A stretch of 64,000 nucleotides of DNA from Amycolatopsis deserti (GTDB taxonomy: Bacteria; Actinomycetota; Actinomycetes; Mycobacteriales; Pseudonocardiaceae): contig NZ_BNAU01000008.1 in the NCBI RefSeq assembly GCF_014653945.1, positions 62,001-126,000 on the forward strand, read 5' to 3'. How positions within the stretch are numbered: position 1 is the first letter of the stretch; each line of letters opens with the position of its first letter. The notes beneath the pieces were generated by a model. The model made no database searches. It was not told the DNA's origin and saw only the letters and a program-made list of their open reading frames with translations. Of the stretch, positions 1 through 64,000 are shown piece after piece. Made by a program: the position numbers and the translations under genes.

Positions 1-602
1 CGCGCCGCGCCGGAGGTGCCGAGGCTCTGCAGCGCGCTCCACAACCCGTGCCGGATGTGGAACCCGAGCGCGACCACCGCCAGCGTGTAGACCAGCGTCA
101 CGTACCAGAGCCGGAAGTCGGCGGTGACGTTGTCGTGCACCGCGCCCGGCACGCCGTTCGGGTTGAGGTGCCCGGTGGTCAGGTCGAGCACGTGGTAGAC
201 GACGAACAACGCGAGCATCACCCCGCCCCAGCGCATCGTCCGCGCCGCGTAGTCACCCTGGACGCGCCCGCGGTGGGCGTAGCGGACCGGGCGGGCGGCG
301 CGAGCGCGGCGCGCCAGACGAGCGGCGGTGACGGCGTGCAGCACGACGCAGACGACCAGCCCGGTGCGCAGCACCCACAGGAACCCGGAGTGCCCGAGGA
401 CGCTGTCCAGGATCGTCCGCAGCCAGGCCGCGTAGTGGTCGAAGCTCGCCGCGGAGACGAAGAACTTCAGGTTGCCCAGCATGTGCGCGATGACGAAGAG
501 CAGCAGGAGCAGGCCGGTCACGGCCATGATCGCCTTCTGCCCGACGGTCGAGGACCACAGCCGGCGTGGTCGTGGTGGTGCGGAACGTTCGAGTAGGGCC
601 AC
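1..602 (-). CDS. sdhC: Succinate dehydrogenase cytochrome b (b558-type) subunit, partial
   Basis: Membrane anchor of succinate dehydrogenase that carries haem and passes electrons to quinone. About 200 residues are visible; the C-terminus and the rest of the operon lie beyond the left edge. A basic leader ending RRLWSSTVGQKAIMAVTG is followed by hydrophobic segments such as LLLLLFVIAHMLGNL, LVVCVVLHAVTA, VMLALFVVYHVLDL and YVTLVYTLAVVALGFH, each holding a His that could serve haem or quinone binding. I chose GTG 602 because it gives the short basic N-terminus usual in this family; ATG 527 would remove it. It is divergent from the LysR gene at 674, a common arrangement for control of this operon. 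The family call is firm; the exact start is not. Confidence 0.82.
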   Translation of the reverse strand, partial: MALLERSAPPRPRRLWSSTVGQKAIMAVTGLLLLLFVIAHMLGNLKFFVSAASFDHYAAWLRTILDSVLGHSGFLWVLRTGLVVCVVLHAVTAARLARRARAARPVRYAHRGRVQGDYAARTMRWGGVMLALFVVYHVLDLTTGHLNPNGVPGAVHDNVTADFRLWYVTLVYTLAVVALGFHIRHGLWSALQSLGTSGAA

Positions 603-630
603 TCGGGCAGCGTGCGGCCCGCGACGACGA

Positions 631-676
631 GTCGTCCAATATATCGAAGCGCTGGAGACGATAGCCTGAAGCTATG
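631..676. promoter_or_regulatory. LysR-type regulatory region between sdhC and LysR gene
   Basis: The intergenic region holds CGTCCAATA (633-641) and an inverted repeat ATAGC-CTGAA-GCTAT (661-675) whose right arm runs into the ATG of the LysR gene at 674. This fits a LysR-type binding box that lets the regulator control itself and the divergent sdhC gene. The same two motifs in the same order precede the second LysR gene at 5190-5230. Role inferred from position and symmetry. Confidence 0.5.
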
Positions 677-1594
677 ACGTTGCAGCAGCTGCTGTACTTC
701 CTGGCGGTGGCCGAGACGCGGCACTTCACGCGCGCCGCCGAGCGCACGTATGTGGCGCAGCCCTCACTGAGCAAGCAGGTCCGCGCACTGGAGGACGAGC
801 TGGGCGCGCCGCTGTTCAGCCGCGCACGGGGCAACGTCACGCTCACCCCGGCCGGCGAGGCGCTGCTGCCGATCGCGCGGCGCATCGTCGCCGACGTGGA
901 CACCGCGCGGCTGGAGGTCGCCGAGCTGGTCGGGCTGCGCCGCGGCCGGGTCCGGGTGGGCGCCACGCCGAGCCTGTGCGTCACCGTGTTCGCCGACGTG
1001 CTGCACCGCTTCCACCGCGAGTACCCGGGCATCGAGCTGGTGGTGGAGGAGAGCGGGTCGAAGGACCTGGTGCGGGCGCTGACGCACGGCGAGCTGGACC
1101 TGGCGGTGCTGATCGCGGCCGGGGCGGAGGCGGCCCTGACGACGGTGCCGCTGCTGCGGGAGCGGCTGGTGGTGGCCGCGCCGGCCAGGGTGGACCTGGG
1201 CGCGGCGGTCCGGCTCGAGGAGCTGCGCGACCGGCCGCTGGTGATGTTCCGGGAGGGCTACGACCTGCGGGACGTCACCCTGCAGGCCTGCCGCGCCGCC
1301 GGGTTCACGCCGGTGTTCGCGGCGCAGGGCGGGGAGATGGACGCCGTGCTCCGGTTCGTCGAGGTGGGGCTGGGGGTGGCGGTCGTGCCGACCCTGGTGC
1401 TGACCGGGCGGCCCGCCCTGCGGGGGACGCCCCTGACCGCGCCGGAGATGACGCGGACGATCGCGCTGGCCCAGCGGAGCGACGTGGCGCCCACCAACGC
1501 GGCCCGCGCGTTCCGCGACACGCTGCGCGCCCACCTCGACGACCTGCACCGGGACGGCGGCCTGCCGGCGGGGGTGGAGCTGGTGGGGCGGTGA
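674..1594 (+). CDS. LysR family transcriptional regulator
   Basis: 306-residue LysR-type regulator, a normal length. The N-terminal winged helix-turn-helix is clear (LLYFLAVAETRHFTRAAE, then QPSLSKQVRALEDELGAPLF), followed by an effector-binding domain from about residue 90 (RVRVGATPSLCVTVFADVL). ATG 674 is the natural start: MTLQQLLYFL is the usual LysR N-terminus. It is transcribed away from the sdhC gene and probably regulates that succinate dehydrogenase operon and itself; the sequence gives position and a shared box but not the ligand. Confidence 0.9.
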   Translation: MTLQQLLYFLAVAETRHFTRAAERTYVAQPSLSKQVRALEDELGAPLFSRARGNVTLTPAGEALLPIARRIVADVDTARLEVAELVGLRRGRVRVGATPSLCVTVFADVLHRFHREYPGIELVVEESGSKDLVRALTHGELDLAVLIAAGAEAALTTVPLLRERLVVAAPARVDLGAAVRLEELRDRPLVMFREGYDLRDVTLQACRAAGFTPVFAAQGGEMDAVLRFVEVGLGVAVVPTLVLTGRPALRGTPLTAPEMTRTIALAQRSDVAPTNAARAFRDTLRAHLDDLHRDGGLPAGVELVGR

Positions 1595-2257
1595 GTGGCC
1601 TGGCCGGGATGACGGGGGTGCCGGGCGGGTGCAAGCCGGGTGGTGCGGGTGCCATTGCCGTGGATTGCCGTGGGCTGGGCAGGTGTCAGTCAGCGGTGGA
1701 GGCGGTGCATGTGGCGGTGGCGGGGGGGTGCAATGGTGCCTGACGGGCTCGTGGGCGCCCCGCCGGCGGGGGAGGGGTGAGTGAGCCGATGGTGCAGGCG
1801 CCCGCCCAAGTCGAGGCGCCCTGCCGGCGGCGGTGGAGCTGGTCAGGGCGGGGTGACTGGGTCCGCCGGAAGGGCGGGTCCGGCGCGCGGTGGACCTGAC
1901 GGGCCGCCACGGCGAGCGGCATACCGGCTGCTGCCGGGGCGCACGGGCCCGCTCGGGCCTCTCGTTGCGGCCACTCACACGATCGAATCCTCGCCGCGCC
2001 GCCGCCCACATCGGTCTTGATCGGTTCACCAATCCCGTGCACTGAGTAACGCCACGCCTGGCCGGATGCGATCTCACGGGATGTCACCACCCACGCACCC
2101 CGGTGCGTCATGTCAGTGAGACCGCGTTCACACGGTTGCGGCACCGGCCGGCACGTTCTCACCACGTGATCAGTGACCCGGGACGCGCGGGGCGGCCGGG
2201 GGACTACGGTTCTCCGTAGACTGACTGGACGCGCCCTGGCGGGCAGGGCGCGGATCT
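1595..2257. other. Non-coding gap between LysR gene and dxs
   Basis: No convincing gene. Open frames here are Pro/Arg/Gly-rich shadows without family signatures. The segment at 1822-1845 repeats the 3' end of the LysR gene (1561-1584) with one mismatch in 24 bases, so part of the gap may be duplicated LysR tail. The last 150 bases, less GC-rich, presumably carry the dxs promoter. Confidence 0.5.
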
Positions 2258-2275
2258 ATGCGGGTGAGGTGGAAA

Positions 2276-4192
2276 GTGACGCTGCTGGAGTCCGTGCACG
2301 GACCGGCCGACCTGAAGCGCATGGGACACGGCCAGCTCGAGCACCTGGCGGGCGAGATCCGCGACTTCCTGGTCGACAAGGTCCGCCGCTCCGGCGGCCA
2401 CCTCGGCCCGAACCTCGGCGTGGTCGAGCTGACCCTGGCGCTGCACCGGGTCTTCGACTCGCCCAAGGACGCGATCGTCTGGGACGTCGGTCACCAGTGC
2501 TACGTGCACAAGATCGTGACCGGCCGGCACCCCGACTTCGACCTGCTGCGCCAGCAGGGCGGGCCGTCGGGCTACCCGTCCCGGGAGGAGAGCGAGCACG
2601 ACCTGGTGGAGAACAGCCACGCCTCCACCGCGCTGTCCTATGTGGACGGCCTGTCGAAGGCGTTCGAGCTGGCCGGTGGCGGTCGGCACGCCGTCGCGGT
2701 CGTCGGGGACGGCGCGCTGACCGGCGGCATGTGCTGGGAGGCGCTGAACAACATCGCCGCCGAGCCGGGCCGTCCGGTGGTGATCGTGGTCAACGACAAC
2801 GGCCGGTCCTACTCGCCGACGATCGGCGGCTTCGCCGAGCACCTGGCTTCGCTGCGGCTGCAGCCCGGCTACGAGCGCATGCTCGACGGCGGCCGCGAGC
2901 TGCTGCTCAACACCCCGGTGGTGGGCAAGCCGATCTACGCGGCGCTGCACGCGGCCAAGGCCGGAATCAAGGACGCCCTGAGCCCGCAGGAGATGTTCTC
3001 CGACCTCAAGCTCAAGTACCTCGGCCCGGTCGACGGCCACGACATCGCCGCGCTGGAGAAGGCGTTCCAGGCGGCCAAGGCGTTCGGCGGCCCGGTCGTC
3101 GTGCACGCGGTCACCGAGAAGGGCCACGGTTACCCGCCCGCGGTGAACCACGAGGCCGACCAGATGCACCAGACCGACCCGATCGACCCGGAGACCGGCC
3201 TGCCCAAGCCGAAGGGCCTGAGCTGGACGTCGGTGTTCGGTGACGAGCTGGCGCGCATCGGCGAGGAGCGCGAGGACGTCGTGGCGATCACCGCGGCGAT
3301 GCTGCGCTCCACCGGGCTGCACGAGTTCGCCGAGCGGCACCCGGACCGCTGGTTCGACGTCGGCATCGCCGAGCAGCACGCGCTGACCTCGGCCGCCGGC
3401 CTCGCGATGGGCGGGCTGCACCCGGTCGTCGCGGTGTACTCGACGTTCCTCAACCGGGCCTTCGACCAGTTGCTGATGGACGTGGCGCTGCACCGCCAGC
3501 CGGTCACGCTGATCCTGGACCGGGCCGGCATCACCGGCCCGGACGGCCCGAGCCACCACGGCATGTGGGACCTGTCGCTGCTGGGCATGGTGCCCGGCAT
3601 GCGCGTCGCCGCGCCACGGGACGCCCAGACCCTGCGCGAGGAGCTGCGGGAGGCGGTGGCCGTGTCCGACGGGCCGACCGCGCTGCGGTTCTCCAAGGGC
3701 AGCGTCACCGAGTCGGTGCCCGCGGTCGAGCGGATCGGCGTGGTCGACGTGCTGCGCCGCCCGCGTGAGGGCGCCGGCGCGGACGTGCTGCTGGTCGCCG
3801 TGGGCGCGTTCGCGCCGCTCGGGCTGGCCGCCGCCGAGCGGCTGGCCGACCAGGGCATCGGCGTGACGGTCGTCGACCCGCGGTGGGTGCTGCCGGTGCC
3901 GCACGAGCTGGTCGGCCTGGCGCGGGAGCACCGGCTGGTCGTGACGGTCGAGGACAGCGGTCGCCACGGCGGCTTCGGCAGCGCGCTGTCGGCCGTCCTG
4001 CGGGACGCCGAGTGCGACGTGCCGCTGCGCGACCTGGCCGTGCCGCAGAAGTTCCTGCCGCACGGCTCGCGCGAGGAGGTGCTGGCGAGCGTCGGCCTGA
4101 CCGCGCAGGACGTGGCGCGGCGCGTGACGGAGTGGGCGTCGAACCTGATCGGCGAAGCCCAGCCGGCGACGGCGGACGCCCCGACCGAGTAG
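2276..4192 (+). CDS. dxs: 1-deoxy-D-xylulose-5-phosphate synthase
   Basis: Condenses pyruvate and glyceraldehyde-3-phosphate with loss of CO2 to give DXP, the first step of the MEP isoprenoid pathway and a source of the thiamine and pyridoxal skeletons. 638 residues, full length. The thiamine-diphosphate domain has [18 protein letters not shown], the [16 protein letters not shown] cofactor motif and YLGPVDGHD; the central transketolase-like domain has [18 protein letters not shown] with the catalytic Glu, and [15 protein letters not shown]; the C-terminal domain includes [13 protein letters not shown] prefer GTG 2276 ([16 protein letters not shown], with AGGTGG six bases upstream) over ATG 2258. 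Followed by a strong hairpin at 4204. Confidence 0.97.
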
Positions 4193-4203
4193 ACACCCGC
4201 GGC

Positions 4204-4230
4204 GGCCGCGCTCACACAACGAGCGCGGCC
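4204..4230 (+). terminator. Hairpin terminator after dxs
   Basis: Perfect 10-bp inverted repeat GGCCGCGCTC / GAGCGCGGCC around the 7-base loop ACACAAC, twelve bases after the dxs stop. No T-run follows, as is common in high-GC actinomycetes. It lies between the convergent dxs and reductase genes and may serve both. Confidence 0.7.
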
Positions 4231-4289
4231 ACCCGCGGTCGGCAGGAGGTCGCCGCGGCAGTCCTTCGTGGACGGACGACGGCCGGGCG

Positions 4290-5159
4290 CTAAGCCGCGG
4301 GGCGCAGGTTCTCCTCGCACCACTGGCGGAACGTCGTCGGCGTCGTCGACTCCGGGGTCCGCGGCTCGGCGTTGTCCAGGCCCGCGTTCTTGGCCGCCAT
4401 CATGTCGACCATGCCCCGCGCCATCGTCTCGGACCAGCCCTGCTGCCGCAGGCCGGCGGTCAGCGCCTCGGCCGTGACCGGCTCGAACCGCACCGGGCGG
4501 CCCAGCACGTCCGACATGATCTCGGCCATCTCCAGGTGGGACAGGTCCTCCGGGCCGAGCACCGGGACCTCGCCCCGCCCGGTCCACGACTCGTCGAGCA
4601 GCAGCCGGGCGGCGGCGTCGGCGATGTCCTTGGTCGCGCACAGCGGCCGCTTGTGATCGGGGATCGCCATGGCGGACCACACGCCGTCGCGCATGATCGA
4701 CGACGCCTGCCAGAGCAGGTTGTCCATGAAGGTCGGCATCGTCAGCGCGCGGTAGCGCACGCCGGTGCGCGCGATCAGGTCGTCCATCGCCAGCGACGCC
4801 GACACGAGCCCGGCGTTGACCGCGACTCCCCGGCCCAGGGCCGACACGCCGACCACCCGCAGGTCCTGGGTGCGGAACAGCTCGCACGCCGGGCGGGTGA
4901 AGTCCAGGAACGCGCGGTCCAGGCTGTCCGCGGCGGGGTTCGGCGGGACCAGCCAGAAGACGGCGTCGGCGCCGGCGAACGCCTTGCCGACCACCTCGGG
5001 GTCGCCGTGGGAGCCGACGACGACCTCGGCCTTCTCGCGGACCCCGGGGGTGAGCCGGGACGGGTCGCGCACGATGACGCGGACCGGCGCCCCGGCGGTG
5101 AGCAGGGATTCGGTGAGGTGCCGGCCGATCCGGCCGGTCGGTGCGGTGATGACGATCAT
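4290..5159 (-). CDS. NmrA-type NAD(P)-binding reductase
   Basis: 289-residue atypical short-chain dehydrogenase of the NmrA / NAD(P)H-binding type. The N-terminus is a Rossmann fold (MIVITAPTGRIGRHLTESLL) with an Arg-containing second strand suited to NADP(H) (VRVIVRDPSRL). GADAVFWLVPP, YRALTMPTFMDNLL and DIADAAARLLLDE are typical of the group. The substrate is not evident; relatives include quinone reductase-like and isoflavone reductase-like enzymes and redox sensors. It is divergent from the LysR gene at 5229 and is its likely target. Start ATG 5159 gives the canonical Rossmann N-terminus. Confidence 0.85.
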   Translation of the reverse strand: MIVITAPTGRIGRHLTESLLTAGAPVRVIVRDPSRLTPGVREKAEVVVGSHGDPEVVGKAFAGADAVFWLVPPNPAADSLDRAFLDFTRPACELFRTQDLRVVGVSALGRGVAVNAGLVSASLAMDDLIARTGVRYRALTMPTFMDNLLWQASSIMRDGVWSAMAIPDHKRPLCATKDIADAAARLLLDESWTGRGEVPVLGPEDLSHLEMAEIMSDVLGRPVRFEPVTAEALTAGLRQQGWSETMARGMVDMMAAKNAGLDNAEPRTPESTTPTTFRQWCEENLRPAA

Positions 5160-5189
5160 GCGACCACCCTCCGCCCGGACGGCGCCGAT

Positions 5190-5231
5190 CGTCCAATACC
5201 TCTTTTCCGGAATTGATACCCTGCAGGTATG
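5190..5231. promoter_or_regulatory. LysR-type regulatory region between reductase and second LysR gene
   Basis: CGTCCAATA (5190-5198) is followed 16 bases later by GATA and the inverted repeat ATACC-CTGCA-GGTAT (5216-5230), which overlaps the ATG at 5229. Both elements match those before the first LysR gene in order and approximate spacing. Likely autoregulatory site also controlling the divergent reductase. Confidence 0.5.
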
Positions 5232-6038
5232 GATCTGGACCTGCGCAAGCTGCGGTACTTCACCGCCGTCGCCGAGCACGGGCACTTCGGCCGCGCGGCG
5301 GAGCGGCTGCACATCGCGCAGCCGGTGCTGAGCAGGCAGATCCGGGCGCTGGAACGGGAACTGGGCTGCGAGCTGCTGGAGCGCACGACGCGGTCGGTGC
5401 GGCTGACGGCGGCCGGCGAGCAGCTGTACGCGGACGCGCCCGGCGTGCTGGCCACCGCCGTGGCCGCGACGCGCCGGGCCTACGGCGCCGCGCGGGGTGC
5501 GCGCCGCCTGGTGCTCGGGTTCGCGCCCGGGCTGACCGTGTCCCCGGCGGTCCGGGCGTTCGCCCAGGCGCACCCGGGCGTCGAGGTCGAGTTGCTGCAC
5601 CTCAACTGGTTCGAACAGGCCGAGGCGATGCGCGACGGCCGCGCCGACGTGGGGTACCTGCGGCAGCCGTTCGACCCCACCGGCTTGCGGACGCTGCGGG
5701 TGGGCAGCGAGCCGAAAGTGGTGTGCCTGCCCGCCGCGCACCCGCTGGCGAAGCGGCGGCAGGTGCGGTACGCCGACCTCGAGGGCGAACACGTCATCGA
5801 CGCGCAGGCCAGGCGGATCAGCACGATCGAGGAGAAGCTGGAGCTGGTCGCGGCCGGCCTGGGCATCGCGATGATCCCCCGCAGCGTGGCGCGCTACTAC
5901 TCCCGGCCCGACGTGGTGCACCGCCGCATCGGGGACGCCGAGGAGTTCGAGATCGGCCTCGCCGTCGCAGACGGGCACCGGCGACCGCACCTGGAGGACT
6001 TCGTGACGATCGCGGCGCGGGTGCTGTCCGGCAGGTGA
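5229..6038 (+). CDS. LysR family transcriptional regulator
   Basis: 269-residue LysR-type regulator, slightly short for the family. The DNA-binding domain is clear (LRKLRYFTAVAEHGHFGRAAE, QPVLSRQIRALERELGCELL). The effector domain begins near residue 90 with LVLGFAPGLTVSPAVRAFAQ and keeps the usual pattern, including IAMIPRSVARYY. It probably controls the divergent NmrA-type reductase and itself through the box overlapping its start codon. The inducer cannot be read from sequence. Confidence 0.9.
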   Translation: MDLDLRKLRYFTAVAEHGHFGRAAERLHIAQPVLSRQIRALERELGCELLERTTRSVRLTAAGEQLYADAPGVLATAVAATRRAYGAARGARRLVLGFAPGLTVSPAVRAFAQAHPGVEVELLHLNWFEQAEAMRDGRADVGYLRQPFDPTGLRTLRVGSEPKVVCLPAAHPLAKRRQVRYADLEGEHVIDAQARRISTIEEKLELVAAGLGIAMIPRSVARYYSRPDVVHRRIGDAEEFEIGLAVADGHRRPHLEDFVTIAARVLSGR

Positions 6039-6284
6039 CCTGCGCGGGAACACCAGCGGAGATGACCACAGTGGACAGCGGCGACCCGGTGCGGCCGACG
6101 CCGGTGGCCGGGTGCCACGAGGTGGGCGATCAGCCCTGCGGTGGCGCGGCTGCCGGGGCCGGCCTTGGCCGGGACGCCCGCGCCCTCGCGCGGGCCGGGC
6201 GAGAACGCGCTGCCCGCGCGCGGCCGCTGCTGCCGGCCCGCCCAGTCGCCGGTGCCCGCCGCCGCGGCTGCGGGGGCGCCGGCC
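6039..6284. other. Non-coding gap
   Basis: No gene recognised between two convergently placed genes. The stretch is very GC-rich and repetitive in G/C triplets; the open frames read as Arg/Ala/Pro-rich shadows. Confidence 0.5.
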
Positions 6285-6713
6285 TCACCTGGCCCGGGTG
6301 TAGACCAGCTCGAAGTCCAGTTGCCAGTCCGCGTCCGGCATGCGCTTCTCCCACGCGCCGTCGATGCGGTCGCCGTCCGCGCTGAACGTTCCGGTGAACC
6401 GCTGCGCGAAGTCCAGCGGCGTGAAGTCCGCGGTCTCGCGCAGCAGCGTCCACCGCGAGCCGTCGAAGGTCATCGCGTACAGGCGGCTCACCCCGCGCGA
6501 ATCGAAGTAGTGCTGGGTGTACCCGCCGTTCCCGTCCGGCCCCACCACGGCCAGGCTGTCCGGCACCTCGGGCAGCGGCACCTCGGTGCGCTGCGCCAGG
6601 TACGTCCCGTCGAGGATCCACTCGAAGACCGACCGCGCCGGCGGCGCGCCGGGGAACCCGACCGCCACGGTCCACTCGCCGGTGAAGACGTCCAGTCCGC
6701 TCATCCGGGCCAC
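6285..6713 (-). CDS. Hypothetical protein, lipocalin/DUF1579-like fold suspected
   Basis: 142-residue soluble protein with no signal peptide. GEWTVAVGFPG near the N-terminus, alternating strand pattern, GNGGYTQHYFDSRGVSRLYAM and FTGTFSADGDRIDGAWEKR resemble small beta-barrel proteins of the DUF1579/lipocalin kind, in which a sample weight-like W and a Tyr-Phe-Asp strand recur. I infer a ligand-binding barrel but cannot name a ligand. Starts at ATG 6713 or ATG 6704; the second begins MSGLDVFTGEW. Convergent with the LysR gene and divergent from the response regulator at 6786. Codon use looks like a real gene. Confidence 0.65.
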   Translation of the reverse strand: MARMSGLDVFTGEWTVAVGFPGAPPARSVFEWILDGTYLAQRTEVPLPEVPDSLAVVGPDGNGGYTQHYFDSRGVSRLYAMTFDGSRWTLLRETADFTPLDFAQRFTGTFSADGDRIDGAWEKRMPDADWQLDFELVYTRAR

Positions 6714-6785
6714 CCCCAGCCATCGGGAACGGCCAGGATACCGCCTTTGAGGTAACTCTCAGGAAACTGTGGCACGGTGGTCCGC

Positions 6786-7463
6786 GTGCGAATTCTGGTA
6801 GTCGAGGACGAGGCGCCGCTGGCGGACGCGATCGCGCGCGGGCTGCGCCGGGAAGGCATGGCGGTCGACGTCGCCCTCACCGGTGACGAGGGGCACGAGA
6901 AGGCGAGCATCACCCGCTACGACGTGGTGCTGCTGGACCGCGACCTGCCCGGCATGTCCGGCGACGAGCTGTGCCGTCAGATCGTCTCCTCCGACGAGCT
7001 GACCCGCGTCCTCATGCTGACCGCCAGCGGTACAGTCTCCGACCGCGTCGAGGGCCTGTCCCTGGGCGCCGACGACTACCTGGCCAAGCCGTTCGCCTTC
7101 CCCGAGCTGGTCGCCCGCGTGCGTGCCCTCGGCCGCCGCGCCACCCCGGCCGCGCCGCCGCTGCTCACCGTCGGCGACGTGCAGCTGGACCCGGCCAAGC
7201 GCACCGTCCGCCGCGCGAGCGGCCCGGTCGACCTGACCCGCAAGGAGTTCGGCGTCCTCGAGGTCCTGATGTCCGCCAAGGGCGCGGTCGTCAGCAGCGA
7301 GGAGCTGCTCGAGCGCGTGTGGGACGAGAACGCCGACCCGTTCACCACGACCGTCCGGGTCACGGTGATGACCCTGCGCAAGAAGCTGGGCGAACCTGGG
7401 ATCATCGAGACCGTGGTGGGATCCGGGTACCGGGCACGCGACACCGGCCCCGCGAAGGGGTGA
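6786..7463 (+). CDS. OmpR-type two-component response regulator
   Basis: Receiver plus winged-helix DNA-binding protein. The receiver has the acidic pocket (RILVVEDEAPL), phospho-acceptor Asp in VVLLDRDLPG (about residue 51), MLTASG and the Lys in YLAKPF. The C-terminal OmpR domain follows from about residue 125 (LTRKEFGVLEVLM, FTTTVRVTVMTLRKKLG, VVGSGYRA). Phosphorylation by the kinase that overlaps its stop by four bases (GTGA at 7460-7463) is expected. GTG 6786 (MRILVVEDE) is preferred, with GGTGG five bases upstream; GTG 6777 would add three residues. The signal and regulon are unknown. Confidence 0.93.
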   Translation: MRILVVEDEAPLADAIARGLRREGMAVDVALTGDEGHEKASITRYDVVLLDRDLPGMSGDELCRQIVSSDELTRVLMLTASGTVSDRVEGLSLGADDYLAKPFAFPELVARVRALGRRATPAAPPLLTVGDVQLDPAKRTVRRASGPVDLTRKEFGVLEVLMSAKGAVVSSEELLERVWDENADPFTTTVRVTVMTLRKKLGEPGIIETVVGSGYRARDTGPAKG

Positions 7464-8599
7464 GCGCGCGCTCGACACGCACGCCGGTTCGCAGCCTGCG
7501 GGCGCGCATCACGCTGCTCGCGACCGGGCTGGCGGCCGGCGTCAGCCTCGTGCTGCTCTGGCTGGCCTGGACGCTGGTCGGTGACGCCGTGTCCGCGGTG
7601 CCGCAGATGCCGCCGGGCACGGTCGTGCGCGTCGACGGCGTGGACGTGGACGCCGCCGCACTGGCCGCGCACCTGCGCGACCACGCGCGCGACAAGATGC
7701 TGCTCGCCGGCACCATCGCGTTCTGCTGCGTGGTCCTGGCCACCGCGGTCCTGGCCTGGACGTTCACCTCCCGCGTGCTGCGCCCGCTGCGCGACATCAC
7801 CGGCACCGCGCGGCGGCTGTCGGTCGAATCGCTGGGGGAGCGCATCGGTGACGTCGACGCGCGCGGCGAGCTGGCCGAGCTGGCCCAGACGTTCGACGCG
7901 ATGCTCGACCGGCTGCAGTCGGCGTTCGAGGCGCAGCGGCACTTCGTCGCCAACGCCAGCCACGAGCTGCGCACCCCGCTGTCGGTGATCCGCACCGAGC
8001 TGGACGTCACGCTCGCCGACGACCAGGCCGACACCGCCGAGCTGCGGCGCATGGCCGGCGTGGTGCGGGATGCGACTGAGCGGGCCAACCAGCTCGTCGG
8101 GTCGTTGCTGCTGCTCGCCCGCACCGACGGCGCCGGGCTGGTGGTGACCGAGCCGGTCGACCTCGCGGCGCTGGTCGCCAGCGCGTGGCGGGCGGTGTCC
8201 GGGGAGGCCGACCAGCGCGGCCTGAAGACCACCTTCCATTGCGAGCCGGCGTGGACCACGGGCGATCCTGCGCTGCTGGAGCGCATCGCGGGCAACCTGC
8301 TGGAGAACGCGGTGCGGCACAACGTCGACGCCGGCTGGATCGAGGTCACCACGCAGGCCGGGGAGCAGTGGGCGACGCTGCGGGTGCGCTCCTCGGGCGG
8401 GCTGGTCGACCCGCAGGCGGTCGACGAGCTGTTCGAGCCGTTCCGCCGCGCCGGAGTGGCGCGCACGGCCCGGCACGGTGCCGGTCTGGGGTTGTCGATC
8501 GTGCGGGCGGCGGTGGAGGCGCACGACGGGCTGGTGAGCGCGGAACCGGTGGTCGGCGGCGGCCTCGCGGTCACCGTCCGGCTGCCCGCGACCCGCTGA
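7460..8599 (+). CDS. Two-component sensor histidine kinase
   Basis: 379-residue membrane kinase paired with the upstream regulator. Two transmembrane segments (about residues 18-40, and 80-102 with FCCVVLATAVLAWTF) bracket a small extracytoplasmic loop of about 40 residues. A HAMP domain follows (SRVLRPLRDITGTARRL), then the dimerisation helix with phospho-accepting His at about residue 168 (NASHELRTPLSVIRTELDV), and an ATPase domain with N-box NLLENAVRHN and G-box GAGLGLSIV. The short sensor loop argues against a large ligand. GTG 7460 overlaps the regulator stop, suggesting translational coupling. Confidence 0.93.
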   Translation: MSARSTRTPVRSLRARITLLATGLAAGVSLVLLWLAWTLVGDAVSAVPQMPPGTVVRVDGVDVDAAALAAHLRDHARDKMLLAGTIAFCCVVLATAVLAWTFTSRVLRPLRDITGTARRLSVESLGERIGDVDARGELAELAQTFDAMLDRLQSAFEAQRHFVANASHELRTPLSVIRTELDVTLADDQADTAELRRMAGVVRDATERANQLVGSLLLLARTDGAGLVVTEPVDLAALVASAWRAVSGEADQRGLKTTFHCEPAWTTGDPALLERIAGNLLENAVRHNVDAGWIEVTTQAGEQWATLRVRSSGGLVDPQAVDELFEPFRRAGVARTARHGAGLGLSIVRAAVEAHDGLVSAEPVVGGGLAVTVRLPATR

Positions 8600-8614
8600 G
8601 TTACGGTGCTGGGC

Positions 8615-9427
8615 ATGGTCCCTTCGATCCGGTTGAACAACGACGTCGAGCTGCCCGCCCTCGGGTTCGGGGTCTACAAGCTGCCCGATGACGAGGTCGA
8701 GGCGGTGATGCACGTCGCGATGGAGGCCGGCTACCGCAGCTTCGACACGGCCACGTTGTACGGCAACGAGCGGGGTGTCGGCGCGGCGGTGCGCTCGTCC
8801 GGCCTGCCGCGCGACGAGCTGTTCGTCACCACCAAGCTGTGGAACACCGAGCACGGTTACGACTCGGCGCTCAAGGCGTTCGACGGCAGCCTGGAGCTGC
8901 TCGGACTGGACTACGTCGACCTGTACCTGATCCACTGGCCGGTGCCGCGGCAGAACAAGTACGTGGAGACGTGGCGCGCGCTGGAGAAGATCCTGGCCGA
9001 CGGCAAGGCCCGCGCGATCGGCGTGTCGAACTTCCAGATCCCGCACCTGGAACGGCTGATGGCCGAGACCGAGGTGGTGCCCGCGGTCAACCAGATCGAG
9101 CTGCACCCCGGCCTGCAGCAGGCCGCGCTGCGCGGGTTCCACGAGAAGCACGGCATCGTGACCGAGGCGTGGAGCCCGCTCGCGCGCGGCAGGCAGCTGG
9201 ACAGCGAGGTGATCACGACGATCGCCCGCAAGCACGGCAAGACCCCGGCGCAGGTGGTGCTGCGCTGGCACATCGAGATGGGGCACATGATCATCCCGAA
9301 GTCGGCCACCCCGAGCCGCATCCGGGAGAACATCGAGATCTTCGACTTCGAGCTGGACTCCCACGACATCGCCGGCCTGGCGACCCTGGAATCCGGCGAC
9401 CGGCACGGCCCCCACCCCGACGCGTGA
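8615..9427 (+). CDS. Aldo/keto reductase
   Basis: 270-residue NADPH-dependent oxidoreductase of the AKR5-like bacterial group (2,5-diketo-gluconate reductase type), an (alpha/beta)8 barrel. The catalytic tetrad is visible: Asp and Tyr in SFDTATLYGNE, Lys in FVTTKLWN, His in YLIHWPVP. The cofactor end is also intact (IPKSATPSRIRENIEIFDFE). ATG 8615 begins MVPSIRLNNDVELPALGFG, the usual N-terminus; GTG 8606 is possible. It stands 15 bases after the kinase and in the same direction, so it may be read from the same transcript. The physiological substrate is unknown. Confidence 0.92.
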   Translation: MVPSIRLNNDVELPALGFGVYKLPDDEVEAVMHVAMEAGYRSFDTATLYGNERGVGAAVRSSGLPRDELFVTTKLWNTEHGYDSALKAFDGSLELLGLDYVDLYLIHWPVPRQNKYVETWRALEKILADGKARAIGVSNFQIPHLERLMAETEVVPAVNQIELHPGLQQAALRGFHEKHGIVTEAWSPLARGRQLDSEVITTIARKHGKTPAQVVLRWHIEMGHMIIPKSATPSRIRENIEIFDFELDSHDIAGLATLESGDRHGPHPDA

Positions 9428-9432
9428 GGTAA

Positions 9433-9445
9433 TTCGCACCGCGAA
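9433..9445. promoter_or_regulatory. Weak MarR-type operator before marR
   Basis: TTCGCACCGCGAA is a 13-base imperfect dyad (arms TTCGC/GCGAA) just upstream of the MarR start. It matches 10 of 13 positions of the core TTCGTANTACGAA found twice before the downstream oxidoreductase gene, so MarR autoregulation is plausible. Confidence 0.4.
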
Positions 9446-9461
9446 CTGTTAGTCTGGTGTA

Positions 9462-9914
9462 ATGCCCGCACAGGATGACGGCCGGATGGGGATCGTGACC
9501 GCTCTGGTGCGGTCCACGTTCCTGGTGAACGCGGTGTATTCGGAATCGGCCCGCGAGTACGGCATCACGATGCCGCAGGGGCAGCTGTTGTGCGTGCTGA
9601 TGGCGCGGCCGTACGGCATGACCGAGCTGGGCGCAGTGCTGCGGCTGGCGAAGTCGAGCCTGACCGGGCTGGTCGACCGCACCGAACGCAACGGCCTGGT
9701 GCGTCGCGAACCGGATCCTCGCGACACCAGGGCGGTCCGGGTCGCGCTCACGCCGGAGGGGCAGCGGCTGGCGGGGGAGTTCTACACCGAGACGTGCCGC
9801 CGGATCGAACAGCTGCCCGCGGGGCTCGACGCCGGGGAACGGGACCGGCTCGCGAGCCTGCTCGGCCGGGTCGTGACGGACAACGAGGTGCCTCCGGTCT
9901 TCCTCGACCGTTGA
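9462..9914 (+). CDS. MarR family transcriptional regulator
   Basis: 150-residue winged-helix regulator. The core is typical: YGITMPQGQLLCVLMARPYG, then the recognition helix region MTELGAVLRLAKSSLTGLVD, and the wing RREPDPRDTRAVRVALTPEG. MarR proteins act as dimers and usually repress until a small aromatic or oxidised ligand binds. Two strong palindromes follow its stop codon, in front of the luciferase-like oxidoreductase, which is therefore the likely target; a weaker copy lies before marR itself. The ligand is unknown. Confidence 0.92.
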   Translation: MPAQDDGRMGIVTALVRSTFLVNAVYSESAREYGITMPQGQLLCVLMARPYGMTELGAVLRLAKSSLTGLVDRTERNGLVRREPDPRDTRAVRVALTPEGQRLAGEFYTETCRRIEQLPAGLDAGERDRLASLLGRVVTDNEVPPVFLDR

Positions 9915-9919
9915 TCCTC

Positions 9920-9962
9920 TTGCGGTTCGTACTACGAACCATTATGGTTCGTAGTACGAACT
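9920..9962 (+). promoter_or_regulatory. Promoter with two MarR-type operators
   Basis: Two near-identical dyads stand 22 bp apart, centre to centre: GGTTCGTA-C-TACGAACC (9924-9940, 8-bp arms) and GTTCGTA-G-TACGAAC (9947-9961, 7-bp arms). A plausible promoter is TTGCGG (9920-9925), 17 bases, TATGGT (9943-9948); both operators cover it. Spacing of two helical turns would put two MarR dimers on the same face of the DNA. Confidence 0.75.
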
Positions 9963-9976
9963 TCAAGGAGGGCTTC

Positions 9977-10888
9977 ATGACCGCATCTGAGGTGGTTTTC
10001 GGGTTCGGTGCGCACACCGGCGTCGACGAGGTGCCGGACCTGCTGCGCATGGTCCGGCGCGCGGACGCCGACGGGCTCGACCTGGTTTCGCTGTCCGACC
10101 ACCCCTACTTCGGGAGCCGGCTGGACGCCTACGCGACCGTCGGGTTCCTGCTCGGCCACACCGAGCGCATCGCGGGGTTCGCCAACGTCACCAACCTGCC
10201 GCTGCGGCCCCCGGCCATGCTGGCCCGGACGGTGACGACCCTGTCGGCGCTGTCCGGCGGCCGGGTCGTGCTCGGGATGGGCGCGGGCGGGCTCCCGGAC
10301 CGGATCGCCGACATGGGCGGGCGGCGGTTCGCCCCGGCCGAGGCCGTGGAGGCGTTCGAAGAGGCGATCCTGCTGGTCAAGAGCCTGGCCGGGGGTGGCG
10401 AGCCGGTGACGCACGAGGGGCGGCATTACCGGGTGCGCGAGATCGAGCCCGCGCCGGTGCCCGCGCCGCCGGTGTGGACCGGATCGGTCGGGCGGAAGTC
10501 GCTCGCCGCCACCGGTCGCGTGGCCGACGGCTGGCTCCCCGGCCACGCGGCGGACTGGCTGAGCGAGCGGTACCGCACGTCGCGACCGGTGATCGACGAG
10601 GCGGCGGCCGCGGTGGGCCGTGACCCGCGCGAGGTCCGCACGATCCTGAACTTCCCCGGCCGGATCACCGACGCGCCGCTGGCGAAGACGCGCGACGAGG
10701 AAGGCCGCTGGATCGGCGGGTCCGTGGACCAGTGGGTCGAGGAGCTGACCACGGGCGTCCTCGAGCACGGGATGAGCGGCTTCATCCTGTTCCCGCCGGG
10801 CCACGCCGCCCACGACGACGTCTCCCTCGGACGCTGGGCGCGGGAGATCGTGCCGGCCGTGCGCGAGCGGATCGCGAAGGAGGACTAG
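9977..10888 (+). CDS. LLM-class (luciferase-like) flavin/F420-dependent oxidoreductase
   Basis: 303-residue TIM-barrel oxidoreductase of the luciferase-like superfamily. Recognisable pieces are DLVSLSDHPYFGSRLDAYAT, ANVTNLPLRPPAMLARTVTT, LSGGRVVLGMGAGG and the cofactor-binding PPVWTGSVGRKSLAATGRVADGW. In actinomycetes such proteins often use F420, but the sequence does not settle FMN versus F420. The start is fixed by AAGGAGG at 9965-9971, five bases before ATG 9977. The gene is almost certainly under control of the upstream MarR through the twin operators. Substrate unknown. Confidence 0.88.
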   Translation: MTASEVVFGFGAHTGVDEVPDLLRMVRRADADGLDLVSLSDHPYFGSRLDAYATVGFLLGHTERIAGFANVTNLPLRPPAMLARTVTTLSALSGGRVVLGMGAGGLPDRIADMGGRRFAPAEAVEAFEEAILLVKSLAGGGEPVTHEGRHYRVREIEPAPVPAPPVWTGSVGRKSLAATGRVADGWLPGHAADWLSERYRTSRPVIDEAAAAVGRDPREVRTILNFPGRITDAPLAKTRDEEGRWIGGSVDQWVEELTTGVLEHGMSGFILFPPGHAAHDDVSLGRWAREIVPAVRERIAKED

Positions 10889-10939
10889 GTGGACTTGGCC
10901 GGGACTTCGGTGGCGGTGGGTGGGGGTTGAGGTTCCTCG

Positions 10940-11121
10940 CTGGCCACCGCCAACTTCGCCGAGCATGGCATCACTCGGATCGAGCGGTCGATGACCGGCA
11001 ACCTTGGCCTACGGGCAGGTCTACACCAGCAACACCGAACGAGCCGCCGCACTTCGCACGCCGCCAGGGCGAACTCAGCGGCCACCCGCCCACCACCCAC
11101 CTGGCGGCCAAGTCCAGCTAG
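10940..11121 (+). pseudogene. Decayed IS481-type transposase C-terminus
   Basis: Three pieces in three reading frames together resemble the C-terminal end of an IS481-family DDE transposase: ANFAEHGITRIERSMTGN (from 10949), then after a deletion LAYGQVYTSNTERAAAL (from 11004), then RRQGELSGHPPTTHLAAKSS ending at TAG 11119-11121. In intact relatives these correspond to the RIERVMTDN, YTSNTERA and RRHSALGG-PP motifs, with the last catalytic Glu region lying in the deleted part. No terminal repeats or target duplication are visible. The remnant abuts the hydrolase stop. Confidence 0.7.
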
Positions 11122-11897
11122 GGCCGGATCGCCGCCGCGAGGTGCTTGGCGAGCACGTCGGGTGCCTGGGCGTGGGCGAGGTGGCCCTGCCCGGGCAGGA
11201 CGACCCGCCGCGCCTGGGGCAGCGCCCGCTCGAACACCTCGAACGCCGTGCCGTAGGGCTGCACGCCCTCGTTCACCTCGCCCAGCAGCAGCGTGACCGG
11301 CACGGCGAGGTCGTGGTAGAGGTCGAAGGCCGGCTCGTGGGCGTTGAGCGCGGCGAGTTCGGCCGCCAGCGGGTGGGCCAGCGGGCGCAGCACCGGCCAC
11401 ACCGGGCTGTCCCGCAGCGCCGCCACGTACTCGGCGGAGAAACCCGACACGTCCCGGTTCACGATCTCCACCGCGCGGTCCAGGTCACCCTCGGCCGCGC
11501 GCAGCGGCTCGAGCGCCTGGACGCCGAACGGGCTCGACACGGGTTCGTAGGCGACGACGGACCGCAGGTCATGCCGCTGCACCGCGGTTTCCAGCGCGAT
11601 CAGCGCGCCGTAGCTCCAGCCGAACAGCTCCACGTCCCCGCCGAGGGCGTCGAGCACGTGGTGCAGGTCGTCGATCTCGGTGCGCACCGAGTAGCCCTCG
11701 CCGAGCGGCCCGCTGGGCGCCCGGCCCCGCCGGTTCAGCACGACGACCGGGTTCGGCAGCGCGAGGGCCTCGACGACCGGACGCCAGGAGGCGGCGTCGG
11801 CCATCACCCCGGGCACGACGACCACCGGCGGCCCGTCGCCGTCGCGCCGCTCGGCGATCAACGTCGTGCCGTCGCGGTCGAACCGCAGAACTGTCAT
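11118..11897 (-). CDS. Alpha/beta hydrolase
   Basis: 259-residue alpha/beta-hydrolase. Strand pattern and triad are visible: oxyanion loop VVVVPGVMADAASW, nucleophile elbow FGWSYGALIALE (Ser in GWSYG), acid near LLLGEVNEG, and His in LPGQGHLAHAQAP. No signal peptide, so cytoplasmic. It is the last gene of the minus-strand operon amidase, nitrilase, membrane protein, hydrolase behind the LacI-type operators. AAGGAAAA precedes ATG 11897. An ester, lactone or amide substrate is possible; nothing in the sequence says which. Confidence 0.88.
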   Translation of the reverse strand: MTVLRFDRDGTTLIAERRDGDGPPVVVVPGVMADAASWRPVVEALALPNPVVVLNRRGRAPSGPLGEGYSVRTEIDDLHHVLDALGGDVELFGWSYGALIALETAVQRHDLRSVVAYEPVSSPFGVQALEPLRAAEGDLDRAVEIVNRDVSGFSAEYVAALRDSPVWPVLRPLAHPLAAELAALNAHEPAFDLYHDLAVPVTLLLGEVNEGVQPYGTAFEVFERALPQARRVVLPGQGHLAHAQAPDVLAKHLAAAIRP

Positions 11898-11908
11898 GGA
11901 TTTTCCTT

Positions 11909-13087
11909 TCACAGAACGATGTCCAGCAGGGGAACCAGGGTGGCGGTGCACACCGTCATGGCGAACGTGTTGCCCGCGCAGGGATGCACGCCGAGCGGCA
12001 TGCGCCGGGACGCGAACGCGGCCAGCGGGGGAGCGGCCAGCGCGCCGAGCACCGCGCCGCTCAGCACGGCCGGCCACGTCGGGCCGTAGGTGAGCACCAC
12101 CGCGGGCGCGACCGACACGACCGGCACGAACGTCGGGTACCAGCCGTGCCGCGCCCACTGCCGCCGGTACACCAGCACGCCGACCGTGGCGGCGAGGACC
12201 TGCGCGGTGAGCAGGGCCGGCAGCAGGCCGCTGCCGTAGACCGGGGTAAGCGGGTTGAGCAGGTAGGTCAGCACCGTTCCGGCGAGCAATCCGAGCGAGG
12301 CGATTTCGTTGCCGTGGAAGGGAGCTTCGCTGAAGTCGGCGAGCACGCGGCGCACCACCCACACCGGTCCCTGTCGTGGCGTGGTGCCGGCCGAGGCTGG
12401 CGGCGGAACCGGCTCCGGGAGCCACGGCAGCCGGCGGCAGAGCGGGAACGCGACCAGCGCGCTGACCCACATCGCGGTCACCGAACCCACCACCGCGGGG
12501 AGCCCGAGCGGCACGCACACGAAGTTGACCAGCAGCAACGCCACGGGCGTGGTCAGTGCCGCGCCGAGGACGGCGCCGGTGACCGCGACCCGCCACCCGG
12601 CTCCGTAGGTCAGGACCACCATCGGCGGGACCGACACGAACGCCACGAACGTCGGCTGCCAGCTCCCGCTCGCCGGAAGCGTCCACCCCCACGCGATGTT
12701 CGACAGCAGCAGCCCGAGCAGGGCCGCGGCGGTGACCCACGGCCACAACCCGGTGTTACCGCTGACCGGGAACCCGGCCCAGCGGCGCCGCCGCTTCCAC
12801 GCGACGTGCGCGATCCAGCCGCCGGCCAGCAGGCCGAGCCCGCCGAGCGCGGATTTGTAGAACTGCGCCTCGGTGGTGTCGCCCAGGACCCACCGCAGGA
12901 ACTGCGGGATGCGGCGGTAGGCCTGCTCCTGCCACTCGTCGTAGCCGGGCAGGACGTGCGGCAGCGAGCCGGTGACGCGGGCCAGCAGCAGGGCGAGGCC
13001 CGCGGTGACCCCGAACAGCGCGGCGCCGGTCAGCCAGCGGCCGAGCGCGCCGGCGGGCTTCGTCGCCCGGCGGGTGGTGGTGAGCAT
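11909..13087 (-). CDS. Polytopic membrane protein with internal duplication
   Basis: About 392 residues, strongly hydrophobic with roughly ten transmembrane segments. The two halves share a repeat: PTFVAFVSVPPMVVLTYG..W..AVTGAVLGA and PTFVPVVSVAPAVVLTYG..W..VLSGAVLGA, so it arose by duplication and fusion, as in many transporters. I do not recognise the family. Its place between nitrilase and hydrolase genes, all in one operon, suggests uptake or export of the compound these enzymes act on; this is inference. Start ATG 13087, or GTG 13096 which would overlap the nitrilase stop as GTGA. Confidence 0.75.
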   Translation of the reverse strand: MLTTTRRATKPAGALGRWLTGAALFGVTAGLALLLARVTGSLPHVLPGYDEWQEQAYRRIPQFLRWVLGDTTEAQFYKSALGGLGLLAGGWIAHVAWKRRRRWAGFPVSGNTGLWPWVTAAALLGLLLSNIAWGWTLPASGSWQPTFVAFVSVPPMVVLTYGAGWRVAVTGAVLGAALTTPVALLLVNFVCVPLGLPAVVGSVTAMWVSALVAFPLCRRLPWLPEPVPPPASAGTTPRQGPVWVVRRVLADFSEAPFHGNEIASLGLLAGTVLTYLLNPLTPVYGSGLLPALLTAQVLAATVGVLVYRRQWARHGWYPTFVPVVSVAPAVVLTYGPTWPAVLSGAVLGALAAPPLAAFASRRMPLGVHPCAGNTFAMTVCTATLVPLLDIVL

Positions 13088-13092
13088 CGGGG

Positions 13093-13971
13093 TCACCGGG
13101 GGTAGGCCTGGCCGCCGCGGTACCCGAGCAGGGGATCGTAGAGGTCCGTGCGCCGGTCCCGGGGCAGGTCGTTGAGCTCGTTCCAGATCGCCGCCGACCG
13201 GGTCGCCATGAGATCCAGCTCCGCGTAGACGATCGTGTCGCCCTCGGGGGCGGCGACCTCGCTCGCGGGCCAGCCGTTGGTGCCGGTGATCAGCGAGCAC
13301 CCGAGGAACTTCGCACCGCGTTCCTCGCCGACGCGGTTCGCCGCGACGATCGGCACGCCGTTGACGTGCGAGGCGGTCATGGTCAGGTAGGCGGCCATGC
13401 ACCGGCCGGCGTCGTCGAACAGCGGCGGCGGCGTCCACACCCAGTTGTTCACGCTGCAGATCACGTCGGCGCCCTGCACCGCGAGCAGGCGCGCCACCTC
13501 CGGGAACCAGATGTCCCAGCAGATCAGCAGGCCGATCCGGCCGATCCGCGTGTCGAACACCGGGAAGCCGAGGTCGCCGGGCGTGAAGACGAGCTTTTCC
13601 TTGTGCCACAGGTGGGTCTTGCGGTAGTGCCCGATCAGCCCGTCCGGTCCGATGAGGACGGCCGTGTCGAACAGGCGCACACCGTCCACTTCGGTCAGGC
13701 CGCCGACCAGGTGGATGCCACGGGAGCGGGCCAGGTCCGTCCACGCCTGGACGGTCGGTCCGGTCAGTTCCTCGGCGTGTGCGTAAGCCTCTTCCCGGGT
13801 GGCGAAGGAGTACCCGGTGTTGACCAGCTCGGGCAGCACGACCAGGTTCGCACCGCGGTCGGCAGCCGCACCGGCCAGTTCCACGGACCGGTTCAGGTTC
13901 TTGTCCTTGTTCTCCAGCCCGACCTGCGGGTCGCACTGCACGGCGGCGGCGGTGATGACACTCGTCGACAT
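13093..13971 (-). CDS. Nitrilase-superfamily carbon-nitrogen hydrolase
   Basis: 292-residue cytoplasmic hydrolase that cleaves a nitrile or amide C-N bond through a thiol ester. The catalytic triad is complete: Glu in LVVLPELVNTGY, Lys in HYRKTHLWHKEK, Cys in GLLICWDIWFPEVAR. Length is normal for amidase-type members of the superfamily. The N-terminus follows directly on AAAGGAC before ATG 13971, ten bases after the amidase stop. Co-transcription with an amidase-signature enzyme suggests stepwise breakdown of a nitrogen compound. Nitrile versus amide specificity cannot be decided here. Confidence 0.92.
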   Translation of the reverse strand: MSTSVITAAAVQCDPQVGLENKDKNLNRSVELAGAAADRGANLVVLPELVNTGYSFATREEAYAHAEELTGPTVQAWTDLARSRGIHLVGGLTEVDGVRLFDTAVLIGPDGLIGHYRKTHLWHKEKLVFTPGDLGFPVFDTRIGRIGLLICWDIWFPEVARLLAVQGADVICSVNNWVWTPPPLFDDAGRCMAAYLTMTASHVNGVPIVAANRVGEERGAKFLGCSLITGTNGWPASEVAAPEGDTIVYAELDLMATRSAAIWNELNDLPRDRRTDLYDPLLGYRGGQAYPR

Positions 13972-13981
13972 CGTTGTCCTT

Positions 13982-15298
13982 TCAGAGGTGTTCGGCGATC
14001 GTCAGGAGTTGGTGCTCGGAGCCGGGCGGGCCGACGAGCTGCAGTCCCACGGGCAGCTCGCCGACGAGACCGGCGGGGACGGACACCGCGGGCAGTCCGA
14101 GGACGCTCCACGGGCTGGTCAGCGACAGCAGTGCGGCACGCACGTCGCCGAGTTCGCCAGCGCGGGCGTCCAGGAGCGGGGCGGGGAACGGAACCGTCGG
14201 CAGCGCCAGGATCCCGTGCTCCCGCAGCAGGTTCAGGACCTCGCCGCGGGCCCGGTCGCGCAGCTCGCGGGCGCGGACGTACTCCCAGCCGCGGATTTCA
14301 CCGCCGGCTCGCAGCCGCTCGCGGACTTCCTCGCCGAAGAGCCCGGGTGCAGCGGTGAACCGGTCCGCGTGCACCGCGTACGCCTCGCTGCCCTGGATGG
14401 TCGAGTACGCGGCGCGTAGCGCTTCCGCCTGGGGCACAGCGACTTCGGGCAGGTCGCCGAGCCGCGCGCGGACCAGGGCCGTCACCTCGGGCAGGGTCGG
14501 GTGGATCGAGTCCGGTGGCAGCCACGCCAACCGCGATGTCGCCGGCGTGGTTTCGGTTCCGCTCAGGACCGTCCACAGCAGACGGGCGTCCGCGACGGTG
14601 CGGGCGAGCGGCCCGATCGTGTCCAGCGACGGCGCCAGCGGCAGGACCCCCTGCGTGCTCAGCGCGCCGTGGGTGGGTTTGAGGCCCACCACGCCGCAGC
14701 ACGCCGCCGGGATCCGCACCGAACCGCCGGTGTCGGTGCCCAGCGCGAGCGGGACGACGCCGGCCGCGACCGCGGCGGCCGAACCGCTGCTGGAACCGCC
14801 GGTCATGCGGCCCGGGTCGTACGGGTTGCGCGCCGGGCCGTTCGCCGCGCGGTCGCCGGTGGGCCCGAAGGCGATTTCGTGCGTGGCGGTCTTGCCCAGG
14901 ATGATCGCGCCCGCCGCCCGGAGCCGCCGCACGCAGTCGGCGTCGTCGGTGGCGACGCGTCCCTCGAAGTGGTGCGACCCCGCCGTGGTCGGCAGGCCGC
15001 GCACGTCGATCAGGTCCTTGACCGCGACCGGAACGCCGTGCAGGGGCCCGCGGTCCACGCCGGCCGCCAGTTCGCGGGCGGCCTGCTCGGCGGCGTCCCG
15101 GGCGCCCGCTTCGTCCACCGTGACGAACGCGTTGACCACCGGCTCCCACCGGTGGAGTTCGGCGAGCGCGGTTTCCACCAGGTCGCGCGGGCCGAGCCGG
15201 CCGGCACGCAGGTCCGCGGCCAGGTCCGCGACGGAGCGGTGCGCGAACCAGCCGGCGCCGGGCGGCGGGACCAGCCGGGTCCCCAGGGATGACGACAC
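13982..15298 (-). CDS. Amidase-signature family amidase
   Basis: 438-residue hydrolase with the Ser-cisSer-Lys triad: Lys in VPVAVKDLIDVRGLPTTAGS, the cis-Ser and neighbours in MTGGSSSGSAAAVAAG, and the nucleophile in LGTDTGGSVRIPAACCG. Length is typical. I chose GTG 15298 (MSSSLGTRLVPPPG), which has AGAGGAG upstream; longer open frame runs into the operator region. It is the first gene of the four-gene operon divergent from the LacI-type regulator, with operator-like sites between them. GatA-type function is unlikely because no gatB/gatC is adjacent. Confidence 0.93.
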   Translation of the reverse strand: MSSSLGTRLVPPPGAGWFAHRSVADLAADLRAGRLGPRDLVETALAELHRWEPVVNAFVTVDEAGARDAAEQAARELAAGVDRGPLHGVPVAVKDLIDVRGLPTTAGSHHFEGRVATDDADCVRRLRAAGAIILGKTATHEIAFGPTGDRAANGPARNPYDPGRMTGGSSSGSAAAVAAGVVPLALGTDTGGSVRIPAACCGVVGLKPTHGALSTQGVLPLAPSLDTIGPLARTVADARLLWTVLSGTETTPATSRLAWLPPDSIHPTLPEVTALVRARLGDLPEVAVPQAEALRAAYSTIQGSEAYAVHADRFTAAPGLFGEEVRERLRAGGEIRGWEYVRARELRDRARGEVLNLLREHGILALPTVPFPAPLLDARAGELGDVRAALLSLTSPWSVLGLPAVSVPAGLVGELPVGLQLVGPPGSEHQLLTIAEHL

Positions 15299-15316
15299 GG
15301 GGCTCCTCTCGGTGCT

Positions 15317-15370
15317 CAAACGATTGGGTTCGTGTTGCGACGCGACACAAACGTTTGGGAAAATCGTTTG
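15317..15370. promoter_or_regulatory. LacI-type operators between amidase operon and regulator
   Basis: Three related sites lie in the 130-base divergent intergenic region: CAAACGATTG (15317-15326), the perfect palindrome CAAACGTTTG (15348-15357) and AAATCGTTTG (15361-15370). All have the central CG typical of LacI-family operators. Distances between centres are 31 and 13 bases. The regulator encoded at 15429 is the obvious binder. Confidence 0.7.
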
Positions 15371-15428
15371 GGTAGTATCAAGGAGCCCGAGAGCCGCCGT
15401 CAAGGGCGGCGGGGCGAAAGGCTGGGAA

Positions 15429-16439
15429 GTGGGCCGAGAGGAGCGCAAGCGGCCGGCCACCCTGCGGACGATCGCGCGGAGCGCCGGGGTGGACGTGTCG
15501 ACCGTGTCCCGCGTGCTCAACGGATCGCCGGAGGACGCGGCGCGCGCCGCGTCACGGGAGACGGCCGACGCGATCCGCGAGTGGGCGGCCCGGCTGGACT
15601 ACCGGCCCAACCCGCACGCGAAGAGCCTGCGCACGCAGCGCAGCAACCTCGTCGGGGTCCTGGTGCCGCGGCTGTCCGACGTCGTCCTCGCCACGATCTA
15701 CGAGGGCATCGAGGACGCCGCCGCGGGGCACGGCCTGGCGACGTTCGTGATGAACAGCCACGACCGGCCGGCCGAGCAGCGCTCGCGGACCGAGCTGGCG
15801 CTGTCCCGCCGCGTGGACGGTCTCATCCTGGGCGACGCCCACCACGACGGGCAGTTCACCGCCGAGCTGGCCGAGCGGCGCGTGCCGTTCGTGCTGGTCA
15901 GCCGCCACGCGGGCGGCCACCCGTCGGTCACCTGCGACGACTACCGCGGCGGACGGCTGGTGGCCGAGCACTTCCTCGACCTGGGCTACCGGCGGGCCGC
16001 GGTGATCGCCGGTGAACCCTTCGCGAGCACCGGCATCGACCGCACGGCCGGGTTCACCGACCGCTACCGCGAGGAGGGGCTGGAGGTCCCGGCGGTGCAC
16101 TCCGGGTTCGACACCGCGGGCGGGCACCGGGCCGCCGAGCGGCTGCTGTCGGAGGCCGGGCCCACGGCGATCTTCGCGGTGAACGACTTCGCGGCGATCG
16201 GCGCGCTCGGCGCGGTGCGGGACGCGGGCCTGCGCCCCGGGACCGACGTCGCCGTGGCCGGGTTCAACGACACCCCGCTCGCGGCCGAGCTGCCGGTCCC
16301 GCTGACCAGCGTGCGTTCCCCGATGCACGAGATGGGCCGCCGCGCGCTGGAACTGCTGATGAAGGTCCTGAGTGGACAGCAGGCGGAGTCCGAACGCCTG
16401 GAGCCGGAGCTGATCGTCCGGGCGTCCACGATGCGCTGA
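15429..16439 (+). CDS. LacI family transcriptional regulator
   Basis: 336-residue repressor. The N-terminal LacI helix-turn-helix and hinge are clear (TLRTIARSAGVDVSTVSRVL, then ARLDYRPNPHAKSLRTQRSN), followed by a periplasmic-binding-protein-like sensor domain (LVGVLVPRLSDVVLATIYEG, VDGLILGDAHHDG, GEPFASTGIDRTAGF, AIFAVNDFAAIGAL, VAVAGFNDTPLAAELPVPLT). It should repress the divergent amidase/nitrilase operon and itself through the CG-centred palindromes until an inducer, probably related to the amide or nitrile substrate, binds. GTG 15429 is the best start; the 3' end meets a perfect hairpin. Confidence 0.93.
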   Translation: MGREERKRPATLRTIARSAGVDVSTVSRVLNGSPEDAARAASRETADAIREWAARLDYRPNPHAKSLRTQRSNLVGVLVPRLSDVVLATIYEGIEDAAAGHGLATFVMNSHDRPAEQRSRTELALSRRVDGLILGDAHHDGQFTAELAERRVPFVLVSRHAGGHPSVTCDDYRGGRLVAEHFLDLGYRRAAVIAGEPFASTGIDRTAGFTDRYREEGLEVPAVHSGFDTAGGHRAAERLLSEAGPTAIFAVNDFAAIGALGAVRDAGLRPGTDVAVAGFNDTPLAAELPVPLTSVRSPMHEMGRRALELLMKVLSGQQAESERLEPELIVRASTMR

Positions 16440-16470
16440 CGGCCCCTCACCGCCGGGGTGAGGGGCCGTC
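16438..16470. terminator. Bidirectional hairpin terminator
   Basis: Perfect 14-bp inverted repeat GACGGCCCCTCACC / GGTGAGGGGCCGTC with a 5-base loop, beginning inside the LacI stop codon and ending 11 bases before the fadB stop. Placed between convergent genes, it can end transcription from both sides. Confidence 0.85.
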
Positions 16471-16481
16471 GGATCAGGCGA

Positions 16482-18590
16482 CTACGCCGGGACGGAGGCA
16501 ACGCCGGGGGCCAGGAACGGCTTGCCGGTCACCTTGGCCGACACGCCGGTCCGGTCCAGGTACGGCGTGATGCCGCCGAGCCAGAACGGCCAGCCCGCGC
16601 CGAGGATCAGGCACAGGTCGATGTCCTGCGCCTGCGCGACCACGCCCTCGTCGAGCATGATCCGGATCTCCTCGGCGATCGCGGACAGCGCCCGCTCCCG
16701 CAGCTCCTCCGCGGTCGAGGGCCGGTCACCCTGCTGCCACAGCGCCGCGACCTCCGGGTCGACCGTCGGGTTGCCCTTGTCGTCCCACTGCCACACCGCG
16801 GTTTTGCCCGACGCGACGAACTTCTTCAGGTTCTCGCTCACCGGGAAGCGCTCCGGGAACGCGGCGTGCAGCGTCTCGCCGACGTGCAGCGCGATCGCCG
16901 GGCCGACCAGCTGCATCAGCGTCAGCGGCGACATCGGCAGGCCCAGCGGCTCCAGCGCGCGGTCGGCCACGTCGAACGGCGTGCCCTCGTCGACCGCGGT
17001 CAGCACCTCGCCGAGGAAGCGCAGCAGCAGCCGGTTCACCACGAACGCCGGCGCGTCCTTCACCAGCACGCTGGACTTCTTCAGCTGCTTGCCCACCGCG
17101 AACGCCGTCGCCAGCGCCGCGTCGTCGGTCTTCTCGCCGCGCACGATCTCCAGCAGCGGCAGCACGGCGACCGGGTTGAAGAAGTGGAACCCGACGACCC
17201 GCTCCGGGTGCCGCAGCTTCGAGGCCATCTCCGACACCGACAGCGACGAGGTGTTGGTCGCCAGGATCGCCTCGGGCTTGACGTAGTTCTCCAGGTCGCC
17301 GAAGACCTGCTGCTTGACGCCCATCTCCTCGAACACGGCCTCGATCACGAAGTCCGCGTCGGCGAAGGCGGCCTTGTCCAGCGAGCCGCTCACCAGCGCC
17401 TTGAGCCGGTTGGCCTCGTCCGGCGAGATCCGCTTCTTGCCGAGCAGCTTGTCGATCTCTCCGTGCACATAGGACACGCCCTTGTCGATGCGCGCCTGGT
17501 CCACGTCGGTCAGCACGACCGGCACCTTCAGGCGCCGCACGAACAGCAGCGCCAGCTGGCTCGCCATCAGGCCCGCGCCGACCACGCCGACCTTGGTCAC
17601 CTTGCGCGCCAGCGACTTCTCCGGCGCGCCGGCCGGCCGCTTGGCCCGCTTGTTGACCAGGTTGAACGAGTACAGCCCGGCGCGCAGCGTGTCGTCCATC
17701 AGCAGCTGCGCCAGCGCCTGCGTCTCGGCCGCGTAGCCTGCGTCGAGGTCGTTCGCGCGGGCGAGTTCGAGCAGCTCGACGGCCTTGGTCGCGCCCGGCG
17801 ACGCGCCCTTGGTCTTGCCGTCCACGACGGCCTTCGCGCGGGCGATCGCGGCGTCCCAGCCGGCGCCGCGGTCGATCTCCTTGCGCTGCGGGGTGATCTC
17901 GCCGTTGACTACTTTGGACAGCCACAGCAGCGACTGCTCCAGGAAGTCCGCGCTGCCCAGCAGCTCGTCCACGATGCCCAGCTCGGCGGCCTGCTTCGGC
18001 TTGAGCATCTTGTTCTGGTTCAGCGCGTTCTCGATGATCACGGTGACCGCGGCGTCCGGCCCGATCAGGTTCGGCAGCAGCTGCGTGCCGCCCCAGCCCG
18101 GGAACAGGCCGAGGAACACCTCGGGGAAGGAGATCGCGGCCGCCGACTCCGACAGCGTGCGGTAGTGGCAGGACAGGGCCAGTTCCAGCCCGCCGCCCAT
18201 GACCGCGCCGTTGACGAACGCGAAGGTCGGGATGGCCGAGTCGGTCAGGCGGCGGAACACCGCGTGACCGGTCTCGGCGATCTCGTGCGCCAGGTTCGGG
18301 TCGCTGATCGCCTCGACGCCGGACAGGTCGGCGCCGACGGCGAAGATGAACGGCTTGCCGGTGACCGCGATGGCGGCCGGGTCCGCGGCGAACGCCTCGT
18401 CCAGCGCGGCGTTCAGGCTCACCAGGCCCTGCGGGCCGAAGGTGGACGGGCGGGTGTGGTCGTGCCCGTTGTCCAGGGTGATCAGTGCGACCTGCTTGTC
18501 CAGGCCGGGGACCCGGATCAGGCGCGTGGTCGCCCGGGTGACGACCTCGTCCGGGAAGGCGGCCTTGGCCTGCTCAACCGTGAACGTCAC
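16482..18590 (-). CDS. fadB: FadB-type fatty acid oxidation protein: enoyl-CoA hydratase / 3-hydroxyacyl-CoA dehydrogenase
   Basis: 702-residue bifunctional beta-oxidation enzyme. The N-terminal crotonase domain has FAVGADLSG, FVNGAVMGGGLELALSCHYR and PEVFLGLFPGWGGTQLLP with both catalytic glutamates; a linker leads to the NAD-binding domain (VGVVGAGLMASQLALL) and the C-terminal dehydrogenase domains (ATNTSSLSVSEMA, VVGFHFFNPVAVLPLLEIV with the catalytic His, KDAPAFVVNRLL). It partners the thiolase encoded just upstream, with GTGA overlap at 18587-18590, to form the trifunctional complex. The Rossmann loop reads GAGLMA rather than GxGxMG, a mild change. Confidence 0.95.
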   Translation of the reverse strand: MTFTVEQAKAAFPDEVVTRATTRLIRVPGLDKQVALITLDNGHDHTRPSTFGPQGLVSLNAALDEAFAADPAAIAVTGKPFIFAVGADLSGVEAISDPNLAHEIAETGHAVFRRLTDSAIPTFAFVNGAVMGGGLELALSCHYRTLSESAAAISFPEVFLGLFPGWGGTQLLPNLIGPDAAVTVIIENALNQNKMLKPKQAAELGIVDELLGSADFLEQSLLWLSKVVNGEITPQRKEIDRGAGWDAAIARAKAVVDGKTKGASPGATKAVELLELARANDLDAGYAAETQALAQLLMDDTLRAGLYSFNLVNKRAKRPAGAPEKSLARKVTKVGVVGAGLMASQLALLFVRRLKVPVVLTDVDQARIDKGVSYVHGEIDKLLGKKRISPDEANRLKALVSGSLDKAAFADADFVIEAVFEEMGVKQQVFGDLENYVKPEAILATNTSSLSVSEMASKLRHPERVVGFHFFNPVAVLPLLEIVRGEKTDDAALATAFAVGKQLKKSSVLVKDAPAFVVNRLLLRFLGEVLTAVDEGTPFDVADRALEPLGLPMSPLTLMQLVGPAIALHVGETLHAAFPERFPVSENLKKFVASGKTAVWQWDDKGNPTVDPEVAALWQQGDRPSTAEELRERALSAIAEEIRIMLDEGVVAQAQDIDLCLILGAGWPFWLGGITPYLDRTGVSAKVTGKPFLAPGVASVPA

Positions 18591-19813
18591 TTGTCACTCC
18601 CGTCGTAGGCAGGGTTCTCCCAGATCACGGTGCCGCCCATGCCGAGGCCGATGCACATCGTGGTGATGCCGTAGCGGACCTCGGGGTGCTCGGCGAACTG
18701 GCGGGACAGCTGGGTCATCAGCCGCACGCCGGAGGAGGCCAGCGGGTGGCCGCAGGCGATCGCGCCGCCCCACGGGTTGACGCGCGGGTCGGTCTGGTCG
18801 ATGCCGAAGTGGTCGAGGAAGGCCAGCACCTGCACGGCGAAGGCCTCGTTGATCTCGAAGAGCCCGATGTCCGAGATGGACAGTCCGGTGCGCTTGAGCA
18901 GCTTCTCGGTGGCCGGGACCGGCCCGACGCCCATGACCTCGGGGTCGACACCGGCGAAGGAGTAGCCGATCATCCGCATCGCGACGGGCAGGCCCAGCTC
19001 GCGGGCGGTTTCCTCGTCGGCGAGGATGGCGCCGGTCGCGCCGTCGTTGAGGCCCGCGGCGTTGCCCGCGGTGACCCGGCCGTGCGGGCGGAACGGGGTC
19101 TTGAGGTTCGCCAGCGTCTCGACGGTGGTGCCCGGGCGGGGCGGCTCGTCCTCGGTGGCCAGCCCCCAGCCCAGCTCGGAGCGGATCGCGACCGGGACCA
19201 GCTCGGGGCCGATCTTGCCGGCCTTGACGGCGTCGGCGTAGCGCTCCTGGCTCTGCGCGGCGTACTCGTCGGCGCGGCGCTTGGTGATGGCCGGGAAGCG
19301 GTCGTGCAGGTTCTCCGCCGTCTGGCCCATGACCAGCGCGGACGGGTCGACGAGCTTGTCCGCGACGATGCGCGGGTTGGGGTCGACGCCCTCGCCCATC
19401 GGGTGGCGGCCCATGTGCTCGACACCGCCCGCGATGGCGATGTCGTAGGCGCCGAAGCCGATCCCGCCCGCGACGGTGGTGACGGCGGTCATGGCGCCGG
19501 CGCACATGCGGTCGATCGCGTAGCCCGGGACCGAGCGCGGCAGGCCGGCCAGGAGGGCGGCCGTGCGGCCGATCGTGAGGCCCTGGTCGCCGGTCTGGGT
19601 CGTGGCGGCGATGGCGACGTCGTCCACCCGCTCCGGCGGCAGCTCCGGATGCCGGCGCAGCAGTTCGCGGATGACCTTGACGACGAGGTCGTCGGCCCTG
19701 GTGTTGGCGTAGATGCCCTTGTCACCCGCCTTGCCGAACGGGGTGCGGACCCCCTCGACGAAGGCCACGGTGCGCACCGCCCGCGCGGTCGGCGCAAGGG
19801 GGGTTGCGGCCAC
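18587..19813 (-). CDS. fadA: Acetyl-CoA acyltransferase (thiolase)
   Basis: 408-residue thiolase that releases acetyl-CoA in the last beta-oxidation step. Active-site residues are present: nucleophilic Cys in AIDRMCAGAMTAV, the NEAFAV motif, His in GGAIACGHPLASSG, and the second Cys in TTMCIGLGMGG. First gene of the fadAB operon. Two TTACCCG-type palindromes lie 35-89 bases upstream of its start, implying control by a TetR-like or similar regulator that senses acyl-CoA; no candidate regulator is next to it in this window. Confidence 0.95.
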   Translation of the reverse strand: MAATPLAPTARAVRTVAFVEGVRTPFGKAGDKGIYANTRADDLVVKVIRELLRRHPELPPERVDDVAIAATTQTGDQGLTIGRTAALLAGLPRSVPGYAIDRMCAGAMTAVTTVAGGIGFGAYDIAIAGGVEHMGRHPMGEGVDPNPRIVADKLVDPSALVMGQTAENLHDRFPAITKRRADEYAAQSQERYADAVKAGKIGPELVPVAIRSELGWGLATEDEPPRPGTTVETLANLKTPFRPHGRVTAGNAAGLNDGATGAILADEETARELGLPVAMRMIGYSFAGVDPEVMGVGPVPATEKLLKRTGLSISDIGLFEINEAFAVQVLAFLDHFGIDQTDPRVNPWGGAIACGHPLASSGVRLMTQLSRQFAEHPEVRYGITTMCIGLGMGGTVIWENPAYDGSDK

Positions 19814-19847
19814 GATGTGCTCCCTCTGTCAGTACTGGGACCGCCGG

Positions 19848-19902
19848 TTACCCGGCGGTAATGACGCCACTCTAACCCTGGTTACCCGCGGGTAACCAGG
19901 GT
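19848..19902. promoter_or_regulatory. Twin palindromic operators before fadA
   Basis: A perfect 28-bp palindrome (19875-19902; half site ACCCTGGTTACCCG followed by its reverse complement) has the core TTACCCG-CGGGTAA. A second core, TTACCCGGCGGTAA (19848-19861), matches 12 of 14 positions with its centre 34 bp away. Both lie between the fadA start and the upstream region. The symmetry and size suit a TetR-family dimer pair; the binder is not identified. Confidence 0.75.
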
Positions 19903-19958
19903 GGTGGGAGAGACCACCTTTTCGAGCGGCGCGCCAGCGCCGCGCAGTGAACCAAAGC

Positions 19959-20117
19959 GGAGCTGGGTGGTCATCCCGTCGCCTGACACCGGAACGATCA
20001 CCTTGAGCCAGGGCCGCAACCCAGGCCGCCAACCGCAGGCCGACCATGCCAACCTTGCGGCCCTGGCTCAAGGTGATATGCACAAACCGGAAGGCGACGG
20101 GATGACCACCCAGCTCC
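19959..20117. repeat. 159-nt hairpin with 26- and 23-bp perfect stems
   Basis: Outer arms 19959-19984 and 20092-20117 pair over 26 bases without a mismatch (ends GGAGCTGGG...TCGCCT). After an internal loop of 12/14 bases, inner arms 19997-20019 and 20055-20077 pair over 23 bases (begins ATCACCTTGAGCC). The apical loop is 35 bases. Such length exceeds any ordinary terminator. Confidence 0.85.
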
Positions 20118-20160
20118 CACCCACCCGAGGCGAGACGAGGGGCTTTTCTGTCATCCCGGA

Positions 20161-20248
20161 GCCTGCCCGTCCGGCGAGGACATCTTTTGATCTTTAAAGC
20201 TGCGCCTTGGGCAGGCGGGGAGTCCGCCCTGCGGGCGGGTTCAAAAGA
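20161..20248. repeat. Cluster of short inverted repeats
   Basis: GCCTGCCC / GGGCAGGC (20161-20168, 20209-20216), TCTTTTGA / TCAAAAGA (20183-20190, 20241-20248) and CCGCCC-TGC-GGGCGG (20224-20238) overlap or nest. The arms of the first two cross, so they cannot all form at once; alternative folds are possible. Confidence 0.5.
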
Positions 20249-20278
20249 GCGCCTCACGGCGCCGAACGGTCACCTTGC

Positions 20279-20406
20279 GACCACCCCCGCCCCCGATGCC
20301 TGATTGTGTTTCAGTCGCCGAGCAGCCGTGTCAAGGCGGGAAAGAGTACCTTGACACGCCTGATCGGCGACCAAAAGCAGGCTGTGGATCGGGGGCGGGG
20401 GAGGTC
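20279..20406. repeat. 128-nt multi-stem hairpin
   Basis: Nested arms pair in order: CCCCCGCCCCCGAT / ATCGGGGGCGGGGG (20284-20297, 20388-20401), GCCTG / CAGGC (20298-20302, 20378-20382), GTCGCCGA / TCGGCGAC (20314-20321, 20364-20371) and GTGTCAAGG / CCTTGACAC (20328-20336, 20349-20357), with a 12-base loop. The consistent nesting of four stems argues for a real structure. Confidence 0.75.
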
Positions 20407-20683
20407 TGGTTGGGGTAGTCGGTCCGCTTGCGCCGCCGGCTTGCGTTTTGTGATGTGAGTTCACGCGCGCAGGGCCCACCCGCCGCCGCAATGGCGCTCA
20501 TCCGCCGCGAGCGGCGCCGAACTCAGCATCCCGCGCGGCGACCCCGGCACTTGCGCGCCTGCGGGCGGCGCAGCCGGCGGCGGTCTGCCCGCTGCTACGG
20601 CCGTCCGTGGCGGCTACTGCCGCGTGCCTGCGGCTACCGCTCCCTGGAGCTCACTGCGGCCGCCTACCCGCCGACGTGCCGCC

Positions 20684-21934
20684 TCAGGCCGTTGCCTGCA
20701 GTGCCTCCACCAGCACCGGTGCCGTCAGCTCCACCTGCCACGGCCGCGCGCCTCCCGCGGTGAGTGCTGCCGCCACGGCCTCGAGACTGCGATCCTCCGG
20801 CGGCCGCCAGCAAGTGCGGCGCAACAGATCCGGCAGCAGCAGGTTCTCCACTGGCAGCTGGTGGTGCTCGGCGATCTTCGCCAACCCGGCACGGGCCGCG
20901 GCCAAGCGTGCCGCCGCGTCGGGGTCCTTGTCCGCCCACCGGTTCGCCGGGGGTGGGCCGTCGTTGGGCTGCGCCGGGTTGGGCAGCTGGTCCCGCGGCA
21001 GCTGACGGGCAGCCTGCAGGTGCCGGAACCAGTTCCCCGTGTACCGCCGCTGCACGCGGCCCCCGAACACCGGCAGCGCCTGCAGCTCGGCGACCGTCTT
21101 CGGGTCGGCCAGCACCGCGTTCACGATCGCGCTGTCCGGCAGCACGCGGCTGGGTGCGCGGTCGCGCTTGCGGGCCAGCTCGTCGCGGGCCTCCCACAAC
21201 GCTCGCACCGCCGCGAGGCCCCGCGCGGTTCGCACCTTGTGGATCCCGCTCGTGCGCCGCCACGGCTCGCTCCGCGGTGGCGGCTGGGGTGCGGTCCGCA
21301 CGGCCTCGAACTCCTGGCGCGCCCAGTCCAGCTTGCCCTGGGCGTCCAGCTCCGCCTCGAGCTTCTCGCGCAGCGGGATCAACAGCTCGACGTCCAGCGC
21401 CGCGTAGTTGAGCCAGTCCACCGGCAGCGGCCGCTTCGACCAGTCCGCCGCGCTGTGGCCCTTCTCGAGGTGGTAGCCGAGCAGGCGCTCGACCAGCGTG
21501 CCCAGCGCCACGCGCTCGTAGCCGGCCAGCCGACCGGCCAGCTCGGTGTCGAACAGGCTCCCGGGCACCAGGTCCAGCTCGGCCAGGCACGGCAGGTCCT
21601 GCGAGGCGGCGTGCAGCACCCACTCCTGGCCGTTCAGCACGTCCTGCAACGGCCCCAGCCTGCCCGCGAGGGCGATCGGGTCCACCAGGACCGTCCCGGA
21701 GCCCTCGCGGCGCAACTGCACCAGGTAGGCCTTGGGCCAGTAGCGGTAGCCGGACGCGCGCTCGGTGTCCACCGCGATCGCACCCGTGCCCGCCGCGAGC
21801 CGTGCGCAGGCGCGCGCCAGCCCCGGCTCGTCCGCCACCACGTCCGGCGTCCCGTCGGCCGGCTCCTTGAGCGTGACCGGGTCGGCCGGTTCGCTGGTAT
21901 CAGGCACTTGATCTGCGGTTTCCACGTCGGTCAA
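20684..21934 (-). CDS. rnd: Ribonuclease D-like 3'-5' exonuclease with HRDC domain
   Basis: 416-residue nuclease. The DnaQ-like exonuclease domain carries the acidic motifs: Exo I AIAVDTERASGYRYWPKAYL, Exo II ASQDLPCLAELDL, Exo III YAALDVELLIPL. A C-terminal HRDC domain follows from about residue 230 (ARGLAAVRALWEARDELARK, then RVLPDSAIVNAV), which binds nucleic acid. Expected role is 3' trimming of structured RNA. It corresponds by position to M. tuberculosis Rv2681, beside dxs1; here accessory genes separate it from dxs. A hairpin at 21942-21973 lies just upstream of its start. Confidence 0.93.
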   Translation of the reverse strand: MTDVETADQVPDTSEPADPVTLKEPADGTPDVVADEPGLARACARLAAGTGAIAVDTERASGYRYWPKAYLVQLRREGSGTVLVDPIALAGRLGPLQDVLNGQEWVLHAASQDLPCLAELDLVPGSLFDTELAGRLAGYERVALGTLVERLLGYHLEKGHSAADWSKRPLPVDWLNYAALDVELLIPLREKLEAELDAQGKLDWARQEFEAVRTAPQPPPRSEPWRRTSGIHKVRTARGLAAVRALWEARDELARKRDRAPSRVLPDSAIVNAVLADPKTVAELQALPVFGGRVQRRYTGNWFRHLQAARQLPRDQLPNPAQPNDGPPPANRWADKDPDAAARLAAARAGLAKIAEHHQLPVENLLLPDLLRRTCWRPPEDRSLEAVAAALTAGGARPWQVELTAPVLVEALQATA

Positions 21935-21941
21935 CCCTACG

Positions 21942-21973
21942 GGACGGGCGCACCGTCACCGGTACGCCCGTCC
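21942..21973 (-). terminator. Hairpin between NarL-type regulator and RNase D
   Basis: Inverted repeat GGACGGGCG / CGCCCGTCC (9 bp) with a 14-base loop, 28 bases downstream of the regulator stop on the minus strand and just ahead of the RNase D start. Likely terminator of the regulator gene. Confidence 0.65.
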
Positions 21974-22000
21974 GTTGGGGTCGTGCGATTCGGCAGGGGA

Positions 22001-22717
22001 TCAGCGGATGACGCCGGCTCGCATCGCGAGCGCCACCATCTGCGCCCGGTCGCCGGTGCCGAGCTTGCGCCCGATCCGGGACAGGTGCGACTTGACGGTG
22101 AGCGCCGAGAGGCTGAGCTCCTCGCCGATCTCCTTGTTGGACTGGCCGTCGGCGACCAGCTGCAGCACCTCGACCTCGCGCGCGGACAGCTCCCGCGGCG
22201 TGTTGTCGGTGCCCGGCACCCGCGTGCCGGTCGCCAGGACCGGGGCCACGCTCGGGTCCGCGTACACCCCGCCGTCCAGCACCCGGCGCACCCCGTCGGT
22301 CACCACCATGGGCGAGGCCGACTTCAGCAGGTACGCCTGGGCACCGGCCTGGAAGGCCGAGCGCACGGCATACGGGTCGTCGGACGAGGCGAGCACCACG
22401 ATCCGGGGCCAGCCCTGGCTACGGAGCTCCGTGACCAGGTCGATCCCGCTCCCGTCCGGCAGCCCGAGGTCGAGGATGGCCAGGTCGCACGGACCCGTCG
22501 CGGTCGCCCGCGCCCTCGCCTCGGCTACCGAGGCAGCTTCGTGTACGGTGCCCGCACCCATCTGTGCGAGTCGTGCGGCAATCGCCTCCCTCAGGAGCGG
22601 GTGGTCGTCGACCACCAGCACCGAAAACAGCTCTTCCCGCGGGTGCGGGACCATGCTCGCCGGCAAAGCACCGGCTGGCGTGGATCTGACGGCCTGCGAC
22701 AAGCCGACGGCAGCCAC
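22001..22717 (-). CDS. NarL/LuxR-type response regulator
   Basis: 238-residue regulator. The receiver has the acidic pocket VLVVDDHPLLREAI, phospho-acceptor Asp in LAILDLGLPDGSG, and Lys in YLLKSASP; the C-terminal LuxR helix-turn-helix is LSAREVEVLQLVADGQSNKE followed by SALTVKSHLSRIGRKLG. GTG 22717 is chosen because GGGAGG (22725-22730) precedes it by seven bases. No sensor kinase is adjacent, so it is an orphan. It has a long, relatively AT-rich upstream region. The position beside RNase D and the haem genes is shared with related actinomycetes, to my knowledge. Confidence 0.9.
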   Translation of the reverse strand: MAAVGLSQAVRSTPAGALPASMVPHPREELFSVLVVDDHPLLREAIAARLAQMGAGTVHEAASVAEARARATATGPCDLAILDLGLPDGSGIDLVTELRSQGWPRIVVLASSDDPYAVRSAFQAGAQAYLLKSASPMVVTDGVRRVLDGGVYADPSVAPVLATGTRVPGTDNTPRELSAREVEVLQLVADGQSNKEIGEELSLSALTVKSHLSRIGRKLGTGDRAQMVALAMRAGVIR

Positions 22718-23232
22718 GTCACTACCTCCCTGGAGTCGGTCGTGCCCCCCGACCGGCACCGGGTACTTTCGGCCGATCAGCCGCGCCAGCTCTAGACCGA
22801 AAGTGGTATCGTCGAAGAGGCACTCTAGCCGCCGATCGCCCTCCGCGGGGGGATCGAACGGGTATCTATCTCGATCGGGTAGTTACTAGCTGGCATCCCT
22901 GTAGCACGTTCGGAGTAATACACAGGACGTGGCTAACGCATCGCGGAGCGCCAGCGATAAGCCCTTCTCGGGGACAGAGCGCTGCGCGTGCATACGGGCC
23001 GTGCATCTGCTCACGCGCGGTGCCGCCCGGCGTTGACCGATCGGGGGAGCGCTGTCATCGGATCGACGTAACCGGTCACTTCGCGCAGCGTAAGCGGCCT
23101 GTACCGCACCCGGGAGGGTGCCCCACGGCGGAATTCAGGGTGGCCGGCGACCGCCCGACCGAACTCTAGCGCTGTCGCCCGCGAGCCTCTGAGTGAGGTC
23201 TGCGTCACATCCGGCGCGCCGGAGTACCGGTG
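22718..23232. other. Non-coding gap upstream of response regulator
   Basis: No gene recognised with confidence. 22800-22930 is AT-richer than its surroundings and is the likely promoter region of the regulator. A 65-codon minus-strand frame (23011-23208) has no family signature and I do not call it. Confidence 0.5.
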
Positions 23233-23787
23233 TCAGCCGCTCTGGCGGTGGCCGAACAGCGAAACGCCGACCGGCGGCAGGCCGGCCACGCTCGACATCA
23301 GCTGGCAGAACGCCTCGCCGTGCGGGCGCAGCTGCTGGTCGGCCGGCGTCCAGGACGCCCGCAGCTCCAGGTCGTCGGTGCGGGGCGGGCCGCTGATGTC
23401 GCCGAAGCGGGCCGACGAGGTCTCGGTGACCGTGCCGCCCAGCGCGGTGAACGCCGCCCCGGACTGCTCCAGTGCGTCGGTGAGCCACGACCAGCCGACC
23501 GCCGGCAGGAACGGGTCGCTGGCCAGTTCCCGGTCGATCTCCGCGCGCACGTAGACGACCACCCGCAGCACCCCGTTCCAGGCCTCCTGGCCCTCCGGAT
23601 CGTGCAGCAGCACCAGCCGGCCGGTGGCCGTCACGTCCGCGGGACCCGTCGCGTCGCAGCTGAGCGCGTAGGACCAGGGCGCCAGGCGCTGCGGCGCGCG
23701 CATGGGTTCGAGGGTCATCTCCGGCCGGGGCCGGATCGCTTGCAACGCCGCGACAGCTTCACGGAACATCTCGGGCGCATGAGTCAT
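23233..23787 (-). CDS. DUF3000 family protein
   Basis: 184-residue actinobacterial protein of unknown function. Typical segments are [53 protein letters not shown] and [17 protein letters not shown], the last resembling a substrate-pocket Trp/Ser cluster. No signal peptide or membrane segment. In M. tuberculosis the corresponding gene, Rv2680, also stands between RNase D and hemE, and here it is divergent from hemE with a 96-base intergenic gap. The conserved neighbourhood hints at a link with haem or RNA metabolism but proves nothing. GTG 23796 is an alternative start. Confidence 0.88.
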
Positions 23788-23883
23788 CGCGGTCACAGCC
23801 CGACTGTAGGACGGGGAGCGGGTGCCGGGCGGCAGACGCGCCGAGGGAAGGCGCCGCCGGGCCGCGTGGCACCATGGTTGACG

Positions 23884-24963
23884 ATGTCCACTCCTGCGCA
23901 GTCGCGGCCACGCACGGCCCACCGGGACCTCACCGGGTCCCCCTTCCTCGCGGCCGCCCGCGGCCACCGTCCCGCGCGGCTGCCCGTCTGGTTCATGCGC
24001 CAGGCCGGCCGCTCGCTGCCCGAGTACCGCGCGCTGCGCGAGGGCGTGCCGATGCTCAAGGCGTGCTTCGACCCGGAGATGATCGCCGAGATCACGCTCC
24101 AGCCGGTCCGCCGCCTCGGCGTGGACGCCGCGGTCTTCTACAGCGACATCGTGGTCCCGCTGGTCGCCGCGGGCATCGACGTCGACATCGTGCCCGGCAC
24201 CGGTCCGGTGGTCGCCGAGCCGGTGCGCGACGCCGCGGCGGTCCGCCGTCTGCCCGCGCTGGACCCGGAGCGGCTCGAGCCGGTGCTGGACGGCGCCCGG
24301 CTGCTGGTCGAGCGGCTGGGGCAGACCCCGCTGATCGGGTTCGCCGGCGCGCCGTTCACGCTCGCCTCCTACCTCATCGAGGGCGGCCCCAGCCGCAGCT
24401 TCGAGCGCACCAAGGCCCTCATGCGCTCCGAGCCGGAGGTGTGGCACGACCTGGCCGGACGGCTCGCCGACATCGCGGTGACCTTCCTGCGCGGCCAGAT
24501 CGAGGCCGGCGCCGACGTCGTGCAGCTGTTCGACTCCTGGGCCGGCGCGCTGACGCTGCGCGAGTACCGCGAGTTCGTGCTGCCGCACTCGGCGCGCGTG
24601 CTCGGCGCGGTCGCGGACCTGGACGTGCCGCGGATCCACTTCGGTGTCGGCACCGGCGAGCTCCTGACCGCCATGCGCGAGGCCGGGGCCGACGTGGTCG
24701 GCGTCGACTGGCGCGTCCCGCTGGACGAGGCCGTGCGGCGGCTGACCGCGCACGGCGAGCCGGTGCCGGTGGTACAGGGCAACCTGGACCCGGCGCTGCT
24801 GCAGGCGTCCTGGCCGGTGATCGAGTCCGAGGTGCGGCGCATCGCCGCCGAGGGCCGCGCCGCCGCCGCGCACATCTTCAACCTCGGCCACGGCGTGCCG
24901 CCCGGCACCGATCCCGACGTGCTGGCCCGCGTCGTCGAGCTCGTCCACAGCCTGGAGGGCTGA
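23884..24963 (+). CDS. hemE: Uroporphyrinogen decarboxylase
   Basis: Decarboxylates the four acetate side chains of uroporphyrinogen III to give coproporphyrinogen III. 359 residues, full length. Signature motifs are present: [20 protein letters not shown] with substrate-binding arginines, [18 protein letters not shown] with the catalytic Asp region, [46 protein letters not shown], and NLDPALL with [19 protein letters not shown] 23884 is the natural start. hemG overlaps its stop by one base (TGATG), so the two are translationally coupled. Confidence 0.97.
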
Positions 24964-26330
24964 TGCACGTCGCGGTCGTCGGCGGGGGCGTCTCGGGCGC
25001 GGTCGCGGCGTACCGGCTGCGTGCCGCGCTGGGCGACGGCGCGGCGATCACCGTCGTCGAGGCCACCAGCGCGCTCGGCGGCAAACTGCGCACCGCGGAG
25101 ATCGCGGGCGTGCGCTACGACGTGGGCGCCGAAGCCTTTCTCGCCCGCCGCCCGGAAGGCGTCGGGCTGGCCGGGGAACTGGGCCTGGAGCTGGTCCACC
25201 CGACGAAGGCCCGCTCGACCGTGCGGGCCGGCGGACGGCTCGCGCCGCTGCCCGGCCGGACGCTGATGGGCATCCCCGGCTCGCCGGACGCCGTCACCGA
25301 CGTGCTTTCCGACGCGGGCCGCGCGCGGGTCGCGGCCGAGCCGGAGCTGCCCCCGGTGACGCTGGAGTCCGACACCGCGCTGGGCGCCCTGCTGCGCGAG
25401 CGCTTCGGCGACGAACTGGTGGACCGCCTGGTAGACCCGCTGCTCGGCGGCGTCTACGCGGGCGGCGCCGACGGCCTGGGCCTGCGCGCCACCGTCCCCG
25501 CCCTCGCCACCGCGATCGACCGCGGCGCGCCCTCGCTGACCGCGGCCGCGGCCGGGCTGATCCCCGCCACGCCCAGCACCGCGCCGGTGTTCGGCACCCT
25601 GCCCGGCGGGCTCGGCACGCTGATCGACCGGCTCGTCGAGCTGGCCAAGCCGGACATCCGCCTCGGACAGCCGGTGACCGCGCTGCGGCGGCGGGAGAAC
25701 GGCTGGCGACTGGAGGTCGGTGACGAGTCGATCGACGCCGACGCCGTCCTGCTCGCGGTGCCCGCCCCGGCGGCCCGTCGGCTCCTGGCTGACGTCGTGC
25801 CGGCCGCGTCGTCCGCGCTCGGCGAGGTCGAGCTGGCGTCGATGGCGGTCGTCGCGATGGCCCTGCCGCCCGGCACCGAGCTGCCGGACGCCTCCGGGGT
25901 GCTGATCGGGGCGCGCGAACGCCGCTCCGACGGCGAGCCGTTCGCCGCGAAGGCCTTCACCTTCTCCTCCCGCAAGTGGTCGCACCTGGACACCGGCCCG
26001 GTGCTGGTGCGTGGTTCGGTCGGCCGGTTCGGCAAGCCCGGCGCGCTGCGGCGCGACGACGACGAGCTGGTCCGCCTGGTCCGCGACGACCTGGCCGAGC
26101 TGACCGGGATCACCGCGCAGCCGATCGACGTCGCCGTCCAGCGCTGGGGCGGCGGGCTGCCGCAGTACGGGCCGGGTCACCTCGACCTGGTCGAGCGGGC
26201 CGAGCGGGCCGTCGCCGCGGTGCCGGGGCTGGCGCTGGCCGGGGCCGCCCTGCACGGTGTCGGCGTGCCGGCGTGCATCGCGACGGCCACCGCGGCCGCG
26301 ACCCGCATCACCTCACAGCTGGTGCGCTAG
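24963..26330 (+). CDS. hemG: Coproporphyrinogen/protoporphyrinogen oxidase (HemY/CgoX type)
   Basis: FAD enzyme of 455 residues that oxidises the porphyrinogen. The dinucleotide-binding GxGxxG motif is at the N-terminus (HVAVVGGGVSGAVAAYRL), then the glutamate strand and GG loop (ITVVEATSALGGKL), YDVGAEAFLARRPEG, FGDELVDRLVDPLLGGVYAG, and C-terminal PQYGPGHLDLVERAE with GAALHGVGVPACIATA closing the FAD site. In Gram-positive and actinobacterial lineages this enzyme acts on coproporphyrinogen III; co-location with HemQ supports that. Symbols hemY and cgoX are also used. Confidence 0.95.
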   Translation: MHVAVVGGGVSGAVAAYRLRAALGDGAAITVVEATSALGGKLRTAEIAGVRYDVGAEAFLARRPEGVGLAGELGLELVHPTKARSTVRAGGRLAPLPGRTLMGIPGSPDAVTDVLSDAGRARVAAEPELPPVTLESDTALGALLRERFGDELVDRLVDPLLGGVYAGGADGLGLRATVPALATAIDRGAPSLTAAAAGLIPATPSTAPVFGTLPGGLGTLIDRLVELAKPDIRLGQPVTALRRRENGWRLEVGDESIDADAVLLAVPAPAARRLLADVVPAASSALGEVELASMAVVAMALPPGTELPDASGVLIGARERRSDGEPFAAKAFTFSSRKWSHLDTGPVLVRGSVGRFGKPGALRRDDDELVRLVRDDLAELTGITAQPIDVAVQRWGGGLPQYGPGHLDLVERAERAVAAVPGLALAGAALHGVGVPACIATATAAATRITSQLVR

Positions 26331-26363
26331 CAGCGGCTTTCCGGGCAGTGCCAAGATGGGGGC

Positions 26364-27056
26364 ATGGCGCGGCTGAACTATCAGGAGCTCAACGACACCA
26401 TCCGCTACACCGCCTGGTCGGTGTTCCGGGTCGAGCCAGGGCGGCTGCCCGAGGACCGCGGCCAGGCCGCGACGGAGACCACCGAGTACCTCGACGCCCT
26501 GGAGGGCAAGGGGGTCGTGGTGCGCGGCGTCTACGACGTCGCCGGGCTGCGCGCCGACGCCGACTACATGATCTGGTGGCACGCCGAGACGCCCGAGCAG
26601 GTGCAGGCCGCCTACACCGGGTTCCGCCGCACCCCGCTGGGCCGGGTGTCGACGCCGGTGTGGAGCCAGTTCGCACTGCACCGCCCCGCGGAGTTCAACC
26701 GCAGCCACATCCCCGCCTTCCTGGCCGGAGAGGAGGCGCGGAAGTACATCTGCGTGTACCCGTTCGTGCGCTCCTACGAGTGGTACCTGCTGCCGGACGC
26801 CGAGCGGCGCAAGATGCTCGCCGACCACGGCAAGGAGGCCCGGGACTACCCGGACGTCCGGGCGAACACGGTGGCGTCCTTCGCGCTCGGCGACTACGAG
26901 TGGATCCTCGCCTTCGAGGCCGACGAGCTGCACCGCATCGTGGACCTGATGCGCCACCTGCGCGGCACCGAGGCGCGGCGGCACGTGCGGGAGGAGATTC
27001 CGTTCTACACCGGCACCAAGGTCGTGCCGGCCGAGCTGATCCTGAACCTGCCGTAG
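26364..27056 (+). CDS. hemQ: Coproheme decarboxylase HemQ (chlorite dismutase-like)
   Basis: 230-residue enzyme of the chlorite dismutase fold that converts coproheme to haem b with H2O2. Recognisable features are [50 protein letters not shown] with the catalytic Tyr, [18 protein letters not shown] with the proximal His in the following ADHG, and FYTGTKV at the end. It completes the coproporphyrin-dependent haem branch with hemE and hemG. No ferrochelatase gene is in the window. Reads as an operon with hemG, 33 bases apart. Confidence 0.95.
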
Positions 27057-27332
27057 GTTTTCGACGCGCCCGGCCCCGGTCGAGTTTCACCAGCGCGGAG
27101 GCCATGCCGGCCGTTCGGGAGGTGGCGGCCGCGGGGGATCGATCCCAGGGTGACCGGTAGTGGGTTCGGGTTGGTGCGTCACGTGACTTGTCCGGGTGAG
27201 TCGTGCCGAGTCCGATGTGGACTACCGGGCCGCCGCTGCCGGGGAGTTCGGTCCTGGGAGTAGTGCACCCTGGTTGGCCCGCTCATGTCGCCGCACGATG
27301 GGGAGGTGGTGGCAGCGGTAGGAGGGAGCGGG
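27057..27332. other. Non-coding gap before SDR gene
   Basis: No gene recognised. Contains isolated palindromes such as GATCGATC and CACGTG but no consistent structure; presumably the SDR promoter lies in the second half. Confidence 0.5.
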
Positions 27333-28061
27333 ATGCCGGGACGGCTGGACGGCAAGGTCGCGTTGATCACGGGCGCGTCGGGTGGGATCGGGGCGGCCAC
27401 AGCGGCCCTGTTCGCCCGGGAGGGGGCGCGGCTGGTGCTGGGTGATGTCACCGGGAGCGGGCCGGAGCGGGAGGACGTGCTGCGCGTGCACCTCGACGTC
27501 TCCTCGGCGCGGGATTGGCAGGCGGCTCTGGCCAGGACGGCGGAGCGCTTCGGCCGGCTGGACGTGCTGGTCAACGTCGCGGGAATCGTGGACTGGCCGG
27601 GCATCGAGGACACCACCGAGTCCGGCTGGGACCAGGTGATCGCGGTGAACCAGAAGGGCACCTGGCTGGGCATGAAGACCGCGATGCCGTTGCTGCGCGC
27701 GAGCGGGAACGCGTCGGTGGTCAACGTTTCCTCGATCCTGGGCATCATCGGCGGCGGGTCGGCCGCGGCGTACCACGCTTCGAAGGGCGCGGTGCGGCTG
27801 CTGACCAAGACGGCGGCCGTCGAATACGCGACGAGAGGGGTGCGGGTCAACTCCGTGCATCCCGGCGTCATCGCGACTCCGATGATCCAGGACATCCTCG
27901 ACGCCGAGGGCGACCAGCAGGCCGACATCCAGCGCACCCCGATGAAACGGGCAGGCACACCGGACGAGATCGCCGCGGCGATCCTGTTCCTCGCCTCCGA
28001 TGAGTCGTCCTTCGTCACGGGCGCGGAGATCGTCGTCGACGGCGGCATCACGGCGCACTAG
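27333..28061 (+). CDS. Short-chain dehydrogenase/reductase, hydroxysteroid dehydrogenase-like
   Basis: 242-residue classical SDR. Cofactor motif TGASGGIG, acidic residue after strand 2 (LGDVTG) suggesting NAD(H), structural motif NVAG in place of NNAG, catalytic Ser in VNVSSILG and Tyr/Lys in YHASKGAVRLL, PG motif VHPGVIATPM. The pattern MPGRLDGKVALITG is close to FabG3-type 20-beta-hydroxysteroid dehydrogenase of mycobacteria (Rv2002), from memory. GGAGGGAG at 27321-27328 fixes ATG 27333. Convergent with the MNIO operon, 25 bases away. Substrate inferred only by likeness. Confidence 0.9.
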   Translation: MPGRLDGKVALITGASGGIGAATAALFAREGARLVLGDVTGSGPEREDVLRVHLDVSSARDWQAALARTAERFGRLDVLVNVAGIVDWPGIEDTTESGWDQVIAVNQKGTWLGMKTAMPLLRASGNASVVNVSSILGIIGGGSAAAYHASKGAVRLLTKTAAVEYATRGVRVNSVHPGVIATPMIQDILDAEGDQQADIQRTPMKRAGTPDEIAAAILFLASDESSFVTGAEIVVDGGITAH

Positions 28062-28086
28062 CCAGCCGGTCGACGCCGTGAGCTGC

Positions 28087-28416
28087 TCAGCGCGTGGAGC
28101 GGGACCACCAGCGCCGCCGGGGCAGTTCACCGCGGTCGGCGAGCCACGCGGCGAAGTTCGCGGAGTCCTGGCGGTAGCCGGTGCCGTCGGAGCGGGGTGC
28201 GGCCTCGGCGTAGGCGTCGAACAGGGGGTGGAATCGGTCGCCGAGCATCCGGAAGAGGTCGGGCCTGAGGTCGGCGACGATGGAGCGGCGCTTGGCCCGC
28301 AGGGCGAGCACCTCGGCGGCCAACCGGCCGGGGTCGAAGCCCGCCGGGGGAGCCCCGCCGGCCAGCAGCGCGCGCAGCAGCTCGGCTTGGCGGGCGGCGA
28401 GCTCTTCGCGGCTCAC
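28087..28416 (-). CDS. MNIO partner protein (BufC/DUF2063-like, SCO6045-type)
   Basis: 109-residue soluble protein translated from GTG 28416, which overlaps the DUF692 stop as GTGA. The pattern AARQAELLRALLAGGAPPAG, FDPGRLAAEVLALRAKRRS, VADLRPDLFRMLGDRFHPLFDAYA and FAAWLADRGE matches the small partner proteins that accompany DUF692 oxygenases, in which an N-terminal helical domain is thought to bind the substrate peptide. Canonical partners are longer; here only the helical part is present. The role as a substrate-docking partner is inferred from family knowledge and gene order. Confidence 0.72.
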   Translation of the reverse strand: MSREELAARQAELLRALLAGGAPPAGFDPGRLAAEVLALRAKRRSIVADLRPDLFRMLGDRFHPLFDAYAEAAPRSDGTGYRQDSANFAAWLADRGELPRRRWWSRSTR

Positions 28417-29330
28417 AGCCGCTCCCGGGTCGCGCCTGGCTCGGCCTGCGGCACTGGCCCGCGGATCGCGGGTGGCTCGGCGGCGCCCAGTCGCTCCTGG
28501 GGGCGTTTGGCGTGGTGCAGCGGCTCCGCGCCGCCCAGCCGCTCCCGGATCGCGGCCAGTTCCGCGGCCAGCTCGGCGTCCGGGGGATACGCACCGTCGC
28601 GCTCCAGGAGGGCTCCCGGGGGCTCCGTCCGCCGGCGCAGTTCGCCCAGCAGGTCCAGCACCTCGGGCAGCACCGGGTGCGTGTGCGTGTCGTGGTAGAG
28701 GCCGTCGACCTCGATGCCGCCCGCCACGTGCACGTACGCCACCCGCTCCAGCGGCACCTCGTCCAGGAACTCCACCGCATCGGCGCCCAGGTTCCGCGCG
28801 TTCGCGTACAGGTTCGCCACGTCGACGATCAGCAGGCACCCGGTCCGCGACGTCAGCTCGGCCAGGAACGCGGCCTCGCTCATCTCCGCGTCCGGCCACT
28901 CCAGCAGCGCGGCGATGTTCTCCAGCGCGAACGGCCTGCCCACGATCGACTGCGCCAGCCGCACGTTCTCCACCAGCACGTCGAGCGCCTCCCGCGTGCG
29001 GGGCAGCGGCACCAGGTGCCCCGCGTCCAGCCCGCCCGCGCGCACGAAGCACACGTGGTCACTGGCCAGCGGCGCGTCCAGCTCGTCGGCGACCGCCGCC
29101 AGGTGCTCCACCCGCCGCGTGTCCAGCGGCTCCGCGCCACCCAGCGACAGCGACACCGCGTGCGGCAGCACGGGCAAGCCGCGTTCGCGCAGCTCCACCA
29201 GCGACCCGGGCAGGTGCCCCGGGTGCAGGTTTTCCGCGATCACCTCGACCCACTCCACACCCGGCAACCGGGCGATCGACAGGTCGATCTCGGGCCGCCA
29301 CCCGATCCCCACGCCCAGCCGCTCAATCAC
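28413..29330 (-). CDS. DUF692 multinuclear non-haem iron oxygenase (MNIO)
   Basis: 305-residue TIM-barrel enzyme of the DUF692 family, which modifies cysteines in RiPP precursors with two or three iron ions. Metal ligands and shell residues are visible: LGVGIGWRPE, VEVIAENLHPG, LPHAVSLSLGG, PLASDHVCFV, FALENIAALLEW, LLIVDVANLYANARNLG, VAYVHVAGG, YHDTHTHPVLPEV. Known relatives are MbnB, TglH, ChrH and BufB. GTG 29330 is the start; its first codons overlap the last codons of the Cys-rich TIGR04222 gene by eight bases, so the two are coupled. The C-terminal 40 residues are low-complexity. The tail encoded upstream is the obvious candidate substrate. Confidence 0.88.
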   Translation of the reverse strand: MIERLGVGIGWRPEIDLSIARLPGVEWVEVIAENLHPGHLPGSLVELRERGLPVLPHAVSLSLGGAEPLDTRRVEHLAAVADELDAPLASDHVCFVRAGGLDAGHLVPLPRTREALDVLVENVRLAQSIVGRPFALENIAALLEWPDAEMSEAAFLAELTSRTGCLLIVDVANLYANARNLGADAVEFLDEVPLERVAYVHVAGGIEVDGLYHDTHTHPVLPEVLDLLGELRRRTEPPGALLERDGAYPPDAELAAELAAIRERLGGAEPLHHAKRPQERLGAAEPPAIRGPVPQAEPGATRERL

Positions 29331-30237
29331 CGCCGCCACCGCCGCAACCACCGCCGCCGCACGAGCTGCCGCCGCCACACGAGCTGCCACCGCAGGAGCT
29401 GCTCCCGCACGAGCTGCCGGAGGACCCGCAGCCGTAGCCGTACGCGCCTCCCGAGGACGAACCGGACCCCCAGCGGCGTCGCGGCTTCTGCGGCGGTGGC
29501 GGCGACAGCAGGGCCTGCGCGATGCCCGCGTCCGGGTACCGGCTCAGACCGCCCAGCGCCACGTCCCGCGCGGCCCCGCCCGGGGTCACGCTCGCGGCCC
29601 GCAGCGCCGCGTCACCCGTCGTCGTCCGGGCCGGCCCGCGCGCCGGGCGGTCGGTGAGCGTCCAGAGGAGCCCGGCCGGCAGCACGGCGAGCACGAACGT
29701 GCCGTGCGGGAACGTCACGAACGCGATGACCACGACCGCGACCAACAGGACCATGGCCAGCCGCCGGACGACGCGCATCGGGCCCCGTTCGACCAGGAGC
29801 CCCTCCCCGGTGAGGCGGTCGCGCAGCTGCTCGAACTCGGCGCGGCCGAGCATCTCGGTGCGCACCTCGTGCACGGTCCAGGTGCCGCGACCGAACTGCA
29901 CGCTGGTCCAGACCGCCCCGGTCAGGTCGTCGGCCGGGGCACGGCCACCGGTCGTGGACAGCCGCCCGGAGCTGCTCACCCGGACCCGCCCCTGCTCGAG
30001 CAGACCGGCCAGCGCGGCGTCGGTCGCCCGCGCCGGACCGCCGGCCAGAAAGCCCAGCTCGACCGGCCCCGGCGGCCGGTGCGGGCCGCCGTCGCGCCGC
30101 TTCAGCAGCCGCGAGCCGAGCGTGCGCACCAGGACGGGGAGCACCACCAGCACGGCGAAGACCGGCAGGAACGTCGAAGCGGGCAGACCCCAGAATGCGG
30201 GCCCGTCACCGAGTGAAAGGAGCACTGGTCCGGCCAC
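29323..30237 (-). CDS. TIGR04222-type membrane protein with Cys/Gly/Ser tail
   Basis: 304 residues. A membrane segment near the N-terminus (FLPVFAVLVVLPVLVRTLG) is followed by a soluble TIGR04222-like domain (VELGFLAGGPARATDAALAG, LEQGRVRVSSSGRLSTTG), then two close hydrophobic stretches at about 155-190 and a linker with GGLSRYPDAGIAQALLSPPP. After the basic PQKPRRRW the last 50 residues are almost only Gly, Ser and six Cys (about 270, 277, 282, 287, 293, 298). I recall TIGR04222 as a family often ending in such low-complexity Cys tails beside DUF692 genes. The tail is a likely substrate for the next gene product. Confidence 0.85.
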   Translation of the reverse strand: MAGPVLLSLGDGPAFWGLPASTFLPVFAVLVVLPVLVRTLGSRLLKRRDGGPHRPPGPVELGFLAGGPARATDAALAGLLEQGRVRVSSSGRLSTTGGRAPADDLTGAVWTSVQFGRGTWTVHEVRTEMLGRAEFEQLRDRLTGEGLLVERGPMRVVRRLAMVLLVAVVVIAFVTFPHGTFVLAVLPAGLLWTLTDRPARGPARTTTGDAALRAASVTPGGAARDVALGGLSRYPDAGIAQALLSPPPPQKPRRRWGSGSSSGGAYGYGCGSSGSSCGSSSCGGSSCGGGSSCGGGGCGGGGGD

Positions 30238-30240
30238 CCC

Positions 30241-30249
30241 ATCACCTCC
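30241..30249 (-). promoter_or_regulatory. Full-consensus ribosome binding site
   Basis: GGAGGTGAT, a full match to the 16S anti-Shine-Dalgarno sequence, lies four bases ahead of the GTG start (30237) of the Cys-tail gene and contains the stop codon of the upstream paralogue. Strong, coupled translation of the tail protein is expected. Confidence 0.75.
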
Positions 30250-30928
30250 AAGTCCCCCACGGGCGCGTCGGCGATTCGACGAGCGGCACGTGCCCCCGGT
30301 TCCCCGGCGGCCGGGAAACCCGGCGCAGCAGCCGGGACCCCGCGATCGTCCGCCGCGGCGGCGGCACGAGTTCGGCCAGCCCGAGGACGAGCACGCCGCC
30401 CAGCATCACCGGGATGGCCGCCACCGCGTAACCGCCGGCGAACGTGCTGGCCACGACCCCGACCAGCAGGACCCGGCAGGCGATCCGGATGCCGGCGGCG
30501 TCACCGGGCGCCACCGCCAGGCCGCGGGCCGCGAGGCCGCCGACGAGCTGCTCGAACGGGGTGCCTTTCGCCAGGTAGACGCGCAGGGTGCGCGCGGTCG
30601 CCAGGCCGCGCCAGAACGAGACCGCCAGCACGACGGCGACGGCCAGCGGATCGTCCGGAGCCCGCTGGCTCGTGGTGGTCAGCCGCCCGGTGCCGTCCAC
30701 CCGGATCCACTGGCGCGCGACCAGGTCCGCGAGCACGAAGTCGACCGCGCGCTCCGCCCCGCCGGCCAGGGCGGCCAGCTCCGCCGGGGTGACCCGGTCG
30801 GCGCCGATCCGGATGCGGCGGCAGCGCAGCAGCACCGGGCCGAGCAGCCGCACCACCGGCGGCACCAGGATCAGCGCCGCGTAGAGCACCACCAGTTCCC
30901 GGGCGGACAGTCCCCAGTACGCCCCCAT
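30242..30928 (-). CDS. TIGR04222-type membrane protein without Cys tail
   Basis: 228 residues, paralogous to the next gene: GLSARELVVLYAALILVPPV membrane helix, VTPAELAALAGGAERAVDFV and DLVARQWIRVDGTGRLTTTS correspond to the same positions in the Cys-tail protein (LGFLAGG, LEQGRVRVSSSGRLSTTG), and a second pair of hydrophobic segments follows (VLLVGVVASTFAGGYAVAAI). It ends with a basic PPGNRGHVPLVESPTRPWG tail and has no Cys cluster. As first gene of the operon it may form a hetero-oligomer with its partner; that is inference. Function unknown. Confidence 0.8.
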   Translation of the reverse strand: MGAYWGLSARELVVLYAALILVPPVVRLLGPVLLRCRRIRIGADRVTPAELAALAGGAERAVDFVLADLVARQWIRVDGTGRLTTTSQRAPDDPLAVAVVLAVSFWRGLATARTLRVYLAKGTPFEQLVGGLAARGLAVAPGDAAGIRIACRVLLVGVVASTFAGGYAVAAIPVMLGGVLVLGLAELVPPPRRTIAGSRLLRRVSRPPGNRGHVPLVESPTRPWGTWR

Positions 30929-30983
30929 GCGCCCGCAGCGTAACCGGCGGGCGTCCGCCGCGGTGGCGCGGTGCGGGATTTCG

Positions 30984-31418
30984 TCACTCGGCGGGGACCA
31001 GCCGCAGGGAGATCGAGTTGATGCAGTACCGCTGGTCGGTGGGGGTCGGGTAGCCCTCGCCCTCGAAGAGGTGGCCCAGGTGGCTGTGGCAGGTCGCGCA
31101 CAGCACCTCGGTGCGCACCATGCCCAGCGACCGGTCCTCGCGCAGCAGCACGGCGTCGGAGGAGGACGGGTCGAAGAACGACGGCCAGCCGCAGTGGCTT
31201 TCGAACTTGGTGTCGCTGCGGAACAGCTCCGCACCGCAGGCGCGGCACTCGTAGACGCCGGTGGTCTTGGTGTCGGTGTACTCGCCGGTGAACGGCCGCT
31301 CGGTGCCCGCCTGGCGCAGCACGGCGTACTCCTCGGGGGAGAGCTGCTCGCGCCACTCCTGGTCCGACTTGACCACCTTCGGGGTGGCTCCCACGACGGG
31401 TTCCATGCGAGGTTTCAT
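30984..31418 (-). CDS. msrB: Peptide-methionine (R)-S-oxide reductase
   Basis: 144-residue MsrB that reduces methionine-R-sulfoxide in proteins. Two CxxC zinc pairs (YECRACGAELF and VLCATCHSHLGHLF), the SHCGWPSFFDP motif and the catalytic Cys in QRYCINSISL are all present, so it is the zinc-containing, thioredoxin-dependent form. ATG 31418 or the in-frame ATG 31406 may be used. It matches the msrB position (Rv2674) in the M. tuberculosis dxs-hemE block. Confidence 0.96.
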   Translation of the reverse strand: MKPRMEPVVGATPKVVKSDQEWREQLSPEEYAVLRQAGTERPFTGEYTDTKTTGVYECRACGAELFRSDTKFESHCGWPSFFDPSSSDAVLLREDRSLGMVRTEVLCATCHSHLGHLFEGEGYPTPTDQRYCINSISLRLVPAE

Positions 31419-31428
31419 ATACGTCAGG

Positions 31429-31719
31429 CTACTCGGCGAGCCACTGCACGGCCCGTACCACGATGTCCCACGAGGCGACGATCACGCCCAGGACCAGCAG
31501 CACCACGATGGTCGCGGCGATCCACCAGCGCAGGCCGCCGACCCGGGCGCTGGACTCGGCGAACTCGGCCACGTTGTGCAGGGTGCCCTCGACGGTGAAC
31601 CCCGGCTCGCACCGCTGCATCCGGTCCAGGTGCCTCGCGAACGCCTGGGCTTCCGGATCGTCGGGGTCGAGCCCGACCAGGTCGTCGTCGAAGCGCGGGT
31701 TGCGGCCGCTTTCGGTCAT
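31429..31719 (-). CDS. Small single-pass membrane protein, hypothetical
   Basis: 96 residues: an acidic N-terminal half with no known motif (FDDDLVGLDPDDPEAQAFAR) and one transmembrane helix near the C-terminus (IAATIVVLLVLGVIVASW). Probably an N-in protein. It stands between the kinase gene and msrB on the same strand with short gaps of 15 and 10 bases, so all may share a transcript. I do not recognise the family. Confidence 0.7.
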   Translation of the reverse strand: MTESGRNPRFDDDLVGLDPDDPEAQAFARHLDRMQRCEPGFTVEGTLHNVAEFAESSARVGGLRWWIAATIVVLLVLGVIVASWDIVVRAVQWLAE

Positions 31720-31734
31720 ACCGACCAGGGTAGG

Positions 31735-33291
31735 TCAGCCGAGCTTGGTGTCGGAGTCGATCCGCAGTCCCCCGGAGGTGCTGACCACCCGCCAGGAGAT
31801 GCGGCCGACCCCGTCGATCGAGACGTACATGTCGGCGGAGCCGTCGGCGTTGGCGCCGTTGTCCGCGCGGATCGAGCTGTAGCCCTGGATCTTGTGCTCG
31901 CTCCAGTACTGCTGGAAGGCCTGCTGGCTGCCGAACACCTCCTGCGCGGCCGGGGTGAGCAGGTTCCACGCCTGGGCCGATCCGGAACCGTCCAGGTAGG
32001 CCTTGACCACCTGGCCCGCCGAGCCGAAGTCGACCGATCCGGTGTTGGCCGTCTTGCCCAGGTCCGCCGGGGCGGCGCTGCTGGAGGTGCTGGACGGCGC
32101 CGACGGGGTGGGTGTGGGGCCGCCGACGTTGGCCTGCGACGTGCCGCCGTTCGCGGTGTCGCCGCCGTTGAGCGCGACCAGCAGGACCACGACGAGCACC
32201 GCGACCACGGCCACCGCGGACCCGATCAGCACGCCCTTGCGCTTCAGCGGCGATGGCTTGGCCTGCTGGGGCGGCTTCGGCGGCGGGATGAACGCGGCCG
32301 TCGGGTTGCGCGGGCTGCGCTGCGGCGGGGCGGGCGGCGCGGCGGTGGCGGCGCCGGTGCGCTGCCACGGCGGCCGCTCGGCGGGCGCGGGGGCTTCGGC
32401 GGGCACGGCCGCGGGCTGGCGGCCGGAGCTGAACAGCGGCGGCGACACCATCGTGCCGCCCTTGGTGTCCTTCTCGCCGTTGGCGAGCGCGGCCAGCCGG
32501 TCGCGGGCCTCCAGCATGGTCGGCCGCTCCTCCGGCTCGACCCGCAGCAGGCTCATCAGCAGCGCGGTCGCCTTGCCGGAGCTGCGCGGCGGGATGACCT
32601 GCCCGTTCGCCGCCGTGTAGAGCAGGGCGAGCTGGTTGGAGCTGTTGCCGTAGGGCGGCTGGCCCTCCAGCGCGTGGTAGAGCGTCGCGCCGAGGGAGAA
32701 GACGTCGGAGGCCGGCGCCGGGTCCGAGCCGCGCGCCAGCTCGGGCGCGAGGTAGGCCGGGGTGCCGCCGATCAGGCCGGTCTGGGTGAGCGTGAGGTCG
32801 CCTGCCGCGCGCGAGATGCCGAAGTCGGTGATCTTCGCGGTGCCGTTCTCGTCGATCAGGATGTTCGCCGGCTTGATGTCCCGGTGCACGATCCCGGCGC
32901 GGTGCGCCACGACCAGCGCCGAGGCGACCTGGTGCCCGATGCGCGCGACCTCGGCCAGCGGCAGCGTGCCCTGCTCGGCGATCACCGCGGAGAGGCTGCG
33001 CGAGGGCAGGTACTCCATGACCAGGCACGGATCGCCCCCGTGCTCGGCGATGTCGAACACCACGATGGCGTTCGGGTGCTGGAACCGCGCCGCGTTCTTC
33101 GCCTCGCGCATCGCTCGCTGGCGCATGCTGTTGCGCTCGGCCTCGGACATGCCCGGCTGGGCGAGGATCTGCTTCACCGCCACCGAACGCTCGAGGCGCT
33201 CGTCGACCGCGCGCCACACGACGCCCATGGCGCCGCTGCCGATGTGCTCAACGAGGCGATAGTGCCCTGCGATCAGCTGACCGGTGTCGAT
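31735..33291 (-). CDS. Membrane Ser/Thr protein kinase (PknB-like)
   Basis: About 518 residues. Kinase domain first: glycine loop EHIGSGAMGVVWRAVD, VAVKQIL Lys, HRDIKPANILID catalytic loop, ITDFGISRA, GTPAYLAPELARG. A Pro/Ala-rich juxtamembrane linker leads to one transmembrane helix (VLIGSAVAVVAVLVVVLLVA) and an extracytoplasmic domain of about 120 residues that lacks PASTA repeats (VVKAYLDGSGSAQAWNLLTP). The start is uncertain: no ATG or GTG lies between the upstream in-frame ATG 33453 and the kinase core. AUC 33291 (IDTGQLIAGHYRL), preceded by GAGGAG and five bases after the upstream stop, is my choice. Confidence 0.9.
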   Translation of the reverse strand: MDTGQLIAGHYRLVEHIGSGAMGVVWRAVDERLERSVAVKQILAQPGMSEAERNSMRQRAMREAKNAARFQHPNAIVVFDIAEHGGDPCLVMEYLPSRSLSAVIAEQGTLPLAEVARIGHQVASALVVAHRAGIVHRDIKPANILIDENGTAKITDFGISRAAGDLTLTQTGLIGGTPAYLAPELARGSDPAPASDVFSLGATLYHALEGQPPYGNSSNQLALLYTAANGQVIPPRSSGKATALLMSLLRVEPEERPTMLEARDRLAALANGEKDTKGGTMVSPPLFSSGRQPAAVPAEAPAPAERPPWQRTGAATAAPPAPPQRSPRNPTAAFIPPPKPPQQAKPSPLKRKGVLIGSAVAVVAVLVVVLLVALNGGDTANGGTSQANVGGPTPTPSAPSSTSSSAAPADLGKTANTGSVDFGSAGQVVKAYLDGSGSAQAWNLLTPAAQEVFGSQQAFQQYWSEHKIQGYSSIRADNGANADGSADMYVSIDGVGRISWRVVSTSGGLRIDSDTKLG

Positions 33292-33295
33292 GGGA

Positions 33296-34033
33296 CTACT
33301 CCTCGGAAACTCTCCGCATGTGCTGGCTTGGCTCAGCGCGAACGATCTCCTCGCGCACCGGGTCGAGTGTAGCGGGCTGCCTGATACGCCCGGCGTTAGC
33401 TGTCCCGCGGGCGATTCGCGCCAGTCCGACGGCGCCGGCGACCGCGAAGGCACCGTAGCAGGCCAGCAGCGCGGGCGGTGTGCTGCCGGTGAGCGCGTCG
33501 CCCAGCACCACCACCGCGATCGTGCCCGGCAGGCTGCCGAGGACGGTCCCGATCAGGTACGGGCGGAACCGCACCGAGAGGATGCCGCAGCAATAACCCA
33601 GTGGTGCGAAGGGAACCAGCGGGATCAGCCGCAATGAGGCGACCGCCAGGATCCCGCCGTCGGCGAGCCGTTCGTCGACCGCACGCACGACTTTCCGTTC
33701 CAGGTGGCGGGCCACGAGGTCGCGCCCGACCAGACGGGCCAGGCCGAACCCGAGCGCGCCGGACACCGCGGTCGCCGTGATGGCCACCACGATCCCGAGC
33801 ACGTCGCCGAGCAGCAGGCCGGCCGCGAGGTTGAAGACGGTGCGGGGGATGGGGGCGACGGTGAGCACCGCGTACGCGGCCAGGAACACCAGTGCGGTCA
33901 CCGCGCCCGCGCCGGCGGCCCAGTTGCGCAGTTCCGCGGGGCTGGGCACCGGAAGTGTGAACGCCGCCACGACCGCCCCGGCGAGCAGGACGAGCGCGAC
34001 GATCAACTTCAGGCGGCGGGACACGACGTCCAC
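33296..34033 (-). CDS. TVP38/VTT (DedA-like) membrane protein
   Basis: 245-residue integral membrane protein with the VTT/SNARE-associated domain: VFLAAYAVLTVAPIPRTVFN, LAAGLLLGDVLGIVVAITAT, SLRLIPLVPFAPLGYCCGIL with the conserved P-x-x-P/N-Y region, and GTVLGSLPGTIAVVVLGDAL. Such proteins are linked to lipid scrambling or membrane homeostasis. The C-terminal 40 residues are hydrophilic. Start GTG 34033 or GTG 34024. Upstream of and probably coupled with the kinase gene; divergent from the LigD-type polymerase gene. Confidence 0.85.
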   Translation of the reverse strand: MDVVSRRLKLIVALVLLAGAVVAAFTLPVPSPAELRNWAAGAGAVTALVFLAAYAVLTVAPIPRTVFNLAAGLLLGDVLGIVVAITATAVSGALGFGLARLVGRDLVARHLERKVVRAVDERLADGGILAVASLRLIPLVPFAPLGYCCGILSVRFRPYLIGTVLGSLPGTIAVVVLGDALTGSTPPALLACYGAFAVAGAVGLARIARGTANAGRIRQPATLDPVREEIVRAEPSQHMRRVSEE

Positions 34034-34078
34034 GGTAAGGCACGCGCGGAACCGGCCCGGCGGGGCTACGGTGATCCG

Positions 34079-35098
34079 GTGGCAGGACGCGGTGAGGCGG
34101 TCGAATACCAGGTGGGCTCCCGAACGGTGCGGGTGTCCAATCCGGACAAGGTGTACTTCCCGGAGCGCGGGATCACCAAGCGGCAGGTCGTGGAGTACTA
34201 CCTCGCGGTCGCGGAGCCGTTGCTGCGGGCGGTGGGGGAGCGGCCGACGACGCTGAAACGGTTCCCCGACGGCGTTTCCGGTGAGCCGTTCTACGCCAAA
34301 CGGGTTCCCAAGGGAGCACCCGTTTGGGTGCAGACCGCGCGGATCACCTTCCCCTCCGGGCGGACCGCGGACGAGGTCTGCCCCACCGAGGCGGCGGTGT
34401 TCGCGTGGGCGGCCAACCTCGGCACGCTGGACTTCCACCCGTGGCCGGTGCGGCGGTCCGACGTGGACCACCCGGACGAACTGCGCATCGACGTGGATCC
34501 CGCGGACAGCTCCGGGTTCGGCGACGCGGTGCGGGTGGCGCTCGTGGTGCGCGAGGTGCTCGCCGACGCCGGGCTGACCGGGTACCCGAAGACCTCCGGC
34601 GGGCGCGGAGTGCACGTGCTGGTCCGGATCCGGCCGGAGTGGGACTTCATCGACGTGCGGCACGCGGTGATCGCGCTGGGCCGCGAGGTGGAGCGGCGCG
34701 TGCCCGACCTCGCCACGATCGCGTGGTGGAAGGAGGAGCGCGGCGGCCGCGTGTTCCTCGACTACAACCAGGCGGCGCGGGACCGGACGGTGGCCTCGTC
34801 GTGGTCGGTGCGCGGCACGCCCCGGGCGACGGTGTCGACGCCGGTGACGTGGGAGCAGCTGCCGGAGGTCGACCCGGACGACTTCGACGTGCTCACGGTG
34901 CCGGACTGGCTGGCCGAGCACGGCGACCCGCACGCCACCCTCGACGACCGGGCGTTCGGCCTGGAGACGGCGCTGGAGTGGTACGCCCGCGACGAGCGGG
35001 ACCACGGCCTCGGCGAGATGCCGTACCCGCCGGACTACCCGAAGATGCCCGGTGAGCCCAAGCGCGTGCAGCCGAGCCGGGCGCGGCCGGAGGACTGA
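34079..35098 (+). CDS. ligD: LigD-type NHEJ polymerase domain protein
   Basis: 339-residue stand-alone primase-polymerase of bacterial non-homologous end joining. Motifs of the LigD polymerase family are present: VSNPDKVYFPERGITKRQVV, LKRFPDGVSGEPFYAKRVP, LDFHPWPVRRSDVDHPDELR with IDVDPAD (catalytic aspartates), TSGGRGVHVLVRI, RVFLDYNQ and ARDRTVASSWSVRGTPRATV. No ligase or nuclease domain is fused. It adds (ribo)nucleotides at broken ends and acts with Ku and a ligase; a separate ligase is at 39764. Start GTG 34079. Ku is not in the window. Confidence 0.92.
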   Translation: MAGRGEAVEYQVGSRTVRVSNPDKVYFPERGITKRQVVEYYLAVAEPLLRAVGERPTTLKRFPDGVSGEPFYAKRVPKGAPVWVQTARITFPSGRTADEVCPTEAAVFAWAANLGTLDFHPWPVRRSDVDHPDELRIDVDPADSSGFGDAVRVALVVREVLADAGLTGYPKTSGGRGVHVLVRIRPEWDFIDVRHAVIALGREVERRVPDLATIAWWKEERGGRVFLDYNQAARDRTVASSWSVRGTPRATVSTPVTWEQLPEVDPDDFDVLTVPDWLAEHGDPHATLDDRAFGLETALEWYARDERDHGLGEMPYPPDYPKMPGEPKRVQPSRARPED

Positions 35099-35199
35099 TC
35101 GGTCCGCGCCGGGATGGCGGTGATCGGCGCGATCCGGGTGGTGACCGCGACACTGGCCGCAGCTGGAACAGGCGGCGGGACCAGCGTGTTGACCAAGGC

Positions 35200-36213
35200 G
35201 TGAAGCTGTCCGTGCTCGACCGGTCCCGTACCCGCCAAGGCGGCACCCACGCCCAGGCCCTGCGCGACACCGTGGCGTTCGCGCGGCAGGCCGAGGAGCT
35301 GGGCTACCACCGCTTCTGGGTGTCCGAGCACCACAGCGTGCCGGGGGTGGCCGGGTCCGCGCCCACCGTCCTGGCCGCCGCCGTCGCCGGTGCCACCGAG
35401 CGCATCCGGGTCGGCACCGGCGGCGTGATGCTGCCCAACCACCAGCCGCTCGTCGTGGCGGAGCAGTTCGGCGTGCTGGAGGCGCTGCACCCGGGCCGGA
35501 TCGACATGGGACTGGGCCGCTCGGTCGGGTTCACCGGCGGGGTGCGGCGCGCGCTCGGCCACGACAAGGACGACGCCGACCGCTTCGGCGAGCAGGTCCG
35601 GCTGCTGCTCGGCTACCTCGACGGCACCCAGCGCGCCTTCCCCGGGGTGCACGCCTTCCCGGCCGAGGGGCAGCCGATCCCGGCGTTCCTGCTGGCCACC
35701 GGGGCGGGCGCGGACCTGGCCGCCGAACTGGGGCTGCCGCTGGTGATCGGCGCGGTGCGCGGCGAGGCCCGCATGATCGAGGCGATCACCCGCTACCGCG
35801 ACGGCTTCGTCCCGTCGTCGCGCTGCCCGATGCCGTACGTGATCGTCTCGGCGACGGTCGCGGTGGCCGGGACGCGCGTGGCCGCCGAGCGGTTGCTGGT
35901 GCCGGAGGCGTGGTCCTCGGCCTGGTCGCGCACGCACGGCGTGTTCCCGCCGCTGCGCCCGGCGGCGGAGATCCTGGCGACCCCGATGACCGACCGCGAA
36001 CGCCGGTACTTCGACCAGGCCCGTGAGGGGCAGATCGCCGGCACCCCGGACGAGGCGGCCGCGGCACTGGCCGGCCTGGTGGAGCGCACCGGCGCCGACG
36101 AGGTCCTGGTGACCACCAGCACCTACGACCGCGCCGAGATGCTGGACTCCTACCGGCTGCTGGCCGAGTCGGTGTCCGCGGGCAGCGCCGCCGGGTCCTT
36201 CGGGGTCCGGTAG
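35200..36213 (+). CDS. LLM-class flavin-dependent oxidoreductase
   Basis: 337-residue luciferase-like protein of the MsnO8-type subfamily: VLDRSRTRQGGTHAQALRDT at the N-terminus, YHRFWVSEHHSVPGVAGSAP, GGVMLPNHQPLVVAEQFGVL, LHPGRIDMGLGRSVGF and FLLATGAGADLAAELGLPLV. A single-component FMN-dependent enzyme is expected. GTG 35200 is the first good start though its ribosome site is weak. Its 3' end overlaps the convergent AftC-like gene by 64 bases. The substrate is unknown. Confidence 0.9.
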   Translation: MKLSVLDRSRTRQGGTHAQALRDTVAFARQAEELGYHRFWVSEHHSVPGVAGSAPTVLAAAVAGATERIRVGTGGVMLPNHQPLVVAEQFGVLEALHPGRIDMGLGRSVGFTGGVRRALGHDKDDADRFGEQVRLLLGYLDGTQRAFPGVHAFPAEGQPIPAFLLATGAGADLAAELGLPLVIGAVRGEARMIEAITRYRDGFVPSSRCPMPYVIVSATVAVAGTRVAAERLLVPEAWSSAWSRTHGVFPPLRPAAEILATPMTDRERRYFDQAREGQIAGTPDEAAAALAGLVERTGADEVLVTTSTYDRAEMLDSYRLLAESVSAGSAAGSFGVR

Positions 36214-37436
36214 TACAGCGCGACCGCCACGAACACCGCGAACGTCAGCCACAGGTAGGCGTTCTGGAACAGCCACGCCAGCCCGGCCGGCTGGAAGCCC
36301 AGCACGGTGTCGGCCTCGAAGCCGATCAGCGGCAGCACCCCGCCGGAGGTGATCAGCGCGGCCCCGGCCAGCCCGATCCACCCCAGCACCGACCCGCGCA
36401 ACGCGACGTTGACCAGGCAGATCAGCAGCATCGCCAGCCACACCCAGTGGTGCACCCAGCTGTAGGGCGACACGGCCGTCGTCGCCAGGCCGCACAGCGT
36501 CGCCGCCACCAGTTCCTCGCCGCGCGCGGCCAGGCGGCGCGCCAGCAGCAGGCACACCACCGCGGTCGCGGCCGCGACGAGCAGCCACACGATCTGCATC
36601 CCGCCGGTCACCCCAGTGGCCCGCGCGAAGAACCCGCGCAGCGACTCGTTCGCCGGGTTCTCCGGCACGCCGACCCGCGTCGGGTCCATGAACGCGCCGG
36701 ACCAGAACGTCACCGAGTCGTGCCACAGGAACGCGAACCCGACCGCCACGGTCACCACGAAGGCGACTCCCGCGACGATCGCCGCCCGGTAGCGCCGCGT
36801 CACCAGCAGGTACAGCACGAAGAACGCGGGCGTCAGCTTGATCCCGGCCGCGACGCCGATCAGCACGCCCTTGACCTTCGACGAGTCCGGCAGCGCCAGG
36901 TCGAGCAGCACCAGCGTCATGAGCAGGATGTTGATCTGCCCGAACGCCATCGTCTCGCGCACCGGCTCGCACCACATCAGCAGCGCCGCGACCGGCAGGC
37001 TGACCAGCACCAGCCGCAGATCGCGCCGGAACCGCAGCAGCGACAGCGCCGCCCACACCCCGACGGCCAGCATCGCGTAGTCACCGAGCGCGCCCACCCA
37101 TGTGAAGAGTTCACCCTTCAGGTGGGCCAGCGGCACGAACAGCAGCGCCGCGAACGGCGTGTAGACGAACTCCCACTGCCCGCGGATGTTGCCCAGCAGC
37201 GGCGTGTCGTAGACGGACACGCCGCCCAGCACGCGCTCGCCCGCGATCCGGTAGACGCCCAGGTCGAGCAGGTGCAGCAACGTGGGCAGCTGGGCCAGGA
37301 CCTGTCTGACGTAGAAGAAACCGGCGACCGCGCCCAGCAGGAGGACGGGCCAGACGGCGATCCAGGGAATCGGTCGTCGCGCGCTGTCCCGGGGCGCCGG
37401 CGCCACAGCCGGCGTCTCGACCGCGGAAGACGGCAC
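36150..37436 (-). CDS. aftC: GT87 arabinofuranosyltransferase-like protein (AftC-like)
   Basis: 428-residue integral membrane glycosyltransferase (GT87/DUF2029) with about ten transmembrane helices. The catalytic Asp-type loop after helix 1 reads LLDLGVYRIAGERVLGGVSV, with YTPFAALLFVPL, REMT-like ETMAFGQINILLMTLV, GIKLTPAFFVLYLL and VSPYSWVHHWVW, all typical of this group. GT87 enzymes use decaprenyl-phosphate-linked sugars. Length and position (between the haem/msrB block and a secreted hydrolase) match M. tuberculosis Rv2673 AftC, which adds alpha-1,3 arabinofuranose branches in arabinan. The sugar specificity here is inferred. Confidence 0.8.
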   Translation of the reverse strand: MPSSAVETPAVAPAPRDSARRPIPWIAVWPVLLLGAVAGFFYVRQVLAQLPTLLHLLDLGVYRIAGERVLGGVSVYDTPLLGNIRGQWEFVYTPFAALLFVPLAHLKGELFTWVGALGDYAMLAVGVWAALSLLRFRRDLRLVLVSLPVAALLMWCEPVRETMAFGQINILLMTLVLLDLALPDSSKVKGVLIGVAAGIKLTPAFFVLYLLVTRRYRAAIVAGVAFVVTVAVGFAFLWHDSVTFWSGAFMDPTRVGVPENPANESLRGFFARATGVTGGMQIVWLLVAAATAVVCLLLARRLAARGEELVAATLCGLATTAVSPYSWVHHWVWLAMLLICLVNVALRGSVLGWIGLAGAALITSGGVLPLIGFEADTVLGFQPAGLAWLFQNAYLWLTFAVFVAVALYYRTPKDPAALPADTDSASSR

Positions 37437-37504
37437 AGTTACTCCCAGTACTCAGTGGTCCGGCGGATGGAGGACAAGCCTAAACGGGTGCCGCGCCGGG
37501 CCCC

Positions 37505-39022
37505 CTACGCGGGGCAGAGCGTGCCGTCGGCCGGGACCTTGCCGTCGACGAGGAACGCGCGCACCGCCTCGGCCGCGCACGGCGAGCCGAGCGCCCCGTG
37601 CCCGGTGCCCTGCCACGCGACCCGCACCGCGCTCGGGATCTGCTGCGCCGCGCGCACCGTGCCGGTCTCCGGGGTGACCGGGTCGGTCAGCGTGCTGGTG
37701 ACCAGGATCGGCGGCAGCCCGGAGGTGCCCAGCGTCGGCAGCGACTCGGTCCGCGCCGGCCACGGCAGGCACCACACGAGCCGCTGCGTCACCAGCCCGC
37801 CGAAGACCGGGTAGCGGCCGCGCAGTTGCGTGGTCAGCCCGGAGATCTGGTCGGCGGGCATCCGCGCGACCGTGTCGTTGCACCCGGTGGCGAGCGTGCC
37901 GTCCAGGCGGGACGGCGAGACGTCCGCGCCGTTGAGCATCGGCGAGACGAACGCGGCGAGCCCGCGGACGTCGCCCGCGCGCCCGGCTTCCAGCGCCTGG
38001 GCCAGCTCGGGCCAGCGGGCGCGGTCGGCGAGCCCGGTGACCACCGCCCGCAGCGCGGTGCCCGCGCCGAACACCGACCCGCCGGCCAGGACCTGCGGCG
38101 CCGCCCGCAGCCGGTCCATCACCGCGGTCACCGTGGCGGCCGCGTCCTGGCCGACCGCCCGGCCGTAGGCGTCGAGGGTGGTCTGCTGCGCGGCGGCCAG
38201 GTCGCCGAGCACGGTGGCCGTGTCGCTGGAGGGGTCCGGGATGCCGTCCATCACGAACCGCCCGACCCGCTCCGGGAACCGGGCCGCGTAGGAGATCAGC
38301 ACCTGCGACCCCTCGCCGTGGGCGAGCGCGTGCAGCTTCGGCACGCCCAGCTCGCCGCGGATCTCCTCGAGGTCGCCCGCGGTGCGCCAGCTGTCGAAGG
38401 CCTGCTGCGCGCCGCCGAGGTCGATCGCGCACTGCTGCCCGGCCTTGCGGGCGGCGTCCAGCAGCGGTTCGAGGTCGTCCTCGGCTGGGTCCTGGTTGAG
38501 CAGCTGGCCGCGGGTGTCCTCGGGCACGCACGACAGCGGGTCGGATTCGCCGGTGCCGCGCCGGTCCACGCCGATCAGCGAGAACCGCTGCAGCAGCGCG
38601 GGCGGCAGCGCCGACGCGAGCCGGGCCGCGTAGAGGGTGCCGGATTCCCCGTCGATGTCGTTGACCACGACCAGCGGGATCGCGCCGTTGCCCGCCTTGA
38701 GCACGGACACGCGGGTCTGGACGCGGCCCGGCAGGGCGGGGTCGTCCAGTGTGGACATCACCGTGCCGCAGCTGAACCGCAGGTAGGCGGGCGCTTCAGC
38801 GCCGAGGCGGCCGCGGGTCTGCGCGTCGCAGTCGGCCCAGTCCAGTGCCGGCGAGCGTGGTTCGGTCAGCGGCGGCAGCGGCACGTCCGTGGCGGAGCTG
38901 GCCGGCGCGGAGGACACCGGCTCGTCGTTCTCCACGACCGGCGGCCGTTTCGACGGTCCCGCCGTGCAGCCGGCGAGGAGGGCCGGCAGCAGCACAGCGA
39001 GCACGAAACCACGGCGCGGCAC
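37505..39022 (-). CDS. Secreted lipoprotein, S33-type alpha/beta hydrolase lacking the usual Ser
   Basis: 505 residues. A lipoprotein signal (FVLAVLLPALLAGC) precedes a tripeptidyl-peptidase-like fold: FSLIGVDRRGTGESDPLSC, LHALAHGEGSQVLISYAARF, ERVGRFVMDGIPDPSSD, ILVTSTLTDPVTP and VAWQGTGHGALGSPC. Acid and His of the triad are present, but the nucleophile elbow, GxSxG in relatives, reads AHGEG, with Gly in place of Ser. It may be catalytically dead or use another residue such as the Ser two places later. It corresponds by position to M. tuberculosis Rv2672. Located on the cell surface. Confidence 0.85.
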   Translation of the reverse strand: MPRRGFVLAVLLPALLAGCTAGPSKRPPVVENDEPVSSAPASSATDVPLPPLTEPRSPALDWADCDAQTRGRLGAEAPAYLRFSCGTVMSTLDDPALPGRVQTRVSVLKAGNGAIPLVVVNDIDGESGTLYAARLASALPPALLQRFSLIGVDRRGTGESDPLSCVPEDTRGQLLNQDPAEDDLEPLLDAARKAGQQCAIDLGGAQQAFDSWRTAGDLEEIRGELGVPKLHALAHGEGSQVLISYAARFPERVGRFVMDGIPDPSSDTATVLGDLAAAQQTTLDAYGRAVGQDAAATVTAVMDRLRAAPQVLAGGSVFGAGTALRAVVTGLADRARWPELAQALEAGRAGDVRGLAAFVSPMLNGADVSPSRLDGTLATGCNDTVARMPADQISGLTTQLRGRYPVFGGLVTQRLVWCLPWPARTESLPTLGTSGLPPILVTSTLTDPVTPETGTVRAAQQIPSAVRVAWQGTGHGALGSPCAAEAVRAFLVDGKVPADGTLCPA

Positions 39023-39110
39023 GACGTTCCTCTTTCCCTTGGTGCGTCTTCACCCCCGAGGTTCGCACGAGGCCCGTTCACCCGTGGTGAGCGGGGTCGG
39101 TGCGGTGCGC

Positions 39111-39764
39111 TTACACGCCGTGGACGTTGAACCCGCCCGTGCTGAAGCCGCCGGAGCCCGCGGTCCCGGTGCCGCCGGGGGCGTCGTGGCGGGCCCTGGC
39201 CTTCCGGTGAGGTTTCCGCTGGGGTGGCGGGGCGGGCTCGGGAGGCGGGTACCGGGCGTCGGCGACCGCCGCGGCGGCTTCCAGGTCCCCTCGCGCGGCC
39301 TGCTCACGGACCACCTCGACGGCCGGGCCCGGGGGCAGTTTCCGCAGGACACGGCGAACAGCGGCCGCCACGTACGGCGCCTCGGGCACCGGCACCGTGC
39401 CGAGCAGTTTCCGGGCCAGGTCGCGCTGGTCGTAACGGGTGACGAGCTCGGGCCGGACGTCCACCAGCGCCACGATGGCCACCCACGGCAGCTGCCGGCC
39501 GTCGCGGGCCAGCCGGTCCGCCTCGGCGGCCAGGACTGTGCGGAGGGCGTGCCAGATCTTCTCCCGCCACAGCGGGCTGCGGTCCCACGAGCTCTCCAGT
39601 GTGGTCCGCGCCCGGTGCGCCACCTCGTCGTCCCGGGCCTGGCACATCAGCCGCACCAGCGGCTCCGGTGAGCGGCGGTGGCGGCGGCACAGGTGCGCCG
39701 TCGCCAGCAGGGCCAGGCGTCCCGAGCCCGCGAGCGCGCGTCGTTCCGCCCAGCCGGCGGCCAT
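39111..39764 (-). CDS. Hypothetical helical protein downstream of DNA ligase
   Basis: 217 residues, mostly helical and Arg/Ala-rich (SGRLALLATAHLCRRHRRSP, LESSWDRSPLWREKIWHALR, VRRVLRKLPPGPAVEVVREQ), ending in a low-complexity GGFSTGGFNVHGV tail. HEAT-like helical repeats are possible. ATG 39764 overlaps the ligase stop as TGATG, so it is coupled to the ligase and may assist end joining, but there is no direct evidence. I do not recognise the family; codon use and tight coupling make it a real gene. Confidence 0.75.
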   Translation of the reverse strand: MAAGWAERRALAGSGRLALLATAHLCRRHRRSPEPLVRLMCQARDDEVAHRARTTLESSWDRSPLWREKIWHALRTVLAAEADRLARDGRQLPWVAIVALVDVRPELVTRYDQRDLARKLLGTVPVPEAPYVAAAVRRVLRKLPPGPAVEVVREQAARGDLEAAAAVADARYPPPEPAPPPQRKPHRKARARHDAPGGTGTAGSGGFSTGGFNVHGV

Positions 39765-40837
39765 CAGCGGGTCCGCTTCACTTCGCCGTGGAAGACCGCG
39801 TCCAGGTCGTAGCGGGCGACCTCCTCGAGCTGGGCGTAGGTGCACGAGTCCGGTTCGCGGTCCGGGCGCCAGCGGATGAACTGCGCGGTGTGCCGGAACC
39901 GCGACGGGTGCCCGCCCTCGGTGTGCTCGTAGGCGACCTCGACGACCCGCTCCGGCCGCAGCGGCACCCATGGCTGCTCGGTCGACCGCCACCGCGTGAT
40001 GCCGCCGGGCAGGCGCTGTCCCTCGACGGTGCCGTCCAGCCAGGGGTGCCCGGCGCCGTCGGTGATCAGGTCGGCGAACTCGGCCGCCAGCTCCTTGCGC
40101 CGCTTGACCGGGAACGACCCCACCACACCCGGGTGGTGCAGCACGCCGTTGTCGTCGTAGAGCCCCAGCAGCAGCGATCCGACGGCCTCGCCGGGGGTGG
40201 AGTCCTTGTGCCAGCGCAGCCCGGCCACCACACAGTCGGCGGTGCGCGAGTGCTTGTACTTGATCATGATCCGCTTGCCGGGCTCGTACCCGGCGTCCAG
40301 CGGTTTGCCGATGACCCCGTCCAGCCCGGCGCCCTCGAACAGCTCGAACCAGTGCCGCGCGGTCGCCGGGTCCGTGGTCGCCGGGGTGATGTTCAGCTCC
40401 TGCCCGGCGAGTTCGGCCAGGCGCTCCCGCCGCGCGCTGGTCGGCTCGTCCAGGAACGCGTCGGCGCCCAGGGCGAGCAGGTCGAACGCGACGAAGGTGG
40501 CCGGGGTCTGTTCGGCGAGCAGCCGGACGCGCGAGTCGGCCGGGTGGATCCGCTCGGTCAGCGCGTCGAAGTCCAGGTGCCCCTCGCGGCCGACGACCAG
40601 CTCCCCGTCCAGCACCACGCGGTCCGGCAGCAGCGGCGGCAGCTGCGCCAGCACCTCCGGGAAGTACCGGTTCAGCGGCTTCCCGGCGCGGGACTGCAGC
40701 GTCAGCTCGTCGCCGTCGCGGAAGACGAGGCAGCGGAAGCCGTCCCACTTGGGTTCGAACAGCAGCTCGTCGGAGTCCGGGATCGACTTCGCCGGCTTCG
40801 CCAGCATCGGCTGGATCGGCGGGGTGAGCGGCAGCAT
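39764..40837 (-). CDS. ATP-dependent DNA ligase (LigC-type)
   Basis: 357-residue ATP-dependent DNA ligase. The nucleotidyltransferase domain has the adenylated Lys in FEPKWDGFRCLVF (motif I, KxDG), LDGELVV (motif III), FVAFDLLALG (IIIa), GLDGVIGKPLDAGYEPGKR (IV) and MIKYKHSRTADCVVAG (V). The OB-fold follows (VEVAYEHTEGGHPSRFRHTA). No other domains, as in LigC proteins of mycobacteria and Amycolatopsis-like bacteria. It may seal breaks filled by the LigD-type polymerase at 34079 or act in base-excision repair. Confidence 0.93.
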   Translation of the reverse strand: MLPLTPPIQPMLAKPAKSIPDSDELLFEPKWDGFRCLVFRDGDELTLQSRAGKPLNRYFPEVLAQLPPLLPDRVVLDGELVVGREGHLDFDALTERIHPADSRVRLLAEQTPATFVAFDLLALGADAFLDEPTSARRERLAELAGQELNITPATTDPATARHWFELFEGAGLDGVIGKPLDAGYEPGKRIMIKYKHSRTADCVVAGLRWHKDSTPGEAVGSLLLGLYDDNGVLHHPGVVGSFPVKRRKELAAEFADLITDGAGHPWLDGTVEGQRLPGGITRWRSTEQPWVPLRPERVVEVAYEHTEGGHPSRFRHTAQFIRWRPDREPDSCTYAQLEEVARYDLDAVFHGEVKRTR

Positions 40838-40846
40838 GGACCCACT

Positions 40847-41605
40847 TTAGGGGCGACGGCGGTACCGCAGCATCGTGAAACCGTCTTCGACCAGGATCGA
40901 CGCCAGCTCCATGTCGCGGGCCTCGCTGGCCATCCGGCCGATCGCGATGCGGTCCGCGCCGCCGCCGGCCAGCAGCGGCGCGACCGTCAGGCACAGCTGG
41001 TCGACCAGGTCCTCGGCGACCAGCTCGCCGAACAGGTGCGGCCCGCCCTCGCAGTTGACCCGCATCAGGCCGCGGTCGGCGAGCTGGTCGAGCGCGCTGC
41101 GCAGGTCGATGGTCTCCACACCGGCGATGAGGATGTCCCCGCCCGCGTCGGCGAGGGCCTTGCGCCGGTCGGCGGGGGTGTGCTCGGTGGTGATGACGAT
41201 CGGCGGCACCGTGGTGTCGGTGAACAGCGGCGCCGACGGATCGAGCCGGGCGCTGCCGGTGACCACCGCGATCGGCGGGACCTCGGCGAGCCCGAGCCGC
41301 TTGCGCGCCTCCCGCCGTTCCGGGGTGGTGCGGGCGCCGCGGTAGTTCTCCGCGCGCACGGTGCCGGCGCCGGCCAGCACGACGTCGGCCAGCAGGCGGC
41401 CGTGGAAGAAGATCCGCTTGTCCGCCGGGCCGGACAGGCCCTCCGACCGGCCCTCCAGGGTCGAGGCGCCGTCGGCGGAGGAGGTGAAGTTGGCCTGGAC
41501 GAACGGCCGGTCCAGCTCCGCCGGGTAGCCGTAGATCCGGTCCAGGTCGTCGTCGGTCACGTCGTCGAGGGGTTCGGGCCACAGGCTGCGCACGATCTCC
41601 ATCAC
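40847..41605 (-). CDS. RibD C-terminal-like pyrimidine reductase family protein
   Basis: 252-residue protein of the dihydrofolate-reductase-like RibD_C family: RPFVQANFTSSADGASTLEG, ADVVLAGAGTVRAENYRGAR, MRVNCEGGPHLFGELVAEDL and TVAPLLAGGG. The deaminase half of RibD is missing, so it is either the reductase step of riboflavin synthesis or another NADPH reductase; in M. tuberculosis the homologue Rv2671 has been linked to folate reduction. It stands beside ligase C, divergent from zapE. NADPH binding at GAGTVR and GGPHLFG. Confidence 0.9.
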   Translation of the reverse strand: MMEIVRSLWPEPLDDVTDDDLDRIYGYPAELDRPFVQANFTSSADGASTLEGRSEGLSGPADKRIFFHGRLLADVVLAGAGTVRAENYRGARTTPERREARKRLGLAEVPPIAVVTGSARLDPSAPLFTDTTVPPIVITTEHTPADRRKALADAGGDILIAGVETIDLRSALDQLADRGLMRVNCEGGPHLFGELVAEDLVDQLCLTVAPLLAGGGADRIAIGRMASEARDMELASILVEDGFTMLRYRRRP

Positions 41606-41657
41606 ATCACGCGGCCGTCACCGGGGCCGGGCGACCGGGTCCGGATACCCTCGGGAA

Positions 41658-42686
41658 ATGCCCGCGCACCTCACCGACCGGCAGCCCGAGCTGGGAGCGG
41701 ACGAGCTAATCGCCGCCCTGGTACCGCCGCCGCGCTTCGACGCCGTGCGGTTCTCCACGTACGTGCCCAACCCGGACGAGCCGAGCCAGGCCCAGGCGGT
41801 CGAGTCGTGCTCGGCGTTCGCGGCGCGCATCGAGAAGTCGGTGCCCAAGAAGTCGAAGCTGCGGTCGCTGTTCGGCGGCGGTTCCGCGCCCGCGCCCGGC
41901 AAGCCGGGCCTCTACCTGGACGGCGGGTTCGGCGTCGGCAAGACCCACCTGCTCGCCTCGACCTGGCACGACGCGCCCTCGCCCAAGGCCTACGGCACGT
42001 TCGTCGAGCTGACCCACCTGGTCGGCGCGCTCGGCTTCGGCGAGGCGGTGCGGCGGCTGTCCGAGCACCGGCTGCTCGCGATCGACGAGTTCGAGCTGGA
42101 CGACCCGGGCGACACGATGCTGGTCACCCGCCTGCTGCGGGAGCTGACCGACGCCGGCGTGTACGTCGCGGCGACCTCGAACACGTTGCCGGACAAGCTC
42201 GGCGAGGGCCGGTTCGCCGCCGAGGACTTCCTGCGTGAGATCCAGTCGCTGTCGTCGCGGTTCTCGGTGGTGCGCGTGGACGGGCCGGACTACCGGCACC
42301 GCGGCCTGCCCGAGGCGCCGCCGCCGGTGGACGAGGAGACGCTGCTCGCCTCCGCCGACAGCCGCGAGGGCGCGACGCTGGACGACTTCGACGCGTTGTG
42401 CGCGCACCTGGCGAAGCTGCACCCGTCCCGCTACGGGCGTCTCGTCGACGGCGTCTCGGTGGTGCACATCCGCGATGTCCGGCCGGCGCCGGACCAGAAC
42501 GTCGCCCTGCGGCTGGTCGCCTTCGCCGACCGGCTCTACGACCGGGCCATCCCGGTGGTCGTCTCCGGCGAGTCGCTGGCGGCGCTGTTCACCGAGGAGA
42601 TGCTGCAGGGGGGCTACCGGAAGAAGTACCTGCGGGCGGTGAGCCGGCTGACCGCGCTGGCGCGAGACGCCGCGTCGGTGAGCTGA
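41658..42686 (+). CDS. zapE: ZapE/AFG1-type cell-division ATPase
   Basis: 342-residue AAA-like ATPase. Walker A is LYLDGGFGVGKTHLLA, Walker B LLAIDEFELDDPGDTML, followed by sensor ATSNTLPDKLGEGRFAAEDF. The N-terminal PPRFDAVRFSTYVPNPDEPS and C-terminal EMLQGGYRKKYLRAVSRL are typical. ZapE proteins associate with FtsZ under stress in Proteobacteria; the actinobacterial role is less clear. Corresponds to Rv2670c at the end of the conserved block. Its last 98 bases overlap the convergent PAP2 gene. Confidence 0.93.
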   Translation: MPAHLTDRQPELGADELIAALVPPPRFDAVRFSTYVPNPDEPSQAQAVESCSAFAARIEKSVPKKSKLRSLFGGGSAPAPGKPGLYLDGGFGVGKTHLLASTWHDAPSPKAYGTFVELTHLVGALGFGEAVRRLSEHRLLAIDEFELDDPGDTMLVTRLLRELTDAGVYVAATSNTLPDKLGEGRFAAEDFLREIQSLSSRFSVVRVDGPDYRHRGLPEAPPPVDEETLLASADSREGATLDDFDALCAHLAKLHPSRYGRLVDGVSVVHIRDVRPAPDQNVALRLVAFADRLYDRAIPVVVSGESLAALFTEEMLQGGYRKKYLRAVSRLTALARDAASVS

Positions 42687-43224
42687 GCGCGAGCACCACC
42701 GCGACGGCGAAGCACGCTCCGCCGGCCACGTCGGTGGGGTAGTGGTAGCCCAGGCCGACCAGCCCGAGGCCGGCGATCACCAGGACCACCGTGCTCACGC
42801 TCGCCGTGACGGCTTTCGCCGTCCCGGGCCGCGCGAGCAGCACCAGCACGGTGAGCGTGGCGACCATGCTCACCGTGTGCCCGCTGGGATAGGCGAGGTA
42901 GCCGGTCTTCACCCGGTCGAACAGCGGCTTGAGCACCCACGTGTTGAGCACGACCGGAACCGCGACCCCGAGCACCGCCAGCGCCACGCCGTCCCAGCGG
43001 CGGCCGAGCACGCAGGCGAGCACCACGATCGCGAGCAGCGGCAGCAGCACGACCGGTTCGGTGGGCAGCACGAACAACCGAAGCAGCGCGGGCTGCCCGC
43101 CGAAGGTGCCGTCGATCCAGGCCGTGATCGTCGCGTCGAGCCCGCTCGCGCCGGTGTCCCCGGCGAACGGGACGCCGATCGCCAGGGCGGCCACCGCGCA
43201 GACCGCCGCGACCGCCCACCTCAC
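42589..43224 (-). CDS. PAP2-superfamily membrane phosphatase
   Basis: 211-residue integral membrane phosphatase with about five helices. The PAP2 signature is intact: KPLFDRVKTGYLAYPSGHT (KxxxxxxRP-like first motif, then SGH) and GLGYHYPTDVAGGACFA (third motif with His and Asp). Such enzymes dephosphorylate lipid phosphates, e.g. decaprenyl or phosphatidate. The C-terminal 40 residues, in the stretch overlapping zapE, are hydrophilic and Ser/Pro-rich. Start at 43224. Substrate not assignable. Confidence 0.85.
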   Translation of the reverse strand: MRWAVAAVCAVAALAIGVPFAGDTGASGLDATITAWIDGTFGGQPALLRLFVLPTEPVVLLPLLAIVVLACVLGRRWDGVALAVLGVAVPVVLNTWVLKPLFDRVKTGYLAYPSGHTVSMVATLTVLVLLARPGTAKAVTASVSTVVLVIAGLGLVGLGYHYPTDVAGGACFAVAVVLALSSPTRRLAPARSAGSPPAGTSSGSPPAASPR

Positions 43225-43227
43225 GCG

Positions 43228-44601
43228 TCAGTCCGTGATCGCCGGGAAGCGGCCGTTCCCGACCGCCTTGACCAGCTCGGCGTGGTCGGCCTCGGTCTGG
43301 TCGGCGTACCGGACGGCGTAGCGGCCGATCGCCTCGTCGAGCTGGTCGTCACCGTCGAAGTATCCCGCCAGCAGCCGTGGGTGGACCGAGCGGATGTGCG
43401 CGCGGGCGAGCAGCGCGCCGGCGAGGCGGCCGTAGTCGTCGAGGTCCTTGCCACCCAGCTCGGTGGGCTCGATCTCGCCTTTCATGTTGCGGAACTGGCG
43501 CACGATGAACGGCCTGCCCTCGACGGTGGTCCAGCCGAGCAGGATGTCGGTCTCGGCCTGCACCAGGCGCGCGCCGTGCACGATCCGCTGTCCCTCGTGC
43601 TCGGTGCGGTGCTCCGGCAGGTACGGCGTGAGCGCGGACGGCCGGGCCTCCTTGACCTGCAGCACCAGGTCCTCGTCGGTGTTGCCGTGCAGCAGCACCA
43701 GGTAGCTGCGCAGCCCGACGCTGCCGGTGCCGACCACCCGGAAGGCGACGTCCGCGATGCGGTAGCGGGCGATCAGGTTGCGCCGCGACTCGCGCAGCGT
43801 GTGCACATAGGACACCAGCCCGTCCGCGACGGCGTCCGCGGTGGTCTCGTCGACGCGCCGCAGCACGGGCGGGTCCTCGACGAACCGGTGGCGGCTCAGC
43901 CCGGTGGTGTGGTCGTCGATGCGCTCGGTCCACTTGGCGGACACGCGGGCGCTGGTGTTGCGGCGGGCCTTTTCGGCGGCCTCGCTGAACTCGTCGGCCA
44001 GGTCGTGGGCCTTCACTTTGGACAGTGCGTCCGCGTCGCCGAGCGCGTTCCACGACCGCAGGAACGACGCCTCGCCGAGCTGGCGCACCACGCGCCGGTA
44101 GGACTTGACCGCGTCCTCGGCCGCGTCCCGGCAGTCCTCTTCGGACACCCCGCCCTCCCGCCCGGCGAGGACCAGGCTCGCGGCGAGGCGTTTGAGGTCC
44201 CACTCCCACGGTCCGCGGATGGTCTCGTCGAAGTCGTTGATGTCCATCACGATCTGCCCGTCCGGCGTGCCGTACAGGCCGAAGTTCGCGGCGTGCGCGT
44301 CACCGCAGATCTGGGCGGACAGTCCACTGTGCGGGGTGCCGGCCAGGTCGGCGGCCATCAACCCGGCCGCGCCACGGAAGAACGAGAACGGGGAGGCGAT
44401 CATGCGCCCGATCCGCAGGGGCACCAGATCGTCCAGCCGCCCGGAGTTGCTGCGCTCGACGAACTCGGCGACGCTCGGCCGGTGCTCCCCGGCGGCGGCG
44501 TGGTCGTGCGCCGCCGGCGGGGTGCGTTCGCCCAGCTCACGGCCCCGCGCGTGCAGCTCCTCCGGGTCGCTCAGCTCGCCCGGCACCAGTGCCCGTTCCA
44601 T
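43228..44601 (-). CDS. DUF2252 family protein
   Basis: 457 residues of the DUF2252 family, related to aminoglycoside-phosphotransferase-like kinases. Segments include RIGRMIASPFSFFRGAAGLM, SAQICGDAHAANFGLYGTPD with the brenner-type GDxHxxNF motif, IVMDINDFDETIRGPWEWDL (Asp of the DFD-type motif), DIILGWTTVEGR-like and GALLARAHIRS. A phosphotransfer activity is inferred; the substrate is unknown. ATG 44601 has GGAGAGGGG upstream. It is upstream of the PAP2 gene by three bases, so the two are probably co-transcribed. Confidence 0.88.
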   Translation of the reverse strand: MERALVPGELSDPEELHARGRELGERTPPAAHDHAAAGEHRPSVAEFVERSNSGRLDDLVPLRIGRMIASPFSFFRGAAGLMAADLAGTPHSGLSAQICGDAHAANFGLYGTPDGQIVMDINDFDETIRGPWEWDLKRLAASLVLAGREGGVSEEDCRDAAEDAVKSYRRVVRQLGEASFLRSWNALGDADALSKVKAHDLADEFSEAAEKARRNTSARVSAKWTERIDDHTTGLSRHRFVEDPPVLRRVDETTADAVADGLVSYVHTLRESRRNLIARYRIADVAFRVVGTGSVGLRSYLVLLHGNTDEDLVLQVKEARPSALTPYLPEHRTEHEGQRIVHGARLVQAETDILLGWTTVEGRPFIVRQFRNMKGEIEPTELGGKDLDDYGRLAGALLARAHIRSVHPRLLAGYFDGDDQLDEAIGRYAVRYADQTEADHAELVKAVGNGRFPAITD

Positions 44602-44650
44602 CCCCTGCCCCTCTCCTCGCCTGCACAACGTACGGCAGGGGCGAACGGTT

Positions 44651-44872
44651 TCAGCGGACCGGCTTCGCCGACGGCGAGACCCGGCCGGTGTCGACCGCGA
44701 ACGTCGCGAGGAAGTAGTTGGCCGTGGCGCAGTTGACGTTCTCACCGCCCACCAGGTCCGCGGTGATGCGGTCGTCGCGGATGTCGAGGACGGCGCCGGT
44801 CTCGGCGCAGCCGGGCAACACGAAGGCGAACCCGCGGCGTCCCTCGCCGACCGGCCGCGCCAGCAGGGCCAC
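44651..44872 (-). pseudogene. C-terminal remnant of an unrecognised protein
   Basis: About 73 codons (VALLARPVGEGRRGFAFVLP, GCAETGAVLDIRDDR, NCATANYFLATFAVDTGRVS) read like the last part of a larger globular or secreted protein with two Cys. The frame upstream continues as coding-like (TWRWRPDRDTA) but meets a TGA within 13 codons and has no start with a ribosome site or signal peptide. I infer a truncated gene. A 16-base tandem repeat lies just beyond, at the adjacent rocD end. Confidence 0.45.
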
Positions 44873-44937
44873 GGCGGTGTCCCGGTCGGGCCGCCAGCGC
44901 CAGGTACCTCATGGTGCTCGGATGGTTGCCGGTGCGC

Positions 44938-44969
44938 GGCGGTTCCGGTCAGCGGCGGTTCCGGTCAGC
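44938..44969. repeat. 16-base tandem duplication
   Basis: GGCGGTTCCGGTCAGC occurs twice without gap (44938-44953, 44954-44969). The rocD stop lies inside the right-hand copy, so the left copy repeats the end of rocD beyond its stop. Confidence 0.8.
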
Positions 44970-46170
44970 GGCGCAGGACGTCCTCCAGGATGTCCAGCCC
45001 GCGGTCCAGGTCGGCCTCGGAGATGGTCAGCGGCGGCGCCAGGCGCAGCGTCGCGCCGTGGGTTTCCTTCGCCAGCAAACCCTTTTCCGCCAGGGCCTCG
45101 CACGCTTCGCGGCCGCTCAGGCCGCCCGGGGTGATGTCGATGCCCGCCCACAGGCCGCGCCCGCGCACCTCGGCCAGACCGTGCCCGACCAGCGCGTTCA
45201 GCCGGCCGTGCATGCGGGCCCCGAGCTCCGCCGACCGCCGCTGGAACTCGCCCGTGGACAGCAGCTTGATCACCGCCCGGCCGACCGCGCACGCCAGCGG
45301 GTTGCCGCCGAAGGTGGAACCGTGCTCGCCGGGCTTGAGGACCCCCAGCACGTCGGCCCGGCCGACCACCGCGGACAGCGGCAGGATCCCGCCACCCAGC
45401 GCTTTGCCCAGCGTGTACAGGTCGGCGCGCACCCCGGTGGGCTCCAGCGCCAGCAGCGTCCCGGTGCGGGCCAGGCCGGACTGGATCTCGTCGGCGATCA
45501 GCAGCGCCCCGGCCTCGTCGCACAGCCGGCGCGCCTCGGCCAGGTACCCCTCCGGCGGCACCAGCACCCCGGCCTCGCCCTGGATGGGCTCCAGCAGGAC
45601 CGCCGCGGTGCGCTCGGTGATCGCGTCCCGCAGGGCCGCCGCGTCGCCGTACTTCACCACCGTGAACCCCGGCGTGTACGGGCCGAACCCGGCGCGCGCG
45701 GACTCGTCGGTGGAGAACGAGATGATCGTGGTGGTGCGGCCGTGGAAGTTCGACCCGGCGACCACGATCTCGGCGCGCCCGTCCGGCACGCCCTTCACCT
45801 CGTAGGCCCACTTCCGGGCGACCTTCAGCGCGGATTCGACGGCCTCGGCGCCGGAGTTCATCGGCAGCACCATCTCGGTGCCGGTCAGCCCGGCCAGCTC
45901 GCGGCAGAACGCGCCCAGCTGGTCGTGGTGGAACGCGCGTGAGGTCAGGGTGACCCGCGCCAGCTGCTCCTGCGCGGCGGCGATGAGCGCGGGGTGCCGG
46001 TGCCCGAAGTTCAGCGCCGAGTAGGCGGACAGGAAGTCGAGGTACCGGCGGCCCTCGACGTCGGTCACCCAGGCGCCCTCGGCCTCGGCGATCACGACGG
46101 GCAGCGGGTGGTAGTTGTGCGTGCTCCAGCGCTCGTCGAGCGCGATGAACTCGGCCGCGGAGGTCGTCAT
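44965..46170 (-). CDS. rocD: Ornithine aminotransferase
   Basis: 401-residue class-III PLP aminotransferase converting ornithine and 2-oxoglutarate to glutamate-5-semialdehyde and glutamate. Distinctive ornithine-type features are HNYHPLPVVIAEAEGAWVTD, LDFLSAYSALNFGHRHP, MNSGAEAVESALKVARKWAY, VAGSNFHGRTTTIISFSTD, LLEPIQGEAGVLVPPEGYL and the PLP Lys in LYTLGKALGGGILP, HGSTFGGNPLACAVG. Normal length. No arginase or proline genes are adjacent. Confidence 0.94.
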   Translation of the reverse strand: MTTSAAEFIALDERWSTHNYHPLPVVIAEAEGAWVTDVEGRRYLDFLSAYSALNFGHRHPALIAAAQEQLARVTLTSRAFHHDQLGAFCRELAGLTGTEMVLPMNSGAEAVESALKVARKWAYEVKGVPDGRAEIVVAGSNFHGRTTTIISFSTDESARAGFGPYTPGFTVVKYGDAAALRDAITERTAAVLLEPIQGEAGVLVPPEGYLAEARRLCDEAGALLIADEIQSGLARTGTLLALEPTGVRADLYTLGKALGGGILPLSAVVGRADVLGVLKPGEHGSTFGGNPLACAVGRAVIKLLSTGEFQRRSAELGARMHGRLNALVGHGLAEVRGRGLWAGIDITPGGLSGREACEALAEKGLLAKETHGATLRLAPPLTISEADLDRGLDILEDVLRR

Positions 46171-46245
46171 GCCCTTCAGGCTAAGGGCAGTTCGCGCCCG
46201 GAATCATCCGTTGATCGTTGCTGCGACCCGCTGATCGTTGCGCAA

Positions 46246-46668
46246 TTACCCGCGTTCCCGGCGGTTCGTTGCGCCCGGGGCGAGAACGGGCAGACCCGCG
46301 TCGGCCGCGGCGCCGGCCAGGCGGTCGTCGTAGGTGACGAAGCCGTCGAGGTCGTGGGCGAGCACGCGTGCCGTGGCGAGGTGGATCGCGTCCAGGGAGC
46401 GCAGCGCGCGGTCCGGCTCGTTCACGGCCGCCTCGACGATCTCCTCGTCCATTCCGATGTAGTCGAACGCGGTGAGCAGTTCGCGCGCCTCCGGGAGCAC
46501 GGCGGGCCACCGCCGCAGGACCGCCCGGGTCAGTTCGATCCGCAGCAGGCTCGAACTGACCCAGGAGGCGGCCGGCCGCTCGTCGTAGAACGCGGCGAAA
46601 TCCTTCGAGTGGGTCTCCTCGGCGAGGAGTTTGACGGCCGCGGACGTGTCGACGTAGTACAGGCTCAC
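46246..46668 (-). CDS. vapC: VapC-type PIN-domain toxin
   Basis: 140-residue PIN ribonuclease. Acidic residues for metal binding are visible: Asp7 in YYVDTSAAVKL, Glu45 in LLRIELTRAV, Asp in LRSLDAIHLATA and Asp in FVTYDDRLAGAA. GTG 46668 overlaps the antitoxin stop as GTGA, the usual coupling for a toxin-antitoxin pair. VapC enzymes cut tRNA or rRNA when free of antitoxin; the target here is unknown. Confidence 0.9.
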   Translation of the reverse strand: MSLYYVDTSAAVKLLAEETHSKDFAAFYDERPAASWVSSSLLRIELTRAVLRRWPAVLPEARELLTAFDYIGMDEEIVEAAVNEPDRALRSLDAIHLATARVLAHDLDGFVTYDDRLAGAAADAGLPVLAPGATNRRERG

Positions 46669-46961
46669 CAGCGTTCCTCGTCGCGGAGCTCGCGGACGGC
46701 GTCACCGAGCCGGTCGGTGCCGTCGCCGGCGCGCATCCGCGGGCGGTACCCGGGCCGGGTGGCGGGCCGCGCCCGGCCCGAAGCGAGCAACCGCGCCATG
46801 ACCGGGGGGGTCTCGCGTTCCTCGACCGGCACGATGCGGGCGATCAGTTTGCCGTATTCGGTGATGTCGACGGTCTCCCCGTGCCGGACCCGCGCGAGCA
46901 CCTCACTGGTATTGTGCCGCAGCTCGCGCAGCCCCACGCTGTGGTCGTCCAGTGCCGTCAT
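46665..46961 (-). CDS. vapB: Phd/YefM-type (VapB) antitoxin
   Basis: 98-residue antitoxin. The N-terminal Phd/YefM DNA-binding fold reads VGLRELRHNTSEVLARVRHG, ETVDITEYGKLIARIVPVE; the C-terminal part (MARLLASGRARPATRP, AVRELRDEERW) should fold onto VapC and block it. Autoregulation is expected through the dyad 13 bases upstream of ATG 46961. Confidence 0.9.
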   Translation of the reverse strand: MTALDDHSVGLRELRHNTSEVLARVRHGETVDITEYGKLIARIVPVEERETPPVMARLLASGRARPATRPGYRPRMRAGDGTDRLGDAVRELRDEERW

Positions 46962-46973
46962 GCCGAAAGGTTA

Positions 46974-46987
46974 CCACAATTTTGTGG
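46974..46987. promoter_or_regulatory. Likely VapBC operator
   Basis: CCACAA-TT-TTGTGG, a 6-bp inverted repeat with a two-base centre, in an AT-rich patch just before vapB. A half site GCACAAA follows. Position and symmetry fit autoregulation by the VapBC complex. Confidence 0.5.
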
Positions 46988-46994
46988 GCACAAA

Positions 46995-47267
46995 TCACGG
47001 CGCCAGGACCTCGTCCCACTCGCGGACGTACCAGTTCTTCACCACCCCGTTGCGCACGAACGGGTCACCGGCCACGAACTCCTCCGCGGCTTCCCGGGTG
47101 CGGAACACGCTGAGCGACCCGTTCTCCTGCGGGTTCTCCAGGGTGCCGACGAGCAGCAGGTCGCCGCGGGCGTGGAACTCGCGGAGCCGCGCCGAATGGT
47201 CGGCCATGTGCGGGGCGCCGCGCTCCAGGACGTTGTCGGCGGGCTCGTAGAACAGCAGGTACTTCAT
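46995..47267 (-). CDS. YCII-domain protein
   Basis: 90-residue YCII-related protein: KYLLFYEPADN, LREFHARGDLLLVGTLENP with the conserved His, LSVFRTREAAEEFVAGDPFV and VVKNWYVREWDEV. A ferredoxin-like alpha/beta barrel dimer is expected; biochemical role not established for most members. ATG 47267 overlaps the SRPBCC stop by four bases. Last gene of the ArsR-SRPBCC-YCII operon. Confidence 0.9.
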   Translation of the reverse strand: MKYLLFYEPADNVLERGAPHMADHSARLREFHARGDLLLVGTLENPQENGSLSVFRTREAAEEFVAGDPFVRNGVVKNWYVREWDEVLAP

Positions 47268-47746
47268 GCCGCACGCTCCGCTTCCCCGGCGAGCCGGCCC
47301 AGGATCCGTGCCCAGCCTTCGGTGAACGCGCCACCGGCGTAGCCGCCGTCGAGTGCGCAGGCCGCCCGGAGCTGCTCGTCGTCCAGCGCCTCCCAGCCGC
47401 GGTGCTCCACCGCGACCCGGGTCAGCGCCGGGCCCAGCGCCCGGAAGGTCAGCTCCACCTCGGTCGGCGCCGGGGTGACCAGCCAGCTCATCGTGAACCG
47501 CTCCGGCGGCTCCCACGCGAGCACCTCGCCCCAGTCGTGCTCGGTGCCGTCGTCCCACGTCTCGTAGACGCGGCCGCCCGGGCGGCGTTCGAAGGTCACG
47601 TCCCGCACCCGGTCGCCGCCCCGGGAGAACGGCTCGACCGGCCACCAGACGCCGATCGTGCGGACGAACGTGTCGAAGGTGTGCGCGGCGTCGCTGCGCA
47701 CCAGGGTCGCCTGCCGCACCGGCGGGCGGCTCAGGATTTCGGTCAT
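47264..47746 (-). CDS. SRPBCC (AHSA1-like) domain protein
   Basis: 160 residues of the AHSA1-type START/Bet v1 fold: RQATLVRSDAAHTFDTFVRT, IGVWWPVEPFS, VYETWDDGTEHDWGEVLAWE, PPERFTMSWLVTP and VEHRGWEAL. In this operon type, an ArsR regulator, an AHSA1 protein and a YCII protein are commonly found together in actinomycetes. A hydrophobic ligand-binding cavity is expected, substrate unknown. Overlaps the ArsR gene by four bases. Confidence 0.9.
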   Translation of the reverse strand: MTEILSRPPVRQATLVRSDAAHTFDTFVRTIGVWWPVEPFSRGGDRVRDVTFERRPGGRVYETWDDGTEHDWGEVLAWEPPERFTMSWLVTPAPTEVELTFRALGPALTRVAVEHRGWEALDDEQLRAACALDGGYAGGAFTEGWARILGRLAGEAERAA

Positions 47747-48093
47747 GCCGATCCTCTCGCCGTGTCGTCTTCGCCGATCCCCCGCTCAGCTTCGACCAGG
47801 CGTCGCGCCGTGTCGAGGGATGAGGCCCACATGTCGTCGAGGAACCGCCGCAGGCCGTCGAGTCCGTCCGGCCGCGCCCGGTAGAGCCGGCGGGTGCCGT
47901 CGCGGCGCTCGTCGAGCAGTCCCGCGTTCTTCAGGACGGTCAGGTGCTGGCTGACCGCCGTGCGGCTCACGTCGAAGGACTCCGCGATCTCGCCGGCGGC
48001 CAGCTCGTCGCGGGCGACCAGCCGGAGGATCGCGCGCCGCCTCGGCTCCGCGAGCGCCCGCAGCGCCTCGTCCGTCCGCTCGTCGTCCGTCAT
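47743..48093 (-). CDS. ArsR-type transcriptional regulator
   Basis: 116-residue winged-helix repressor: LRALAEPRRRAILRLVARDE, LAAGEIAESFDVSRTAVSQH recognition helix, LTVLKNAGLLDERRDGTRRL and the wing YRARPDGL. No Cys metal ligands, so not a metal sensor. It precedes and overlaps the SRPBCC gene and probably autoregulates the operon; the VOC gene at 48449 is just upstream in the same direction. Confidence 0.93.
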   Translation of the reverse strand: MTDDERTDEALRALAEPRRRAILRLVARDELAAGEIAESFDVSRTAVSQHLTVLKNAGLLDERRDGTRRLYRARPDGLDGLRRFLDDMWASSLDTARRLVEAERGIGEDDTARGSA

Positions 48094-48101
48094 GTCTACT
48101 C

Positions 48102-48449
48102 CTACGCCCAGAGCCCGACCTGGTTGCCGTCCGGGTCGGTGAAGATGGCGAACCGCCCGAAGTCGCCGGGGAGGTCGGTCGGCGGCACCAGCCGCTTCCC
48201 GCCGAGCCGCTCCGCCCGGTCCAGGTACGCGTCGAGGTCGTCGACCCGCATGTAGATCTTGACGCCGGTGTCGCCGGGCGCCGTCGACGGGCCGATCCCG
48301 CCGCCGATGCCCGCGCCCGTGTCGACGAGCGCGTAGCCGCCCATCTGCGGATCGGCCTGGACCTGCCAGTCGAACAGCTCCGCGTAGAACTTCTGGGCTC
48401 GATCCGCGTTCGCGCTGGTCACTTCGAAGAACGCCACCTGCTGTCCCAT
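48102..48449 (-). CDS. VOC-family (glyoxalase-like) protein
   Basis: 115-residue vicinal-oxygen-chelate fold protein with two beta-alpha-beta-beta-beta modules: VAFFEVTSANADRAQKFYAE, LFDWQVQADPQMGGYALVD, VKIYMRVDDLDAYLDRAERL and FGRFAIFTDPDGNQVGLW. Metal-binding residues are partly replaced, so it may bind rather than convert its ligand. Start ATG 48449 with GGGAGCG upstream. First gene of the four-gene minus-strand cluster; a large dyad lies upstream. Confidence 0.9.
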   Translation of the reverse strand: MGQQVAFFEVTSANADRAQKFYAELFDWQVQADPQMGGYALVDTGAGIGGGIGPSTAPGDTGVKIYMRVDDLDAYLDRAERLGGKRLVPPTDLPGDFGRFAIFTDPDGNQVGLWA

Positions 48450-48462
48450 GACTCGCTCCCTT

Positions 48463-48498
48463 CTGTCAGTGTCCGCTAACGTTAGCCATGACTGACAG
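48463..48498. promoter_or_regulatory. Nested 36-bp operator-like dyad
   Basis: CTGTCAGT / ACTGACAG (48463-48470, 48491-48498) flank the 12-base palindrome GCTAACGTTAGC (48475-48486); all are centred on the same point. It lies between the divergent VOC and S9 peptidase genes. The inner palindrome resembles TetR-type operators; ArsR may also bind here. Confidence 0.6.
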
Positions 48499-48543
48499 AG
48501 AAAGTCAACCATCGCTCGCCAAGACGGGGCGTCGTTTGACAGA

Positions 48544-50643
48544 GTGCGAGGCGTGACCGACGAGCAATCCTTCCTGCGCCGGCAGGCCCGCACCCAGCGC
48601 TTCACCCTCGGCACCCCACGCGAGTTCCGCGTCGCGCCGGATGGGGGTCGGCTGCTGTTCCTGCGTTCGGAGTCCGGCACCGACCGGCGCAACAGCCTGT
48701 GGGAACTCGACCTCGCCACGGGTGCCGAGACCAAGGTCGTGGACGCCGCCGAGCTCCTGCCCGGCGAGGAGGAGCTGCCGCCGGAGGAGCGCGCCCGCCG
48801 CGAGCGCATGCGGGAGAGCGCGGGCGGCGTGGTCGGCTACGCCGTCGACGACGAGTTCCGGCTGGCCGCGTTCTCCCTGTCCGGCAAGCTCTACACCGTC
48901 GACCTGACCAGTCGCGAAGTGTCCGAACTGGTCGACACCTCCGTCGTCGACCCGCGTCCGAACCCCACCGGCACGCACGTGGCCTACGTCCGCGACCGCA
49001 AGCTCCGCGTCATCGACCTCGCCACGGGCCAGGACAGGGTGATCGCCGGGGAGGAGGGCGACGGTGACGACGTCGCCTGGGGGCTGGCCGAGTTCATCGC
49101 CGCCGAGGAGCTGGGCCGCGCCCGAGGCTACTGGTGGTCGCCCGACGGCCGGACCCTGCTCGTCGAGCGCACCGACCGCGCGGACGTGCCCCGCTGGACC
49201 ATCTCCGACCCGGCCCACCCCGAGGCCGGCGCGAACACCGTCGCCTACCCGGCCGCGGGCACCACGAACGTCGACGTGTCGCTGTCCTTCTTCGGCCTCG
49301 ACGGCACCCGGGTGGACGTCGAGCGCGGCGACTGGGAGTACCTCGTCGCCGTGCACTGGTCGGCCGGCGGCCCGCCGCTGCTCGCCGTGCAGCCGCGTGA
49401 CCAGCGCGAACTCGCCGTCTACGCGGTCGACCCGGCCGACGGCTCCACCAAGCTGCTGCACACCGAGACCGATCCGCACTGGGTCGAGATCGTGCCGGGC
49501 GTGCCGGCCTGGACGTCCGACGGGCGCCTGGTGCACGTCAGCGCCGCCGACGGCAGCTACCGGCTGGTGATCGACGGCGACCCGGTCACCGAGCCCGGCC
49601 TGCAGGTCCGGTCGGTGCTGCACGTCGGCGCCCAGGTCCTGTTCAGCGCGAGCGAAAGTGACCCGACCCAGATCCACGTCTACCGCACCGGCCCGGGTGG
49701 CGTGACCCGGCTGTCCGACAGCGACGGCGTGCACGTCGGCGCGGGCACCGCCGAGGTCACCGTGCTCTCGTCGTGGAGCCTGCGCCGCAGCGGCCCCGAG
49801 GTCAGCGTGCTGCGCGACGGCCGCCCGCTCGCGAAGGTCGACTCCTACCCGGCCGACCCGGGCCTGGAACCCGACCCGGAATGGCTCACCGTCGGCGAGC
49901 GCGGCCTGCGTGCCGCGCTGCTCCTGCCCACCGGCTACCGGCCGGAGGACGGCAAGCTGCCCGTCCTGCTCGACCCCTACGGTGGCCCGCACGCCCAGCG
50001 CGTCCTGCAGAGCCGCAACGCCTTCCTCACCTCGCAGTGGCTGGCCGACCAGGGCTTCGCGGTCCTGGTCGCGGACGGCCGCGGCACACCGGGCCGCGGG
50101 CCGGCGTGGGAGAAGGAGATCGTGCGCGAGCTGGCCGAGGTGACGCTCACCGACCAGGTGGACGCGCTGCACGCGGTCGCCGCCGACCACCCCGAGCTGG
50201 ACCTGTCCCGGGTGGCGATCCGCGGCTGGTCCTACGGCGGGTACCTGTCCGCGCTGGCCGTGCTGCGCCGCCCGGACGTCTTCCACGCCGCGGTCGCGGG
50301 CGCCCCGGTCACCGACTGGTCCCTCTACGACACCCACTACACCGAGCGCTACCTCGGCGTGCCGGACGAGGAACCGGAGTCCTACGAGCGGAACTCGCTG
50401 ATCGCCAGCGCGCCGGAGCTGCGGCGCGCGCTGCTGATCGTGCACGGCCTGGCCGACGACAACGTGTTCGTCGCGCACGCGCTGCGGCTGTCCTCGGCGC
50501 TGCTGGCCGCGGGCCGCCCGCACGTGTTCCTGCCGCTGGTCGGCGCGACCCACATGACCCCGCAGGCCGAAGAGGTCGCGGAGAACCTGATGAGGGTCCA
50601 GGTGGACTGGATCAAACGAGAGCTGGAGGCTGCTGCGCGATGA
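48544..50643 (+). CDS. S9-family prolyl oligopeptidase (dipeptidyl-peptidase IV-like)
   Basis: About 699 residues. The N-terminal half is a beta-propeller with WD-like blades and the double-Glu motif that binds the substrate amino terminus (LAEFIAAEELGRARGYWWSP). The C-terminal hydrolase has LLDPYGGPHAQRVL, nucleophile Ser in IRGWSYGGYLSALA, Asp in VHGLADDNVFVAHAL and His in VGATHMTPQAEE. No signal peptide, so cytoplasmic. ATG 48544 or GTG 48553. The following LLM gene overlaps its stop by ATGA. Confidence 0.95.
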   Translation: MRGVTDEQSFLRRQARTQRFTLGTPREFRVAPDGGRLLFLRSESGTDRRNSLWELDLATGAETKVVDAAELLPGEEELPPEERARRERMRESAGGVVGYAVDDEFRLAAFSLSGKLYTVDLTSREVSELVDTSVVDPRPNPTGTHVAYVRDRKLRVIDLATGQDRVIAGEEGDGDDVAWGLAEFIAAEELGRARGYWWSPDGRTLLVERTDRADVPRWTISDPAHPEAGANTVAYPAAGTTNVDVSLSFFGLDGTRVDVERGDWEYLVAVHWSAGGPPLLAVQPRDQRELAVYAVDPADGSTKLLHTETDPHWVEIVPGVPAWTSDGRLVHVSAADGSYRLVIDGDPVTEPGLQVRSVLHVGAQVLFSASESDPTQIHVYRTGPGGVTRLSDSDGVHVGAGTAEVTVLSSWSLRRSGPEVSVLRDGRPLAKVDSYPADPGLEPDPEWLTVGERGLRAALLLPTGYRPEDGKLPVLLDPYGGPHAQRVLQSRNAFLTSQWLADQGFAVLVADGRGTPGRGPAWEKEIVRELAEVTLTDQVDALHAVAADHPELDLSRVAIRGWSYGGYLSALAVLRRPDVFHAAVAGAPVTDWSLYDTHYTERYLGVPDEEPESYERNSLIASAPELRRALLIVHGLADDNVFVAHALRLSSALLAAGRPHVFLPLVGATHMTPQAEEVAENLMRVQVDWIKRELEAAAR

Positions 50644-51590
50644 AGCGCTGGGGAATCACGATTCCGCTGACCGGGGTGCCGCTGACCGCGCACCGTGAGC
50701 TGATCGAGCGGCTGCCCGCGCTCGGCTACACCGACGCGTGGTCGGCCGAGACCGCCGGGACGGACGCGTTCTCGCCGCTGCTGCTGGCCTCGCAATGGGC
50801 GCCGGAGCTGCGGCTGGGCACCGCGATCGTGCCGGTCTACACGCGCGGCCCTGGCCTGCTGGCGATGTCCGCGGCGACCCTGGCCGAGGCCGCGCCCGGC
50901 CGGTTCGTGCTCGGCATCGGCGCGTCCTCGCCGGTGATCGTGCAGAGCTGGAACGCGGTCCCGTTCGACAAGCCGTTCGCCCGGACCCGCGACACGCTGC
51001 GGTTCCTGCGCGCCGCGCTGGCGGGGGAGAAGGTGACCGCGGAGTACGAGACGTTCTCGGTCAGCAAGTTCCGGCTGGAACGCGCGCCGGAGCCGGCGCC
51101 GCCGATCATGCTCGCCGCGCTGCGGCCCGGCATGCTCAAGCTGGCCGCCAAGGAGGCCGACGGCGCGATCACGAACTGGCTCTCACCCACCGACGTCCGG
51201 CAGGTGCGCGCCGAAATCGGGCCGGACACCGAGCTGGCGGCGCGGATCTTCGTCTGCCCGACCACCGACCGCGAGGCCGCTCGGGGCCTGGGCCGCATGC
51301 TCATTAGCAGCTACCTCACGGTGCCGGTGTACGCGGCGTTCCACGACTGGCTCGGCCGCGGCGAGGCGCTCGCGCCGATGCACGAGGCGTGGCGGGCCGG
51401 CGACCGGAAACGGGCGAACGAGCTGATTCCGGACGAGGTGGTCGACGACCTGATCGTGCACGGCAGCCCCGAGGAGTGCCGCGAGAAGATCCAGTCCTAT
51501 GTGGACAACGGCTTGACCACGCCGGTGATCGCGCTGCTGCCCACCGGCGAGGACCCGGTGCGGCAGGTGGAGGCGCTGGCGCCCCGGTGA
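50640..51590 (+). CDS. F420-type LLM oxidoreductase
   Basis: 316-residue luciferase-like oxidoreductase of the F420 group: RWGITIPLTGVPLTAHRELI, YTDAWSAETAGTDAFSPLLL, LRLGTAIVPVYTRGPGLLAM, AAPGRFVLGIGASSPVIVQ with a cofactor Ser, and LIVHGSPEECREKIQSYVDN. In actinomycetes this type usually uses F420, which I infer but cannot show. ATG 50640 overlaps the peptidase stop as ATGA. A hairpin terminator follows at 51641. Confidence 0.9.
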   Translation: MKRWGITIPLTGVPLTAHRELIERLPALGYTDAWSAETAGTDAFSPLLLASQWAPELRLGTAIVPVYTRGPGLLAMSAATLAEAAPGRFVLGIGASSPVIVQSWNAVPFDKPFARTRDTLRFLRAALAGEKVTAEYETFSVSKFRLERAPEPAPPIMLAALRPGMLKLAAKEADGAITNWLSPTDVRQVRAEIGPDTELAARIFVCPTTDREAARGLGRMLISSYLTVPVYAAFHDWLGRGEALAPMHEAWRAGDRKRANELIPDEVVDDLIVHGSPEECREKIQSYVDNGLTTPVIALLPTGEDPVRQVEALAPR

Positions 51591-51640
51591 CCCGGCGCAC
51601 GCCGCTGTGACCCCTTTGGCGGCATGACTAACGCTCCCCG

Positions 51641-51670
51641 GGCGGGCACTTTGGGAGGAACGTGCCCGCC
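51641..51670 (+). terminator. Hairpin terminator after LLM gene
   Basis: GGCGGGCAC / GTGCCCGCC, 9-bp perfect stem with a 12-base loop, 50 bases after the stop codon. It isolates the siderophore operon from upstream transcription. Confidence 0.7.
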
Positions 51671-51708
51671 GGGGGTGTGCCCGCGGCGCACGGTGTCCGT
51701 ATCGTGGC

Positions 51709-51727
51709 TTAGCGTAGGCATACCTAA
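51709..51727 (+). promoter_or_regulatory. Iron box (IdeR/DmdR1-type)
   Basis: TTAGCGTAGGCATACCTAA matches the consensus TTAGGTTAGGCTAACCTAA at 15 of 19 positions. It ends one base inside the AAGGAG ribosome site of the first siderophore gene and sits just after a TATCGT -10-like element. Iron-loaded IdeR/DmdR repressor should shut the operon. Confidence 0.85.
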
Positions 51728-51737
51728 GGAGCGGTGA

Positions 51738-53156
51738 GTGGGCGAATCGATGCCGGAGAGCGCCGGGCTGGCCGGCGGCCGGGAGGGACACCGGCGGCTG
51801 GCCGAGCTGATCCCGCTGGTCCTCGACGCGATGGCCGAGGGGACCGCGGAGCGCGGTGGAGCGGGGCCGGCTGGCGGGCCCGCGGCCGTCGCGGCCGGGG
51901 TCGCGGCCCTGACCGGGGCCGAGCCGCTGGCCGGGGCCACCGGTGTCGGGGCCGAGCAAGCGCTTACCGAGCTGTCCCGGTTGCTGGCCGCGGGTTCGGT
52001 CGACCCCGCCGATCCGGCCTGCGCGGCGCACCTGCACTGCCCGCCGCTCGCGGTCGCCGTGGCCGCCGACGTCGTGGCGAGCGCGCTCAACCCGTCGATG
52101 GACTCGTGGGACCAGGCGCCGGTCGCCAGCGAGATCGAACGCGAGCTGGTCACGCTGATCGCCCGGCTGTGCTACCCGGACGCGCCCGCGCCGGACGCCG
52201 TCGTCACCACCGGCGGCACCGAATCGAACCTGCTCGGGCTGCTGCTCGCACGCGAGCCGAACCCGGCCGTGCGCCCGGTGTGCGGGCGCAACGCGCACCA
52301 CAGCGTCGCCCGCGCCGCGTGGCTGCTGGGGTTGCCCGCGCCGGTCCTGGTGGACTGCGACGGCGAGCGGATGCGACCCGCCGCGCTGGAGCAGACCCTG
52401 CGTGAGCTCGGCGCGCCCGCGGTCGTGGTCGCCACCGCCGGCACCACCGACACCGGCGAGATCGACCCGCTCCGCGACCTCGCGGACGTGTGCCGCCGCC
52501 ACGGCGCCCGCCTGCACGTGGACGCCTCCTACGGCGGGCTCGCGCTGTGCAGCGCGAAGCTGAAGCCCCTGCTCGACGGCCTCGACGAGGCGGACTCGGT
52601 GGCGCTGGACGCCCACAAGTTCGGCTGGCAGCCCATCTCCGCGGGCCTGCTCGCGGTGCGCGACACCGCGGACCTGTCGGCGTTGTCCGTGCGTGCCGAG
52701 TACCTCAACGCCGGTGACGACACCGAGGCCGGGCTGCCCGACCTGCTGGGCCGCTCGATCCGCACGTCCCGGCGCCCCGACGCGTTCCGGATGGCCGTCA
52801 CCTTCCGCGCGCTGGGCACCGAGGGCATGGGCGCGCTCGTCGAGCACTGCTGCGCCACCGCCGCCGAGGTCGCCGAGATGATCGACCGGCACCCCGCGCT
52901 GCGGCTGTGGGGCAGGCCGACGCTGTCCACCGTGTTGTTCAAGCCGGTCGATGCCGACGACGAACTGGTCGCCGGGGTGCGCCGCGCGCTGCTGGAAGCC
53001 GGCACCGCGATCGTCGGCCGGGCAACGATGTCCGACGGCGTGTGGCTCAAGCTGACGCTGCTGCACCCGCACGCGAACGCCGAGGACTACCGGCCGCTGC
53101 TGGACTCGGTGGTCGCGGCCGCCGCGGCGCGGCCGGCCGAGGTGGTCCTGCGGTGA
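51738..53156 (+). CDS. PLP-dependent group-II decarboxylase (siderophore; DesA-like)
   Basis: 472-residue decarboxylase making a diamine, probably cadaverine from lysine by analogy with DesA; ornithine or diaminobutyrate cannot be excluded. PLP-binding features: TTGGTESNLLGLLLA, RNAHHSVARAAWLLG, ATAGTTDTGEIDPL, LHVDASYGGLAL and the Schiff-base Lys in VALDAHKFGWQPIS. GTG 51738 has AAGGAG six bases upstream, overlapping the iron box. First gene of a four-gene operon with GTGA overlaps throughout. Confidence 0.92.
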   Translation: MGESMPESAGLAGGREGHRRLAELIPLVLDAMAEGTAERGGAGPAGGPAAVAAGVAALTGAEPLAGATGVGAEQALTELSRLLAAGSVDPADPACAAHLHCPPLAVAVAADVVASALNPSMDSWDQAPVASEIERELVTLIARLCYPDAPAPDAVVTTGGTESNLLGLLLAREPNPAVRPVCGRNAHHSVARAAWLLGLPAPVLVDCDGERMRPAALEQTLRELGAPAVVVATAGTTDTGEIDPLRDLADVCRRHGARLHVDASYGGLALCSAKLKPLLDGLDEADSVALDAHKFGWQPISAGLLAVRDTADLSALSVRAEYLNAGDDTEAGLPDLLGRSIRTSRRPDAFRMAVTFRALGTEGMGALVEHCCATAAEVAEMIDRHPALRLWGRPTLSTVLFKPVDADDELVAGVRRALLEAGTAIVGRATMSDGVWLKLTLLHPHANAEDYRPLLDSVVAAAAARPAEVVLR

Positions 53157-54433
53157 CTCGGGTCGATCTGGCCGGGGTCGGGATCGGCCCGGCCAACCTG
53201 TCGCTGGCCGCGCTCGCCCACCCGGTCGCGGACCTGACCGTCGCGCTGTACGAGCGCAGCCCGGAGTTCCGCTGGCACCCGGGGCTGCTGCTGGACGGCG
53301 TGACGCTGCAGGTGCCGTTCCTGGCCGACCTGGTGTCGCTCGCCGATCCGACCAGCGAACTCTCCTTCCTGAACTACCTGCGCGCGAAGGACCGGCTCTT
53401 CCCGTTCTACTTCGCCGAACGCTTCCACATCCCGCGCGCGGAGTACGACGACTACTGCCGCTGGGTGTCGCGGCGGCTGGACAGCTGCCGGTTCGGCACC
53501 GACGTCACCGGGATCGAGTGGCGCGACGGGCTGTTCCGGCTGCACTCGGCCGCCGGGGAGATCAGCGCGCGCAACGTGGTGCTCGGCATCGGCACCGAAC
53601 CGCGGGTGCCGGAACCGTTGCGGGCGCTCGCCGACGATCCGGACGTGCCGGTGATCCACTCCGCGGAGTACCTGTCCGAACGGGAACGGCTACTGTCGCT
53701 GCCCGCGGTGACCGTCGTCGGCTCGGGCCAGTCCGGCGCCGAGGTGTTCCTGGACCTGCTGCGGCACCGCAAGCAACCGGACGGGCTGCGGTGGGTGACG
53801 CGGACGGTGTCGTTCGCGCCGATGGAGTACTCCAAGCTCGGGCTGGAGCAGTTCACCCCCGACTACACGCGCTTCTTCCACCGGCTGCCCGAGCCCGAGC
53901 GCGACCGGCTGCTGCCCGCGCAATGGCAGCTGTACAAGGGGATCGACGCCGGCACGATCGCGGACATCCACGACGAGCTGTACCGCCGCACGGTCGGCGG
54001 CGGCTGGCCCGGCGTCACGCTGACGCCCGGCGTGGAAGTGGTTTCGGCGCGGCGCGACGGCGAGCGGATCGCGCTGGGCCTGCGGCACCGGCAGGAGGGC
54101 AGCACGGCGACCTGGGTGACCGACGCGGTGGTCGCCGCCACCGGCTACCGCGAGCGACCGCTGGACGGGCTGCTCGGGCCGCTGGCGGACGCGGTCGCCC
54201 GGGACGGCAGCGGCCGCCCGGTCGTCGAGCGCGACTACCGGCTGCGGCTCGCGCCGGAGATCGGCGGCGCGATCTTCGTGCAGAACGCCGAACGGCACAC
54301 GCACGGCGTCGGCGCGCCGGATCTCGGGCTGGCGGCGTGGCGGGCCGCCTCGATCGTCAACGCGGTCTGCGGCCGCACCGTCTACCGGTTGCCGTCGCGC
54401 ACGGCGTTCACGCGGTTCGGGTTGGAGGAGTGA
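53153..54433 (+). CDS. N-hydroxylating amine monooxygenase (DesB/IucD-like)
   Basis: 426-residue flavin monooxygenase that adds a hydroxyl to the terminal amine of the diamine or lysine. Motifs: FAD-binding VGIGPANLSLAAL, substrate loop LVSLADPTSELSFLNYL, NADPH-binding VTVVGSGQSGAEVFLDLL, and ATGYRERPLDGLL near the C-terminus. GTG 53153 overlaps the decarboxylase stop (GTGA). Its product carries the N-hydroxy amine that becomes a hydroxamate after acylation. Substrate inferred from the neighbouring decarboxylase. Confidence 0.94.
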   Translation: MTRVDLAGVGIGPANLSLAALAHPVADLTVALYERSPEFRWHPGLLLDGVTLQVPFLADLVSLADPTSELSFLNYLRAKDRLFPFYFAERFHIPRAEYDDYCRWVSRRLDSCRFGTDVTGIEWRDGLFRLHSAAGEISARNVVLGIGTEPRVPEPLRALADDPDVPVIHSAEYLSERERLLSLPAVTVVGSGQSGAEVFLDLLRHRKQPDGLRWVTRTVSFAPMEYSKLGLEQFTPDYTRFFHRLPEPERDRLLPAQWQLYKGIDAGTIADIHDELYRRTVGGGWPGVTLTPGVEVVSARRDGERIALGLRHRQEGSTATWVTDAVVAATGYRERPLDGLLGPLADAVARDGSGRPVVERDYRLRLAPEIGGAIFVQNAERHTHGVGAPDLGLAAWRAASIVNAVCGRTVYRLPSRTAFTRFGLEE

Positions 54434-56190
54434 GCGTGGAATCAGCTCAGGCGTGGCGCGTGGCCGGCACGCTGATCGTGCACAAGATGCTCGGCGAACT
54501 GTCCTACGAGGGGCTGTTCGACCCCTCGCCGGCGGACGACGAGGAGCACCGGCTGTGGCGGCTGGCGTTGCCGGAGGTGACCTACGAGTTCCGGGCCCGG
54601 CGCGGCGCCTTCGAATCGTGGACCGTGCTGCCCGGATCTGCCTTGCGCGACGGTGAACCGGCGACCGATCCGCGGACCCTCGTGGTGGACGCGCGCACGG
54701 AGCTGGGCCTGTCCGGGCTGCGGCTCGCGGACGTGCTGGCCGAGCTGACCGCCACGGTGACCAACGAGGCCGCCCGCCTGCGCCGCGCGCCCACCGCCGC
54801 GGAACTGTCCAGGATGGACTACAACCTGGCGGACGGGCACCTGACCGGACATCCCCGGCTGGTGCTCAACAAGGGCCGGGTCGGCTTCTCCACCGTCGAT
54901 CGCGCCCGGTACGCGCCGGAGGCGGGGGCTGACGTGCGGCTGCGGTGGTTCGCCGTGCACCGCGACCACGCGCGGTTCCGCTGCGTGGACGAGCTGTCGG
55001 CTTCGCGGCTGCTGGCCGGGGAGCTGGACGACGACCAGCGCGCCGAGTTCACCCGCCTCGCCGACCCCGCGGAGTACGTCTGGGTGCCGGTGCACCCGTG
55101 GCAGGCCGACGAGATCCTCGGCACCCTCTACGCCGGTGAACTCGCCACCGGGATCGTGATCGAGCTGGGCGAGTCCCGGGACGCCTACCGTCCACATCAG
55201 ACGGTGCGGACGCTGGCGAACGTGTCCCGGCCGGACCGGCACGACGTCAAGACCGCGGTGTCGGTGCGCAACACGCTCGTCTACCGCGGGCTGGCCGCGG
55301 GCGCGACGCTCGCCGGGCCGGCGGTGACGAGCTGGCTGAAGCGGGTCGGGGCGGCGGATCCCCTGCTCGCCGAGAAGTACCGGTTCGAGCTGCTCGGCGA
55401 GGTCGCCAGCGTGTCGGTGGAGCACCCGCTGTTCGGCAGTATCGAGGAGCTGCCCTACCGGTTCCACGAAACCCTCGGTGCGTTGTGGCGGGAACCGCTG
55501 CTGTCCCGACTGGCCGAGGGCGAGCAGGCGATCTCGTTCGCCGCGCTGCCCTATCGCGATCTCAGTGGGGCGTCGGTGATCACCGGGTTGATCGAGCGGT
55601 CCGGCTGGGACGCCGAACGCTGGTGCGCCACGGTGTTCGACCTGCTGCTCACGCCGCTGCTGCAGTGGCTGCTGCGCTACGGCGTCGGGTTCTGCCCGCA
55701 CGGCCAGAACCTGATCCTGATCGTCGACGAGCGCGGGCGGCCGCTGCGGGTGGCGATCAAGGACTTCGCGCAGGGCGTCGATCTCCTGGACGAGGACCTG
55801 GACTGCTACCGCCTGCTCGCACCCGAGGCGGCCGGGGAGATGCTGCGCTGGCCGGCGCACCTGCTCGCGCAGTCGCTGTTCAGCTCGGTGTTCTCCGGGC
55901 AGCTGCGGTTCTGGGCCGAGATCCTGCTCGACGACCTGGCCTTCCCGCGGGCGCGGTTCTGGGAGCTGGTGCGGGAGGTCGTCGGCCGCTACCGCGCGGA
56001 GAACCCGGATGTGGCGCAGCGGTTCGACGCGTGCCTGCTGTTCGCCCCGGACGTCGAGCGGGTCACGCTGAACCGCGAGCACCTGGCCGGGCAGGGGTTC
56101 GACAAGGTGGACCGCGACGACGAGTTCGATGTGCGGTGGGGGCGCGTGCCGAACCCGCTGCACGCCCCGGACCCAGCGGGGGCCTGGTGA
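54430..56190 (+). CDS. IucA/IucC-family NRPS-independent siderophore synthetase
   Basis: 586-residue NIS synthetase that adenylates a carboxylate and joins it to an amine. Visible signatures: GHLTGHPRLVLNKGRVGFS (with the KGR and HP motifs for ATP and carboxylate), YVWVPVHPWQADEIL, TVRTLANVSRP, DVKTAVSVRNTLVYRG, PHGQNLILIVDERGRPLRVA and IKDFAQGVDLLDEDL. DesD is the closest known type by operon context. GTG 54430 has GGAGGA upstream and overlaps the previous stop (GTGA). Confidence 0.95.
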   Translation: MSVESAQAWRVAGTLIVHKMLGELSYEGLFDPSPADDEEHRLWRLALPEVTYEFRARRGAFESWTVLPGSALRDGEPATDPRTLVVDARTELGLSGLRLADVLAELTATVTNEAARLRRAPTAAELSRMDYNLADGHLTGHPRLVLNKGRVGFSTVDRARYAPEAGADVRLRWFAVHRDHARFRCVDELSASRLLAGELDDDQRAEFTRLADPAEYVWVPVHPWQADEILGTLYAGELATGIVIELGESRDAYRPHQTVRTLANVSRPDRHDVKTAVSVRNTLVYRGLAAGATLAGPAVTSWLKRVGAADPLLAEKYRFELLGEVASVSVEHPLFGSIEELPYRFHETLGALWREPLLSRLAEGEQAISFAALPYRDLSGASVITGLIERSGWDAERWCATVFDLLLTPLLQWLLRYGVGFCPHGQNLILIVDERGRPLRVAIKDFAQGVDLLDEDLDCYRLLAPEAAGEMLRWPAHLLAQSLFSSVFSGQLRFWAEILLDDLAFPRARFWELVREVVGRYRAENPDVAQRFDACLLFAPDVERVTLNREHLAGQGFDKVDRDDEFDVRWGRVPNPLHAPDPAGAW

Positions 56191-57506
56191 AAGCGCCGCG
56201 CCCGGTCGGGCCGCGCACGCTCGCCGAGCGGGCTGCGGCTGCCCGGGGCATGCGCGGGGCGCTGGCCCGTGGGGACGTGCCACGGGTGCTGCTGCTGGTG
56301 CCCGATCCGCACGCCCGGTTCGCCGCGGTCGAGCTGTCCGGGCGGTTCGTCGCCGAGGAGGTGCTCTCCGGCGGGTACGGGGTCTGTACGTACGTGTTCG
56401 CCTGGGACGTCGAGCGGGAGGCGCTGCCGGCCGGGCCGGACAGCCCGTTGGCTCGCTATCTCGACGGCTACGGGGACCTGCGGATGCGACCGGATCTGGC
56501 GACGATGACCGCGTTGCCGGACGGGTTGTGCGGCATCGTGTGCGACGTCGAGTGGCCCGACGGCGAACCGGTGCGGGCGGCTCCGCGGCGGGCCCTGACC
56601 GAGCAGCTGATGGCGCTGGAATCCCTCGGGTACGTGCCCTCGGCGGGGCTCGAGCACGAGGTCGTGTTCAGCGACGCCGACGGTCCGCTGAGCGGGCACG
56701 GCGTGGACTACGCGGTCGGCGGGACCGAGCGGATGCGGCCCCTGCTGCGCGATCTGCGGGGTGCGTTGGAGCGGTCCGGGCTCGGGGTGGAGTCCGCGCG
56801 CGCCGAGTGCCATCCCGGGCAGTACGAGATCGTGCTGCGGCACCGGGACGCGCTGGCGGCGTGTGATGACGCCTTGCTGCAGCAGCTGATCGTGCGGTCG
56901 GTGGCGGCGGAGCACGGGGTGACCGCGAGCTACCTGGCGGCGCCGGAGCCGGGGCAGGGGTGTTCGTGTCACGTGCACCTGTCGCTGTCCTCGGTGGCGG
57001 GCGAGACGCCGTCGGGCACGGAGCTGTCGCCGGTGATGGCGTCGTTCCTCGCCGGCGTGCTGCGCGACGCGGCGGCGCTGGCCCCGGTGTGGGCGCCGAC
57101 CTGGAACAGCTACGTGCGGCTGCGGACGGCGCCGTTCTCGCCGCGCGAGCTGCGGTGGGGTGTCGACGACCGGACGGCGGCGGTGCGGGTGGCCGGGCGG
57201 GACGCGTCCCAGCGGCTGGAGTTCCGGTTCGCCGGCGCCGACGCGCAGCCGCACCTGGTGCTCGCGGCCCTGTTGGCGGCGGGCCGGGCGGGCATCGAAG
57301 AGGGGTTGCCGCTGCCGCCGGCGGGGGAGGTCGTGGGCGCGTTGCCGGGTGCGCCGTGGGAGGCGTTGTCCGGCCTGGACCGCGTGGCGAAGCTGCTCGG
57401 GGACGAGGTCGCGGCTCAGCAGGAGGCGTTGCTGCGGGCCGAACTGGAGGCGGGCTGCTCCGCGGTCACCGGCTGGCAGCGCCGGCGGGGCGCGTTGCGG
57501 GCATGA
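56187..57506 (+). CDS. Glutamine synthetase-fold ligase in siderophore operon
   Basis: 439 residues of the GS / gamma-glutamylpolyamine synthetase superfamily, with GTG 56187 overlapping the NIS synthetase stop (GTGA). Metal and substrate motifs are intact: LEHEVVF (ExE), CHPGQYEIVL with the upstream Glu, GCSCHVHLSLSS (His), WNSYVRLRTAPFSPRELRWG and DDRTAAVRV for ATP, and LEFRFAGADAQPHLVLAALL. The enzyme should form an amide through an acyl phosphate. A DesC-type acyltransferase is missing from the operon, so this protein may supply the acyl group (e.g. glutamate) to the hydroxylamine or diamine; this is inference. Confidence 0.88.
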   Translation: MKAPRPVGPRTLAERAAAARGMRGALARGDVPRVLLLVPDPHARFAAVELSGRFVAEEVLSGGYGVCTYVFAWDVEREALPAGPDSPLARYLDGYGDLRMRPDLATMTALPDGLCGIVCDVEWPDGEPVRAAPRRALTEQLMALESLGYVPSAGLEHEVVFSDADGPLSGHGVDYAVGGTERMRPLLRDLRGALERSGLGVESARAECHPGQYEIVLRHRDALAACDDALLQQLIVRSVAAEHGVTASYLAAPEPGQGCSCHVHLSLSSVAGETPSGTELSPVMASFLAGVLRDAAALAPVWAPTWNSYVRLRTAPFSPRELRWGVDDRTAAVRVAGRDASQRLEFRFAGADAQPHLVLAALLAAGRAGIEEGLPLPPAGEVVGALPGAPWEALSGLDRVAKLLGDEVAAQQEALLRAELEAGCSAVTGWQRRRGALRA

Positions 57507-58701
57507 CCGGCGTCGTCAGCTCGCGTGCCTTCTGGCGGGGGAGCGCGAACGCGAGCAGCAGAGCGACGCCGACCAGGACGTAGGTGGCGGCGGAGAGCTG
57601 TTCGGGGAACGTCCAGTCGCGGTGCACGACCGGGAAGTCGGTTTCCGGCAGGTTGTGGAACGGCGCCCAGACGAAGAACACCGCGGTCAGCGCGCCCCAG
57701 CCGAGCCACGCGGTGGACAGCCACGAGCGGTCCTCGGCGCGGCGGACCGTGATGCCGAGCATGACGACCAGCGCCGGGACCACCCACACGTAGTAGTGCG
57801 ACCACGAGGTGGGGGAGACGAGCAGGGCGAGTCCGGCGTTGGCCATCAGCGCCAGCGCCGGCTCGGCGCGCCGCATCGCGTTGGCGACCAGCGCCAGCAG
57901 GCCGAGCACCAGGACGAGCCACACGGCCTTTTCCGCCGCGCCGGTCAGCCCGGTGCGCACGATGACGGCCTCGATGGCCTGGTTGGTGGCGAACGCGGTG
58001 CCGCTGACCCCGCCGCCGCTGAGGCCGCCCTGGAACCAGTAGTGGATGGAGCCGCCGAAGTCCGCCACGAAGCCGATCACGGTGGCGACGCCGAACGTGA
58101 TGGCGGAGGTGATGGCCGACCGGTAGTCGCGGCGGATGAGGAAGAACAGCACGAACGCGGCCGGGGTGAGCTTGAGGGCCGCGGCCAGGCCGATGCCGAA
58201 GCCGCGCGGCCAGACGGTGCGCCCGGCCAGGCAGTCGACCGTCACCAGGGCCATCATGATGATGCTGACCTGCCCGAAGCCGAACGTCTGGCTGACCGGC
58301 TCGAGGAAGACGGTGAGCGGAAGCACGACGGAGGCGACCGCGACGCCGCCGTCCCGCCCGAGCTGCGGCCGGACGGCGCGCGCCACCAGGTAGACGGTGA
58401 CGAACATGCTGAGGCCGTTGAGGATGTACAGCGTGACCACCGAGGCGTCCCACGGCAGCATCGCCAGGGGCGACAGCAGCAGCGCCGCGAACGGCGGGTA
58501 GACGAACGGCAGTACCGCGCCGTTGGCGACCTCCGGCAGCGTGCCGTACATGTCCCGGCCGTCCCACCAGGCCTGCACGCCGTAGCGGTAGACCTCGAGG
58601 TCGATCTGGGGGCGGGTGGGCAGGTAGTGCATCATGCCCTGCACCGCGAAGAACAGCCAGACCGCACACGGCACCGGGACCAGCCAGAGGTATTTGCGCA
58701 T
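57466..58701 (-). CDS. GT87 family membrane glycosyltransferase
   Basis: 411-residue GT87/DUF2029 protein with about ten helices. IDLEVYRYGVQAWWDGRDMY (first-loop acidic motif), FVYPPFAALLLSPLAMLPWD, VSQTFGFGQVSIIMMALVTV, AALKLTPAAFVLFFLIRRDY and TSWSHYYVWVVPALV follow the same plan as the AftC-like protein at 36150. Polyprenyl-phospho-mannose or -arabinose donors are typical. Start ATG 58701 (a TTG lies one codon upstream). Its 3' end overlaps the GS-like gene by 41 bases. Confidence 0.88.
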   Translation of the reverse strand: MRKYLWLVPVPCAVWLFFAVQGMMHYLPTRPQIDLEVYRYGVQAWWDGRDMYGTLPEVANGAVLPFVYPPFAALLLSPLAMLPWDASVVTLYILNGLSMFVTVYLVARAVRPQLGRDGGVAVASVVLPLTVFLEPVSQTFGFGQVSIIMMALVTVDCLAGRTVWPRGFGIGLAAALKLTPAAFVLFFLIRRDYRSAITSAITFGVATVIGFVADFGGSIHYWFQGGLSGGGVSGTAFATNQAIEAVIVRTGLTGAAEKAVWLVLVLGLLALVANAMRRAEPALALMANAGLALLVSPTSWSHYYVWVVPALVVMLGITVRRAEDRSWLSTAWLGWGALTAVFFVWAPFHNLPETDFPVVHRDWTFPEQLSAATYVLVGVALLLAFALPRQKARELTTPVMPATRPAGAASR

Positions 58702-58707
58702 CAAGCC

Positions 58708-59721
58708 CTACTGTAGAGATTCGATAACGTGTGGTCGCGGCGTGGTACCGGTCCGCACGCGTACCCGGCCGCGCCGGTGCACCCGCCGGTACGCCGAGGG
58801 CGGCGTGCCGCACAGTTCCACGAACGCCTGCCGCAGCGTCTCGGCCGAGCTGAAGCCGCACCGCCGCGCGATGGCGGTCAGCGGCAGGTCCGTGGTCGCC
58901 AGCAGCTGGGACGCGGCCTCGGTCCGCGCCCTGCGCACGAACCGGCCCGGCGGCGTGCCCAGGTGCTCCTGGAACAGCCGCGTCAGCTGCCGCTCGCTCA
59001 ACCCCGCCCGCTCCGCCAGCGCCCGGGTCGACAAATCGCCGTCGGGGTGGCCGGTGATGTACGCCGCCAGGTCGGCGACCTGGCGGTGCTCGGGCGGCGG
59101 CGCGGCGAGGAACATGCTCACCTGCGCCTGGTTGCCCGGCCGCTGCAGGTAGGTGACCAGCCCGCGCGCCACCTCGCGCGCCAGGCTCGGCCCGTGGTCG
59201 GCCTCGACGAACGACAGCGTCAGGTCCAGCCCGCTGGTCACGCCCGCGGCGGTGTGCACGTTGCCGTCCTGGACGAACAGCGGCGCCGGGTCGATGGTGA
59301 CCTCCGGGTACTGCCGGGCCAGCAGGCCGGCCCACATCCAGTGCGTCGTCGCCCGCCGCCCGTTGAGCAGCCCCGCCGCGGCGAGCACGGACGTCCCGGT
59401 GCACACCGAGGAGACCCGCCGGGCCGTCGCGGCGACCCGGCGCACGTGCGTGGTCAGCTTGACGTCCGCCGCGGCTGTCGTGTGCCCCATCCCGCCCGCG
59501 ACGATCAGCGTGTCGACCGGTCCCCGGAGCCGGTCGAGCCGGTCCTGCGCGGCCAGGGTCAGCCCGTTCTGGCAGCGGATCGGCCGCCCGTCGAGGCTGA
59601 CCAGGCTGACCTCGTAGGCCGGCGTGGCGCCGTACCGGTTGGCGGCGTCGAGCACGTCGGCCGGGCAGGCGATGTCCAGCAGGGCGGCGTCCTCGTACCC
59701 GACGATCACCATCCGGCGCAT
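58708..59721 (-). CDS. GlxA-type transcriptional regulator (DJ-1 domain plus AraC HTH)
   Basis: 337-residue regulator: an N-terminal DJ-1/PfpI-like domain (MVIVGYEDAALLDIACPADV, TLIVAGGMGHTTAAAD, VSSVCTGTSVLAAAGLLNGR, TTHWMWAGLL) fused to an AraC DNA-binding domain with two helix-turn-helix motifs (LSERQLTRLFQEHLGTPPGR, IARRCGFSSAETLRQAFVEL). It is divergent from a free DJ-1/PfpI protein gene (59812) and is its probable regulator. The effector is unknown. Confidence 0.93.
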   Translation of the reverse strand: MRRMVIVGYEDAALLDIACPADVLDAANRYGATPAYEVSLVSLDGRPIRCQNGLTLAAQDRLDRLRGPVDTLIVAGGMGHTTAAADVKLTTHVRRVAATARRVSSVCTGTSVLAAAGLLNGRRATTHWMWAGLLARQYPEVTIDPAPLFVQDGNVHTAAGVTSGLDLTLSFVEADHGPSLAREVARGLVTYLQRPGNQAQVSMFLAAPPPEHRQVADLAAYITGHPDGDLSTRALAERAGLSERQLTRLFQEHLGTPPGRFVRRARTEAASQLLATTDLPLTAIARRCGFSSAETLRQAFVELCGTPPSAYRRVHRRGRVRVRTGTTPRPHVIESLQ

Positions 59722-59811
59722 GGCCCCAGCGTAGCCGTCCGTCCGACGAGGATCCCAGGTTTTCGGACATCTGCGGTTCGCGGGGCTGCGGCGCGCGCCA
59801 GGCTGCGGGGC

Positions 59812-60504
59812 ATGAAGACGATCGCGTTCGTGCTGTACCCCGGGCTCACGCCCCTCGATTTGATCGGCCCGCTCCAGGTCTTGGCCTCGCTGCGCAACGC
59901 CGACCCGTCGTTCGAGGCCACGGTGGTCGCGGAGACGCTGGACCCGGCGGCCTCGGACACGCCGCTTTCGCTCGTCGCGGAGCGCACCTTCGACGACGTG
60001 CCCGCGCCGTACGCCCTGGTGGTGCCTGGTGGTCAGGCAGGCACGCTCCGGGCCCTGACCAACGAGCGGTTGCTGGACTACGTCCGCTCGGCGGCCGCGC
60101 AGGCGGAGGTGACGGCGTCGGTGTGCACCGGTTCGCTGATCCTCGGCGCGGCGGGCCTGCTGAAGGGCCGCGAAGCCACCACGCACTGGTCTTTCCTGGA
60201 GGCGCTGCGCGAGTTCGACGCGACGCCGGTGAAGCGCCGCTGGGTCGACGAGGGCGCGGTGCTGACGGCGGCGGGCGTGTCCGCGGGGATCGACATGGCG
60301 CTGCACCTGGTGGCCCGCTTCACCAGCGAGGAGGTCGCGAAGGCGGTGCAGTTCGGAATCGAGTACGACCCGGAGCCGCCCTTCGGAGGCCTCGACTGGG
60401 CGGCCGCGCCGAGGCAGATGTTCGCCGGCGCGGCGGCGGCGTGGATCAAGGAGGCGTTGTCCGGCGCGCCGGACCTGGCGGCCCGGTTGGCCGCCCGCGT
60501 GTGA
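59812..60504 (+). CDS. DJ-1/PfpI family protein, isonitrile hydratase-like
   Basis: 230-residue DJ-1-superfamily protein with the strained Cys at the nucleophile elbow (VTASVCTGSLILGAAGLLKG), acidic partner in LDLIGPLQVL and TTHWSFLEAL. Closest in pattern to the isonitrile hydratase-like (InhA type) branch, but the reaction is not established by sequence. Shares fold with the N-terminal domain of the divergent GlxA regulator. Hairpin 60509-60535 follows. Confidence 0.9.
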   Translation: MKTIAFVLYPGLTPLDLIGPLQVLASLRNADPSFEATVVAETLDPAASDTPLSLVAERTFDDVPAPYALVVPGGQAGTLRALTNERLLDYVRSAAAQAEVTASVCTGSLILGAAGLLKGREATTHWSFLEALREFDATPVKRRWVDEGAVLTAAGVSAGIDMALHLVARFTSEEVAKAVQFGIEYDPEPPFGGLDWAAAPRQMFAGAAAAWIKEALSGAPDLAARLAARV

Positions 60505-60508
60505 GGGG

Positions 60509-60535
60509 TGGGGCCGTGCCTGGGGGTCGGCCCCA
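60509..60535 (+). terminator. Hairpin terminator after DJ-1 gene
   Basis: TGGGGCCG / CGGCCCCA, 8-bp stem with an 11-base loop, four bases after the TGA stop. Separates the DJ-1 gene from tRNA-Pro. Confidence 0.65.
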
Positions 60536-60632
60536 TCCGCGCAGGCCAGCGCTTTGAAGGCACCCCGCTACCGGGCTGTGTGCGGTCCGTAATAAGCTAT
60601 GCCCCGTCGCCGCCCCTCGCGGAGGCGATGGC

Positions 60633-60706
<74 letters not shown>

Positions 60707-60716
60707 CGGTCTGTGG

Positions 60717-60759
60717 AGCCCGCTGGCTCTGGGTGGAAGCCCAGGTCAGCGGGCTTTTT
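60717..60759 (+). terminator. Rho-independent terminator after tRNA-Pro
   Basis: AGCCCGCTG...CTGGG-TGGAAG-CCCAG..CAGCGGGCT followed by TTTTT. Outer stem 9 bp (60717-60725, 60747-60755), inner stem 5 bp. A classical intrinsic terminator for the tRNA transcript. Confidence 0.9.
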
Positions 60760-61127
60760 CGTATGTCCTTCACGTTCGCTCAGCCTCGTCGATTCCAAGA
60801 TCAACCGAATAACGTGCGAAACGGGACTCGGTCGAAGACCGTTGTAGGTCTTGGTTTCCTTCGCCTTGCCGTTCCCGTTGCTCTGGATGTAGGCCTGGCG
60901 GATATGAGATGACCTCGGTATTCAGGTCGACGCGGGGCCCCATCCCGCTCCACGGAGCAACAGCGGCCGGTACGAGCGAGGCAGCGCGCGCAGCCACCGC
61001 GGCGAGCACAAGTGCCTTCGCTAGGGCCTGAACTGGCATGGCTAACGGCGCCGGCATCTGGTTGGCTCCGCGGTGCCCCGGACGTCTCGCCGTGCGCGGC
61101 TCTCGTCGTGGCGGGACGCCCTCTGCG
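60760..61127. other. Gap after tRNA-Pro with possible gene remnants
   Basis: No intact gene. On the minus strand the open stretch 60688-60921 reads RQAYIQSNGNGKAKETKTYN followed by GLRPSPVSHVIRLILES, Lys-rich and unlike random GC-rich frames, but it has a stop upstream and no start. It may be the relic of a gene inserted at the tRNA. I cannot assign a family. Confidence 0.35.
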
Positions 61128-61162
61128 CGTCTTGTGGACGCGCATCGCGCGCCCACAAGACG
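61128..61162 (-). terminator. Hairpin terminator of the thiolase/SDR operon
   Basis: Arms CGTCTTGTGG / CCACAAGACG (10 bp, 61128-61137, 61153-61162) enclose a further ACGCGC/GCGCGC stem. Located 15 bases downstream of the minus-strand SDR stop. Confidence 0.8.
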
Positions 61163-61176
61163 ACGGCAGCGGTCAG

Positions 61177-61920
61177 TCAGGCAGCCGGTCGTGCGTAGAG
61201 GCTCTTTCCGCCGCACACGTACATGACCTGCCCGGTGATCGCCTTCGCCAGGGGGCCCGCGAGGAAGGCCGTGGCCCAGGCGACGTCGCGAGGCGAGCCG
61301 ATGGTGCCGGTGGGCTGGGCCCGCATGAGGCGTGCCATGACCTCGGGGGGTTCGGAGCGCAGGAGCGGGGTGTCGATCAGGCCGGGCGCGATGCAGTTGA
61401 CCCGGATGTCGTGGCGGGCGAGTTCGATGGCCAGCGCGCGGGTCGCGGACACGACCCCGCCTTTGGAGGCGGCGTAGGCGACCTGCCCGTACCAGCCGAG
61501 CCAGGCGCGGGAGGCGATGTTCACGATGCTCCCGGCCCGGTTTCCCACCATGGACCGTGCCGCGGCTCGCGCGCAGTTGACGGTGCCGGTGAGGTTGACG
61601 GCCAGGGTGCGTTGCCAGTCCTGTTCGGACAGGCGGCGAATGCCGCTGTCGACACTGATTCCAGCGTTGTTCACCAGGATGTCGACTTCGCCCGCGGTAC
61701 GAAAGAGGTCGTCGACCGCGTCGCGCGAGGTGACGTCGGCCGGGACTCCCGTGACGTCGTGTCCCTTGCCCAGCAGGGCCTTCGCGGCGTCGACGCAGCC
61801 GGTCGGCGAGATGTCGGCGATGACGACCCGCGCCCCCTGGGTGGCCAGCTCGTCGGCGATGGCGTAGCCGATGCCCTGCGCGCCGCCGGTGACGACTGCG
61901 GTCTTTCCTTCCAGCATCAT
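61177..61920 (-). CDS. Short-chain dehydrogenase/reductase
   Basis: 247-residue classical SDR: TAVVTGGAQGIGYAIADELA, acidic VVIADIS (NAD preference), ILVNNAGISVDSGIRRLSEQ, IVNIASRAWLG (Ser), YGQVAYAASKGGVV (Tyr/Lys) and APGLIDTPLL, followed by ITGQVMYVCGGKSLY. All catalytic residues are present. AGGAGG (61928-61933) precedes ATG 61920. Last gene of the DUF35/thiolase/SDR-like/SDR operon; probably acts on a hydroxyacyl-CoA or steroid-like chain, substrate unknown. Confidence 0.9.
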   Translation of the reverse strand: MMLEGKTAVVTGGAQGIGYAIADELATQGARVVIADISPTGCVDAAKALLGKGHDVTGVPADVTSRDAVDDLFRTAGEVDILVNNAGISVDSGIRRLSEQDWQRTLAVNLTGTVNCARAAARSMVGNRAGSIVNIASRAWLGWYGQVAYAASKGGVVSATRALAIELARHDIRVNCIAPGLIDTPLLRSEPPEVMARLMRAQPTGTIGSPRDVAWATAFLAGPLAKAITGQVMYVCGGKSLYARPAA

Positions 61921-61931
61921 GTTCGGCCCTC

Positions 61932-62456
61932 CTAGACCGAGAGGCTCGACAACAGGCTCGACCCGCCGCAGCAGAACAGCACCTGCCCGGTGATGTAGCG
62001 GCTGCGGGGATCGGCGAAGAAGGCAACCGTCTCCGCGATGTCCGCCGGGGTCACCGTGGTGGGCAGGAGCGGACCCGGCTCGGTGGTCCCGCCCGCGACC
62101 AGGTTGACCGTGACACCGCGGGAAGCGAGCTCGAGCGCGAGGCTGCGCACCATCGCGGCCAGGGCTCCGGCCGCCGCGGCGATTGCGGGCCGGTCGGCCC
62201 ACCCCAGCTGGTCGCGGCTGCCGATGGCCACGATCGCCGCCCCGCCGTCCGCGGCGGAGCGGAGCCGGGGAAGCAGCTCCCTGGCGAGGCGGCGCAGGTC
62301 CTCGGCCGGGTTGCCCGTCACCTTGCCGTCGAAGAGGCCGGGATCGAAGACGACGGCGTCTACTTCGGCGCCGTCGAAGTCCCAGCCGGCCGAGGTCAGC
62401 CGATCTCGGGTCGCGGCGATGGCCGCACTGTCACCGATCAGGATCGCGGTGTGCAT
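61932..62456 (-). CDS. Degenerate SDR-like protein
   Basis: 174-residue SDR-fold protein without the functional motifs: the N-terminal glycine motif is reduced to AILIGDSAAIAATRDRL, no NNAG, and the YxxxK site reads RPAIAAAAGAL. The end keeps SDR character (ELASRGVTVNLVAGGTTEPG, RYITGQVLFCCGGSSLL), similar to the CGGKSL end of the next SDR. It is probably a non-catalytic partner of that SDR. ATG 62456 overlaps the thiolase stop as TGATG. Confidence 0.85.
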   Translation of the reverse strand: MHTAILIGDSAAIAATRDRLTSAGWDFDGAEVDAVVFDPGLFDGKVTGNPAEDLRRLARELLPRLRSAADGGAAIVAIGSRDQLGWADRPAIAAAAGALAAMVRSLALELASRGVTVNLVAGGTTEPGPLLPTTVTPADIAETVAFFADPRSRYITGQVLFCCGGSSLLSSLSV

Positions 62457-63601
62457 CAGTCCTCCGCGGTGAGGATGTGGACGGAGCAAGCGCCGTTGTC
62501 GACGCCGAAGATCCCGCCGCCGGTGACGTGGGTCAACGCCACGGTCGCGCCGGGTACCTGCAGGTCGCCGGCCGAACCGGTGAGCTGCCAGTAGGCTTCG
62601 CCGATCTGGCTCACCCCGGTCGCCCCGACCGGGTGGCCGCGGGAGAGCAGCCCCCCGCTGGGACTGACGGCGACGCGGCCGTCCACGTCGAACTCTCCGT
62701 CGGCGAGCGCGCGGTGCGCCTTGCCGCGTTCGGCTATGCCCAGTGCCTCGGCATGCAGCAGTTCCGCGATGCTGAACGCGTCGTGCAGCTCAACGAGATC
62801 GAGGTCGGCGGGGGACAGGCCGGACATCTCGTAGGCGGCGCGGACGGTGCGCTCGGTGATGTCGGGCCAGGTCATGTCCCGGAAGCCGGTGTGGAACCGT
62901 CCCGATCGCACCACGCTCGCCCGTACCCGCACCAGCGGGGTCCGGAGTTCGCGGGCGAACTCCGGGCTGCACAACAATACGGCCGCGGCCCCGTCGCTGT
63001 TGGGGCAACAGTGCAGCAACCGCAGCGGGTCGGCCACCGGACGGGACTGCAGGACCTGCTCCAGAGTGACCGGGGCCTGGAAGTGCGCACGGGGGTTCTT
63101 GGCGCCATTGCGCCGGTTCTTGACCGATACGAGGCACAGGTCCTCGACCCGTGCGCCGGTCTCGTACAGGTAGCGCTGGGCGCGCATCGCGTACGTCGCG
63201 GGCATCACGACACCCTGGGCGATCTCCGCGTCCGCGGTCGTGAGCGGCAGCGCGCCGCCACCGAAGCCCGACAGGTTTTCCGTCCCGACCGCCACCGCGC
63301 AATCATGCGCACCGGAGGCGACCGCCTGCCAGGCGAGATGCACGGCGGAGGCGCCGCTGGCACAGGCGTTTTCGACGGTGAAGACCGGCGGACCGGAGAT
63401 CCCCGCCCGCTGCAGGACCCGCTGGCCGACCAGCGAGCCGCCGTACACCGATCCCACGAACCCGGCGCCGACCTGGCCGGGCGGCAGGTTCACCGACCGG
63501 AGGAGGTCGATCACGGCTTGCTCACCGAGATCCGCGGCGCCGCGGCCGAGGTGCTTGCCGAAGGGCGCGACCGCCGCCCCGGCGACGAAGACGTGCCTCA
63601 T
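62456..63601 (-). CDS. Thiolase-like lipid-transfer (SCP2-type) protein
   Basis: 381-residue SCP2-type thiolase. Candidate active residues: Cys in FTVENACASGASAVHLAWQA, His in LVELHDAFSIAELL and RGHPVGATGVSQIGEAYWQL; the second thiolase Cys is absent in the usual CxG place, where HVTGGGIFGVDNGACSVHIL stands. Such enzymes act with a DUF35 protein, as Ltp2/ChsH-type aldolases in steroid side-chain removal or PhlACB-type acyltransferases. Partner DUF35 is encoded immediately upstream, overlapping by four bases. Confidence 0.92.
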   Translation of the reverse strand: MRHVFVAGAAVAPFGKHLGRGAADLGEQAVIDLLRSVNLPPGQVGAGFVGSVYGGSLVGQRVLQRAGISGPPVFTVENACASGASAVHLAWQAVASGAHDCAVAVGTENLSGFGGGALPLTTADAEIAQGVVMPATYAMRAQRYLYETGARVEDLCLVSVKNRRNGAKNPRAHFQAPVTLEQVLQSRPVADPLRLLHCCPNSDGAAAVLLCSPEFARELRTPLVRVRASVVRSGRFHTGFRDMTWPDITERTVRAAYEMSGLSPADLDLVELHDAFSIAELLHAEALGIAERGKAHRALADGEFDVDGRVAVSPSGGLLSRGHPVGATGVSQIGEAYWQLTGSAGDLQVPGATVALTHVTGGGIFGVDNGACSVHILTAED

Positions 63602-63981
63602 CGCGAAGCCACCTCGATCAGCGGGCGCACGATGTGCGATTCCTTGCCCGACGTGATGGCGCCGACGGTGAGCTGTACCGGGGTGTCCGGCGCCAGTGCC
63701 TGCTCGCCTTCGCTGTGGCTCAGAACCCGCACCCCGTCGATGTCGACATAGGACAGCACATACGGGGTGTCGAAACCGGCCGCACCGACGCGGACCACAG
63801 TGGAGGCGTAGACGACACCGCGGTCACCGGTGACGGTCTGCGTGAGCTCGGCGGAAGCGCAGGTCGAACACACCTCCCGCGGCGGGTACCACCGTGCGGA
63901 GCAGTCGCGGCACACGGAGATGCGCAGCGCGGTCGTGTCACCGTTGCGGGCGATCCAGTCGCCCGCGATCAGATCGGTCAT
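63598..63981 (-). CDS. DUF35 zinc-ribbon/OB-fold protein
   Basis: 127-residue partner of the thiolase: N-terminal zinc ribbon with CRDCSARWYPPREVCSTCAS (two CxxC pairs) followed by an OB fold (VVYASTVVRVGAAGFDTPYV, VRVLSHSEGE). In complexes of this type the DUF35 subunit contributes to CoA binding. First complete gene of the minus-strand operon; anything further upstream lies beyond the right edge. Confidence 0.92.
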   Translation of the reverse strand: MTDLIAGDWIARNGDTTALRISVCRDCSARWYPPREVCSTCASAELTQTVTGDRGVVYASTVVRVGAAGFDTPYVLSYVDIDGVRVLSHSEGEQALAPDTPVQLTVGAITSGKESHIVRPLIEVASR

Positions 63982-64000
63982 GGTGTCCTCGGATGTGTCA

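Follow-up and report, generated by a model that had tools for sequence, protein, structure and literature searches.

The closest described relatives of the locus analyzed here are gene clusters that pair a TIGR04222 membrane protein with an MNIO (DUF692) enzyme, and modification of the TIGR04222 Cys tail by the MNIO has already been proposed for them (Antoine et al. 2025, PMC12452194). According to that paper, the nature of the modification and its role are still to be investigated, which agrees with a sequence-only reading of this DNA that knew of no characterised product. The paper also states that a Sec signal is present on most of the MNIO precursors known and that a partner protein is found in at least 10% of TIGR04222-MNIO clusters, many of which appear to lack one.

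We analyzed a stretch of 64,000 nucleotides from Amycolatopsis deserti (the window), in which positions 28087-30928 of the minus strand hold an operon of four genes in the order TIGR04222-a, TIGR04222-b, MNIO and partner (Table 1). A gap of 4 nt separates the two TIGR04222 genes, TIGR04222-b and the MNIO overlap by 8 nt, and the MNIO and the partner by 4 nt. The sequence-only reading had described four tightly coupled genes, two TIGR04222-type proteins, a DUF692 oxygenase with its metal ligands and a six-Cys Gly/Ser tail on one of the membrane proteins; all of this is borne out by the spacing, by profile scores well over their cut-offs and by a TIGR04222-b that has no Cys outside its tail. The 305-aa version of the MNIO reflects our choice of start among GTG codons. 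Genome-wide profile searches matched TIGR04222 twice, each time within the operon, and found a single MNIO.

Table 1. Features of the operon and its surroundings, in window positions.
Feature	Position	Strand	Evidence
Flavin amine-oxidase family protein, probably HemY	24963..26330	+	PF01593, 150.7 bits
Chlorite dismutase family protein (HemQ by synteny), convergent	26364..27056	+	PF06778, 263.6 bits; recurrent neighbour
Partner protein, 109 aa, DUF2063-like domain alone	28087..28416	-	Profile comparison, position, model of a fused relative
MNIO/DUF692 enzyme, 305 aa, all nine iron ligands	28413..29330	-	PF05114, 278.6 bits (cut-off 25)
TIGR04222-b, membrane protein, 304 aa: three predicted TM helices, folded core, Gly/Ser C-terminal tail with six Cys; candidate MNIO substrate	29323..30237	-	TIGR04222, 96.7 bits (cut-off 43)
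Gly/Ser/Cys tail of TIGR04222-b, 48 residues, six Cys	29326..29469	-	Sequence; weak imperfect tandem DNA repeats
TIGR04222-a, membrane protein, 228 aa, without Cys tail, paralogue of TIGR04222-b	30242..30928	-	NCBIfam TIGR04222, 65.6 bits (cut-off 43)
MsrB methionine sulfoxide reductase, 55 nt upstream, possibly same operon	30984..31418	-	TIGR00357, 166.4 bits
96-aa ORF and protein kinase gene, directly upstream of MsrB	31429-33453	-	

The iron ligands of the MNIO, at positions mapped from TglH, are present nine out of nine and are invariant in 18 of 18 sequences of set A1. The best NCBIfam MNIO model for the enzyme is BufB, at 203.8 bits, which lies under the cut-off of 310 for the BufB equivalog NF050167. 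In one other genome (G050:C1:396224-396998) the MNIO was matched as three pieces, adjoining a TIGR04222 gene with an open frame.

Across the family, Cys is enriched in the tails beyond chance. In 210 unique tails with at least two Cys, of median length 47, Cys makes up 10.2% of residues compared with 0.38% elsewhere; it falls among the last eight residues in 201 tails, and 81 end in CGG. The commonest Cys-Cys spacing is 6, and Gly or Ser stands on both flanks of 958 of the 1030 counted tail Cys. The DNA of the window tail contains weak, imperfect tandem repeats of period 15-18 (TRF), yet its codons for Cys and Ser are mixed, suggesting selection at the protein level. Several MNIO-less genomes keep a Gly/Ser-rich tail from which Cys is absent. 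At L312, L313, L314 and L305, which also come from MNIO-less genomes, the Gly tails differ from those linked to an MNIO in having one Cys at the C-terminus and one inside the tail.

TIGR04222 scored over its cut-off in 82 and the MNIO in 79 of 150 genomes of the family sample, in 64 and 51 of 246 of the class sample and in 119 and 106 of 298 of the order sample; these samples overlap, and the counts leave out TIGR04222 matches below the cut-off and the phylum-wide search. Where loci were read, a tail with at least two Cys was present in 89 of 94 MNIO-positive versus 6 of 38 MNIO-negative genomes, and one with at least three Cys in 82 of 94 versus 2 of 38. The six MNIO-negative genomes with a Cys tail comprise G096 (480 contigs), G104 (370 contigs) and four with short two-Cys tails. 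Corrected for kinship, the comparison at two or more Cys comes down to 7 independent pairs, of which on average 3.5 agree with the association, 0 oppose it and 3.5 leave it undecided (median p 0.125), and at three or more Cys to an average of 2.6 agreeing versus 1.5 opposing pairs. The proposal that the oxygenase modifies a membrane-anchored Cys tail thus fits the comparative data in its strong raw association and is weak after correction; because the sampled genomes are kin, the data support a dependence of the tail Cys on the MNIO without proving it.

We consider it quite improbable that the MNIO acts elsewhere, on an unlinked peptide or on non-Cys residues of TIGR04222, with the Cys tail serving as an independent metal-binding or disulfide module. 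Such a reading would account for Cys tails in genomes where no MNIO was found and on TIGR04222 paralogues unlinked to an MNIO, and it would sit well with the weak kinship-corrected association. It is at odds with a survey of DUF692 neighbours in Actinomycetes, which the sequence-only reading had suggested: after removal of near-duplicates, 118 of 125 TIGR04222-linked MNIO loci have a Cys tail. The MNIO-less genome G548 also speaks against it, having no tail Cys where two MNIO-positive genomes of the same genus have 6 counted Cys. Between 24 and 36 kb of the window, 18 ORFs of 25-150 aa contain at least three Cys, and in four of these the codon composition passes our test (GC3-GC2 above 0.2): MsrB; two plus-strand ORFs, regarded as shadows, lying opposite the 96-aa and kinase genes; and, outside the operon, an ORF of 58 aa with 3 Cys (34765-34938, minus strand). 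Near the operon we found no convincing small gene for a separate Cys-rich substrate besides MsrB, and the tail probably keeps its place as the only Cys-rich candidate nearby. In the whole genome no protein passes DUF2282, the signature of the bufferin Buf1 precursor (best 18.6 bits, cut-off 22.4).

The partner was described earlier as BufC/DUF2063-like, which is right in kind. It has no NCBIfam match up to E 0.01 and no Pfam match up to E 10, and so lacks the Pfam DUF2063 signature of PME-type 1. When the profile of its family was compared with the DUF2063 domain of four bufferin-type partners of related genomes, each matching DUF2063, the likeness was remote (64% probability, E 6.4e-5, 89 columns); a single control with the TIGR04222 profile gave 0.9%. 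The domain is all-helical in a structure model of a fused relative. With a DUF2063-like domain lacking the Pfam signature and a gene following the MNIO, the protein corresponds to PME-type 2. The DUF2063 partners compared are 268-296 aa long, so that at 109 aa the window protein has no room for their second domain.

In sampled Actinomycetes, chosen for MNIOs near that of the window, the partner is the rule: it is found in 121 of the 125 TIGR04222-linked loci, and in 24 of them, mostly Streptomyces, partner and MNIO form one reading frame. Fusion of this kind argues strongly for the two acting together. In 116 of 118 same-strand pairings of an unfused partner match with an MNIO (duplicate loci included), the partner starts -150 to 400 nt from the MNIO stop. 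In 14 more MNIO loci of the nonredundant set, no TIGR04222 gene lies within 6 kb. Some related genomes (L064, L036, L037, L038) hold further MNIO genes adjoining genes with the Pfam DUF2063 signature; in L064 no TIGR04222 gene was found in its 13 kb.

The side of the membrane on which the tail lies was assessed with an AlphaFold2 model of TIGR04222-b (pLDDT 83.3, pTM 0.75), in which the first hydrophobic stretch forms a helix of 27 residues; the lack of a Sec signal peptide is one of the traits of the TIGR04222-MNIO class. The same enzyme-substrate pair could operate with the tail exposed to the periplasm, as Antoine et al. 2025 proposed (PMC12452194), and by extension like a tethered bufferin that chelates metal beyond the cytoplasm. 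In favour of this, 62 of 250 members have a fourth segment free of charges, and the 35 residues after it hold on average 1.15 K+R, which would suit a fourth TM helix with the tail outside. In the window protein, however, this segment carries R, D and R, then KPRRR, and the model shows a short helix within a confidently folded region rather than a TM span. Among 200 Cys-tailed members, 69 have a cytosolic pattern like that of the window protein, 51 the opposite and the remainder an ambiguous one, and Gly and Ala make up 47% of the 40 most hydrophobic fourth segments compared with 22% of TM1. A periplasmic tail appears unlikely to us, and the charge pattern and the model predict a cytosolic tail for the window protein.

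In a VIA-align fold comparison, the model returned GOLPH3 rows. TIGR04222-b is unlike GOLPH3/Vps74 (GPP34) in that the span matched includes its TM helices (151-195) and in that the GOLPH3/GPP34 Pfam signature has no match in TIGR04222 up to E 10. A winged-helix fold for TIGR04222 or the partner, for which PDB sequence searches gave weak CRP and MarR matches, was set aside, the model having given GOLPH3 rows; searches of the PDB with the TIGR04222 and the partner profiles returned no convincing relative. A weak TIGR04222 profile match in L188 is a DUF2207_C protein, which suggests distant kinship of both families.

The sequence-only reading had offered metal binding or redox defence as the role of the tail, and either would be plausible. 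We take the flavin amine-oxidase gene to be HemY, from recognition and from synteny with SCO6041. An SDR gene lies between the operon and the convergent HemQ/HemY genes. HemQ/HemY occur, mostly downstream and convergent, in the fetched flanks of 29/44 Pseudonocardiales, 18/24 Kitasatosporales, 0/9 Streptosporangiales and 0/3 Mycobacteriales loci, and MsrB in 37/44, 1/24, 0/9 and 1/3, respectively; in 71 other loci the counts are 26 for HemQ/HemY and 28 for MsrB, flank lengths differing throughout and contig ends cutting some loci. Among 139 nonredundant MNIO loci, the cluster of the protein kinase is found again in 16 and that of the 96-aa ORF in 40.

In Streptomyces coelicolor, the protoporphyrinogen oxidase is SCO6041 and the chlorite dismutase SCO6042 (PMC5069765). 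Five loci (L251, L252, L270, L271, L272) have the order HemQ, TIGR04222 without Cys tail, TIGR04222 with Cys tail and MNIO, with more DNA between these genes in other Streptomyces loci; by this order the S. coelicolor MNIO would be SCO6045. The UniProt name 'UPF0276 protein SCO6045' presumably reflects the same identity; no scan here showed a Pfam domain named after SCO6045. SCO6045 is listed in PMC4991794 among 28 genes up with H2O2 in the wild type (3.01-fold), none of which rose in the redox-sensor mutant, and the list also includes genes of cysteine biosynthesis. This favours redox or sulfur stress over copper, on the basis of a single gene in a single dataset. Together with MsrB and HemQ, the peroxide induction of the putative S. 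coelicolor MNIO makes us lean towards a redox role. A SigR promoter upstream of the MNIO was rejected: in 24 loci of Kitasatosporales, a few with TIGR04222 as the first gene of the operon, the strict pattern had 0 matches and the relaxed one 2, each lying on the start codon.

Overall, we consider it fairly probable that a cytosolic MNIO and its DUF2063-like partner modify the cytosol-facing Cys tail of TIGR04222-b, yielding a membrane-tethered trap for peroxide stress. What the sequences show directly is the gene set, the complete iron ligands, the linkage and fusion of the partner, the Cys enrichment and the raw association of MNIO and Cys tail; the fold and the cytosolic place of the tail are predictions. 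The predicted TIGR04222 core, perhaps GOLPH3-like, would be a folded domain on the inner membrane face, with three TM helices and the N-terminus out, and the tail would hang in the cytosol within reach of the MNIO without export. We infer that its Cys are oxidatively modified, by analogy into thiooxazole- or oxazolone/thioamide-like groups, and that the modified tail may act as a soft-metal or redox trap, with TIGR04222-a as a putative tail-less helper. A tentative, more specific possibility is that a non-exported membrane protein with a perhaps GOLPH3-like core is modified at the inner face by a paired or fused MNIO-partner as part of a peroxide/heme/sulfur stress response. If tails are modified in place facing the cytosol, an MNIO would act on a membrane protein rather than an exported peptide, and MNIOs would belong to the core physiology of actinobacteria as enzymes that modify proteins, taking part in metal or redox handling. 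The Streptomyces fusions, as single-chain enzymes, would make this easy to test.

Among known systems, TglHI resembles the operon in the nine iron ligands that its MNIO shares with TglH and in having a partner protein. The bufferin system BufA-BufB-BufC is alike in BufB as top NCBIfam MNIO model, in a Cys-bearing substrate and in a DUF2063-like partner, and differs in that here the substrate candidate is a membrane protein, no DUF2282 protein passes in the genome, the partner is one short domain and the BufB cut-off is missed. With an adjacent MNIO and a Cys-rich Gly/Ser C-terminus, the operon belongs to the TIGR04222-MNIO class, whose gene families, Gly/Ser/Cys tail, mostly Actinomycetota distribution, substrate proposal and PME-type 2 partner it shares (PMC12452194). 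A word search of that paper gave no hit for GOLPH3, GPP34, chlorite dismutase, MsrB or peroxide. The enzyme-substrate proposal itself being published, what we propose as new is a correction of the topology and further leads: the tail is published as exposed to the periplasm, whereas that of the window protein is predicted to be cytosolic, and the partner, given there for at least 10%, is near universal and often fused in the present sample.
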